From Chromera velia (Eukaryota > Sar > Chromeraceae): a stretch of DNA of 64,000 bases. How positions within the stretch are numbered: position 1 is the stretch's first letter; each line of letters opens with the position of its first letter. The translations under genes were made by a program, and so were the position numbers. Positions 1 through 64,000 of the stretch are shown here, piece by piece. The notes under the pieces were generated by a model. The model did not search any database and was not told where the DNA came from. It saw nothing but the letters and a program-made list of their open reading frames with translations. Where the stretch lies: assembly GCA_018398765.1 (NCBI GenBank), contig JAHBMJ010001660.1, positions 111,396-175,395 of the forward strand. Direction: 5' to 3'.

Positions 1-1037
1 CAGATGTGCCTTTCGAGTCCCCCCCCCTGATTGTCCCCAGAGAGACCCTGGAGGAGGTCGTGGGGGTCCCTTTGAACTGTGACCAGGCGGTGGGGCTGCT
101 GGTCGATCTGGCGATTCCTCTACGGAAGTTCAGGGAAGGTCCGAAGAAGCAAATCAGACAGGAAGTCTGCAGGTTGACCGACGTTCTTGAACCCCCAGTG
201 CTAATTCTGGATGATGTTAGGTCAGTGCATGATTATGGAAGTAAGTGGGTGAAAGAGGAGCTAGGGCGTTTTGACAAGGGAGGAGAACCGGCCGGCAGCT
301 AGATTGTGTGGATAAATTAAATTAAATCAGAAGAACCGACAAACAAGCCGGAGAGGGACAGAAACTTTCTTTCAGAGGCACGTGCATGGGCGTTTTTTTC
401 ATTTCGTTTTCTGTGGATGTCCTTCCTTTTTGCTGAATCTTTGTACAATGTTCCCGCTTACACTCCTCTATTGTGCTTCTGCAGGTCCTCTGAGAATTTG
501 GGTGCGATTTTTAGGACTGCATTTTCGTTCGGAGTGTCATCTGCGCTCCTCACGGGCGTCTCGGCTGGGGGTTGCGGGGCTCGTGCTTGCCGTGTGTCGA
601 TGGGTGCGTTGTTCCACTTCCGATTGGTTGAGACAGACGACATGGCACAAGCCATAGAGGAATTGAAGGCCGATGGTCTGACCGTCTATGGGACATCTCC
701 CACTGGGGACACTTTTCTAGAAGAAGAAGAAAAAGAAGAAGAGGGGCGACCGGAGGAAGAGAAGGGCGGGACTAACGAGGAGCAGGCGGGAAGTGCTTTG
801 GAGGAAGACATTTTGGAGAGAGACGCGGATGCGATGTGGGCGTTGTTGGTTGGGAACGAAGACGTGGGTGCTGCAGAGGCCAGTCTTGCTGCGTGTTCGA
901 GGAGGGTGAAGATTCCCCAGGTGGCGGGAGACAGCCTGGCGGTTTCCCATGCCACATCTGTGTGTTTGTACGCATTGGGAAGACGCCTGATGATGAAACG
1001 ACTCGAAAAGACTCCTTTTGTCCCCGATGTTGCGTAA
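1..1037 (+). CDS. SpoU/TrmH-family RNA 2'-O-methyltransferase, 3' part of gene
   Basis: SPOUT-fold enzyme predicted to methylate a ribose 2'-OH in rRNA or tRNA using S-adenosylmethionine. The 5' end lies outside the window. Visible exons are <1-220 and 485-1037, joined across a GT-AG intron (221-484). The junction rebuilds the family's first motif exactly: LDDVRS before it, then ENLGAIFRTAFSFG. Motif 2 is ALLVGNEDVG and motif 3 is KIPQVAGDSLAVSHATSVCLY, ending shortly before the TAA. The order and spacing fit the SpoU domain (Pfam SpoU_methylase). Between motifs 1 and 2 sits a Glu/Lys-rich insertion of about 35 residues (coded near 715-800) that family members usually lack. The substrate cannot be told from sequence. 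The N-terminal substrate-binding domain is probably outside the window. Confidence 0.87.
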
Positions 1038-1428
1038 CGATTCATGTATGGCAATACAGTGAGATGATATTTCTAAACCCATACAGTTTTTACTGCAATC
1101 TCATCATGATTCTCATTAATTTGATTTGGATACATTTGGATAAATGTGATGAAAAATATTGTTTATGGTATAGCATCCAGGAGCTTCATCTCACTTAAAT
1201 CGTGGCTCGATCGTTTCAAAACTTGAAAGGGAATACAAATGTGAGAGCTAGGGTGAGAAGCTACCAAATATTACTGACATCATATCAGCGACTTACATCG
1301 ATATAAATATTGATTTACAATTATTATTATTGGTTGAGTCACTGACTTAAGTTTGATACTGGCAGTCTAAGCTAAAGTCTGAGCCTAGTATAATTCTAAT
1401 TTAGATAATCTGATATGTAATAGATCCC
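1038..1428. other. AT-rich 3' flank of the methyltransferase gene
   Basis: The stretch after the stop codon is strongly AT-rich, with runs of TTATTATTATT and ATATAAATATTG. It has no open frame of note and no gene signal. It resembles the other AT-rich blocks at gene 3' ends in this window (19.8-20.2, 36.8-37.4 and 60.1-60.9 kb). Confidence 0.6.
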
Positions 1429-1640
1429 CCCACCTTGTTGGCCAGACCCCTATACCCTGTGCAGTAGATCCCCTACAGATCCCCCCACCCTGTGGGTCAA
1501 AGCCTCTGCAAACCTCCCCGCCTTGCTGATCAGACCCTTCCAGCCTCTTAGCCAGACCCCCCTACCCTATAGGTCAGATCTTCTGCAGACCCCCCCTCTC
1601 TGCCGACCAGAGACCTCCCCTTTGCTAGCTGCTCAAGTCT
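1429..1640. repeat. degenerate C-rich repeat cluster
   Basis: Loose repeats of a motif like CAGACCCCCCTACCCTGT followed by TCAGATCTTCTGCAGACC recur at irregular spacing. The same vocabulary returns near 3300 and at 4005-4345. No coding potential seen. Confidence 0.55.
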
Positions 1641-1772
1641 TAATTCTGTAGGCCTGCCTAGCACAGCGTTCCCTCTGTGATTCTCCTGCAGAACCTACCC
1701 CCCCCCTTTTTTTTCTTATGAGATCCACTAGATCCTCTATAGACTTTTGCATCCACACAGTTTTTCCCTTCT

Positions 1773-1825
1773 AAAACACCGGTCTTTCCTATCCAAGACA
1801 CCAGTTCTTTTCACCCAAGATACAA
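1773..1825. repeat. short outlier of the 22-bp minisatellite
   Basis: About two and a half units of AAGACACCAGTTCTTTTCACCC-like sequence at 22-bp spacing. The larger array of the same family lies at 2957-3274. Confidence 0.5.
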
Positions 1826-2956
1826 AAAGTTTTGAAGATTGATGGTACTTCAAAACTGATTGCATATTAGTTGGATAAGATTCTGTATTGAGCGCCACTT
1901 AGGTTGCACTGATAATCACATTCTATTGTTTGCATCAATTCGAAAGAAGCATACTTGGCCGTTTTGTAAGCTCCACATATGTTTCAACAGCCCACTTTTT
2001 CACTTCTTCACATGCATGAGACGACCGAGTACGTATGACTGCTTGTAAAAACCCCTCCCCGGTGAAGAACGATATATAGATGGGTTTTCATTGCAATGGT
2101 CAAACGACTGTATATGAATAATATAGTACGTACTAATTTGTTTGATTAAAATGGATTCGATTTAATAATTGAGAAGTCGGCATACATCTACGATTGAAAA
2201 GAGCAAGCCGAAGCTAACTTGAAGATGTGGGGCCCAAAACACTCGGACAGAGTGCGGACCAAAAGTGATTATGTCAAGGTGGAGAGCTATAATGGTATTG
2301 ATTGAACAAGTATGCCTTTGCTGCGGATTATGTTTTCGTTTGGATTCTTATAAAGTATACGCACTATTTTTTTAAGCTGCATTTGAGCCTCTATATATAA
2401 GTATGAAAGTTTGCTAGTACAGGGGCTGTACAGTATGTCTATCAGCTAGTACTTCCAGTTGGAGACATCAAGCAGTAAAACTTTTTAAATTCCCCTCCAA
2501 GACCCCATTTCTTTTTGGCTTCTTTACATCTATACATTTGTGTGTGTCTTCAATTTTTTAAAGAGTGAATCACTCAAAATTTTACGTCTATATCCTATAC
2601 CAGTACTTTTTTTTCTTCATGACTCATTTGTAAAATCGTCTCTCCCATCCTTTGTCTATAGTAGCCAGGAGGGCGTTTCAAGTAAGGTAACAGCCGTCTT
2701 GGGAAAACTGCACCGCATCTTTAGAATGGTGTCAGTCATCTTTCAGTTCTTTATCAATCATAGTCCATTACTTTTCAGCTTTCCGTCTTTCTCTGTATGC
2801 CCATCTCTGCATCATACTGTTTTGTTCTGTCCACTCATCAGCTACTTCTTTTGTATTCTGTTTGTGTCTAGCCAATTATTCGTTTTTTTTTTGTAAAACA
2901 TTTCTTTTTTATTTTATATACTCTCTCTCTGTCTCTAAACTTTTACTGCTTCCCAC

Positions 2957-3274
2957 CGGAGATCCCAAGCCTTCCTGCCAGAGATACCGGCCCTTCTTAT
3001 CAGAGATACCAGGCCTTCCTACCAGAGATACCAGTTTTTTCCGTCGGAGATACCGGGTCTTCCCGCAAAAGACACCAGACCTTCTTACCAGAGATACTAG
3101 TTTTTCTTGTTAGAGATACTGGGTCTTCCTACTGGGAACACCGCGTCTTTCCATTAGAGATACCAGTTTTTTATATTAAAGATACCGGAAATACCACAGA
3201 CCTTCCTATTAGAGACACCAAGCTTTCTCGTTGGAGATAATACCCATCAAAGACACCAGTCAGAGATACTGGAC
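2957..3274. repeat. 22-bp degenerate minisatellite, about 14 units
   Basis: Units of roughly GAGATACCAGGCCTTCCTACCA repeat head to tail with a 22-bp period and occasional length slips. The core GAGATACC or GACACC is best kept, and the pyrimidine half varies. The region between 1830 and 2957 holds AT-rich sequence and no recognisable gene. Confidence 0.7.
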
Positions 3275-4004
3275 CGAGAGATTATACGCAGAGCCCACCC
3301 TGCCAGCCAGACCCCCCCCACCGTATGCCTGCTACCCTGCCTTTTTGATTCAACTTTTTGTAATCTCGTTCTCTCTGTCTGTCAGATATGTACCTACCAT
3401 ATGCCATTTCTACAGGTCGCTCGAGGGTATCTTCACAGGTTCAAAACGAAGGTAAAACTAAAAAAGTGGTCAGTTTCTGCAAGCACTTCATTCAAGTACC
3501 CCTTCTTTTATATTTTGGGAGCGTCTAAAGGTTTCTGTTCTTTTAAAACTGCATAGATGCCCTCTGGTCCTCCTATGTAGGCTGCTGAAGGCCGTTTTTT
3601 AAGTCCCCGTCTATGTGTCTATCGATACTCCACATTTTTTAGCCGCCCTTGTAGCCTTTTTCTCTCCAAAGCTCACGACTCTTTGGCATACAAATGAATT
3701 GTCTTTCCCTGCGGCATGTGAGAAGGTCCGACAAAAAAATATCAAAAATTGATGAGTACACCCCTTCTTCCCTTGTCAGCAGGCCGGGACAAATCGGATA
3801 CATACCAAGGAAAACGCCAACTCCATAATGTGAGCAAGTACTCGATCTGTACCGTCTGTCTTTTTGAATATATGATCCTGATGCCTTCGTAACTCCAGGA
3901 GTTTTTTGGGGGGGCTTTTGGTTTTATCCAGATAGAAAGTCTAGAGGGTTCTGACCTGTTGTATTCAGATAGTGTTGCAAATCACTCTGCATGGTTCCTT
4001 TTAT

Positions 4005-4345
4005 CCTTCTACAGACCCCTCCCTATTTTTGTTCGTGATCTCTACTCTCTCTGCCAGATCCTTTTTTAACTTTTCCAGTCTCCCTGTCAGGTTTTCACAG
4101 GCTCCCCCACCCTGTCTGCCACATCTTCTGCAGACCACAGATCTGTCCATGAATTTCTGCATCCATAAAATTTCCATCAGCGCCTCCACGCTGCCTGCCG
4201 GATCTTCTGCAGATTCTGCCACGCTATCTGCCAGACCCCGCCTGTCCACGAATTTCTACAGACCCACTCTGCTTTGTACAATTTCTGTAGACCCCCCTTC
4301 ACTATCTACCAGACTCTCCCGCTCTGTCCATGAAATTCTTACAGA
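4005..4345. repeat. second degenerate C-rich repeat cluster
   Basis: Recurrent CCACCCTGTCTGCCAGATC and TCTTCTGCAGACC words, loosely alternating with TCCATGAATTTCT. They are related to the cluster at 1429-1640. Chance open frames here are products of the repeats. Confidence 0.5.
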
Positions 4346-4399
4346 CTTTGTTAGTCTACATGCCCTAGTACATACCATTCCTTTACTGTAGTGATTCCG

Positions 4400-7300
4400 T
4401 TTCAGTGAAAAGTAGAGTCTCATCTCTCTTGAGATTCCTCTAGTAGAATCCTATGGGCCCTCCCGTGTCGATCCTCTAGCCTATCCAGAGAACTCCTCAA
4501 ACTGCTATACTCCCGAATTCCTGGCCCTCTCCTATTAGAGGACCACAGCGAATACGTCACCCTAACGTACTCATCTAGACCAATACAGATAATCAGAAAT
4601 AAATATCTGATCAGTTTCTTCACCAGACAGAAAATCTATGAACCCCCACAGTCCACAGTACGCTCCTGCTGGTGGCCTCGTACAATACTCAGAGCACAAG
4701 AGAACCACAGAGATACATAGGGTAAAGTACAGATCCTACACATGAATCTCTGTCAATCCCTAGGTCACGTCTCTCATTCAAACAGACGGTAACCGCCGTG
4801 CACGTCTGCCTGACTGTCTGGAAATTAATTCGGGACCGGAATTAATTCTGAAGCCTCCGATGGCATAACCGCACCATCGGCCTAATTGAATCCCATATGA
4901 AGGTTTGGAGCACACACCACTACGGTGAGTGCCTCGGGTGTATTTCTTACACCAAAGTGCATGCAGGCCATACCATAGAACTTACAACATGCACACCTCT
5001 GTCGCAGGTGCCCTGCCACCCCATATGGACGGGCCGCCACGTGCACGTCGCTCCTTTCTCTGGCTTGGGGCGAAGGGACGAATGGAAAGGCCGGGACCGG
5101 AATTCACCCTCCACGAATCCGACCAGGAACGGGACCGTCGTTTTCTTTCACACACGCCCTCCCGAGCCCCCAAGGAAAGACTATAGAGCACGCAGCATAA
5201 CACACCCCCCTCTGACGAGAGGAATCGGGAAGCATGAGAAAAGACCTTTCTTTAATCACCCGGCTCCCCAATTTTCCTTTTCCTCTTTTCTTGACGCTCA
5301 GCCATTGCCTGCCAGTCACCGCAACCGGCGACCTAATGGGAGCGTCCTCCTTTTGTCTAAAGGACCTCTATATGCAGGCAGGGTAATCCGCATATGCAAA
5401 CAGGCAATTGCTACAGGCGGCTCCTGTGTCAAGCACAGAGTTAGAGGCCCTGCAGGGAGAAGCACCGCTCCCCATCCGAGCAAGTCACAAAAATACGGCA
5501 TCCCCCGAACTGCTCAAACGCTGCCCCACCACTATGGCCAGCAGCCCAGAACGTGCGCTCATAGGTTGGACGCAGCCACGCCGGGATGTGCCCCTAAGAC
5601 ACCCAGCTCAAAACGCCCACACGTTGAAAAGATATGCAGGGAAGGGATTGCTATAGGTCCTCCCCTTTCCCCACACCCGAAATGGAGACTGCTTTTCCTC
5701 CCAACCAACACCGCACAATCACAAAAGAATTGCTCATGTATCATTTACCTCTTCTCTCCTCATTCCTTTTTCTCGTGCTCTTATGCGTCGTCCTCTACAG
5801 ACGTTATTTATTATTCTTTAACAAGTGAGAGCACACTGGGCTCACGTGTGTGCAGGGCAAACATAGAAAGGGATACTAGCCAACCGGGCTGAAAGAACGG
5901 GACAAAACGAAACCACACTGGGAAAAGCAAAAGGAACAGTACAGAAGAATACAGGCCCCGAGCCCATGCCTACTTATGCTAACGAATATATGGGACATAC
6001 AGCCCATCTGCTTCCAGATGGAGCCCCGCCCCACATGCAGAGAACCGAAGACATCTAGTATACAGGAGCCTGCGCTACCTGCCATGCTTCATGCTCCGGA
6101 CGGACCCTGCTCTGAACGTATGAAAGAAATAAAAGAAAGAAAGGCAAATAAAACACAAGCATTCCCCATATAAACCAAAATGCAGTTCATTGAAAACCAA
6201 GAGCCTTTGACAGCCTCGGCATGCCCTGCCCCCCTGGCAAAGAGACCCAATCTTCCAGAACAGGCCTGTCAAAAGCAAAGTCCTTACCACCTTCTCCCCC
6301 AGTACTTCTTTTCCTTCTTTCACGCACTCGTACCCACAGTATGTGTGGATGGCCCCACGACCTCCACCAAGGGAAGGGAAAATGTTCTGCATGCTGTACC
6401 CACCCTACTCTAGTTTGGGTTGGCAATGGGTTAGGCCCCCTAACGCAAACCGGCAGCTCAAGGAAAACATGACTGCAAAAGGTCTCTGCCTTCATAGACA
6501 GGACGGGAAGGCCTTTCCCTCCCAGCTCCTTTCCGTCTGTGAAAACGAATTTAAAATAGAAAACCCGAAGACGCCCACACCCGGCTAGCGTTCACCGATC
6601 ATGCACGCTCCTATGATGTAACAAGCTTCCCCGAGCCATGCGGAAATCCAAACAAAGAAGAAAGAGGGAGAGAAAACAAATATACAAAAAACAAACTGCA
6701 CTTCAAGGAAGGTGCCCCCGAGGCACCCCCTATTCCTTCACGCATGCCTTGCGAAAACAATTAAAAATCACAGGAGAGCCACCACGCACTCTCCTGACCT
6801 TCTGGGGAAAGGATTTTATAAATACAAACCTACAACACCGAACATACCCGGACTTACACTCTCCCCTAACTGGACCTCCCAGAGCGGAGGACAGGCTTCA
6901 GGCAGGATGAGATGCCGGCAGAGGAAAGAAACGTCCACAATACACCTGAGCTCTCATTCTCACCCAAAATGCCCCCTGCACTTGGATTAGGTCTCTCTTG
7001 CACGGCAGTTATACATCCGACCGGAACAGTTCATTCATGAACGCAAGACGCCCTTGCAATCCTGCTAAAACGCTGTGTATAGAGAGACGAGACAAAGAGA
7101 TGAAAAGTTTCAGTGTGCGCACAGCGGTCTTTTCCCCTGCCTAGGCTGCCACCTGCCAGACGTGATGCTCCCCATGAGCACCCTCCCCCCTTTCTATCTA
7201 CATTCTCCTGTGGATTCACTCGAGGGTGATGCAAAGCCCTGCAGGAGGTGAGACGAAAGTACAGATCAAAGCGTCGGTCAAGCAGCACGCCAACTCCATC

Positions 7301-8309
7301 ACCGCAACGGATCGCAAACAGGCAGCTAGGTCATAAATAGATGCTAACAAAAATTATTCACGCTCCTCATGCCAGCTGACAGCGTTTTTTCAGGCTGCCT
7401 AACTAGTTTGGCTAGGCCCATTCCACTCAAAACAGAGGAAGGAAAGCGTACAGGGATCGGACTGTTTGAGTGCTTCGGGCACTCACCTTCGCCGCGAAAA
7501 CAGCCCGTCTGTTTCCTGCGCATAGATCTCTTATGCAGACGGGCACCAAACACAGAGTGCAGGACAACGGATGCAAACAGACAGAGTAATGCCTCCTCAT
7601 GAACGTCGGATCCACCCGCCCATACACCCTACGTAATTGACCTAAACGGTGTACGCTCGTTCGTTCCACCCAAGTTGCCCCCCAAAAAATTGATACTCGG
7701 TTTACATGAAATTTTGGGCCCGCTTATTGTATGGTCTCATGTATTGCCTGAGCATTGGATGCTTTGCCTGTGATGCAGAGGCACATGTGCCAACTATGCC
7801 AGAGCGGTGAATACAAACAAATAAACATGAACACAAACAGGACGAGACAGAACATGACAACTACCGAACATGCATGGCTGCGGAGGTGCACGGAAAGGTG
7901 CAGCGGAAGAGGACCCGCTCCTCTGGCTTTCTTGCTTTCCTGCCTAACTCTTCGTGCTCTCCTACCTGGCTGAGCTCACGCCTACCCAGCAGGAGACCCC
8001 TTGTCTCCTGCCTCTCTTTCTTGTCACCTCCCCACCTAGTCGCCTATCTAGGAGAACAGATTAACGAGAGAGAGAAACGGATAAAAGGGATAAACAGTAC
8101 CTCTGGCCTATCTAGCTCCTTTTATATCCGAATCCAAACCCCAGTCGTCCCTACCCTGAGCGAAAAACAAAACCCTGTACACGTTTACCTGCAAAGGGAT
8201 AACAGAAGGGAAAGAGCAGACGACAGAAACAGGACACAAAAAAGAGAAAGAAAAGGCCCCGCACCCTTCCCCTCCAGAAGTTCCATGCCGTCGGATTTAC
8301 GCCATCTCT
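4400..8309. other. unassigned stretch without a recognisable gene
   Basis: About 3.9 kb of moderately C/A-rich DNA. The longest open frame on + (4897-5892, 331 codons) has biased Pro/Arg/His composition and no domain I recognise. The words CATATGCAAACAGGCA (5391), GATCGCAAACAGGCAG (7310) and GATGCAAACAGACAG (7569) recur loosely. As it lies beyond the 3' side of the minus-strand retroelement at 8310-13954, it could hold that element's untranslated end and LTR. I could not find a matching repeat on the other side. Confidence 0.4.
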
Positions 8310-8963
8310 CTACCGGGGAGGGCGCACTTGGTCATCACGTTTGCCATGTTCCTCGATCGTACAATCCATTGGAGATCTGCCCCAAGGACACGCATCTCCT
8401 GAATGCACCACTCCAAAACGCCCTGTATGGAACTGGTCGTGGAGGGGGCCGGAGTCCGTGTAGATAATCATATGGACCTTCTTGAGGCCCCACATTGCCT
8501 TAACGAGGGCTACAATGCCGAAGAGCTTCTTGAGAAGAAACTCAAAGGCAAGCACCTCCCCAGCGGTGGAAGACCCGACCTTCCTTCCCGCCCTCTTGGT
8601 AGCCCACGCGATCCAGTTCTCCAGGAGAGACCGCAGGTCCCCTCGCAACTCGATCGAGTGCAGGATCCTGATAACATAACCCAACCGTGCAGCGTACGTC
8701 GTAAACTTAAACGCTGCGTCAAAGTACGCATGCACAACGGGCACAAGCTCCACGCTCGTGAAAACCCGCTTGTCAGGGTGCCCCTTCAGCATCTCGATGA
8801 TGCACACGACCATCTTGAAGACACGCCTGGAGGGCTTCGAAATCGACTGCGTTACCATGTGGCCCCACACTGCACGGAACGGATTCATCCTCACCCCCCA
8901 CTCCAGCATAGATCGGCTTCTCATACTGGTTATCGACCTCCTCCTCGGTGGAGGGCTCAGCAC
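8310..8963 (-). pseudogene. RNase H part of the copia-type fossil
   Basis: Residue patterns match the copia RNase H module. VHAYFDAAF stands for the first catalytic Asp strand. NWIAWATKRAGRKVGSST corresponds to the usual 'ISWSSKKQ...VALSST' stretch. AGEVLAFEFLLKKL and IIYTDSG carry the later acidic positions. Fossil, broken. Confidence 0.65.
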
Positions 8964-9008
8964 TCTTGCCGTCCAAACCCTTCCAGGGTTTGCTCGGACG
9001 CTTCTCCT

Positions 9009-9593
9009 TCAAAATCTCCCATAGAGGAGTGGTGTCTGTATTCTTGAGGTACGAGACCTGGGAGAGGTGAATCTCCTCCGTGGAGACTCTGGAGATATCC
9101 ACTCAGAAAATTGCCTCTCTGATCCCTCCCCAATCACACACACGGACCCAAAGCCCAGCTTCTTGTTGAGGGTCTCTTGAAGGACCTTGTGCTCCTTCGG
9201 AAGGGCTCCAGTCAGCAAATCGTCTATCCAATTCATGACGATGGCTTGGGCTCTCCCTCCCTCAAGGGGAGCCTTGACTGCGATGGGCGTGTCCACGTGC
9301 TTGAACCCCAACTCCTTGCATACCCCTTCTAACTTATGGTCGAAAAGCTGGGCCACACAGGGCAGTCCATAGAGGCCCATCTCCATCAAGTACGTGCCTC
9401 CGGGCTCGTACTCGGCCGCCATCCTCCTCAGCTCCTCGTACTTGTCGTCAGGGATGTCTTTGAAGGGGTTCTCCTCAGGGACTCGAGGCAGCACAGAGGG
9501 CAGTGTCGCGCTGACCCGCTCGGCATTGTGATCTTTGGAGGTCAAAAAGGCGGCGGTTACATCTGCCGCCCCTATCTCCATTCCTGTGGACAC
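9009..9593 (-). pseudogene. reverse transcriptase part of the copia-type fossil
   Basis: Copia RT landmarks in order are ADVTAAFL (equivalent of DVxxAFLNG), LYGLPCVAQLFDHKL (equivalent of LYGLKQAxRxWxxKL), a GF pair, and MNWIDDLL (equivalent of the YVDDLL catalytic box). RVT_2-type rather than the gypsy type. Fossil, broken. Confidence 0.75.
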
Positions 9594-10227
9594 AATGAAA
9601 AGGTAGACGGTGTTGATCCCCGCGACGGAAGGCGTTCCGACGTAGGTGTTAACGAGTCGGCTATCCAGGAAGGCTTAGCCCTTTGCGAAAAACCTCGCCT
9701 TAGGCTTCCGGCCCCCATCGTCCGTCTCTTTCTAAATGCATCGCCAGCCCATGCTGACGACCGCCCGAACCTCGTTCCTCTTAACCCTCCTGCCGAGCGT
9801 CCGATTTCCTACAATGTTCACCAGCCACTTTTTCAGGGCAGCAAGCTTGTGAGACCCTGAGTTGATCTCCTCCTTTGTGGTGGAGAGCTGGGTAGAGCCC
9901 AGGGGCCTTCTTGAAACGGCTCATCTCCTCTTCATACACGGCAGCTCCCGTGAACAGGAACCCTGACCGAGGGTTCCTGGAGGAAAGGTAAGACAGGTGA
10001 GGAAGACCGCACCACCTACTCCTAGTGGGGCTCTTCGGTGTCCTAGCCTATTTGGGACTGCCCTCTTCCCTCTCCCACGCTATTGCCCCAGCAAACGACA
10101 GAATGCCTCTCTCCTCCCAGAAATCATCATTCCAGTTCCTCCCCGTCACCTCGGGCACTCTTTTTACTCGCTCCTCCCTCAAAACCTCCATCGCACAGAG
10201 GGTGTTAAACCGCTCCCACTGCGGGCC

Positions 10228-11055
10228 CTACAAAACCTCATCCACCTTGTTTATCTCCTCAACCTCCTCCTTGGGCGGGTTCTGCCTCACGATGGGTTTT
10301 TCTCCGGCCCTGGGAAGTTTTTGACCCCCCAGGACATCCCACTCTTCATCTGAGGAGCTGCTGTCGCTCCCGAAGCCCAAGCCGCTTGCCTCAAACATTG
10401 ACAAGCTGGCATCTGAGGTATACCCATCCCCTTCCGTAGATACCATCAGGGATGGAGGCTCCTCATCCGTCTCCACATTCTCTGCAATAGGGCCCAGTGG
10501 CTTAACTCCTCCAACCTCATCCCCTTCATCAGATGCCCCCTCGGTAGCAGGAGGACCCCCATGATCCTCCGCTTGCTCCTCTCTGCCTGCGTTTGAAGGA
10601 ACAACAGATTGAGACTCAGCAGCCTCGGGGACAACACGTGACTCCCCTTCTACAGGAAGCACAGCAGGGACAACAGAACAGGAAGGCACAGCAGAGGAAG
10701 ACGATGCGGAGGGATCTGGAGAGACCGCATCTGCAGAGCCCTTTGCACCCCCTACCCTTTCTTCCTCCGGTAGTTTCTAAACTCTAACTTCGCGGAGCTG
10801 GACGGGGTTATCAATCATGCGTACAGCCTCTTCGGGGACTCTCCCTCCCCGAATGTCGAACAAGTGCTTGATGGACGACCGCTTCACTTTCCCGTCCCTG
10901 ATTTCCTTAACCTTGAAAGCGAGGGGGTCCCTTACCGAAAGGTTGGGTGCGAGGTCTGCCCATCCGTAGCTCCTACGCGCCCTTGAGTGGAGGGCCACAA
11001 GCTTTCTCCTGTTGTCCCTCTGGACAACTACCCCCTTCACGGGGTAGGCCTCCAT
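10228..11055 (-). pseudogene. acidic linker region upstream of RT in the copia-type fossil
   Basis: Two neighbouring open segments. The first is basic ([20 protein letters not shown]). The second is a Ser/Glu/Asp-rich low-complexity tract with [10 protein letters not shown] and [15 protein letters not shown] variable acidic linker between integrase and RT is common in copia polyproteins, so I place it there by position. No catalytic motif seen. Confidence 0.4.
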
Positions 11056-11096
11056 CGGCTGACGATCGTACGAGGAGAACTCCAGCGCAGCTGGAC

Positions 11097-11985
11097 CTAA
11101 AACTCTCCTCTCTCAGATGGGAGTTCCTTGTTTGGACCGGGACCTATCTGCGCCCCCCGGGTGTGCAGAAGGGTCAATCGGCCTATCCTTCGGTTCCGAC
11201 TCGTCATCTCTACCCTTCTTGATAGAAGACTCTGCCCCTCTTTCGTCGTCTCCGTCATCCCTGGAGAAGATCCTTCTCCCAGACCATCTCCGCGGTCGTC
11301 TGCGAGCCGATAGACAGAGGCGGGCCCTCTCCCCAACGGAGATGCCATAATGTAGAGCTTGGATAGATCCGGGAGGAACGTCCCCCCCACCATCTCCATC
11401 TCCATCATCATCTGTTCTCCCGCCCCAGTCTCCTCCAGAATAACCCCCTGGAGGTGGGTCATGTGGAAAATCGTCTGGGAGAGGGTCCCTGTGACCTCCA
11501 TTTCCATCAGGAGGATCCCCCCCGTCATCTCCATCATCTGGGTCTGACCTGCTTGGTCTGCCCCACAGCAGAGACTCAGAAGTGAAGGTGTCTTCCTCAA
11601 TCTCCTCATCCTCAGCACCCGATAAATGAGCGCGAGGGGACCCTTCGCCTCCCTTTCTCTCTCTGCCTGTCTTTGCCACCGACGCATTCGAGAGCTCCTC
11701 CTAAGCTCGGTCTCCGCGGCTGACCTCGTTCTTGTCGACCCTGTCTCTGGGGTCCTTGGGAGGGACGACCTCTACCGTGGGGTCTTCTCTCTCGAACACG
11801 ATGGGGCACGAGCGGTCATCGTGGTGCTTCGACCGATGGAACATGCACCTAACCTGGTAGCACATCTCATACACGAGGCACCACGCCTTCTCATCTCCGT
11901 TGCTTTCTGTCCCCCGGAACATGTCCCGAAAGTGTTCCATTATCCGATCTCCTCCTTTTATGTACGCCCGGATGCTTGCAGCCAC
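11097..11985 (-). pseudogene. Cys/His-rich and Gly/Asp-rich debris, probably gag-side of the fossil
   Basis: One segment has a cluster [19 protein letters not shown] that resembles a degenerate zinc-binding nucleocapsid motif without matching the CCHC spacing. The next is a Gly/Asp/Pro-rich low-complexity stretch. Assignment to the retroelement rests on strand and order only. Confidence 0.35.
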
Positions 11986-12090
11986 CGGATCCGGGTCGTA
12001 GGAGCTTGGAAGAACATAGTTCTAAAACTCGATCCGCTTGTACCCGTAGTACCTCTCAGGAAAACCAACAGCCATAGACAGCCCGACTGT

Positions 12091-13954
12091 TCAGAACTTC
12101 CCCTCCAAAGGGGTCCAGTAGGCATACTCGGCTCCCGGGGGCTCAATCTGAGACAGACCGTCTGTCTCCCTCAATTCCCTGTCAGCCTCGATCCACTCCT
12201 GCTTAGGCCTGTCCAAGTAGTTGAGCACCGTGTACATGTAGTATTGCCCCCTACGCTTGCGCCCAGCCATATCGGGAGCAATGGAGACTCGGAGACTCAT
12301 CGAAGTGGTCCACCCCTCTAGGATCTTAATCCAACGGGGCTGTGGAGGTGAGTGCAGATAGACGCCCTGGTTCTGTAACATGATCTTCTTGAGGCTGTCC
12401 TCCTCAAGATCGAAACCCATGTCTCCAGAGAACACTCCACGTGCTTCTTGGATTTCATCCTGCGTCTTTGTTGCACTTCCGCTTCTCCACGAGTCCCCCT
12501 TGACGTCCGTCGTCAGTCGGGGGGCCAAATAGTTCTTGAGGGTATCCAGGACCTCTCTCTGAGTGATCTCCCCTAAATCGGGGTAGAGTATGAGCACGAA
12601 ACGACGAGTCCAAGCGTCATACACCCCCCGGCGGTACGTCATGAACACCGGCCGCTCCACCTTCCAATTGTACCCCAGGGGCTCCCCATCGGCCCCCAGG
12701 AGGCCGTTCCCCTTCTTGTCGTAAAAGACGGGGCCTGGATCCTTCACCTTCCTTCCCCATGAAGGGGCGCGAGTATGCTGCCGCACCGTTCCAGGCGTGC
12801 GCAGCACCCCAGGGCCTGACGGGTCCAGGATGGTCTCTTTCATGGAGGAGCCGAGCGGGACAAGGAAATCCGGCTGCAGCAACTCCCCAGAGTCAACGGA
12901 AGCCCTGTTGGACACAGCAGGAGAGGGAGACGTACCGTGGTCGGGCGCCCGCCGCCCCCGCTTTCCTTACCAAGGCCTTAGCCTGAGCAGGGGAGGGTTC
13001 GGAGGGCTTTGCAGGAGCAGGGGGAGGGAGGGAGGGAGGCCGTGCAGAGGGGAGGGCAGAGGAAGACGATGACGAAGCCGATGCCTGCGCCTCCGTGCTC
13101 AAAATTTCCTGATAGCCCTCATGAAGGTGAGTGAAGCGAGGGGCTTCCCGCAAGCCTATAACACATTCACCCTCATCAGCCAGTTGGAAAGAAAATTTCC
13201 TCGCCGGCCACTGTGTCCCTCGCTGTAACCCCTCGTACCGTCCGACCAAAGAGGTGCCCAGAAGGACTAGAGGGAATCCCCTGTGACCGAGGTTGCTTCT
13301 GCCTGCCTGTCTGTGGTAACGGGCGCCTGTTCCCCCCTCCTGCCTTGCAGAAGTCTTCCAGAGTCGAGGATCCTCCTGGTCTCCGCCCGCTGGAGCCAGG
13401 AGGATAGTTCCTTCCTGATCGAAACGAGGCCCTCCCCAGAGGTGGAGGTTGTCCGGGACTGTCTGCAGATGCTCCGGGTGCCACACTGGACTTGCAGGAC
13501 GGTAAAATGTTCCCCTTGAACGTTTTTTTTTCTTGTGTTTGTAGAGAACCACGACCATATCATGCGTGAACGGAGCCAAGAACTGCACAATAACTCCATG
13601 TAGCTCTGTTTCCAGGGAGGGCATGGACACTACCGCGGTGTCCCCCACTCTCCATCCAGGAGGTGCTCTTCGAAAGGTCAGGGTAAAAGGGATGCCCCCC
13701 ACCGTTCTGTGAAACATACAGAAATACTCCCAACATTCCCCCATCACCACGAGGTGGATCACAGCAAGGGAAAAACGGTGGTTCGGATCCGACATGAGGA
13801 GAGCCACTCCCTCCCGATTACTGTGGATGCAGCGCTTGACCAGGGCCTGCAGACCCTTTCCAATGTACGGAGGTCCCTGATGGTACTCGATGGAATGGAG
13901 TCCGGGGGACTCGTCCTCCCGGAGCCACGACTGGAAGGACGGATGTTTTGCCAT
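12091..13954 (-). pseudogene. two unrecognised overlapping open segments at the 5' side of the retroelement fossil
   Basis: Open segments of 274 codons (12091-12915) and 353 codons (12893-13954) overlap slightly. The first contains ordinary globular-looking sequence (WNWK-like and [11 protein letters not shown] strands). The second ends in Ser/Pro/Ala low complexity. Neither shows a motif I can name. They may be gag or a lineage-specific ORF of the retroelement. Confidence 0.4.
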
Positions 13955-13964
13955 AGTTTAACGG

Positions 13965-14346
13965 CCTGATACTTCAAGAGAGTTTCCGCGTAATGCAAAG
14001 ACTGGAAGGATCTCGGCTCCTTCATCATATCGGACATGCTGCCACCATTTTGTATAATCTTGTGGACAGCGTGTATATCATTTCTTTTACCTTGACTCGT
14101 CAAAGATTTCATGGCGTAGCTGTCGTGACGTTCCGGGTCTCTCGCAGGTTCGACATGTCGCGGCTTGAATATTTTACGCACCGCATACACCGACCTAGGA
14201 TTAGGGAACCAGACGGTGACGTGGCGGTGGAGCTTCTTGGTGGTGGAGCACTCTTCAAGGGCTCCTATGAAACAGTTATGAGGTTTAAAAACAGAGTCGT
14301 CCAACTCGAAGTCGGTAATACAATACGCACGATGCTTTTTCACCAT
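13965..14346 (-). pseudogene. Rep (HUH endonuclease) fragment of the CRESS-DNA virus fossil
   Basis: Starts with a Met followed by VKKHRAYCITDFE (motif I region). Motif II is KKLHRHVTVWF, with the His-x-His metal-binding pair. Motif III is SYAMK (the YxxK nicking Tyr and Lys). These are followed by GKRNDIHAV and a GSMSDMMKEPRSF stretch, matching the usual 'G(K/E)RNDL...' segment C-terminal to the endonuclease. The helicase half expected next is not present, and the sequence changes to retroelement debris near 13960. In life this protein would nick the origin and start rolling-circle replication. Confidence 0.87.
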
Positions 14347-14353
14347 TTACTAC

Positions 14354-14400
14354 TGTAGCCGGGCCAGGCGTGGCGACTGAACGGGCGCCGTCAGGGGCGT
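14354..14400 (+). repeat. 47-bp inverted repeat, copy 1 (between Rep and Cap starts)
   Basis: Matches the reverse complement of 15131-15177 at 44 of 47 positions; all three differences are transitions. It is GC-rich with the core GGGCGCCGTCAGGGGCG, and sits entirely in the Rep-Cap intergenic region. Confidence 0.93.
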
Positions 14401-14401
14401 T

Positions 14402-14426
14402 GCATTTTTTATGTGATAAAAAATGC
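14402..14426 (+). promoter_or_regulatory. 11-bp-stem hairpin overlapping the Cap start
   Basis: GCATTTTTTAT, a 3-nt loop, then its exact complement ATAAAAAATGC. The second arm contains the Cap ATG (14423). It lies two bases after inverted repeat copy 1. It could affect transcription or initiation, or be a remnant of a viral control element; function is inferred only. Confidence 0.6.
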
Positions 14427-15130
14427 CTAAAAGAAAGCGAAAAGACCGCAAGGTGGTCGCAAGGTGGGTCCGTCCCCGCTGCATGGTTCGCAGGAAAGCT
14501 CAAGTCCCTTGTGGACCGGGAATCCTGAAGAACTTCAAAAGGATAGTCAAAATGCGTTACGTTACCTTCGAGACGACGACTACCGTGCTCAGAGCGCTGA
14601 ACGCGCAGATATTTCGCGCGAATTCCCTACATGATCCGGACTTCTCCGGAGTAGGAGCTCAGCCGTCTTTCCATGACATATATGCGGTCATCTGGAATAA
14701 ATACATGGTGGTGGGCGCGAAGTGCTCTGTGACGTACTTCCCCACATTTATCTAGGGAGCCTCCGATAGATCTGGACAGCCGCACATTGCGGGAATCTAT
14801 ATCGATGACGATGCGATAGCACTAACGGATTATCGGACCCTGCTCGAATCCCAGAACCAATGGTACAAGATTGTCTCTAACGTATCTCTGGGATACAGAC
14901 CTAAGCGCGTTTCCAGCGGATTCTCCGCAAAACGTTACTTTGGCTTCAAAGACACGCGGGACAACATGGATGAATACGGTGCTGCGTTTGGGAGCAACCC
15001 CACGAACCAAGCTTTTTTTGTCTGTTAGGCACAACCGGTTAACCAGGCAGGGGGCCAAGAGCTGAAGTGGATGTGTCAGATCGATCACGCAGTGGTCTTG
15101 TCGGAGCCGAAAGACATGGTAGCGTCGTAG
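14423..15130 (+). pseudogene. Cap (capsid) remnant of the CRESS-DNA virus fossil
   Basis: The N-terminus is arginine/lysine-rich (MPKRKRKDRK), typical of the DNA-binding arm of circovirus-like capsids. A beta-strand-rich body follows with the diagnostic FRANSLHDPDFSG motif, then AQPSFHDIYAVIWNKY and VVGAKCSVTYF, a pattern shared by circo-like single-jelly-roll capsids. Capsid-like sequence continues to about 15130, directly against inverted repeat copy 2. Broken; two or three interruptions judged by eye. Confidence 0.85.
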
Positions 15131-15177
15131 ACGCCCCTGACGGCGCCCGTTTAGTCGCTACGCCTGGCCCAGCTACA
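15131..15177 (-). repeat. 47-bp inverted repeat, copy 2 (just after Cap)
   Basis: Reverse-complement partner of 14354-14400 (44/47). Together the pair frames Cap with almost no spare sequence on the 3' side. Confidence 0.93.
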
Positions 15178-15232
15178 CTTTGTGGTCGGAGGGTCAAAAG
15201 ATATATTATGAGAACATAATGTAATCACCCCA

Positions 15233-15307
15233 GAACAGAAGTCACTATGCCATGGAGCGATGCTCCACGAACAGAATCGGCACAGTATTACCTAGTGACT
15301 TCTGTTC
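15233..15307 (+). other. rolling-circle origin hairpin with nonanucleotide
   Basis: A perfect 15-bp inverted repeat (GAACAGAAGTCACTA at 15233-15247 and its complement at 15293-15307) encloses a 45-nt loop. The loop holds CAGTATTAC at 15283-15291, fitting the CRESS consensus NANTATTAC cut by Rep. It also holds an inner GGAGC/GCTCC mini-hairpin (15254-15266). The nonanucleotide is on the Cap-sense strand and lies beyond the Cap 3' end. Loops of CRESS origins are usually only about 10-13 nt, so this one is unusually large. Confidence 0.82.
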
Positions 15308-16237
15308 CATTCCGGGAATTCCACTATAGAGTGGCCCCTAACCCTATATACATAATGAGATACACCCAACCAGTTGGGTGAGTGCCTCGGAGGGCCCTTT
15401 AAGGGGTCCGCAAATTTGATTGATGCGCACCAGCGGGGGTTTGGGCATGTTTTGTGCAGGTATATGGGGCGGGGGCCATGGCAACGCGTACGAAGTTACT
15501 GTATAGGACCGCGCGAGCATACACTTGCAACTCCATGCGAGTTACTTGAGGGGTACGCATGTGCGAAGTAATTAAGGTATATGTGTGATCACGGCTCCGT
15601 ACGAGTTGTTTAAGGGGCACATTTTAGAATTTGGGTAAGCGACCCTCCCCCCCAAAATGAAAAAATAGTGCGTGCGATCTCAGGGCCTCTCGGCTGATCT
15701 CAGCAGAGCTGAGCTGCCCCCCGAGGCGACATAGCCCGGAAAGCGAAGCTGAGAGGGCACTTAACAAAAATTGCTTGGATAATGGATGGCACCCCCCTAG
15801 ACCACATGGATGGCTGCGTCCGACGTTTACAGGAAGATCTGACGCACGCCAAGCTCGGCCCCGGAAAGACAATTCAGCTGAGGAGGCGCTTTCCAAATTT
15901 AAAGCAGGGGCAGCAAGAATAAATTTCGCTTTCCGGGCCATTCGCACGGAGTGCGTCGGATGACATAACCCTCAGTGCCGCGCGGCGCCGCGTGACCATG
16001 CATGCAGTGATCTCGGATATAGGATGCATGACTGCATGCATGGGAACACTCCGACGAGTTTGCGTTTGACGGCCTCTTCCCCCGGTTGCACAGGTGCCGC
16101 GGTCTTTGCTTGCCAATCTTTTAGAGGAGCTTCTGTAACTGCACAGCTTTCTGACTGGACGGTCAACACCTTGCAACAAGCATGAACGTGTTTTGCCTGA
16201 CCTTTATACGCTCCGGGATGCTACTTTAGTAACCAAC
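15308..16237. promoter_or_regulatory. intergenic region with TGCATGCA cluster upstream of the Thr-stalk gene
   Basis: No gene recognised. The distal part (15308-15990) holds small palindromes such as CCACTATAGAGTGG. The proximal part has ATGCATGCA at 15998-16006 and TGCATGCATG at 16033-16042, about 200-240 bp before the proposed start at 16238. The same octamer recurs upstream of other genes here, so a promoter role is likely but inferred. Confidence 0.45.
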
Positions 16238-18738
16238 ATGGCTCCTCTAAAGGGAAAAAAACTGGACCAATGTAAGGCCCAAGAGCGCCTATTTGGTGTC
16301 TCTATGTTGCCTTCATCGGCACTGTGAACCTCCACTTCTGCGTGTGTGTGTGTATGTGTGTGTGTGTCTGTACGTGTGTGTGTCTGTACGTGTGTGTGAG
16401 CAGGGTACCTTGAGCTTCCACCGCTACCCGGCCAAACAAGAATTTCTCCTCGTCAGTCAGTGGTGTTGACATCTCGGCATGTATCGACAGCCGATGGGCG
16501 CGCTGAAAAGACAGCTGTGGTAGTTTCCATGACTTTTCGCTGTCCTTCATGTATATATGTGGGGGATCTCTGACTCTCTAGAGTTTTTTTGAAGATACAC
16601 GGAAATGCATGAAGAAGTTCTTTGGGTGTTTGCAGGCGGTTGGGCTTTGTCGCTGATTCCGGTGCATCTTTAATTGTGTTACACTTCTGCAGCTGTACGA
16701 GTACAGAACTCCAGTGAGACCCCTTCAACCTCTCCCTGCCAGCACACGCACAGCCCCGCCCCCTTCGATGACGTTCTGTTCAGAAGGGCACAGGGACAGG
16801 GACAGGGACAGACCAGCCGAACTGCCGCAGAAGTACAGGAGGACGCATTTGAGGAACGGGAAGCGAGATGTTTCTTGGAAGGGGGAAAAAAGGTTCGTGG
16901 CTTTGACGAGTTCTCGACTGTGTTGTCGAGGACATCTCGAGACTCGGCAGGGGAGAAGAATAAAAGTATAGACAGGGACCATGTTAGATGGAGAAGCGAG
17001 AAAGGCACGCAGGGAATTCCAGGGGTGGGTCCTCCATCCGCTTCAGACCGTGTGCATAGCCTGCCACCGCCCCTGAAAAGGATTGACTCGCGGAGTCCCC
17101 TGGCTCGCTATGCATGGTCAGACTCGGGGGGCGCGTCGGAAAAGGACGTAGCGGAAACGGAGGCGGGAGAGGCAGAGGAGGAGGAGGAGGAGCAGCAGCT
17201 TGAAAAGGACGTAGCTGAGGAAGAGAGGAAGAGAAATCGTGCAGCTGGGGCATGGTGGACGCGTTGTCCCTGCTGGGTCTGGATTTTGCTTCTCGTTTTG
17301 ATGTGCCTGTGTGTCGGTGCCGTGGTGGCAACTGTAATATGGTCAGTCGGTTTTTCTTCAATATATTCTTGAAAACCTGGATTTGCACCTTCCTTGCACG
17401 ATTGAGAGGTGGAACCTCGATCCGACTGCATGCATGGTGGGAGAATTAAGTGTGCATGCGTGCTCTTGTGACTACAGTAGGTCCTCTCAGGGACTGCATG
17501 GTGTGGTGTGGTGGCATGCAATCATCTTTCTGAACTCAGCGAAAGAGCATGCAAGCCAATTCAGTGATTTCGTAGCATTTCACTTTCACTTTCGAGAACC
17601 GGTATCTGCCTTTGACCAGTCACGCATGGGAAGTCCGTAAAATGAGTTGCTGGCTTTACGGAAGAGCAGAGGCACAAACAGAGGTGAGAGAGAATACTGA
17701 ACGCATCCACAGGTTTCAGTGTGTGTGGGTTTGCTTCCGTGGAAAGGCCGGCACTGTGCCAGCGTGTCTGCTTATTTCGGACTGTGGTTTAAGTTTCTTT
17801 CTGTGTGTTTTCTCTTGCCCGTTTGAGCTGGGAAGCCGTTGTGTTCCTGCCTGTGTGTTAGCAGGATCTTTCTTTTTCCAGCCGCGGGCGTGGGCAGCAC
17901 GCGGCTGGAAGTTCTTGTGGGGAGTTCAAGTGGTGCGCGTCGAGCGCGCGTGCGTCAGCTTTCTGCATTGTCTGAAGTCGAAGGAAAGTCTGAGACTGTT
18001 GAGAATGAGCAGCTGTCCTCGATTGTGGAGTCAACCCTGAGTGAATTCTTTCGCGCCGAGAGTGCAATTGAGGGGTGGAGCGTTTCGGAAGTCAAGACTG
18101 AGACTGTGACACGGACCGACAGCGCTCTGATTCGGGGGCTTGAGGGTGAGGGCATGAGACCTGATGGTCGCTTTTCTACTGTGAGTGAGATTTTAGACAC
18201 AGTGGCGGAAGGCATGCCGCCAGTAGATTCTGAGGGGGGAGAGCGTACTGCAGCCTTGGCTTTCAGCGAGGGGGGAAATGAAAAACCAGGAACAGGAATG
18301 GACATATGGAAGCGACAGATGGAAACGGAAAGCGCTCCTTGGAAAGGGACGCGGGTTTTACAGCAGAGTTTTGAGCATTTTTCTGTAACGGTCAGCGTAC
18401 AGACTGATGATCAGGAGTCTCTCGAATCCCTGTGGGCTCTTGTGTTTCGAGCCGGGGAAGAACAGTTGAGCACTGAGGGCGGAGAAAAATACAGCCGTTT
18501 GGCAGATGCAGCACAGCGGAACTTTGGAGGGGCAGACATGTCTCTTCAGTACTTCTTTTTGCACGAGATCGCTCAAGATGAAGCAGAACGACAAGAAAGT
18601 TTTGCCTTGGAAGATTCCCCGGCGATTTTGTCTTTGGAGACTTCCGCTGATACCACAACTACAACGCCAAGCTCCATCACTACCGCTCTCACCACTTCGA
18701 CTACTACTACCATGCCTGCCACCACCACCACCACCACC

Positions 18739-18773
<35 letters not shown>

Positions 18774-18999
18774 AACAACCACCACCACCACCACCACCAC
18801 AACCACCACCACAACAACAACCACCACCACCACAACAACAACTACCACAACCACCACAACGACAACGACAACAACCACAACAACGACGACCACCACCACG
18901 ACAACCACAACAACTCTACCTGGCACAGCAGTCGGAGGTCAGCTCATGGAGCCTGGTAGTTTGATTCCAAGGATAAAGAGGTCTCGCCAACAAGATTGA
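16238..18999 (+). CDS. membrane protein with acidic cytoplasmic part and poly-threonine stalk
   Basis: Function unknown. Proposed exons are 16238-16271 (MAPLKGKKLDQ), 16693 to about 17349, and 17882-18999. The first junction keeps phase. The second intron's donor is uncertain (17317 or 17350 both keep frame). The N-terminal 200 or so residues are charged, ending in an EEEEEEQQ run. A single membrane span follows, CWVWILLLVLMCLCVGAVVA, flanked by RKRNR, suggesting a cytoplasmic N-terminus (type II). Beyond it are about 250 residues of ordinary sequence. Then comes a tract of about 75 residues that is almost pure Thr (18715-18918), mucin-like and presumably O-glycosylated outside the cell. The frame ends SRQQD-stop, unless splicing at 18956 links it to the Cys-rich exon at 19432. 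Confidence 0.6.
18650..18918 (+). repeat. coding ACN trinucleotide tract (poly-Thr)
   Basis: A mix of ACC, ACT, ACA and ACG codons, all Thr. The codon variety argues that selection keeps the peptide rather than simple slippage, though blocks of ACC and ACT show recent expansion. The opposite strand reads as poly-Val and is not a gene. Confidence 0.85.
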
Positions 19000-19214
19000 G
19001 TGCGAGCACTTTGAAAATCAGCTTACGTCGATCCATCTATCCATCTACCCCCGCATCACGCATCTTGTGAAAGTATGGAGACCTGCATGCCGCAGCTTCC
19101 CCCTCATCTGTGCTTGTAGCTTGTGTGCAGTAGGTAGTGTCACAACCCTTTCAATCCCCTGTGACATGCTGAATGGCTGGAAGGGTTCACCACTATTCTT
19201 TTGCACGTGAAAAG

Positions 19215-19216
<2 letters not shown>

Positions 19217-19257
<41 letters not shown>
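19217..19257. repeat. (CA)n microsatellite
   Basis: About 20 uninterrupted CA units between the Thr-stalk exon and the Cys-rich exon. Confidence 0.9.
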
Positions 19258-19262
<5 letters not shown>

Positions 19263-19431
19263 CGCACACAATGCATCTCTCAATCTTGCTAAGAACTCCA
19301 AACATTGTGACAGGTTCATGTGGGTGTAAAACGAAGCTGTGTGGGTTTGATTGCGTCGATCAATTAAGTGACTGCATGAGAGACATGCACCGAATTCTCT
19401 TGATTCGTTGATCGACCGTCACTGCATGCAG

Positions 19432-19778
19432 GGGTTGTGTGGGTATGGGTGAACCAAGTGGCGTGTAACACCGCATGCATCAACATTGGGCGGACTTGCT
19501 CCTTCTCCAAAATGTCGGACACGAGGACTGATTCCGATTTTGACAAAGCATACGACAATGCAAACATTAACTCGGCATACAGCGACCCGCCCAACCTGAC
19601 GTGGACTACCTGCACCTCCTGTTGTTTCAGCACAAGCGACGTATTCGGACCATACGTCAGAACTGATCTCACGAACGGGTGGTGTACCAAGGTGCACCCA
19701 AGCGCCAGCTCACATGGACCAACCAGCTGCTCCGGTACGACCTTTGCAAATCGTCAGAAACTGTGTGCCTGCGTGTAG
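19432..19778 (+). CDS. probable last exon: Cys-rich extracellular domain
   Basis: The open segment starts after an acceptor (ctgcatgcag) and ends in LCACV-stop. It has eleven Cys in about 110 residues (ACNTACINIGRTCS, TTCTSCC, WCTK, TSCS, KLCACV), a pattern of a secreted disulphide-bonded domain. If the donor at 18956 (gtagtt) is used, the Thr-stalk exon ends with one base and this exon supplies two, so the frame is kept. The protein would then carry a Cys-rich head on a Thr stalk. That is the arrangement I favour; the alternative is an independent or decayed exon. No family name can be given. Confidence 0.5.
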
Positions 19779-19789
19779 CAATATTGCAA

Positions 19790-20240
19790 AGAACTTTGAA
19801 TGAAAAGTGATGAATATGATAAAAAATGACCTAAAAAATGACCAGCGTTTCAATTTTTGAGCAGCAAAAAAAAAAGAAATAAATTGTATTATGATTTTAA
19901 TATAGTTTCGAATTTAGTTTTTTATACGGCATAAAAGAGCATAAAAGCGTGCATCCTAGCTATAAGACTAGTGGTAAGAGAGATATATGATTCTAGATAT
20001 GATTTAATTTATGACAGAATAAGAACTAGTTCAATAGTTCATTGGTTCTAGGCTTCTAGCCAGGGTTCTAGTGTTTATTTTAAATGATACTTGAAGGCAA
20101 TCTAATATATAATTAAAATACAATTTCATTTAGTATCAAATATGAAGTTTTTACCGTTTACCCTTACGTATACTAGCTTATACTAGGTTTAAGTTCAACT
20201 GATTTAAGTTTGTTAATCTAGTCGTTAATCTTTGTTACAA
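19790..20240. other. AT-rich spacer between convergent genes
   Basis: Very AT-rich, with repeated CTAGTT, TAGTTC and TTAATC words, between the 3' ends of the Thr-stalk gene (+) and the Sec14-like gene (-). No gene seen. Confidence 0.6.
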
Positions 20241-20318
20241 TTATATGTCTACTTCTATTTGCCACTGCATTTTCTCTCATTCTTTCCCTGAGCCAGTGAA
20301 ACCGCTGCGTGGTGCAAC

Positions 20319-20346
20319 AGTCAGTCAGTCAGTCAGTCAGTCAGTC
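20319..20346. repeat. (AGTC)n tetranucleotide at the Sec14-like stop codon
   Basis: About seven units. On the minus strand the first TGA of the TGAC series is the stop codon of the Sec14-like gene, so repeat length change cannot lengthen the protein as long as that first unit stays. Confidence 0.8.
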
Positions 20347-23123
20347 AACCTCTGGAGTCCTCGCGCAAACAGTGCGAAACCGCTCGAGACAAAACCTCTT
20401 CGCTCAACTCGTGCTGGCTCGGTACCGAAAGCGCATGTTGCGACTTTTGTTGCACGAGAGGCAGCGCGTCAATGGGCATTCCTGCCGGATGATCATCAAG
20501 AGGAGGAACATTTCCCCCCGCTGTTTGGCTTTTGTTCGAAGTCGCCCTGTGGAGAGTCTCTGAGCGTGAGAGAGGGGGCTGAGAACGAGAATTCGATCGG
20601 GAATGGGCCAGCGCCACACATTTGTCGAGCGAGGCCAGGCGAGACAGGAGACCTCCCTCACCTCCTTCATGACCTCGCAAGACTGCATTATCTGGTTGTT
20701 TGGGTCTGGATCGTTGCGTCTGTATTGATTCTGCCTCTAGCATCGAGGCACTAACCCCAGGCCAAGAGAACGGAAGTGTACCTCCAAATTCGGCAGGAAG
20801 AGACTCAGGGTCTATGTGTGCAAATATCGAGGAAGGCACAAACTCAGTCGACCCATCGTCCGTCGTTGTAGACCCACTACCCCTTCCCTTTGACCCTCTC
20901 CCTGCGGGTGTCTCCCCCACACTCCCCCTCCTACTCGAATTGTCCGTGGAGATTTTTCGTTTCTTTTGGGCGTCTGCAGAGTGAAGAAACACGACTCTCT
21001 CCTGCAGCTTCTTGCAGAGCAGACGCAAAATCGTCTTGGCGCTCGCCTCCCAGAATCCTGGAAGGTCCAAGACGTAGATGGACCGCAGCTCTGCGAAAGA
21101 AGAGAGCAGACAGAGGAAGAGGGAGGGAGGGAGGGAGGGAGGGAGGGAGGGAGGGAGAGAAAGGCATAGAAGAAGCGTTGCCTTCCACGTTCGCCCGCCT
21201 TCCTCCCTTGTGTTCCTTGGTTCATCCCTTCGTTTCTTTGCAACGGAGAGGAGAGGAAAATGCGTGCATCAGGCAAGCAAGCAGGCAGGCAGACATGGGC
21301 AGACAGGCTATGCATGTTGTTTCTTCGTTATTTCCCCCTTTCCCTTCTCCCTCTAGTCCAACACCGACGGCGCCTGTGGCACGAGGCAATCCGGCAGACA
21401 GCGAAGGATGGAGACAGAGAGTAAATGGAGCATAAGAACGTTTGACTGAAAAGAGACATGTGAAAAGTGAGCGAAGACTGAGATTTGGTTTCAGGTTGGT
21501 AAATAAATCAGACGGTGCAGATCTTGTGCAGAGCAGCAGAATCAGAGGTAAGACGGATGGAAGGATGGAGGAATGCATAGGAGGACAGTCAGAAGCATCG
21601 GTTTGCAAGTCCGTCGGAAGGAATGCGGATCCCTTCTTGCACAAACGCAGAGGAGCCAGACAGTCAAATGGACGGGCAACAGGGAGAGGGGAAGATCTAC
21701 ATGGGAAGAAAAGGGAGAGAGAACGGAGCTTACTGCATGGAAACGCCTCCTTCCTGCAAAGAGGCAGACACGACAGAAAAGTACTCGCATGAGCGGACGT
21801 CGACACGCAGACAATCAGATGCGGTGCAGACAAGGTAAAAGGTCACCCAAAAGAGGGGGGTTTCATTCGTTGAGCAGAGCCCGTAGAGCTTCTGAGCGAA
21901 TCAGTTGAAAGCTGGCGTAAGTTCTGTCTGAGCGGAGCATTTCTCTTTCCTTTTTTCTCGAATGTGGAAACAAAAAGGCACACACCAGACGATGCACTTT
22001 GGCAAGTACAGGAAGAGACAATTAAAATCCCTCGAGCAAGATCTACCCATACACACACAGAATCCCCGATCACAAACACATGCACACAAGATGAGATTGC
22101 AGAAAGGTCCGCGTTGTCATTCACATCACCACTCAACTCCCCCACCCGACACACATATCGCTGCCAAACATCAAACCATACCACCCCTCTCAGACTGTAG
22201 CGACGATCTATAGCCCCTTTCTACGTCTTTGCCCTCCGGCTAAATACGCTGTCGCCTGTCTGTATTTTCCGAACACACGGACGATCCAATCGACCAACCA
22301 CATGAGCGTTCCCCTCTTCATGTCATTCAGCCCGAACAGAGAGAGCAGCCGGAGAGGACGCGCATCTCGACAGTCGAACAACAGCCCCATCCCTGCGTGC
22401 GTCAGCCACGACAGTCAGTTGAATGACAGGTGGAGAATTTAGAGGCGGAGTGACCAAGGAGCAGGTTGTGCGGGATGAATGGAAAAGTGGAGTTAGAGGC
22501 AGAGACGGAAGAGAATTAACGCAAGGAAAAGCAAAGACTTCATTCAACTGAGCAAAGCAAACAAATCAAGTCTAGGTTCAGGTTCCAAATTCTTCTGTGC
22601 ACCAACCAACGCCTTGACACCATTCTTCTTCGCGACAGAGCGTCATATGGCAATGACAACGAGCATCGACACAAACACATTTCCGAGTGCTGGAGAAGAA
22701 GAGAATCCCCTCGGAATGAGACAGAGCCATAGAAAAGAAGAAGAGGTGCCGAAAGAGGAGACACGCAACGCTTCCATCCCGCTTCCTTAACTGACGTGAG
22801 GTCTCACATTTTCCAAAATGCATTGATACCACACATCCATTTGAGAAGGCACAGAAGAATGAATGCTGATCGGAGAGGACAGCTAGCTAACCTTTAGCGC
22901 ACACCTGCGGATCGTCAGTAACCCTTTCCATGAGGAACATGCCCATCTTCTGCAACACCTCCACCGGGTGCTCCCTTGCTGCCGTTTCTAGGGCGCGCAC
23001 GTTGTACACCAACAGCCTCCTCCCTTTCTGCAGGCACGATAAGAAAATGCACAGGAAGACACACGTACACCTTCAACCATGCTTCTTCTCTCTCTCTCTC
23101 TCTCTCTCTCCATTTCTGACACA

Positions 23124-23154
<31 letters not shown>

Positions 23155-23942
23155 GCACGCACACATACATACATACATACATACAAAGACAGAGAGAATC
23201 TCACACCGATAGCGAGCCACGCGTCTCTGCCAAGAGGGAAGACGTCCCTCTCTTCTTTTTCAAGCACATACAAGACACGTCCAAAAGTGCAGCTTCAAGC
23301 ACGAATTTGTCTCTGTTACCTTGTCGTGAGATGGCAGGAGCCAGTGGACGTCCTTTGTCAGGACTGTCGCGACGCCCTCGTCTTGTGCGCTGATTCTCAT
23401 ACCCCACTGCTGAGATTGTCGGAACAAAACGAAATTCCTGAGCACAGTCCGAGCTTGGCTCACGTCCCAATCCCGAGCGATGAGAAATTTGAACTGCAGG
23501 GGAGTAGAACAAGCTTGGGTTTTTGTCTAAAATACAGCCGCTGGCAGCAAAACACAAACGGCAAAGAGGTAGGCAATCACAAGCAGGGGCTTCCCCAATC
23601 TCCAGCACACCGCTCTCCAGCAATTTGTCACGCACAGCAGACAGGTAGGTGCACGGCTTGAACATGCGGCCCTTCTTTTAACGAAATTTGGTTCGCTTCA
23701 GTTTCATTCAACTCTCCAAAGAGCTCGTAAAGAGCTCGACGTCTTCCTGGGAAGGAAAACAACAAAAGCAGAAGAAGACAGATCGAGTGACAGACCGACC
23801 AAGAATGGCTCATTGGACAAGACTTCCGCAGGAATTTGGTCTTCCCTCCCTGCCCTCCTGAGGTCTTCCACCTTCTCTGCCCGAGAAGAGGGGTCAAGCA
23901 ACCAGGACTCAATTCCCTCAACCTCCTCGTGGATGCTGCACG

Positions 23943-23994
<52 letters not shown>

Positions 23995-24802
23995 AATACG
24001 TTCGTACAGACTGACTCGCGGACAAACACATATATACTCACTCACCCCGTCACTGACACAATCAACGATGCACTCAATCTCTTCTTCTCTTTTCTTTTCT
24101 TCTCTTCTCTTTTCGTCTCTTCTCGCTCTCTCTCTCTCTCCCACACACACACACACAAACGCATACGTGCGAGATGGACAGAGAGACAGGCGAAATCGGG
24201 AGATGCCCTTGAGCTCTGAGACGAACTCCGATGTCGGCAATCGGCAATGCGAAAACAGAGAAAAAGACAATTCGAAGACGATTTTGCGCAAGAGGCTTTA
24301 AAAATGAGGAGCAAAGCGAACGGCTGCTCCTCGAGTTTGCTGACAGGTCTTCCGGAGAATGGTTGAACAGCTCCGCTGCCAGTTTCCCTATGTTCTGCTG
24401 CTGCATCACCGCGTAAGACTGTGCCCCCAAGACCGTCACCGTTCCTTGAAAGCAAAGAACACCGAATACAAAAAGAGTATTCGATCTGTCTGAGTACACC
24501 ACCTTATCTTGGTACCTGCATTTTGAAAGAACGCCCCGTCTACACCTCCAGAACAACAACTAGATACGTGGTGCAACAGTAGGCAGTCGAGACGGTCCAG
24601 ATGACACACCCCGACCAGCCCCTCCGCTGGAAGCTTTAAGAGCTCCGAAGTCGTGGAAACTCAAAGACGGAGTCTGGTGTCGCAGCTCTTCGCACTGAGC
24701 CTCTTCTTGCCTGGCACATCGCAGAGCGAAGAGGTGCTTTCGATTATCAAAGTTTGTCGAAGAGCTATATAGAGACGAAGACTCGAAGTTCGCGGTCTGC
24801 AT
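20345..24802 (-). CDS. Sec14-like CRAL-TRIO lipid-transfer protein
   Basis: CRAL-TRIO proteins bind and exchange phosphatidylinositol, phosphatidylcholine or other lipids at membranes. Three 3' exons read cleanly with phase 0 at each junction. 23493-23320 has FKFLIARDWDVSQARTVLRN (CRAL-TRIO N-terminal region) and ends SHDK. 23027-22905 has KGRRLLVYNVRALE and ends VTDDPQ. 21088-20345 has LRSIYVLDLPGFW, then ERVVFLHSADA and HIDPESLPAEFGGTLPFSW, the classic Sec14 ending. Between the last two motifs is an extra Ser/Gly/Arg-rich loop of about 45 residues, and a disordered Ser-rich tail of about 130 residues follows. 5' exons are less certain: Met at 24802 (MQTANFESSS), a segment near 24350-24450 (GTVTVLGAQSYAVMQQQN), one near 23950-23800 (IHEEVEGIESWLLDP) and one or two between. 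The 1.8-kb intron 21089-22904 holds no domain I recognise. Confidence 0.78.
21117..21158. repeat. (GGGA)n microsatellite in Sec14-like intron
   Basis: About nine to ten GGGA units on + (TCCC on the transcribed-sense strand), close to the intron's 3' splice site, where it extends the pyrimidine tract. Confidence 0.8.
23084..23187. repeat. compound (CT)n-(CA)n-(CG)n-(CATA)n microsatellite
   Basis: A CT run (23084-23109), then CA, then an alternating CG run of about nine units, CA again, then CATA repeats. It lies in the intron between 23028 and 23319 of the Sec14-like gene. The alternating purine-pyrimidine part could adopt Z-DNA. Confidence 0.85.
23943..23995. repeat. (GA)n microsatellite in Sec14-like intron
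   Basis: About 25 GA units on +, which read as a long CT pyrimidine tract before a 3' splice site on the gene's own strand. Confidence 0.85.
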
Positions 24803-25177
24803 GTCATATGGTCTGTCTCTGCCGACCCTGCATGCATGCAGCCGACGCGGTCGAATCTTTAATTGTGGCGCCGCGCGCGAGCTAGGGGGGCCCGGAGGCG
24901 CGGGCCCGATTTATTAAAAACTCCGAATCGCCGCCATCGCGCCGCCATGCATGCGAGGAGTCGGCTCAAATATGCATCAAACCCTCGCGAGGAATCATTG
25001 TCGAGGACTGTCATGAAGCTTCAATGATCGCGATCGAGCAGTCTTGGTGTCTAATCGCGAGTGCGCACAAGCTGGCACTTGCGCAAGTGTGCACCTTCGA
25101 ACGGACTTCCTATTGCATGGACCGTTGTGTGTGTCACAAAAGCTGATTTCGGTCTGTATATCTTGACCTTCCCCACC
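24803..25177. promoter_or_regulatory. divergent promoter region, Sec14-like / OsmC genes
   Basis: 375 bp separate the two start codons. It is GC-rich, with GGCGCCGCGCGCGAGC near 24867, and has TGCATGCATGCA at 24829-24840 and CATGCATGC at 24946-24954. Compare the TGCATGCA clusters at 15998-16042 and 56071-56113. Confidence 0.5.
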
Positions 25178-27652
25178 ATGGCGCTTCGACGATCTCTTTG
25201 CCGTCTCTTCCCTGCTGTGAAGTACAGTGTCACCGCAGAGGGGGCGGCCGGGCCCTCAATGCAGTACAAAGCCGGAAAACACTCACAGGTAGGCCTGCTG
25301 CCGAAGCGAGGGGCATTTTGGTTGGAAGTGCGCTTTTGTAGACGGTGCGTCTACCTCACTGCACGAGTCATTTTATATGTGGCTTTTGCAGTTCACGGAT
25401 GAGCCCCCTAAGCTGGGGGGGCAGGACAAGGGGATGAATCCCATGGAGACCTGTCTTGGCAGTCTCTGTGGGTGTGTGCACGTCCTCACCTACATGGTGG
25501 CAAAAGAAATGGGCCTCAAGTTCGAAAAGGTCGATCCGCATGCTCTGAAGATCCTCGTTTGCCGTCTCCCGTCTCTTTTTCCCCAAAAGATTCAACTGTG
25601 CCTCATGCGCTCCTCAATCAGACGTGTATTTCTTGGACTATCTGCTTGTAGTCTCCCCTTCCCCCACCCCCCTCTCTCTGCCGCTTTCCAGGTGGATAGA
25701 CGGACCAAAGACAAAGCTCCTTTGGTTTCATGCGCATCAGTCGGGTTTCCTCCTCTGTCTGTGTTTTCTCTCGTCTATGTGTGACTGAATAGACTGCTTC
25801 TGTGTTTGCACGAGCGCCCCTTTTTTGGGTCTTTATCCTTCTTTCCGTCTACATATGGCTGAAAAGACTGCGTCCCGGTTCACACGAGCGTCCGCTTTTT
25901 GGATTCTTTTTCCTCTTTCAGTCTGTATATGGAGGAATAGACTGCACACGAACGCGCCTTTATTTGTGCCCTTTTCTTTGCATTTGTTGTGCTCACGCAG
26001 GCCCTCTTTGCTTTCCTGTCCGACTCTGTGGAAACTTGCTTGCAGGTTGGCTGGTCGGCAAGTTGCGAATTCGACCCGCGAGGGCTGATGGGAAAGGCGG
26101 ACGTGCAGGTGGGAAGGGGGGGGGGGTTGAGCTCTTTCTGCGGTCGAGAGGTTTTTTTTTTTTTTTCTGTGGTCGAGAGGGTAGTTTCTGTCTTGCGGCT
26201 CTCCTTTCTTGCTCACATGATTTGCTCCCTGCAGGCTCTCTGGAAGATGTTGCCTCGAGTGTTTTTACCTTCAGCATGAAGCGAAAGATTAATTGTTCTT
26301 TCGTTTGCAAGCGTAACTAGGACCAGTCCGTCTCTTCTGCTCTGCTCTCTTTACGCTTCTGCTTGGACCGGTGTTTTCCGACATTCAAATGTTCTGTTTG
26401 TCCCCAATTCGCCGGAGTTCTTCTATACTTTTGGTCTTTCTTCAGCATAGTCAAAGTGCATGCATCTCTCTCTCACTCTCTCTCACACACTCACACTCAC
26501 ACTCACACACACGCTCGCGCGCACTCACTCTTTCTCTACTGTGATTGCAAGGGAACAGGTCCACTGGTCGAAGCTGATCCTAGAGGGCACAATCAAGACG
26601 GACGCACCGGATGAGCAAGTGCAGGTGGGCAGGTTCCCCGCTCGCAGTCTTGCCTTACTTCCGTCATTCCTTTCTTCCCCTTCTCCTTCGGGTACCCCTC
26701 CTATCCTTTTTAGCTAATTCTTTTGATTTTCTGTGTCTTTTCTCTTTTCGCAACAGTGCCCGTGTCTGCGTGCGCACTGCCTGAACTGAACTGCTCAGAC
26801 GCGCCCACACAACCGCGGGTTGGTCGATTGAGTCCGACGGTGAGGGTGGCTGCATGCGTGGATTCGTGCCTACGTTCGTGTGTGTGCTTTCTTAGGCGCG
26901 CCGGGTTTTCTTTGTATGTTGCTCAGTGACACATGTGTGTCTGTAACGACGTTTTTGCCTGTCTGTCTGCCTGCAGGAGCTCCTTCACAAGGTCGAAAAG
27001 CGCTGCCCTATCTCATCGTTGATGTCCAACGTGAAGGACCTGGTGGGTCTGTCTGTCTTTCATTTCATTTGATTTGATTGATACCCGTCGTAACAGTGAG
27101 TGAACCTACCTCCAATCGTCCGATGCTGTTTTCATCAGCTGGTGTCCGTCCGTCCATCATTCAACCACATGAGCGTACCTCTTTCTTCTCTTTCCTGTTT
27201 TGTTAGGCGCGCCTCTGTTTTCTTCCTGGATTCCCTGGTTCTGATCATTTGTTCTTTCTTCCTTCCGTTTTTTTTTTCTTTCGTTCTTTCTTGCTTGCTT
27301 TCTCCCTTTTTTTCTTGCTTGCTTTCTTTCTTTCTTTCTTTCTTTATTTGTTTGTTTGTTTGTTTGTTTGTTATTTTCTTGTTTTCTTCCTTAAAGTTTC
27401 TTCCTTTCTTGCTTTCTTGTTTGTTTTCTTTCTTACTTGCTTTCTTTCTTTCTTTCTTTCTTTCTTGCTTTCTTGCTTTCTTGCTTTCTTTCTTGCTTTC
27501 TTTCTTTCTTTCTCTCTTTCTCTCTTTCTTGCTTTCTTTCTTGCTTTCTTTCTTTCTTTCTTTCTTTCTCTCTTTCTCTCTTTCTTGCTTTCTTTCTTTC
27601 TTTCTTTCTTTCTTTCCTTCTTTCTTTCTTTCTTTCTTTCTTTCTCTCTTTC

Positions 27653-27722
<70 letters not shown>

Positions 27723-28210
27723 TCCTTCCTTCCTTCGATTCTTTCTTTTCTTTCTTTCTTTCTTTCTTTCTTTCTTGCTTGCTTTGTTGCTTTATCTCTT
27801 TCTTTCTTGCTTGCGTACTTTCTTGCTTTGTGCTTGCTTGCCTGCTTGATTTCTTCCCTCCTTCCCTCTTTCCCTCCTTCCCTCCTTACTGACTTTCATC
27901 CCTTTATTCCTCTCTTTCTTTGTTTTTCTCTTTCTCTCTTCCTTTCCCTTTCTTGTCCTTCCTTGCTGCCGTGTGTTCTTTGTTTATTCATTACTCATAC
28001 GTGCCTCCCTAGCTGTTTTTTTCTTTTCTTAAATCATTCATTTGCGGATTGATTCATTTCGTGCGTGCGTTTTATTCATCTGTTGATTCTTTCATTCACG
28101 CGCTGCCTCTCAATGTCCACCCATCTCTCTTCTGTCGACTAAATGCCTGCCTGCCTGCTGGTCTGCTTGTCTGCTTGCAGGAATACATCGCGTCTCTGAA
28201 GAAGGGCTGA
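25178..28210 (+). CDS. OsmC/Ohr-family protein (putative organelle peroxide-handling enzyme)
   Basis: OsmC/Ohr proteins reduce organic hydroperoxides with two active-site Cys. Exons, all in phase 0, are 25178-25288 (Met to SQ), 25392-25529, 26559-26624, 26977-27042 and 28181-28210 (EYIASLKKG-stop). Family landmarks are DEPPKLGGQDKGMNPMET, then CLGSLCGCVHVLTYMVAKEMG (first Cys region), WSKLILEGTIKTDAPDEQ, and VEKRCPISSLM (second Cys). The N-terminus MALRRSLCRLFPAVKY is Arg-rich and hydrophobic without acids, like a mitochondrial presequence (inference). About 20-25 residues expected between DEQVQ and ELLHKVEKRC are missing in my model. A further exon probably lies in 26625-26976, but no candidate there is open in phase 0. 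The last intron is dominated by a polypyrimidine array. Confidence 0.8.
27260..28010. repeat. polypyrimidine (TTTC)n-type array, about 0.75 kb
   Basis: Nearly uninterrupted pyrimidines of TTTC/TTGC/CTCT units in the last intron of the OsmC-family gene, on the sense strand. It gives long chance open frames of Phe/Leu/Ser in all three frames, which are not genes. Mirror-like pyrimidine tracts of this length can form triplex (H-DNA). Confidence 0.9.
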
Positions 28211-30602
28211 TCGATCGAGACTGCATCTGGAACTTCTCGGGGGATCGGGAAAGGAAGAAGAGGGCGGGGGGAACAATTTCTTTCGTCGTGTGCATGGCAA
28301 GAGGTCTGAAATCAGTAAGAAGCACGTGAAGGAAGCCAGACAGACAGGTCACTTCTCTGCGCACCAGCATTCAGAGAGGATAGGAACACGTACAATAGCA
28401 CGGGAGACTGCAGGCAAATTTTGAGACTTTGGAGAGTCCTTGGTCAGTCGATCTGTATATGTGTGTGTACCGTCCGAAGGTCGCCTTCAAAACAGCGCGC
28501 GGCGCGCCTGCATGTGTTCAAAGGATCCCTCCCTCTACAGATCTTCCCCAGAGGTATTCGCCCCGGATTGTCCCTAACAGCTGGGGGCCACTGCACCTTT
28601 CAGTGTTTGCAGATCCGAAAACCGATTCCATCCGGTCAGAATGCATGTTGCTGACAATCAGACAAGGGAAAAAGAAGCCACAAAACGGATCCGAAGCTGC
28701 GTGTTTGCTGGCACAAAGGCTGGAGCGAAATGAAAGAGAAAAAACAAGGATTCGTGGAGAAAAACAGATACTGGATGGGATTGTGTGCATGGAAACCCGA
28801 ACATCATCCATTTTAAAAACTGTATAGACGGAAGCGAAGATAAATTCGTACCGTGAAAGTCCGTGCAAGACTTGTAGTGCTGCATACTGCTGCATGCCCA
28901 GAAAATTACGTATTGGCATGCAGATAAATTTAACTTGAACATCCGCACAAGTTTATTCATCTGTTTAATATAGCTCAACAAGTGATAACAACGTGTATAG
29001 TAGAGACTAGTGGAGACAGCCCCTGAGAACTTTTGAAGCATTCTTCCACATCGTACGATTTTTTTCATATTGAAAATATACCAGAAATTAAAGGTTTTTA
29101 AGGGTTTCTTTAACTTTCTTAAGACTTTAGAAATCAAAGGATGAGAGAATGAATTACAACTGAAGTGGAAGGCTGTTTGAACCTGTTTTATAAACTGGGC
29201 CAGATTTATTAACTTACAATTCAAGCTGAATAGTAGGCTGAATACTTGAACATATGATGGTTAATGAATCTAATAATGATGGTGAAACATTCTCAGAAAC
29301 AATATGAAACTTAGAATCAGAAACTAGGTAAAACCAATGTCAACGCATCTGATAGTATCTGATTGACAGACATGTATCATGATGCATGGTAATGCACGGT
29401 AATGCACGGCTGATATGAATTCTGTTTGATTACGTTAACTTATGGTACCCCGTCTGGCATGGTATGGTACGGGCAAGCGTTTGCATCTTAGAGACCAGAA
29501 GCCTGACCCGAAGCCCTGAAATGTGAGTGGGTTTGTGAGCGTACAGTAGCGTACAGATACCGTCGGGCTAAGCAAAGCAGTGACGGCATAAAATCAAAAA
29601 TCCGTTGCATTGAACCCAGGATCATCAGAACGGAAGAATGAAACAGCCGAAGGACAAGCAAACTGCTGCAAAGTTAGCACATCGCAACTTTAAAGGAGTC
29701 TCGCCTGACATGGGTAAGTTACTGTACCGACCTCTCTCAACCTAACTACCACTTGAAAGTTTAGGCCGCATTTTTGGATAAGCTTGAAAGTCCGCGCCGC
29801 AGGCGCAGATCATTTATGGTATCTTAAAAGCCAAAGCCGCATATCTGGACGGTGTCTTGACCATTTACGCCGCAGGCGTGGATGGTCTCTTAAAAAAAGA
29901 TGCTGCAGATAGAGATGATCTTGATTATATTTTTTTAAATGGCACTTAGGTTCAGGGAGGTTCAAGTACCAGCAAACTAGGGGCTAGGAGCCCGGGCCAA
30001 AGCCCTGCAATATTAATGTGCAGACATCACCAAGCTAATACAAGCTAATCTAGCTGCGTCTGAAAAGACTTATCGCACTTCACCCAGGAATTAATCAATT
30101 AGAGCAGAAGAATGAGAGAGCCCAAAGACCAAGAAAAATCAAGATGAACTGTTCGGGAGACCAGTCCGAACCCCTCCAGGTTGACCCAGCAAGGGAAGGA
30201 GGAATTCCCAAAGGAACACACCCTCATCAGTCCAAAGACCCAGGAACGAGGGCCCACAACACGGAGGCGAAAGAAAAACAAAAACAAAGGAAGAAAGAGA
30301 AACAAAAAGAAACGCGACTTGGGTCGACACTAGGAGGCCCCGGCATGCAGGTAGTTCTTCGCCGCGGGCCCCACGGCCCGTGTGGCCGGGGTCCGTTGAG
30401 CAATCGGTTACACCGAAAAAACCGGATCCGCGCACGCACGAACGGAGAACCTGCAACTTAAGTTTCACAAGACAGCTAGGCGTGCACCAATTCCTTGAAG
30501 TAATTTCTGGCGAGCACCTGAGTTGTGCGTGGGCCGCGTTGCTACAGTTTTGGTATCTGTCTTCTCTCAGATTTTGCCTGAAAGAAAACACCTCGAAGTA
30601 CG
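28211..30602. other. intergenic region between OsmC and WDR12 genes
   Basis: 28800-29960 is AT-rich without a believable gene (an open frame on - at 28658-29224 is AT-biased and matches nothing). A diverged direct duplication is visible: the 29500-29660 block and the 29985-30145 block share GAAGCCC-like, CAAAGCCCTG, CCAGGA and AGAAGAATGA words in the same order. CGCAGGCG words recur at 29800-29880. The last 400 bp before the WDR12 start include GGCATGCAG at 30342. Confidence 0.45.
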
Positions 30603-33600
30603 ATGGAGGTTGCTCAGGAGGTGTCTGTCTCCTTCGAGACAGACCTCCCGGAAGAGCTGCGCGTTCCTTCTGACACAATCCTTGTACCCGGAAACCTATC
30701 AAGAAGAGGCCTTTCGGAGGTTCGTTCAACTTCGTGCAGCAGTGCCACCCACACGTTCTCTCACTCCCTAGATGAATGGACTTGTCTCTCTTCCGGTTAA
30801 TTGCAGATCGTGAACCAACTTTTGGAGTTGGACCCTCCCAGGCCTTTCGACTTTCTGGTCGATGAGGAGTTTCTCCGTGTGACGCTTGCGAGGTCGGTGC
30901 CCTGCAGCCAGCTTCTTCGACAGACTCTGTGACAAGACACGAAGTGCAAAATGTTTTCCTGCGAGGCTTTCGCCTTACCTACTCATCTTGTTTCGTCTCT
31001 TCTCGTTGTGCCATTACTTTTTTCAGGTTTCTGCAAAAATCGAACAGAACTGCGGAAACAGTTCTAAGGGTCAAGTACGTTCTTGCGCTTGGGAAGCCCG
31101 TGAGTCAGGATCTGGACGTGCAGGACGACTGGATCTCTGACCTCTCTCTTCCCTCAGGTCAGGCAATAGAATCACGCACCCAGCCGTCTCTCTATCTGTT
31201 CAAACCGCCGTCGTCGGTCTTTTTTGTGCGACAAGCCACCCAGTTTGAATTCATTTAAGGTGCGCAACTGACATTTCACGTACTTGCTGTATGTATGTGC
31301 AGCCAACCAGGGGCATGGGGTGATTGTCTCTTCGTGCTACGATGGGTTTATTCGTTTTTTGAATCCGGTCCTCCAAAGTGAGGAGGAGACGGAAGGACCA
31401 GCCGGGCCCTGTGAAGTCGTGGGGCAGTTCCAACCTTCCTCCAGGGACCTCTGTGCAGTGCAAGCGCTGGATGTTTGGACTCTGTGAGTTTTTGCCTCCT
31501 TTTCTCTTTCTCTTGCTGAAATTGTGGGGAAAGGGGGATGGCCTGTCCGGGGATCAGGGTGACAGAGAGATTGTTTCCGCATGCACAGCCTTTTTTTTAG
31601 TCTCTGAAGGTTACCTCTGAAATGCTGACAGAAACGTGAAAGAGCTTCGTACCACGGGTTGGTACTTTTTTCATCTGCAGCAATCCGTCTTGCCGTCCAT
31701 CTTTGAACAGCTGCTGATCTCTTGTCTGAGGACTTCTCATTTCATCGGAAGGAAATGTCTCTTTCTTCTGTTTGCGGTCTGCAGCGATGATGATTTCCTT
31801 TTGTTTGTGCTGTTCACTCTGAACGCTCGGTGTTGAAAAAAAGGTGGAATTTATTTCCTGACTGAGGGCTGCAGACGTCTTCTAAACAGCGCGACATAGA
31901 GGCATGAACACATAGATAGAATGTGTTTCTTTCTTTCTCCGTGCCTCCAGGCTCCACTTATGATTGTCCTCTCTTTGTCTTTGTGTGTGCTCGTGTGTGT
32001 ACCTGAAGAGGTGCAGAGACGATGCCGCCGAGGTGTTTGAGGTGGTGGCCGCGATGTCCAGCGGGGAGGTTGTGGTCTCGGCCGTGAGCGCTCCCTCTGC
32101 CTCAAGTGATACGAAGGAGGAGGAGAGGCAAAAGGCGCCTCCTGAGATGGTCATTCGACGTGCCTTTCATGGTCAGTTCCTGGGTTGTGTTTTTTTTGTT
32201 TTCTGTAGTTGTCATGCTGTCGTGCTGCAAGTTTTTGTCCCGTGTGCCCTTCCTAAGTTCTGCCAATCGTTCGAGAAACTCACCCAGAATTAAGTGAGGA
32301 AAGCAGTGAGATGGGTGAAAGCTTGGCAGGCAAGAAAGGAAAGGGTTAGTCGAATGGCGTGGGTGGGGAAGTGAGAGAGGGGAGGGGGAAACGAAGCATC
32401 GTTCCCTGCATGGAAATCTGTCTTTCTTTGTTTCTTTCGTTGGGTCCTCACTGTTTTCGGCCCTACCTGAGGGTATGCAGGTCGTGCGCATGGAGACAGT
32501 GCCGAGGCGGTTGGGGTCTCTCCCGATTTGTCCATTCTCGCAAGTGGCGCTGCTGACGGCTCTCTGCTTTTGTGGTCAAATGTCCGTCTCTCTGTCTGTC
32601 AGTGAGTCTGTCTGTCAGAAAGTAAGTCAAGAGAGTCGGGCCGAGAGGCAAGCAGTCGGCCCTCTCGTGCTCGATCGTACGGGGGCTGATGAAGCTTGAC
32701 GGACTGACTAATCATACATTCCCCCCCTCGACAAGTGGGGTCTTGAGCCAGCGACATCCGCCTATCCTCTTCTTCTTCTTCTCTTTCTGGGATGAAATCA
32801 CAATTGTTGTCATGCACCACGCCGAAGGCTCAGAGTCCTCTCTGATGCTGCGTGTGGAGAAACTAATCACCACCCATAGCCTGAGAAAGAGAAAGAGAAA
32901 GCAACTTGACCGACCCAAAGAACTGTTCAAGCACTTTGTAATGGCATATCATCAGAAGGGAGGCCTCACTGTTAGCCTGCCTCTTCTCTCCCTTCCCTTT
33001 TGTGCCCCGCCCTGTGCAGCCTTTACAAGATGGTGTCGGCAGTTTGCCCCCACTTTCGGACACGGGAGGAACTGAAGCTGCTGAGAGTAGCAGGGGCAAA
33101 AAGAGGGGTGCCTCTGAGCTTGGTGCAACCCAAAGTCTCCCTTCTCATGCCTCCCCCTTGGCCCCTCGCGCAAGCATCCAGCACGATTGCCATAGCCTTG
33201 GAGTCTCCTCTCTTCTTTGGGCAAAAGGGGGGTGTCAGCTTGCGTCAGCCTCCCTTGACCAGACCGTGCGTGTATGGGATGCCATTACGGCGTCTCTAGT
33301 CGTCGCGCTGCCTTGTTCAAGGGTCAGTCTGTTGCATGTCCAGTGCAGGGAGGAAGTCACATGTGAAATCAATGAGATCTCTCCTCTCTCTTTCTGTTCT
33401 CGGATTGCCAAGCAGATCGCCTCCCTCCCTCTTCCTTCCTCTAACGAAGAAAGTCCAAACGTCTCCCCCGGCCAGGCAGGCAGGCACTCCGCATGCTCAG
33501 TACTGGGGCAGTCGGCCCTCCCCGAGGGGACCTGCCCAATTTGGCATGCCACAAAGATGAGCACCGAATTCTTTGCGTCACCCGCGAGGAGAAACTGTTT

Positions 33601-34126
33601 GCGGTTGGCCGTCGCGCTTTCGGACATTTTTCCGGAAGGAATGAAGAAGAGACAGAGCGAGTACGAATGAATGGGGGAAAAAGAAAAAAGAACGGGAAAG
33701 GGAGGAAGGATAGGCTGCAGAATTAAAGGAACGGTGGAAGGAAGGAGAAAAAGAACTTCAAACGAAAAAGAAGAATCAACATTTCCAACGCAAGTCTGCG
33801 CACCCCCCTTTCCTTCCTTATTTATTTTCTCCCCCCCCAATCGTGCACGAACGAATTGCAGCCAGCTCTCTATCTGGCAGCTCCCCTGTCCCACGACGTT
33901 TTGTGCACCTCTCACGACGATGGTTCGATTCGGATATGGGATCTGAGGAGGGGCGGCATGGGGGCAGACGCGGGGGAGACGGGGGAGGTGAAGGGGTTCC
34001 CGCGCAAATCGTTGGTGAGTGCATGCAGGGTTTGGTCTGGTGATGCAAAGGAGAGAATGTGGAACCTTTCAGTTCCTCCCTTTCTCCGTCCTTCTTCTCG
34101 ACTCCTCTCCTGGCCTCCTTCGGCCC

Positions 34127-34170
<44 letters not shown>

Positions 34171-34296
34171 CTGTGCTCTCTCTGTCTGTCTTTCGTCGTG
34201 CTCTCTCCCGTTCATTTGCTTCTCCTCTGCTTCCCGTGCGTTCGCTCTCCTGCAGGAGTCTCCTCCTCTCTCGTCACTCTGCTCCTTCTGGCAAAG

Positions 34297-34343
<47 letters not shown>

Positions 34344-34382
34344 GGAGGCATTGCTGGGTTACGCACATCATTCATGTAAGTA

Positions 34383-34413
<31 letters not shown>

Positions 34414-36592
34414 ATGCGCCTTCATCTACATATCTCTTGATTCCATCATACGAATGAATCTTCCTTCCTTTTTTTGTTGTTGTTGCAGGGATCATCCGGT
34501 CCCATCGCGGGACTGCAGCCCTCCTCTCGATCGATTCTGCAAAGCCAGCTGCCCGCACACAGACGGTCAGCAGGGGGGAAAATGAAATGAAGGCCTTCTG
34601 GCAGGGCTGTACCATATTCTCGCCGTCTTTCTTACATCTGCCTCGATCCCTGCCTGCATGATCTGATTCATGCACGCATAGACTTGCACCTCTGTTCTTT
34701 ATCCAGCTCTTCTGTCGAGGAAAAGTCTGTTTCACTCTCTTTCGTAGGACCTGGCATGTCCCTTGCTGCCAGTTTGGGTGGATTTGAGTACACATCGATC
34801 GATCAAACAAAGAACAGCAGGAGACTTAGCCGGCCTCTCCTTTCTTTCTGTCCATCTCTCGTCTTCATTCTGCTTGCGAACTCCCGGTGTGCACGCATAA
34901 TGTGTGTCTTGTCTCTTTGCAGCGCTGCCCCTCAAGTGCACTTCAATCCGCAAAAGGATGAACAATTGGCCTCGGTAAGTCCCCCCTCTTCTGTGTGAAA
35001 TAGTGAGCAAGTGAACAGATAATTAAGCGAGCGAACAAACGAACAGATTGATAGGCTGACATGAAGGAGGACGTCACTTCCAAAACACAGAGATGAACAG
35101 GGTGGCACTCAAAGAGAGCAAAGAAGGGATTGGATTAAGTGGGGCGTTCTTTTATTTTGTCGTTCTTTGTCGTGCAAGTGCGGTTGTGTATGGGTGTGGA
35201 GGCGGAGGGGAGAAGCACAGGCGGGGAAAGAGAAGGAACAGTGATACGGGAGACAACGTGATCGTAGTTTTTGTCTCAATCCGCTTGTGACATCGGATTC
35301 GGTCGTCTATCTTGTCGATTTGGTTTCCTTTTTTCCTTCCTTCCTTCCTTCCTTCCTTCCGTTCCTATCCACTCTTTGATTCCTTTCCTTAAATGGTTAC
35401 CTTCCTTTCATGCAGGTGTCTCACGACGGCACTTTGAAGATTTTCGATATCCGTGCAAAGGGGTTGCCGCTCCAGTCCGTGGCCGTGGGAGGAGAAGAAG
35501 AAGAAGGCGCAAGTGCAGGGAGGGAGGCCCCCAAAGTGTTGTGTTGTAGATGGACAGGTGAGCTTTTTCTTTGGTGTAAGGACGGGTCTCGGGGGGACTA
35601 GCATTTTTTGGTTCTTCTTTGGTTCGTCTCTCTTCGGATCTTCCGAAGACTGTGTGAATTGCTGGTGTATGGGAACTCTGTTTCTGAATGATTCTACCCC
35701 TGTGTGCTGCAAGGCACACGCACGACTCTTCTTTCCATCAAACAAAAATAAAATCGAAAGAACGAGAGGACCGCACCGGTATCTCCAGGATGAACGAAGA
35801 CTTCTCTCCAAGGGGGTCTGCTTAGACATTCTGGTCGTTTTGTGTGCGAAGACTGAAAGAAAGTTCCGGCATAGTTGGAGCCTCCGGTACGCAAATGAGA
35901 GGAGGCCCCTGGAATTCGCTCTCGACAATTCTTCTTTCTTCCTTCATCGAAAGGAAAAAAAAAGAAAAAGAAAGGAATGAAGAAAGAATGAAAGAAATGA
36001 AGAAAGAAGGAAAGAAAGGAAGGAAGAACGAAAGAAAGAAAAAGAACGGGTCAACGTCATTCCGCTTCTCTGATTTTTCGCTTCTCTTTCATATTTTGGG
36101 TTGTGTCGTTGCCGTGCCTCTTTTCTCTCTCTCTCTCTTTCTTTCTTTCTTTGATTGTTTCTTTGTTTCTTTGTTTCTTTGTTCTTTTCTCTCTGTCTGT
36201 CTGTCTGTCTGTCGGGCCCCCGGCCTACTTTGTCTGAGTTGTTGTGATGTTCTTTTGTCTTTGTTGCTTTCTTTCTTTTGTCTGTTGTGTTCATGAAGAA
36301 AAGGAGGGAAAGAAACCATACAGTCTGTTTTTTCATTGTTTCCCTGGTTTTTTCTTTGTATGAGTTCTTTTCAGCCCCTCTTTCGTCTGTAGAATGCACC
36401 TTTTCTAGAGATGCACTTAATCAGGCTCTTGTGTGTGCGAGACGAATGATCGTTTTCAAATTCCCCCAAGGGCGTTTCCATCGGTCGACCTTCCCAGTCA
36501 TGCTCTCAACGTTCCATCGAACGCTTCCTGCTGCATGTTGCATGCAGTCATAATGATGCCCTTCACCCCTTCCCGCGTTATGTCGCTCTCTT

Positions 36593-36665
<73 letters not shown>

Positions 36666-36777
36666 GCGTGTGCGCGTGTCTTGCTTTGACGTTATGCATG
36701 CAGAAGACGGTAGCGGCATCGTGACGGGGGACTCCGAGGGCAAGGTCCGCATACACCGTCTCGATTCGGGAGGGTGA
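30603..36777 (+). CDS. WDR12: Ytm1/WDR12 homologue, ribosome biogenesis WD40 protein
   Basis: Ytm1/WDR12 forms the PeBoW complex with Nop7/Pes1 and Erb1/Bop1 and is needed for 60S subunit maturation in the nucleolus. The Rea1/Midasin AAA ATPase pulls on its N-terminal NLE domain. Twelve exons close in phase: 30603-30719, 30807-30892, 31027-31157, 31303-31483, 32011-32171, 32481-32581, 33020-33322, 33862-34014, 34489-34565, 34923-34974, 35416-35557, 36704-36777, giving 525 residues. The NLE domain (about residues 7-110) shows FDFLVDEEFLRVTL, VLRVKYVLA and DDWISDL. WD40 blades show SCYDGFIRFLN, SGAADGSLLLWSN, SASLDQTVRVWDA, SHDDGSIRIWDLR, SHDGTLKIFDIR and TGDSEGKVRIHRL. It is longer than yeast or human proteins (about 420-460) through a Ser/Gly-rich insert before the SASLDQ blade and an acidic insert in exons 5 and 11. 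Confidence 0.92.
34133..34414. repeat. (CT)n, (CT)n and (GT)n tracts in a WDR12 intron
   Basis: Two CT runs (34133-34167 and 34297-34345) and a GT run (34388-34414) in the intron between 34015 and 34488. Similar CT/GT runs lie at 36590-36670 before the last exon, and CCTT units at 35335-35360. Confidence 0.8.
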
Positions 36778-37377
36778 GAAAGTTTGAGACTTGCAGCAAA
36801 TCTCGACTGTCAGGAATGCACTCCTTTTAATGATAAAATCTTGAATTGCATGATGTTATGAAATTATTTTGTTGTTTGTTCTTTTAGAATGTACAGGATT
36901 GTATAGGCATATACATGTATGAGCTTAGCGCTCCATGCAATTGGGGTTGAACCAGGGGTTCTAGCTGAGGTTAGGCCTAGGGTTAGGCATCCTCTGACTA
37001 ACGAACTAACTGACTAACTGATACTCATGTGAAAATATACTAGTATGTAAAGATGATTATTGCTAATTAATTAGCAATTTTAGCATAAAATAGTACCACA
37101 GCTAGTATAATTATAGCAAAACAAAAGACCGTCAAAAGTAGACTTCAAAAGAATAAATATAGGATTAATACCCTGGATTATAGGAAATATTCTTTCCAAA
37201 ATCACATGGCTTTTTAATTTAATTAATTAAAAAAAAAAAAACTGATTGGATACATGAAAAGTCAATCTTTTATTGTGTAGTGCCTAGTGTAGTGCACATT
37301 GAAAAAAAATAAACAATGAATGTTATAATATTATGTTTAATACTATTACTTCAATCTAGTTGTCCCCTCATAAATGG
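36778..37377. other. AT-rich spacer between convergent genes
   Basis: 600 bp of AT-rich DNA between the WDR12 stop and the giant coiled-coil gene's stop, with TTAATTTAATTAATTAAA and A-runs. No gene seen. It presumably holds both polyadenylation regions. Confidence 0.6.
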
Positions 37378-40300
37378 TTAGTCCCATCTCTCTGCACGCT
37401 CCTGGAGAGCGGCGAGTCGCTTCTCAGCGTCAGCTAGTTGCTCTGCCACTGACAGCCTTTGTGGGGATCTGGCAGTCCCTCTGCCTTGCTGCTGCTGCTG
37501 TTGGAGAACTGCGGCCTTATGCTCGTTGCGAGCACGGGAGAGCTTCGAAGTGACCCCTCCAGGTGATCCCCCAACAGCAACTGCGTCTCCATCTACAGCG
37601 CTGCCTGACGAGCCAACAAAAGGCTCCCCCGAGCCTAGGTCAGGAAAATCGGCTGGGCGGGTTGTGACGACTGCAGACAGAGAAACAGGGGGTGGGGCCT
37701 CGGACAGGATGGGGGATCTCTTGACGCCCCCCGTTCCCCTTCCTGCTGTGTTAGGAGAATGAGACGGCGACTCTGTAGAGGGAGAGGGACGGCAAGAGGG
37801 ACCAGGAAGAGACCCAACTCCACCCTCAACCCCAACCGCTTCAGTGTCGAGAAGGTGCTCCTTCTCTCTATTTGGAGAGGCAGGTCGGGACTGCGCTGTC
37901 ACGCTCACTGTGGCAGTCGCAGCAGAGACGGGGGGGGCATTGGATGATGCAAAATTCTGCTTTCTGGGACTGGGCACCCTCAGTTTGACAGTACACCTAG
38001 GCGGAGAGTACCCACCTCCCTCCTCCCTTGTCCTCTCTGCCTCAATTGCCCACTCCTCTGCCAAACCTGGAGGTGGACTCTCTTGCTCCACTTCTCCCAC
38101 CTCACCCCGCTCTCCTCCTTCTTCCTGCCGTTTCTGCCAGGAGGCAGAATTAACCACAGCGGCAGCTGCTGAGGAGGTCAGCAGAGGACCCGCTCGTGCT
38201 GGTGTGCCCGCCCTGCCTCTAAGGGAACTTCCCAGAAGTGCACCCACCAGAGGCACCCCTACCCCCCCCCCTTCGAGAGACTGTAAGGAAGGACCCGAGG
38301 CCTGTTGATGCTCTCGATGAGAGAAGCTGCGGTCAAAGGAAGCAGATGTGGCAAGGAACCGATGACGAACCTCTGGAGGGAGTCTATGAAGGAGTGCACC
38401 CATCCCCTTCCCCTCCAGAGGCCCATCTGCAGGTTGAGACAGACCACTCGGAGGACCCCCCATTCCCATTCCCATTCCTGTTCCCGCCCGGGAATTGACG
38501 GACGCCCCGAGAGACGGCGCATTGCCAGATGCTCTCTCGGCACGCTCTTTCTCCTTCTCATCTTGAGCCTGAGTGATAGTCCGTGCCTGCCACTCATCCC
38601 TGAAAGTCCACTCAGAAGAAGGAGGAAGGGGAACGTCCGGATGATACCCAATAGCAACATCTCCATCAACTCCCATCTCCCCCCCTACTTCCCTCTCTGC
38701 CCCCCCCGGACTGACCCCACTGGGAGGAGGGGAGGAGGTCAGAGCGCTGCTGGCAGGGATGTGATCTGTGCGCGGTCGCAATGGGCGGATCGGGGAGGGA
38801 AAACCTGCCCTGTACGCTCCCCCCTCTCCATCTTTGCCCTGTACATTCGCACTTCCATCACTCTCTCCTGATTCCCTTTCTCTCTCTTTTCCTCTGGGGA
38901 ATCCTAGTTGTCTCAGTCGGTCTATCTCTGCCTGGATGCTGCGAGGCGACTCAGGAGAATCTTCAGGCGACAAAGTTAGAGAGTCCCCCCCCGTCTCAAA
39001 CCGTCCACGTGCCCCCTCTGTGGACGAACCGGAGAGCAACCTCCGTGGACGGAGACGCGTGCCCTCCGCGACTGCGGGCTCGGTCCGAGCTATCAGGGGA
39101 GCAGGCAGACGACTGACGGTCGTCTTCTTTGCCCCTCCCGTCTTTTCATGCGCACTAGGATCTGTCTGGGGTGACAACTCGAGAAGGGCCGAGGTGGGAG
39201 GTGGAGACTGTCTGCAAGCAATCTTGATGTGCACTCTCTCAGTCCTTTGGCGAGCTGCAGCGTGCACGGGCACGGGTGAGGGACTGCACCTCTTGCAGGG
39301 GGGGACGGAGACCGAAGAGCCATTTTTCTGCCCTGCCCCCTTTGCCCTCACGGGCTCTCCTAGAGGCCTCTGGTGAGGAGGGGGCGGGGAAGTAACAGAG
39401 GAAGACCAGCGAGACGGCACGCCCCCACCAGCCGGGACCTGCGTGGGACTCTGGTCAGTCATCGGTCGGAGGGCAGCGCCCCTCTGTTGGTCTGCTGCCT
39501 GAGGTTTCTTTCGCACTTGATTGCTTGCACTGCTGTGCGTCTCTTGCTGCTGCTGCTGCTGCTGTTGTTTTGGTTTCTGCTGCTTTTTGAGAGAATCCAT
39601 CTGAGACTGAAGTTGACGCCAGTCTCTCTGCAGAGCCATTGACAATGCACGGCTCTCGACTTCTCGGTTTCGTAAGAGAAGGGTCAACCTCTGTACTTCC
39701 ATGTCTCTCTCTCCACACCTCTCGCAGTGAGTGCGTGCAGCATCTAGGGCTGCTTTCAGCTCTGCAATCTCTCTCTGTGCCTCCATCTGGGCACTCTTGA
39801 GGTCTAAGAGCTCTCTTCCCTTATCTTGAAGGTCCAGGTCTCTCTCCTCTAACAAACGAGACGCGTGCTGAAGAGAAGACGACAGCTGAGTCGCCCTGGC
39901 CTCTGCCAGTTCGAGCCCTCTGGCTGCCTCTAGAGCCTTCTGTGTGTTCTCCTGCGCCTCCTCTTCGAGAGACTTGACCACTTTTTCCAAATGAGCAACT
40001 ACAAGAGCGTCCGGGGGCTCAGAAAAGAGTCCACCTGCTGTCTGGGTCTGTGCGCTGTGTGTCTCTTGTCTCTTGGGAGGGACGAGGCTTCTGTGGGGAG
40101 ACGCAGAACGTCGGAGGAAATCTTCCTCTACAGCATTCGCATCCCCTCCACACGCCAACTTAGAGGCGGCCTGGGCCTCCTCAGGAATCTGAAAGGGAAC
40201 TCTAGAGGGCCCCCCAAAGACCCCACTCCCTTTCTTCCCTACACCCGTCTCCTTCCCCCCTGCAGGCTGTACATTCCCCGCAGTCTCCCGACGAAGCTCC

Positions 40301-43300
40301 TCGAGTCCCCTTCTTAGAGAGGAGGGAAGCTCAAAGGGAGCAGTGTCGGCAGCTGCAGAGAGGCCCTCGATGAATCTATTGAACTCGGACTCCATCTCAG
40401 CAGCAGCTGCAGAGGAAGAATGGAGACTTGCCCCTCCCTCCAAAGCGCCTGCTGTCTCTGCAAGACTCTCCCTTCCCCCACCCGCCCCCGACCCTCTCTT
40501 TGCCCGAGACTTCCTCCCGCTTTTTCGTCGAGAGATTCCGCCTGCTTCCGTTTCCTGCTCTGTACCCCCTGAGGTGTCGAGACCTTTCCGGCCCTTTTCA
40601 CCCACCACACCGACAACCTCAGAAGGGGAGCCCGACGGCGCAAGGGAGGAGCGCGAAGCACGAGGTTGCCCTGTGCCATGAGCCTGTTCCCCCACACTCA
40701 CACCGTCCGAAAGACAAAGATCGTAAAGGATCGCTTCAAATGCCCTCACTACCTCACTCTTTCTTTGCATTCCAGTGGGCTGCCCTGCGAGTGCTTGTGC
40801 ACTTGCCGCAGATGGACGTGAGGGTGACAGGGGCGGTCGGGAGGTTGTCGTTGACTGCTTCTTCTTCTGCTGAGCGGAGGGGCCTGGCGGCTCGAGAAGG
40901 GAACTTCGTGCTGCCTGTAGTTCGGCAGGCACACCAACAGAGGGCAGAGCATGAGAAGCAGAGGCGGCAGCGGAACGACTGCTTCGGTGGCTTCCTCCCG
41001 TTTTTTTGTTTTTCTTTACTTTCTTTTTCTGCATCATGAGAGCGCTCGTCATCGGGGAGTTCACATCTTCTTCTTCATCGCTGTCCTTGCTTGTCTGATC
41101 AGTGCCCGCCCACACATCGTGTACACTCCCATCATCAGTCCCTCCCCAGACGTTGTGCTTACTCTTTCTTCCACCGGGATCTCTCTGTGCCGGGGGACCG
41201 TTGAGGAGGTTCCCCGTCTCCCCCCCATCTGATTCCTCCTCCTCATCCTCACTGCTCTCATTCTCATCATCATGCTCGTCGCCTGGGTCTCCAGACCGGT
41301 GTGCAACTGTACCACCAGCCTGCTTCCCCTCTCCCTTTCGGGATGCACCCTCTCTTGCTTTCTTCCCTCCCTCCTCTCCTTCCGACCCTTCTGACTCGTC
41401 CTCACTCTCCTCAGAACTCTCTTCCCCCCTCTCCCTCCCTCCCTTGCCGTCCAGGTCCTCGTCGGAGAGCCCCAGAGGTCCCTCGGAGGTCACGCGAGAG
41501 GACCAAAGCTGCAGGCAGGCACACAGGTGGGGTATTACAACCTGGCAATCGATCTTTTCATCACAGATCATTGTCGACAGAGAAAGAGAAAACCAAATCG
41601 TCTACTTCTAGTCTCGGGAAGTATGGAAATTAGTTCTCTTCGTCAATTTTGAAAAGCAGCATGTTTCACACTCTTTTCCTTCTTGTCGTTCTGTTCACTA
41701 CTCGTTGGCATGCATGACAGAAAAAAAGACCGACAGGGTCTCTTCAGTCCATACGCGCAGAGGTGAAACGGAAAAGGCGCAGAAAAGGGGGGAAAGAGAT
41801 ACAGCAAAACACCATGCACACACGTTTCAAAATCAAGAGCCAAGTCTCTCTCTCTCTCCCTCTCTCTCTGTCGCCCACCTGTTTGACGAGGGCCTTGACG
41901 AGAAGAACAGCCTCGTCCTCCCTCGACACCCCTCCGCCTGCCTCCTGCTCAACCAGATTGCCGTCTCCAATCTCACCCTGCTGCCCTGTATTTCCCCTAC
42001 CCCCCCCTCCAAGACCCTTGGCACCCTTTCTGCCCCCTGATGCCATTGCAGCACCATGAGGGTCCTCTTCATCACTATCATCCTCATTTTCCGCAACGCC
42101 TCCCTTCTTCTTGCCACCCCTGCACCCCCCAGACAAACCAGATGAGCCCTTCGGATGTTTTCCCTTCCCGCTACCTCCCTTCAATCCACCCCTTTCCTTC
42201 TCTGCACGGTCGTCGTCTCTTCTCGGAGCTGGAGAGGACGACTGCTTCCCTTTCCCTCTCTCAACTGCCATTTCACCTACCTGCTGCCCCCCCCCCGTTG
42301 CTTCCCAGTCCGCTTCCTCAATCACCGGCAATGTTCCTCTCGCACCCCCACCCTGCTGAGGAGCCTCCAAATACTCGACCCCTTCTCCCAAAGGGCCACC
42401 TAACAGAACCCCCCGAGTGCGCTCACGACACTCACGCACGTCCTCAGGAGACAAAATCCCCCCCTCGTGAAGACTCAAAGCAGCCCTAGTTTCTTCCTTC
42501 AGGGCACTTTGGGCCTGAGCAGAGCTCGTGGCCTTCCCTGGAGACTCCCACCGGGGAGACGGAGAGGTTCTGTTCGACTGAGGAGGACTCACAAACACAG
42601 GGGGCGAACGCGGCCGTTCCGCTGCACTCCCCTCATTTCCCTGACGCACAAAGGGATGGTCATGGAGGGGGCACGGGCACTCTCCTTCAAGTTTGTCTGC
42701 TGCTGCTGGGTCCTCCCTGTGCCCAGAGGAGACGGGAGGACGACCAGGAGCCCCCCCTGCCTGCCGAAGCGGATTGAAAGGAGACCGGACAGACCCTCCA
42801 CCCCGACTTCGCCTGGCCGCAATGTCCGCATACCCCCCCGGAGACGCCGTCTGACGAGGCCGCCCTCGTCCCACACTGCCTCCCTCTCCCCGGGAGTCTC
42901 TCGACGGAGAGGACCCTGCGAAAGGCGCCACAACCCTGGCAGGACTTCCAGGGATGACGGTGCTGTAGGGACTCGCATGGGACATGGGCGGGTGGGCGTG
43001 TACGGGAAGGGCAGATTCCAAGTGCAGACTTGGGAAAGGCTGCCCTTCATGAACCGCAGACGGAGACGGGGCATGGCTGTCATGGCTGAAGATTTCTGCA
43101 GTGCGGCTCTGTGACAGGGCATAGGAACGGGGCACTGGAGGCACAGAACCTGAGTGGGTAATGCCTCCCCGGGTAGAGACGCTTGCTAGGGAATAGGGTA
43201 CCTTCTCGTGCTGCTCTTTCGAAATGTATTGGGATCTGTCTCTCGGAGGGCTGTGACTGGTGATAATCTCGTGCTCTTGAATCTCTGTTCCACCCTCCCT

Positions 43301-46300
43301 TTCCTTCTCCTGCACATCTAGTACCTCCGCTCTGCCCCCCTCATCTTTCTGAGGCAGACCAGGAGACCCAGGAACCCCCCCGGCCAGCTTCTTTTCAGTC
43401 CCTGCAACAATCTGTTCTATGCGTTGGTCATATGCACATGAGAGGTCAATGATGTCTCTGATCTCTGCCAACAGACGGTTCGCAGCACCAGAGTCTCTCT
43501 CCCCCCCTCTCCTCTCACCTCCTTCTGTCCGCCTAGAGGGCTGGAGACTGATTTGCGCACCCCCGGTACTCGTCACTTCCAGTCCTCCCATATCTGCCTG
43601 ATTTGCTGCTGAGGAAGGCGATCGGACCGTCACATCTAGGGGCCGCGCGTCGTTGAGAGAGGCAGAGGCAAAGAGGTGCTCATCCATTCCAGTCAGGTCA
43701 TCACGAATGCGGACAGACAGACTCATCGCAGGAGAAGACGGAGACTGACCCCCACCCCGAGTTGGACTTGCATCTTTCGGAACACGCCTCATCAAATCGT
43801 CATCACCATGCATGAAACACTCATCACCACCGTCATGCAAATCTCCCCTCCCAGGACTTATCGACCGCCCGCCGCGCGTCTCTGTCCCCCCCAAAAGCCG
43901 AGAAGGGGAAACATTCGACGTCGGGTCGGTGTCACATCCTCCCCTTCCCTTTCCACTCCCCCCCCCTGATTCTCCTCGTCTGCCTGCTTCCCTGCTTCCC
44001 CGTCTGCCTCCGTCACTTTGATCGACACTCTCGGTCCAGACACCTCTCTCTCCGCTCTCTCCCTTCCTATCCGCGCCCATCTCTCCACTTCTTCCCCGTC
44101 CAGATTTCCCCCCCGAGTGGCGCGTCCTCCCGTCTCCCCCCTCCCCGGGGGGGACGACTGCGGACGGCGAACCCCCGAGTGACGATGGGGACCCCTCTCT
44201 CTCTCTCTGTCTCTCTCTGCTCCTCGAGGGGGAAGGGGAACTTCCCTGTCCCTGTCTCGATCCTCTGCGTCCCCCGGCAGAGCCGCCAGGCGCATAACCG
44301 AAGACCGAAGTGGAGAAACCAGGCTCCGCGCGCTCGGCCTGACCGTCCGTCTCACCCACGCCTGCCTGAGCAGCCATCCGGCGGCCAGAATCAAATGAAG
44401 CAGGGAGGAGGCAGGCAGTGAAGTGAGCAATCTGTGGGTGCGAACTCCTCCTTTTCCCTCATTCACAACAACGCGAAGACAGTTAGTTTTTTCTCCCCAA
44501 TCGTTCAAGAATAAAAAACGAGGGGGGACAACAGACACTCGAATGTCGCCACTCACGATACAAACCTTTGACACGATCCAGGAAAGCAGAAGAAAAACAA
44601 CGCGAATGAAAATAGAAGTGGCCACGCAAAGAGCACAACCCGAAGAGGCGAAGAAAAAACCTAGGAAAAGGAAGACAGAAAGAAGCATGCAAGAGAGCAA
44701 TCCATGCATCTACCCACCTCTGCTGCTTCCACCTCTCTGGATCTTCCCTGGAGGTCCACCTGAAGACGGAGACGCTCCACGCGGTCTCGCAGACCTCCTG
44801 CCCCTCCTCCGTCTTCTTCAGGAGCTGCAGACGGCCATGCGCTGCCAGCGGGCTCTCTTTGCGTTTCCGCAAGTGCTGCAGCTGCCGTGTAGAGCTTCAG
44901 GCTCTCTCCGTCGTCTGTACGAAGCTCTGCCGCCTCCTTCTTGCGCGTCTTCTCCCTCTCGTCAGCAAGACGCCTCTGCATCTCCGCGACAACAAGACCA
45001 TCCAGGTCCGGGTGATCCCACCTGCATGCATGCATCATTCATTGCAGTCAGTCAGTGTGCAGTTCTTCCCCCCCTGCTTTCGGGTGTCTCTGTGACTCAT
45101 CGAGAATGAGCTGAGTGAAGGAACTCCGCGCATGAATAGAATAGAGACGTCACGATGTTGCTTGCAGTCCCTCAACTTCCCTCCCATGCACACGCACTCG
45201 CAGCAGGAAGGAAGTGCATATGCCTCACTCAAAACGATGTACCTACCGATCGATTTACCACACGGGTCAAGAAACAAAACGAACAGTCAAATGAGAAGCT
45301 GCAAGCGAAGAAGCGGACGCACCTGTGCCTCTCAGCCGTCAGTCTCTCAAAGACGAGGTCCGACATGTCCCGTCTCGTTCTCTCCAAGTCCTTTCGGGTC
45401 GTTGCTGCAATCTGGCGGTGTTGCTTTGACAGTTGGCTGACTGCCTCCGAGAGTCCAGACGCTCTTTTGAGGAAGGCAGAGACGGCCTTGGACTTTTTTC
45501 TCAACGGCACGACTTCAACCTCCAGTCTCCCCAGTCTCTCCTGAGACCTCTCCAGATCGGAAGAGACGGTGTCCATCTCTGAGGTGACCTTCTTGAGGTC
45601 CTCGAGAGCTGTCGTTCTGCAAGCACAACCGCAAAGTGAGGTGGGCAGGGGGAGACAAGTCAGTGAAGGAATGCTCACACACGCCAAACTTCTCAACAGT
45701 CTCTCTGTCTCTTTCACACACACTTACGCACACAAACAGACACCGCAGCACATCCGTTGGCAATAACCAAACAGAGAGCTGAGCAGGGAACTGCACAGAA
45801 AGGAACTCCACGGGGGTTGGCAATTCGCGCTTCCTCAGCTGGCAACCTCACCCCCCCAAAACATCCGTCCGTCTACCCTACGAAAACAATACAGACCAAG
45901 GCATTGATTGTCTCACAGTCTCCCTGTCGCACACACCGTAAGCAAAGACATTGAAAGCAGAAAAGACCAGACCAACCTCTCGGCCTCTGCAACACTCTTT
46001 GCAGACAGCAGTTGTCTCCTTTCTCCCTCCACCTGTTCCCTGAATTCTCTGCTCTTCCTCTGCTGCTCTTCTGCATCCATCTCGACTCTCCGCATCTGCT
46101 GACGCACGGACGCCATCTCCACCTCGAGACGGGAGGCCAAGTCCCGATCTGCCTGCGCTTCCTGACGTGCACGCAGAGAGTCCGACAAGGCAGACGCGGC
46201 TTTGTCTACGGTGGCATCCAATTCTTCCGCCTTCTCTTGGAGCTCTCCTTGAAGAGCTGCCAGCTCCTCCTGCAGCTTCGCACTCTCTGCTTTTGCCTCT

Positions 46301-49300
46301 GCAGTCTTCATCTCGGCCGCTTCAGATGCCTCTCGGGCTTTTGTCTCTCCTCGCTCGTCTGCCTCCTTCAGGGCCTCGCTGTGAGCCTCTCTGGGGATGG
46401 ACAAGGCGAGGGCTTCGTGTAGCTCGGCCACAGCTCTCTGTTCCTTCTCGAGCTCGGACTGCCGCGCTATCAGAGCCGCGGAGGCAGCAGCCAACTCCTC
46501 CCGCAGCTTCCTGTCCGCATCCGGGCTTCCTGGAGTCGCTCGGAGGGCCGCGACTTCAGCTTCTGACGATGCCTGCACATTCAGCGGGAAACAGAGAGAC
46601 AGGGGGAGGGAGTTGAGAGGAAGGGGAAATTTGAGAGGCTGGCCAGTTTACCTTATGTATGAGCTGGCGAGGACTTGACCTATTCGGACATTCAAATCAT
46701 GACAGACGTCAGACAGAAGAAAGCGAAAATTCTCTCTGGCCGGTGTCCGATGAGCACACGCAGCGGGAGGGAGGGAGGGAGAAGAGACAAACAAAGAAAG
46801 CGAGCTTGTACGAATGCTGTCACCCATCGAAGACTCACCAGGGACCAAAGCCTTTTTTGAGGAGATGGGGGCAAGAATTTTCTGCGTTCCTTCGTTCTTT
46901 CCTTTCTTCCCCCCCCCCCCTCTCTCTCTCCCTCTCTCTCAAACACACACGCACATACACACATACACATACACACACACACATTCCCTTGCTTTCTTTT
47001 TTATTTTTTCTCCTTCAAGTGAATGTTTGCAGAGAGAACAAAAACAAATTAACTGACGAGTTGCTTCTCCACGTCCTCTCGGCGGGTCTGCTCCTGACAG
47101 AGGGCCAGGTTGAGCCTCTCCATCTCCTCTTCCTGCTGCAACGCCCGCTCACGGTCTCGAGCGTCTGCAGCCGCCCCTGAAGCCAGCACAGTCGCCCCTG
47201 CTGCAGAAGTAGAGGGCGCGATGACGGAAGGGCTGCGAGCAGACTTTGCAGTCTGCTCTTCTCCCTCTGAGTCTGTCTGGTCTTGACTCTCTCTCTCTGT
47301 CCCCCCTGCGATACTTCCAGTAGCAGGGGAGTCGTCTCTCTCACTTGACCCCTTGGAGTCCTTGTCCTTGTCTCGCCTGCCCCCAAAACCGAGGAACCCT
47401 CTACGACTTCCTTTCTTGTCCTTCTTGTCTTTGTCTTTGTCTTTCTTCCCCTTTTTGTCTTTCTTCTTTTTGTCGTCTTCTGCCTCCTCTTGCTTCGGGT
47501 GTGGGGGTGGGAGTCCGGACGCAACGACGGCCCCTGCGAGAGCTGCTCCTGCCCCCGTCTCGTCTCTGTCCCCCGCCTGCTGCGTCGTCTGAGAGGGACG
47601 ACGGGCGTCCATGCCCGCACGGAGTTCCTGGAGGTCAAGCTGCAGACACAGAGAGAAAACATATATGCAACATTTGAAAGGGAAATACGTACACGACATG
47701 CAGATGAAAAGCTAGCTGGTTTGCGCACCGAAAATTTCCGGGGGTTCGGTGGAGAGGAAAAAAGGAGGAAGGTCAAAAAGGGCTGCAGGTGTGGCAAGTG
47801 GGGAAGAAAAAAGTCTTTGCGAGGTCCATCAATGTTCCTATTCTCTGAAGAAGTACTTTTTCTACTTGAAGTCAATTCCTGTGATTCGAATTACGAGAAG
47901 AAGATTGATTGATTGATCGATTGATGAAAACGAGCAAGCAAGCGTGCACCCTGACGGATCGATTGATCCTCGATGGACGAACACAGGCAGGCAGGAAGGC
48001 TGTCTGACCTTGTCTTGCAGAAGTTGGGCGTTCTCCTCCCTGAGTGAGTCCATTTCCTTCTGCAGATCTCGGGACCTCTCCTCTGATGCTGCGAGGTCCT
48101 CTTTCAACCTGTCTGCCCTCTCTCGCTCTCTCTGTACAGCTTCAGAGTCCCCAGAGTCAACGGCCAGAGCGGCAAGCGGAACGACAGCTGCAGCTGCTGC
48201 CTTCTCTCTGGCTGCCGCTGCTTCTTTCTCCTTCTCTTCAACTTTGGCCTCCAAGTCTTGCACCTTCTTTCTCTTTTCTTCCAACTCTGCCTCTTTTGCT
48301 TTCCCTTCCCTCTCCTTCTCTGCAACCTCCCCTTCCAATCTCCGAACCTCTTTTTCCTTCCCCTCAACCTCTACCTCCAATTCTTTCAGACGCGAATCCA
48401 ATTTCTCCCTCTCCACCTCTGCAGCCTCTTCCTGCTCACGGATTGCCGCCTCATGCGCCTCTCGGGGCACGGTTGCTGCCAGCGCCAGCTCGAGGGACTC
48501 CAGAGCCTTCCTCTCCGACTCAAGTTTGGCCTCTGCGGCCTCCAGCGCTCTGCACTTCTCTTTGTATTCATCCTCTGACACCGTGCCCTTAGAAGTGCCG
48601 CCGTCCTTTTCGAGAACCGCGATGTGGCTGTTCGACTCCGCCTGAGGCATGCAGCACAGCCAGAATCGATCTGATTGAGATTGAACGTTCGTTCTTGGAT
48701 TCAACAAGGACAGGGGAGCCGGGACAGAATTCAGAAAAAGAGCACAAACGAGTGTTAGGGAGAGACTTTTCTGCCGAAGCCAAAAAAGGGGAAACCACTA
48801 ACCGTCTCCGACAAAAAGTGAAGTGAGGATCTAAATGTGCAGAAAGGAAGCACAACAACAAACGCTTTTGCCTCTCGTGCACCCACCCGCACCCCCAACA
48901 TTTTCTTTCTACTGACCAATTGCTTCTCTAGCTCCTCCCTCTTTGCCTGTTCTTGGTGGAACTGCAGACTGAGGCGTTCAATCTGTTCCTCCAACTCTGT
49001 CTCTCTCTGCTTCCCCCCTCCAGAAGGCGACGACGAAAGAGCTGCAGCGGAACCTGCAACAGCAACAGGGGCGACACGGGCCGGGCTGCCCGCCCCGGAT
49101 GCTCGCTCAGAGGCTCCCTCACCGTCGCTTCCCGAATCTCCCCCTCCGTCTCTGTCGACGCTCCCCGTTGCTGGAGAGGAGTCACGATCGCTGCTTCCTG
49201 CCTTCGAACCGTCTTTGTCCCTCCGACGACCGAAACCGAGGAACCCCCTGCCGCCCTTGTCCTTCTTCTCTTTCTCCTTTTCCTTCTTTTTCTTTTTCTT

Positions 49301-50068
49301 ATCGTCCTCCTTCTCCTTCTCTTTATCGACACTCGGAGGCGGCAAAGGAGGAAGTCCAGAGGGAGAGCGGGGAGCTGCCGAGTCGCCACCCTCGGACGTT
49401 CGACGTCCCTTCTGCGCATCCATCTCTGCCCGTAACTCTTGCAGCTCCATCTGCACGGTTGGCGCCAGAGAGAGAGAAAGGGAGAGATTCACAAGCGCAC
49501 CACTTCTAGAAATTCATCCTTCCAAGAAATGACAGAAATACGACAGACAGACAGCACTTGCAAACTCCATGCAAGGCGAAACAAAAGACAAAAGCGCTAG
49601 AACAAAAGCGGCATACTCGTGTCCGTGTGCAATACAAAAACACCCACACGAGACAGCAGGAAGAAACGAGACGCTGTCACTGCAAAGAGGAAATTAGGTT
49701 CGAATGCCTCCATCTCCACTGACCTTTGCAACGAGCAGCTGTTGGCTCTCTGCTTCGCTTTCGTCCAGTCTCTTTTGGAGTTCGTTCTTCTCGGCAGAGA
49801 GTTTGGAGACCTCCTTTTCTAGAGTCGCACGTTCTCTCTCTGCCGCGGCGGCCTTCTGCGCACTCACAGAAGCCTCTCTTTCCTTCTCTGCGAGGGCTGC
49901 CTGCTCCGCTGCTGCCCCTGATACCGCTGCACGAAGAGAGGCCAGCTCTGCACTGTCGTCTGCTGCGGCCTGTCTGAGGGCAGATGCCTCCTTCTCCTTC
50001 TCCGCCACCTCATCCTTCAATGATGAGATCTGATCGTCTTTCTGTGACACGGAGGACCTCAGCTCTTC

Positions 50069-50104
<36 letters not shown>

Positions 50105-53100
50105 GAAATTCAGGGACAAGAGGAGGAAGGCACCCTTTTGCTGGGTTCAAACAGGGAAGAAACAAAACAGACAGTCGCAGAGCGAGATGAAGCTGCGTGC
50201 TTACTGGAAACTGGGGATAAGGAGAGCACGCACATGTATTGATTTGAATGATTCTTTCAACCACTCGTTTGACTGACTGACCAGCACTGTTTGTGCAGCC
50301 TGCCCTTTGGTTCTTTCTTCCGCTGCCTCTTTCTCAAGAGCCTGAATTTGCTCTTCCTGCCTTGCAGCTTCTGCCATCCTCTCCTCATCCGAGGCACCTC
50401 TGGACGCCTCAGCTGCTTGCATGACCGCAATTTGTGCAGCGAGCCGTTCAGCCTCTGTCCTCTGACGGTTTGCCTCGCCCGACGCTGCCTCCTCTTCTCG
50501 TTTGATCTCTTTCAACTTCTCCTCCAGATGGGCTTTCTCTTTTTCGGCAGATTCTGCCGCTGTCTGTACGGTCGACAGTTCGGACTTCAAACCTTCCAGC
50601 TCCGTGAGAAGCGCAACAGCAGCAATCTTCTCTGTCTCCACCTGTTCCTCGAACTCCTCCTTCTGCTGGGCCTGCAAAGGCAAAAAAGAGAAGAGCAGCA
50701 GCAGAGGGCCGGCATGTGTGAAAGTTCACAACAGACCCTGCATGGGACGAAGGAACGATACACCCGCCCGAATGTGACGAGCAAAACGTTGTCTGCCTCA
50801 CTGTCTCACTCATTGACTTACTGATTGATTGACTGACTGACTGACTGACCCACGAACTGACTGACCATTTTCCTCTTCATCTCGTCCAGATTTTCCTGGA
50901 GGTCCCTTATGTGGGCCTTCTGTTTAGAGGGAGGGAGGGAGAGGAAGACGGGAGGGAGGGAGAGGGAAGACATAAATAAGAGGGCGCATGCATATGAATT
51001 TGGTCAGAAGGAGTGTCTGGCCTCAGAAGGAGTGTCTGGCCAGAGGTGGGAAGGGCAAGGGACGGAAGAAGAATTCAAAGACGATCAAGCAGAAGAAAGG
51101 AAGCAAACCTTCCAGAGAAATTCTGGAACGAAGCAGGAAGGACGTCACAAAAAAGGGGGAGGCATACCAAGACGTACCTAAGATTCTCCGTGAAAGAGAA
51201 GAGAGAAAAAACGCCCTCCTGTTCTTTGTTATCGACATACAACAAGAAAACGCCCTTTCTTCTTCTCGCTCTCTCGATCATTCTTCGCTCTGGCAGCTCT
51301 TTTTGTTCTGTCAAGCGGACAAGGAAACGAGACAATGAGTCAAGATAACAGAGAAAATCATTCACACTCTCTCCCTCACTTACGTGCAGCTCGTCCTGCT
51401 CCAGCCTTGAGCTCTCTGCCAAGGTCAGCTCCAGTTTTGCATCGGACAGCTCTTCCTTCGTAGCCTCCAAGCTCTCCTCTAGGGTCGTGATTTCCTTCGA
51501 CAACTCCTTCTGCATCAATCAGGTCATGCATGCATTTGCTCGTTCAGAAATCATTTTCAAGACCTGTCTAGACAACAAGTACCCACTACATTGTGTACAC
51601 AAATACGCAAAAGAGGAATCAAAAGGCGTTTGTGAAAAGAAGACGAAGCAGGGAAGACGCAGACAGAGGAAAGAATGAGACGAACGCCAAAAAAAAAAAA
51701 AAAGGCAGAAATAATGAAAAGACTTGAATTGAAAGATGCTACCCACGATCTTGGCCTCCATCTCCTCAGCCGACTTTCCCTCTTCCTCTTTCTCCTTCAG
51801 GTCTCTCAACTGATCGGCCGTCGAAGCCGCGTCGTCTGCCTTCTGTTGCAACTGCATCCATCGGTCAGATCAGAATATGTACGTGTGTACACACACACGG
51901 AGGTGAAGTTAAGAAACGGAAAAAAATTCTGACAGAAATAAAGCAAGGTGAGCCTCCAGCCAAGTGCAAATGACGCGTATAGAGGAGAGGAGATTTCTTA
52001 AGACTGAATGACACCGAAGAAGTCCGTGACAAAAAAAGGAGAGAGAAAAAGAAAGCAAGCTTCAGGGAGCAGGTATACGATGGTCGGAGGGAGAACTTCT
52101 CTTTGCAGCTTCAAACAACAAATCTTCCCTCCTAATCAATCTACCTGGTCTCTCTCGCGTTCAAGAGCCGCCAGCTTCGTTTCCAACGTTCCAACAGAGG
52201 CAGTCAGTGTAATCACCTTCTGTGCAGTCTCTTGCGACTCCCTCTCCTGTGTCTCTACTTTCTCTTCTGCCAGCTTCAGCTTTTCTTCTGAGGCCTCTGC
52301 TGCCTCCTCTGCCTCCTTGGCCTTGAGACGCAGATCTGAAATCTCTTTCTCCAACTCCTTCTCTCGTTCTTTCATCTCAATTGAGCTTTTGGCACCTGCT
52401 TGTGCCTCAGACAGTTCTTTTTCTTTCTCTCTCAACTCCTCCTGCAACACCAACGCGCCACTCCTTTCTGCCTGAAGGTCTACCTCCAGCCTCCTGACTG
52501 TCGCCCTCTCTTTCTCCAACTCCTCCTGCACATCCTCTACAGCGCTGCTGCCTGCCGCACTCGCCGCAGCCAGCGCCTCTGCAGCCGCCAGACGTTCAAG
52601 GAGGTCCTGTTCCTTCGTCAAGAAGTCCCCCTGCTCCCTCACCCTCTCGTCTTTTGCCTCGTCCCTCTCTCTCTGGAGCTGCTCGGACCGAGAGGTCTCG
52701 TTTTCCTGCAAAGAGAGAGAGAGAGAGATACGCAGCAGTGTCAGAGCATTCTGCTGATTCTGATTGGAAAAAAGACCGCAGGAGCTGCGCATCAACATTG
52801 CCGGTCCCTGTTCTTTGAAGAGTTCTGTCCGTTCGTGTACGTTCTGTTGGACTTCATTGCTTCAAGGAATGCAAAGAAACCTGGAGACACAGAGAGGGAA
52901 ACGATTGTGGAGAAAGCAAAGACAGGTGACTAACCACTTGCCGCTCCAGTTCTTCAATCTGTTTGTCCTTCATGCTGCTCTCTTGCCTCTCCCTCTCCAG
53001 CTCCTCTCGCAGCTTCTCCTTCTCCTTCTCTCGTTCCCTCTCTGCACCAACGTCGACCACAGGCGCCGCTGCGGCTGCTGCTGCGGCACTGGCGGCAGCC

Positions 53101-55604
53101 TGCAGACAAGCGAGGAGAATGCAAGCTTTTGAGGATTTTGTTTCCTTCTCGATACATTGAAATGATTTCTCAAAGAGATTGGGATCCTTAAAAAAGATAC
53201 TGAGAGAGGCGAAAGATGCAGCGAGCTTTGCACGTTCTCCCTTTCTCCGTTTTTGTGTTTGTAATGTCAGAACAAAAAAAGCATGGAAAGACACTTGTGA
53301 ACTAAATGCACTCTTTCACTGACTCACATGAGCAGAAACAATTGTTCTGACTGACGGACCATCTCTGTTTGGAGTGATTCTTTTTCTGCTTCCGCCTGCT
53401 GGAGGGACTTTTGCAGCGCCTCTCTCTCGTTTCGAGCCGTCTCCTCCACCTGCACTACTCTCTGCTTCTCTGCCTGCAGGTCTTTCTCTGCATCCTGCAG
53501 CCTGTCCTTCAAACCGTCAACCTCCACCTCCAGCTCTATCTCCCGGTCGGACGGCACTACAGGCTCGTTCTCCTTCGCCTTTGCCAGTTCCTCCTGTTGC
53601 TTCTCACGGGCCTCCAGGACCTCCTGAGAACGATCAAGGGAGGAGGCACAAGCAAAAGAGTGATGAAGGCGAAATCACAAAATCACTTGAACAATCAAGC
53701 AACAGGAAGATGGCAAGGGAAACAAGAAGCTGAGTTCACAAAGGGAGAAGAAAAGAATCTCTTGGAAGGCAGTCTGCACTCCCTTGAACGACGAAAAGAA
53801 CGACGGAAAGACGGAGAAGCGAGCACTGTGAGAGAGGTTGATGCTCCCACCCACCCCCTCACCTTGTCCCTTTTGAGCCTATCAACTTCCTCCTGCAGTT
53901 CGTTGAGACGATCTGTCGAGTTCCCGCTCGTCGCCGCAAGAGACGCCTTCGCAGCCTCTGCAGCTGCCAGGGCGGTCTGAAGCTTTGCCATCTCCTCCCG
54001 CTCCTCCTTCAACTGCTCCGAGAGATTGTCTGCCTGTTTCTTCAACGCCTCCTTCTCCTCCTCCAACCCCTTCTGCATCTCCTTGGCAGCTGCGAGGTCT
54101 TTCTCTGCCTGGGCTTCCTTCTGAGCAGCCCTTCTCTCGCGGTCTCCCTGCAGATACATACAAAACAAACGTTTGAGCATTCTAGCTATGGTGCATATGC
54201 TTAACCAGCCTTTATGTCCGCTTGGGCAGACTGCAGGGCACGCCAGGCACAAACAAGGGACACCATTCCCCGAAACAAAGTTCAAGAGCGTGGCTGGCGT
54301 GCGTTTGGCTATCCGCCCGCCTTCTTGCTTGTACAGCGAATGAATGTGCTTGCATCACGAATGTGAGGCCGACCAGCAACCCTGGACTTCCTGACTAACT
54401 GACTGACCATTTCATTTTCCATGTTCATCATTTGCATTTGCAGGGTGCTCTTCTCCCCAATTGCAGAGCCCTGCATGCACAAACAGAGAATGCATGCATG
54501 CAACAATCAAAGGAAGAGGAGAACCCTCCATGCACAAACAGAATGCATGCATGCAACAATCAAAGGAAGAGGAGAAACCTGCATGCACAAACAGAGAATG
54601 CATGCATGCAACAATCAAAGGAAGAGAAGAGAGTTCAGCAGGAGAAAGCAAAAAGACGACGTGAAGCACTCAAACAGACCGACACAGGTAGTGGGCGAAA
54701 AATTGAGAAACACGGATTCCCGGCAGAGGCTTCTTCCTCCCCCCCCTCCCCCCCAATCAAGACATTTGCTGCTCTTTCTTCCCGTCTGTTGCACATTGGA
54801 CTGGACTCCAATCGCACATATTGATGTTGACCCCTTGCTCACTCACCAGTGCTTCCTCTGCCTTCTGCTGTTCCGCCTCTGCCTTCTTCTTTGCAGCCTC
54901 TGCCTCCTGCATGACTTCCTTAAGGATCGCCTCGGAGGCAGACAGACGTTCGATCTCGCTTCGTGCTTCCTCCAGCTGATGTCGGAGCTTTGTCTGCATC
55001 ACGAACGGAGATACGTTCAAGATCATCCCTGATGCCAGGAGACTTCCGCAAGCATCAAGTTGGATCTCGGGCCTCACGAAGGAGACTACCATGAAGGCGA
55101 ATACTTCGAGGACGAGAAGCGCGGCCACGGTTTGTACATCACTGTTTCGGGAAAAGGCAGAACAACACATCACACAGAGGAGCAGAGTGGTTCAGCAGAA
55201 GCAAGCGATGCCCCAAAATGCCCCGATGTGAAAATCCGCTCACCTCATCGGCTCCAGAAGAAGAAGAGGGTGTAGCAGCACGCCTGCAAAGGATCACAAA
55301 AGCAGGTTTGGGTATCCACAGCAAGCCAAACACTTTGAGTATGCGTTGAACACTGTAGATAGCTCTAGCTCGGTCTGACTCACTGTTTCTGCAACTGCTC
55401 CTTTTCCTTTTCAAGTTCTGCATTTTTGGTCACCAGTTCATCGATCATCCCTCGCAGAGCCTGGGTCTCGTCCAGACTCTCTCCCACGTCCTGCCTTGAA
55501 GTGCTAGAAGCTGCTCCTGCCCCCCTGGTTGTCGAGGCCTCCTCCTTGTCCTTATCCTTCTTGCCCCCTCCCCTCCCAACCAGTTTCCCCACGTTCTTCA
55601 ACAT
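37378..55604 (-). CDS. giant coiled-coil protein of about 4,108 residues, 21 exons
   Basis: I do not recognise a family; architecture suggests a tether or scaffold (golgin- or centrosome-like, inference). Exons, with phases that close throughout: 55604-55384, 55283-55244, 54993-54847, 54470-54408, 54147-53863, 53623-53360, 53099-52935, 52705-52145, 51851-51747, 51509-51384, 50919-50866, 50671-50282, 50068-49724, 49450-48917, 48641-48009, 47639-47058, 46572-45977, 45616-45323, 45021-44718, 44365-41879, 41508-37378. It starts MLKNVGKLVGRGGGKKDKDK. Exons 3-19 encode almost continuous Glu/Lys/Ala/Gln heptad coiled coil. The last two exons give about 2,200 residues of mostly disordered Ser/Pro/Gly/Arg sequence. 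Inside that part is one more coiled coil (LEKVVKSLEEEAQ to LQSQMDSLKK), a Gln run (39548-39576) and a C-terminal helix (QLADAEKRLAALQERAERWD). Exons 14-15 and 16-17 are duplicated modules. Confidence 0.82.
45977..49450 (-). repeat. tandem duplication of a two-exon module inside the giant gene
   Basis: Exon pair 49450-48917 + 48641-48009 resembles pair 47639-47058 + 46572-45977. The first exon of each pair has LQELRA(E/G)MDA, a Lys/Asp/Glu-rich stretch, then RGFLGFG, RRDKD, DSPATGS, and near the end a QEQ(A/T)(K/R)RE(E/D)(L/V)EKQLV motif. The second exon of each has (T/S)(V/I)PREAH in a coiled coil. Intron positions correspond, so exons and introns were copied together. Confidence 0.85.
50070..50102. 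repeat. (CA)n microsatellite in giant-gene intron
   Basis: About 16 CA units directly against the 5' edge of exon 50068-49724. On the gene strand it is a GT run immediately before the 3' splice site. Confidence 0.85.
54473..54627. repeat. about 53-56-bp tandem repeat (3 units) containing the 3' splice site region
   Basis: Three units contain GCATGCACAAACAGA, ATGCATGCATGCAACAATC and AAAGGAAGAG. On the minus strand each unit ends in a pyrimidine-flanked TGTGCATGCAG or TGTGCATGGAG. The last of these is the acceptor for exon 54470-54408, so the acceptor region of this intron is present in triplicate. Confidence 0.85.
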
Positions 55605-60104
<4,500 letters not shown>

Positions 60105-60892
60105 CTAAACTTAACCTAGAACTGGACTGGAGCAATGGTACATCATACATGCAAAAACAACTTAAAATGCAGCTCGAAATCCAATTCTTTTAGGACATAT
60201 GCAATCTTTGTAAAACATAGTGCTATAATCTGGACTACTAATCTGAGCTATGATTTATAATAATATTTGAAAATCAAGTTCGTAGCTACTAGTTTAATAG
60301 TATTTATAGTAATAAAGTCATAAAAATAAGCACTGTATTAAAGTTCAGACTGTTCATTAAGTTCTATATCATAACTTGAACTGTTTTGCAGATACTATCA
60401 TACTATTATCATTATTATTCTAATATAGTTAGGCAATGCAAATTAGACGTTGATATTATCCCGGAATTTATCCGCAGTATTATGCCAATATATTGAAATT
60501 ATAAGATTATAAAAATTCTAGCAAAAAAATGCCAAAAATTAAAATAAATAGACAAATTTATAAAACCTGCTCATAGCATATATCTCCCTCTAAGTTCAGG
60601 CTTTCACTGCAGTAGAATGCTTGAATAAAAAGTTAAATCGGAAAAAAAAAGAGTCATGCCCATCATACATATAATAAGTTGGCTAGCAACTTTAGTAGCA
60701 AGTTTATTATATATAAAATCAGACTAGAATTTTAATTGGTAACCAATATTTTTGGTTATAAAAGGTTTTTTGTATTGACTGCTAGTAATATATACCATAT
60801 TATGGTAATCAATTTTTATTATGAAGTATACTGCATCGCTTAGGCTAAATGGGCCTTAAAATGGCTTTGTGAGGCTTCATCATAATGTTTGT
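60105..60892. other. AT-rich 3' flank of the ABHD gene
   Basis: Very AT-rich DNA without a gene. ATTGGTAACCAATA near 60737 resembles the ends of the neighbouring inverted-repeat element. Confidence 0.6.
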
Positions 60893-62345
60893 ACTACACA
60901 TGTAACCAGTTGGTTACCAATCCTAACTGGTAGGTAATCAATTTTAAAGATGATTGGTAACTAAAAAAGGCTGGTAATCAATTTTTACGTGGATTGGTTA
61001 CCAATCTTTATATAATCAAAAACTTTTTTATAGTTTTTGAATAAAAATTTTAAACTGTTCAAACTAGGTTAAAACAACTTTAAACTTCTTTTAATGCACT
61101 TTAAGTCCCCAACTTGATTTCAAACTCATTCAAATTATACGGTTAAACCTGTAAGCCATCCACTCCAAAAAAATTGGCAAGCTAGTTGGTATTAAATGAT
61201 CTTCAGCTTGATCAGGAATATTTTATATTAAAGACTAGAGAAAATGAGCCTTGGATGAGTTGATGTACAGGGTGTCAGTTGTTCCGCCTGCGTGGACGGT
61301 GAGGGGCTAGGCCGCGGGGTGATCTACTTGGTGAGCCGCGCGGCACGCCTGGCCCACTTGCATGCAAATTCGATTCTTCACCACGCGCGCATTCGGGTGC
61401 ACATTTAGCGTACCGCTTCATTTAGATTAATTCAAGTTGACTTCATGCGTTTGGTTGATCTAGCCGGATGTTGGTTGTCCCCCAGATTCACAGACTTCCC
61501 ATAAAGAGCTCTGAAGGAAGAACACCGCTACGCTCACTACTCTAATTATTACTGCGGCTAACAGATTAGGGGAGTTGATATACAGGGTGTCAGTTGTTCC
61601 GCCTGCGTGGATGGTGAGGGGCTGGGCCGCGGGGTGATCTACTTGGTGAGCCGCGCGGCACGCCTGGCCCGCTTGCATATAAATTCGATTCTTCGCCGTG
61701 CGTACATTTGGGTGCGCATTCAGTGTACCGCTTCATTTAGATTAATTCAGGCTGACTTCATACGTTTGGTTGATCTAGCCGGATGTTGGTTGTTCTCCAA
61801 ATTCACAGACTTCCTATAAAGAGCTCTGAAGGAAGAATACCACTACGCTCACTACTCCAATTATTACTGCGGCTAACAGATTAGGGGAGTTGATATACAG
61901 GGTGTCAGTTGTTCCGCCTGTGTGGACGGTGAGGGGCTGGGCCGCAGGGTGATCTACTTGGTAAGCCACACGGCACGCCCGGCCCGCTTACATGCAAATT
62001 CGATTCTTCGCCGCGCGCACATTCGGGTGCGTATTCAGCGTACCGCTTTATTTAGATTAATTCAGGCTAACTTCATGCGTTTGGTTGATCTAGCCGGATG
62101 TTGGTTGTCCTCCAGATTCACAAACTTCCCATAAAGAGCTCTGAAGGAAGAACATCGCTACGCTCACTATTCCAATTATTACTGGATGGGTACACTGTTT
62201 TAATTTCAGCGGTGCAATTTGCTTTGTTTTAGCTTTGTTTTAGCAATGGCTGAAATCGTTGGTTATCAAAAATTTGTTACCAATTATGGGTAACCATTGG
62301 ATTCTAGTCTAGACGGATTGGTTACCAACTGGTTACATATGTAGT
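60893..62345. mobile_element. non-autonomous DNA element with 31-bp terminal inverted repeats
   Basis: The left end (60893-60923, beginning ACTACACATGTAACCAG) and right end (62315-62345) are inverted copies with two mismatches in 31. TTGT at 60889-60892 and 62346-62349 looks like a 4-bp target duplication. Inside are further GGTTACCAATC-type palindromic words (60927-61010 and 62262-62312) and three tandem 315-bp units. No transposase is encoded. This looks like a large MITE-like element carrying a satellite; the superfamily is not assigned. Confidence 0.72.
61257..62184 (+). repeat. 315-bp tandem repeat, three copies
   Basis: Units begin GAGTTGATRTACAGGGTGTC at 61257, 61572 and 61887; the third stops short near 62184. 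Copies differ by scattered substitutions. Copies 2 and 3 each keep a 70-codon open frame (61607-61819 and 61922-62134) with near-identical peptides (GEGLG, VIYLVS, LVDLAGCW). Copy 1 is interrupted. Whether it is translated is unknown. Confidence 0.92.
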
Positions 62346-62349
62346 TTGT

Positions 62350-63235
62350 ACATATGCATGCATGATTTCCCGGAGTCAATTAAATTAATAAAATATAATA
62401 AAAGCGTTAAACTTTTAAATATAATAAATAGTTCAAAAAACCACTTAATCTTTTCATTGATAATATGATTTTAGAACATGCTGTTTCTTTTTATATTCTT
62501 TAATGGTTGATAATGCTCTTCTTTTCTACCATACATGTGTTGCACTTACGTCTTCAGTTCCAGCTACTTACATTTTGAATGAGAATATGGATATGGCGAG
62601 GCTGGTATGACTGCTGCCAGTGTCAATGCAATAGTTCTGTGTAATCACAGTGATGGGGCCGCTGAGGGCCGCTGGGCAATGCATAGGCGTGATTTATATA
62701 TACATACATTATTATATAGATTGAATTATGTTGATAAAGAATGTATGTATATATGTATATATGTATTGTGAGGGGCGTGCCCGGGGTTGAGACATTGGGC
62801 TGTACATATGGCGGCGCGAGAGGTGCTGCCGGGGCATGAGCACGCATAGTATAGGTACTAGGACCGGTTTGGAGATGGCTTGCCGCCAGGCCATGACAAT
62901 GGAAAGAGCGCGCGCGATCAATGCCGATCATATCGATTTTAGTGAAGGCTGCTATGGGACGAGGCCAAATAAATGCAGTTAATAGTTTGAGCAGCCTGGT
63001 GCATGAAGTGATCAACAGACTGTTTGACTGGCTAGATTGAACACGGATGCTTCTAGGTCAGACGTACCTTCGGACCACCATATAGCATTGTACTATTCAT
63101 CTTACAGTTGGTAGTCAAAGCCTCTTTCCAGCCTCAGATAAGGGTGGAGAGAAAAGTTTTCAAGTGTTGCTTTACACTAAGAATTGCTCTTCCTTCCTTT
63201 GGCTCGATAAGCTGATGGAAGGTGTGTAGAATGTT
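62350..63235. other. intergenic stretch before the gypsy-type fossil
   Basis: AT-rich to 62750 with TATATGTATATATGTA, then mixed sequence. Open frames on - (62623-63015) have no recognisable domain. It may include the untranslated leader of the retroelement that begins near 63236. Confidence 0.4.
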
Positions 63236-64000
63236 GGGGCTTCGGGCATTTCAGAAGTGTTTGGGGCCCTTGAAGCATTCTCCAATTCGATGCGCATCGT
63301 TCAAGAAACGCAGGCTTTGCAGGGTCAACAATTGACTTTGCAGGGACAGGCTTTGGAGGCACAAGGACAGGCTATTCAAGCTGTCCAATCAGGCTTTTCT
63401 CTATCGTCCCAGGTTTCCCCTCCGATCCTTCAGAGCTCACCTGCTGGTGCGAGTACTGACATTGGTCCCGGTCACTGTGCGAGCAAGGTTGTGGAGCTTC
63501 CCGCCAAGCTGGTGTTCTCTGGCAAAAGGGAAGAGCTTCAGAGATAGCTAAAGGATGTAGAAGACTTCTTTAAGCTGAACGAGGTGAGGGAATCGAAGCA
63601 AATAAAGATGGCGAAAGGCCGGTTACCGGCCTATTTGAAGGAATGGTATGAGAAGTACGAGGAGGAGTATGGAGTGTTCTTGAACTGGGAGTCGCTGAAG
63701 ACTGAACTCACAGAGAGACTGAAGGTGACCATGGAGAGGAGTATCGCTCGGGCAATTTGAAAGCTTCAGGCACTTCGCTGCACTGAAGCCTTAGGGGTGG
63801 AGAAGTATAACGAGGCCTTCTCTTAGTTGGTGGGCCAGCTTCCCCACCTGTGGGAGGAAGATGTTGTCGAGGACTATATCAAGGGACTGCCGAACTCCAT
63901 CGCCTTCGACGTTATGAAGGCGAAGACACACACTCTATTAGAAACATAGAAGGAGGTAGCCAAGATCAAAGCCTTCCTCTCCTCCCGAGTAAAAGGTGGT
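63236..64000 (+). mobile_element. fossil Ty3/gypsy-type retroelement, gag region, runs off the window
   Basis: Gag (Retrotrans_gag-like) features are visible: a Gln/Gly/Ala-rich leader (LQGQQLTLQGQALEAQGQ), then LVFSGKREELQ, VEDFFKLNE, KMAKGRLPAYLKEWYEKYEE and LNWESLKTEL. After these come KYNEAFS and VVEDYIKGLPNSIAFDVMKA. The order matches gypsy-type gag, which normally ends at a CCHC knuckle beyond this window. Broken (a few breaks in the visible part). LTR not identified. Confidence 0.75.

Follow-up and report, generated by a model that had tools for sequence, protein, structure and literature searches.

A decayed CRESS-DNA virus fragment in the Chromera velia genome with a Cap-like gene bracketed by an inverted repeat

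The window analyzed here is a stretch of 64,000 nucleotides from Chromera velia, a member of a lineage of photosynthetic relatives of apicomplexans, and between about 13940 and about 15343 it contains a decayed CRESS-DNA virus fragment of approximately 1.4 kb that lies between host repeats (Table 1). The fragment holds part of a Rep gene, a Cap-like gene and an origin of replication. It is not a whole viral genome because the helicase half of Rep is missing and a host element, itself broken at 13939, adjoins the fragment at that end. There are no runs of N in the window, and an Rfam search of 13900-15800 gave 0 matches at E up to 1.

Table 1. Features of the viral fragment and its host flanks in the window, and related Rep fragments at other loci
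Feature	Position	Strand	Remarks
Integrated CRESS-DNA virus fragment	13940..15343	.	Left border within 13940-13957, right within about 15308-15359
Host transposable-element family, part	12000..13939	-	36 of 41 other matches end exactly at 13939; non-viral
N-terminal part of Rep, HUH endonuclease domain	13946..14346	-	Open, cut before helicase; 13946-13957 assigned by eye
Left arm, 47-bp inverted repeat	14354..14400	+	Within 76-nt gap between Rep and Cap start codons
Cap-like gene, basic N-terminal arm	14423..15130	+	In-frame TAG at 14753-14755 and 15026-15028; TAG at 15128-15130
Right arm, 47-bp inverted repeat	15131..15177	-	Directly after Cap stop codon
Replication-origin hairpin	15233..15307	+	Perfect 15-bp stem, CAGTATTAC in loop
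Host interspersed repeat, about 390 bp	15343..15730	.	Non-viral; 17 loci compared
Second-lineage CRESS Rep fragment, C3527	L056 1174-1740	-	PF02407 over cut-off
Second-lineage CRESS Rep fragment, C2348	L057 1501-1806	+	PF02407 over cut-off
Second-lineage CRESS Rep fragment, C3426	L046 2741-2920	-	PF02407 over cut-off

The Rep frame begins at ATG 14346 on the minus strand, retains about the first 130 codons of the gene, and runs on into the flank without a stop to give a 195-aa open frame. It contains the motifs CITDFE, HRH, SYAMK and GKRNDI, and when it is aligned with 38 Rep relatives the columns that hold the Y and K of SYAMK do not vary. Two candidates emerged from a search of 5.8 billion proteins and one of them, P0001, is a match (E 3.3e-8, 38% identity). 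This is a Rep-like protein of 276 aa that carries PF00910 above the cut-off, matches the solved Rep 7lar (E 3.2e-32) and finds 308 relatives, and most of the best 120 of these 308 carry PF02407 and PF00910. As a control, every window ORF with a length of at least 60 aa (585 in total) was compared with 120 Rep relatives, which were gathered via P0001 and are not an independent set. Only the Rep frame gives a convincing match, with E 1e-16 in blastp (0.002 for the next best frame) and E 6e-10 against the profile (0.06 for the next best). The fold predicted with Rep relatives in the alignment (39 rows) has a mean pLDDT of 79. Foldseek gives no match to it in the PDB at E 0.001 (best 1.8e-3, TM about 0.45), and the top 14 rows, which come from 8 entries, belong to circo-, nano- and geminivirus Reps, followed at rank 15 by a polyomavirus origin-binding domain; in a library of viral models 225 reach E 0.001 (50 of them listed). 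The alignment, the profile control and the fold point to the HUH Rep with three motifs that is typical of the Cressdnaviricota, with the Pfam cut-off not reached. The SF3-type helicase of the same phylum is cut off from the window Rep and no helicase half lies in the window; it is seen in the relative at locus C3845, and the only other match in the genome is a weak one at C3426 (E 6.4e-4). We consider the Rep identity to be real, as the database match, the ORF control and a predicted circovirus-Rep-like fold with modest scores suggest.

The Cap-like gene starts at ATG 14423 on the plus strand with an arm rich in K/R. The initial annotation had called it circo-type, a label that is supported by neither a family model, nor a PDB sequence search, nor a fold. 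Specifically, a Pfam scan of the pieces 14423-14755 and 14756-15028 at E up to 1 gave no family at all, so that the Circo_capsid (PF02443) match expected of Circoviridae is lacking for the two Cap pieces scanned. The PDB search gave no supporting match, and the fold predicted from the single sequence is meaningless (mean pLDDT 38.5). The same annotation had proposed Pfam as the check on both genes, and neither window fragment passes the cut-off of any model, Rep having Rep_OBD at 13.7 bits against a cut-off of 24.6, while an NCBIfam scan of the fragments gave nothing useful. It had also named the lack of any significant match to CRESS proteins as evidence against itself; this does not hold for Rep, given P0001, and for Cap no family matches. 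The assignment as Cap is indirect and is suggested by the gene's position and basic arm together with signs of selection and similarity to other loci. Homologs lie at the decayed loci C3845 (the first 43 residues) and C884 (31-36%), and a Cap piece at C3466 is 80% alike to C884 over 41 residues. The first 41 codons compared with C3845 give a dN/dS of 0.22, which indicates purifying selection. The homology to C884 crosses the second window TAG in a single frame, and that TAG is therefore premature. All three Cap stops are TAG and a recoded codon was considered, but the N-terminal part of Rep at C3845 has one TAG and two TAA, so that plain decay fits better than recoding.

Beyond the 3' end of Cap, 15233-15247 pairs perfectly with 15293-15307 to form the stem of the putative origin, which folds as single-stranded DNA at -20.7 kcal/mol (z -6.5), with 0 of 200 shuffles as good. 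In circoviruses the origin lies where the 5' ends of Rep and Cap face each other. On the window fragment, which lacks the rest of the circle, it does not, and no NANTATTAC is seen by eye in the 76 nt that separate the two start codons. Nor does NANTATTAC occur in the parts of the other four Cap loci that were scanned, and the window origin is found nowhere else in the genome. A hairpin with a nonanucleotide, as in the Cressdnaviricota, is nevertheless present, its CAGTATTAC being among the nonanucleotides published for CRESS viruses (PMC8307498). All three signatures on which the initial annotation was built, the Rep motifs on the minus strand, a Cap with a basic arm on the plus strand and the origin hairpin, lie where it placed them. 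Its judgment that they could not plausibly coincide by chance is upheld by the protein match of Rep and by the single convincing frame among the 585. Its claim that Rep, Cap and origin were retained together stands for part of Rep, Cap and the origin, but not for the helicase half of Rep, the place of which is taken by the host element.

A search of the genome (177.8 Mb in 4040 contigs) shows at least eight CRESS-derived loci, including the window, with at least two Rep lineages, both numbers being lower bounds. One of these loci is C3845, which has both Rep halves with several stops, the repeat and the start of Cap, and is alike to the window at 433 of 591 bases. Here the helicase, with its Walker A motif and PF00910 (28.2 bits vs a cut-off of 21.5), follows the N-terminal part, the very place where the window has the host element. 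Apart from simple repeats, the viral part is all that a 10-kb stretch around C3845 has in common with the window, and C3845 is therefore a separate insertion. Between the two copies dN/dS is 0.17 in 94 codons of Rep, and over 135 codons it is 0.185 (bootstrap 0 to 0.32), with dS saturated. Such mostly synonymous divergence would be expected if the two had split as working virus genes. Of the other Cap loci, C3466 keeps the end of Cap and one repeat arm, and C884 keeps the end of Cap and both arms, with the start of Cap recognized by eye. Between the arms of C884 there is also a 147-aa open frame (L044 652-1092, minus strand) that could be a novel viral gene; it finds only itself in the genome and has no PDB match, and as a candidate divergent Rep it was not convincing (hhalign probability 16%, E 0.0015; hmmsearch E 1.6). 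C2024 has 91 bp alike at 91% (L026 4895-4985), comprising the viral Cap end and a repeat arm, inside a cysteine-rich tandem-repeat frame (CKECGGSSICEHG). We take this tandem repeat to resemble the EsV-1-7 repeat, and Pfam gave nothing for it at E 0.01. Finally, C3527 and C2348 have Reps with PF02407 and C3426 has a related fragment; over the aligned part C2348 is 75% and C3426 96% alike to C3527. By their sequences these three look like a second lineage, apart from that of the window, and our guess is that they are the Reps published in PMC10193959.

The Cap-like gene is bracketed by the two arms of an inverted repeat, 94% complementary, which the initial annotation had missed. With up to 3 mismatches, the 23-base core of the repeat occurs at 7 sites in the 177.8 Mb, all of them at the five Cap-bearing EVE loci, and the reversed pattern, used as a control, occurs at 0 sites. 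Between the window and C3845 a 39-base core is alike at 36 of 39 positions, compared with 73% for the whole alignment (Fisher p 0.002, for a core picked afterwards). Both arms are present at the window locus (C1658) and at C884, and these were compared in a 47-base frame, shifted by two bases. The left arms of the two loci agree at 38 of 47 positions and the right arms at 36 of 47, while the arms within one locus agree at 43 of 47 and 41 of 47. Six positions differ between the loci yet agree across both arms of each. Eight positions differ within a locus. The five of these that fall between positions 9 and 43 are changes of G to A or C to T in the right arm, the pattern expected of decay after integration. 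One of the five, however, is found in the right arms of both loci, and for this decay by itself does not account. In the living viruses the arms were probably nearly identical, a likeness that may have been kept via recombination between the arms or via pairing. In our view the most likely role of this doubled element is that of a regulatory or protein-binding site, one that would be required at the divergent promoter as well as next to the origin. The repeat is also present at C884, where the single open frame outside Cap does not resemble Rep convincingly, and this argues against a site that is read by a Rep of the window type alone.

An alternative that we regard as rather unlikely is that the inverted repeats are recombination borders, through which a Cap cassette flips or moves between viral backbones. 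The presence of both arms at C1658 and C884 would fit this, as would the six positions at which the arms have changed in step, but the latter could also result from selection for base pairing. The two loci have homologous Caps, and between the repeats of C884, outside Cap, is a frame that is unique in the genome and no better than chance against the Rep profile in hmmsearch; on the other hand, the hhalign comparison of that frame with Rep gives a weak match, and the segment between the repeats of C884 is short, about 0.8 kb, and has perhaps been rearranged. It also speaks for this alternative that the viral match of C2024 stops where the right arm has its outer edge, and that of C3466 near there by eye. 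The orientation of the cassette is, however, identical at both loci that have Rep and Cap (C1658 and C3845). If true, this mechanism would give these viruses a built-in means for the shuffling of Rep and Cap that is seen across them. The corresponding idea of a protist-infecting CRESS group, in which a Cap cassette between near-perfect inverted repeats is flipped or swapped between unrelated replication backbones, we consider improbable. We retain the regulatory or protein-binding site as our working interpretation of the repeat.

The borders of the fragment are set by the host sequences around it. On the left, copies of the host element match up to 13939 and the viral match to C3845 ends at 13958, which places the border within 13940-13957, the 18 bases between these two ends having been assigned by eye. 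The copies of the element that were compared (11 records, 9 distinct loci, with a left limit of 12000 that is the limit of the query) all continue past 13939 in mutually similar sequence, one of the nine only after a small gap, and the element in the window is therefore broken at this position; it does not resume in the window, as judged from 6 tails of about 1.5 kb. The protein of this flanking element has 22 protein matches, all 22 from C. velia CCMP2878, the best being 100% identical over 93% of the query. Over 8313-13939 on the minus strand the host transposable element has many copies and 108 protein matches, including its own; by eye it resembles a copia-type polyprotein, and the pieces tried gave no Pfam match at E 0.01. 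A C. velia protein, A0A0G4H160 (P0121; window 12896-13957, minus strand), opens with about four residues read from the border stretch 13940-13957, and its start is therefore probably a gene-model artefact at the edge of the insert. On the right, the host repeat, which accounts for 40 of the 47 genome matches of 13960-15420, starts at window 15342-15359 in most of the 17 loci compared, and the stretch 15308-15343 has no sign of viral origin.

As read from the assembly alone, the viral sequence is thus joined to host DNA on both sides, to the host element on the left and to the host repeat on the right, and it is decayed, with two in-frame TAG codons in Cap and a Rep that is cut short. Assemblies of repeat-rich genomes can be misjoined and both junctions lie at repeats, yet a chimera, or contaminating DNA of a free virus, is a very improbable source of a fragment that has in-frame stops in Cap, that makes up about 1.4 kb of a 188.9 kb host contig, and that has separate decayed copies in different surroundings on other contigs. 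Even less credible is a domesticated gene, in which selection maintains an expressed Rep fragment, for example as an antiviral decoy. Although this open fragment is free of stops where its C3845 counterpart has three, Cap has two premature stops, and the frame of Rep differs from that of the host element, which is the one that the reported protein follows.

We are highly confident that the region is an endogenous viral element, in which an ancestral CRESS infection left a linear piece that was joined at a transposable element and then decayed, and with host DNA on both sides the initial annotation was right to see in an algal nuclear contig the record of a past infection of this lineage. Our proposed mechanism is as follows. 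A small circular ssDNA virus with rolling-circle replication would have infected an ancestor of C. velia. In the living virus, if it behaved as its family does, Rep would nick the hairpin at TATTAC, and the 76-nt gap would drive Rep and Cap in opposite directions, with a second, inverted copy of the gap element sitting between Cap and the origin. A linear piece of this DNA, comprising the Rep N-terminus, a repeat arm, Cap, the other repeat arm and the origin, would then have joined the nuclear DNA at the transposable element and decayed by point mutation.

CRESS-derived loci of this kind are already known from C. velia, where a plain EVE alone is nothing unusual. For C. velia and Polymyxa betae taken together, Kinsella et al. 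(2023, PMC10193959) describe nine draupnirvirus-like Rep EVEs outside Krikovirus and two Cap-like EVEs, and they report a Rep partner for 17 of 36 krikovirus Cap EVEs. Together with the at least seven further loci in the genome, this speaks against the rarity that the initial annotation implied. The published elements, among which the window locus may itself be, are likewise decayed Rep and Cap fragments in assemblies, with C. velia as a host species in common, but the term "inverted repeat" is absent from the main text of that paper, whereas the window has one. The CRESS viruses of bleached Ulva (PMC10581178) are similarly tied to an alga, but as described there they are free, argued to be non-endogenous and from another host lineage, and their main text does not contain the term either. 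With Circoviridae and unclassified Cressdnaviricota with NANTATTAC origins the window shares the HUH Rep with a helicase (seen at C3845), the divergent arrangement of Rep and Cap, the hairpin with CAGTATTAC and the basic N-terminal arm of Cap, and it differs from them in that the hairpin is placed past the 3' end of Cap, the identity of Rep to its single database match is 38%, and Cap is bracketed by the 47-bp inverted repeat. A narrow literature search showed, among the papers listed, no such repeats around a CRESS capsid gene and no other relevant report on Chromera with CRESS viruses or circoviruses. Scans of IMG/VR by protein, alignment and repeat pattern gave no free relative: in three of the four scans by protein or alignment 10, 41 and 47 stretches matched a pattern and none passed tblastn, while the fourth scan and the repeat pattern matched no stretch. 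That collection seems poor in small CRESS genomes, and this result is weak evidence for the absence of free relatives.

The fragment and its related loci add to the evidence for repeated infection of the Chromera lineage by CRESS viruses, which belonged to at least two lineages of Rep. The bracketing of Cap by an inverted repeat provides a searchable feature by which living relatives may be found and by which the exchange of coat genes among CRESS viruses may be tested.
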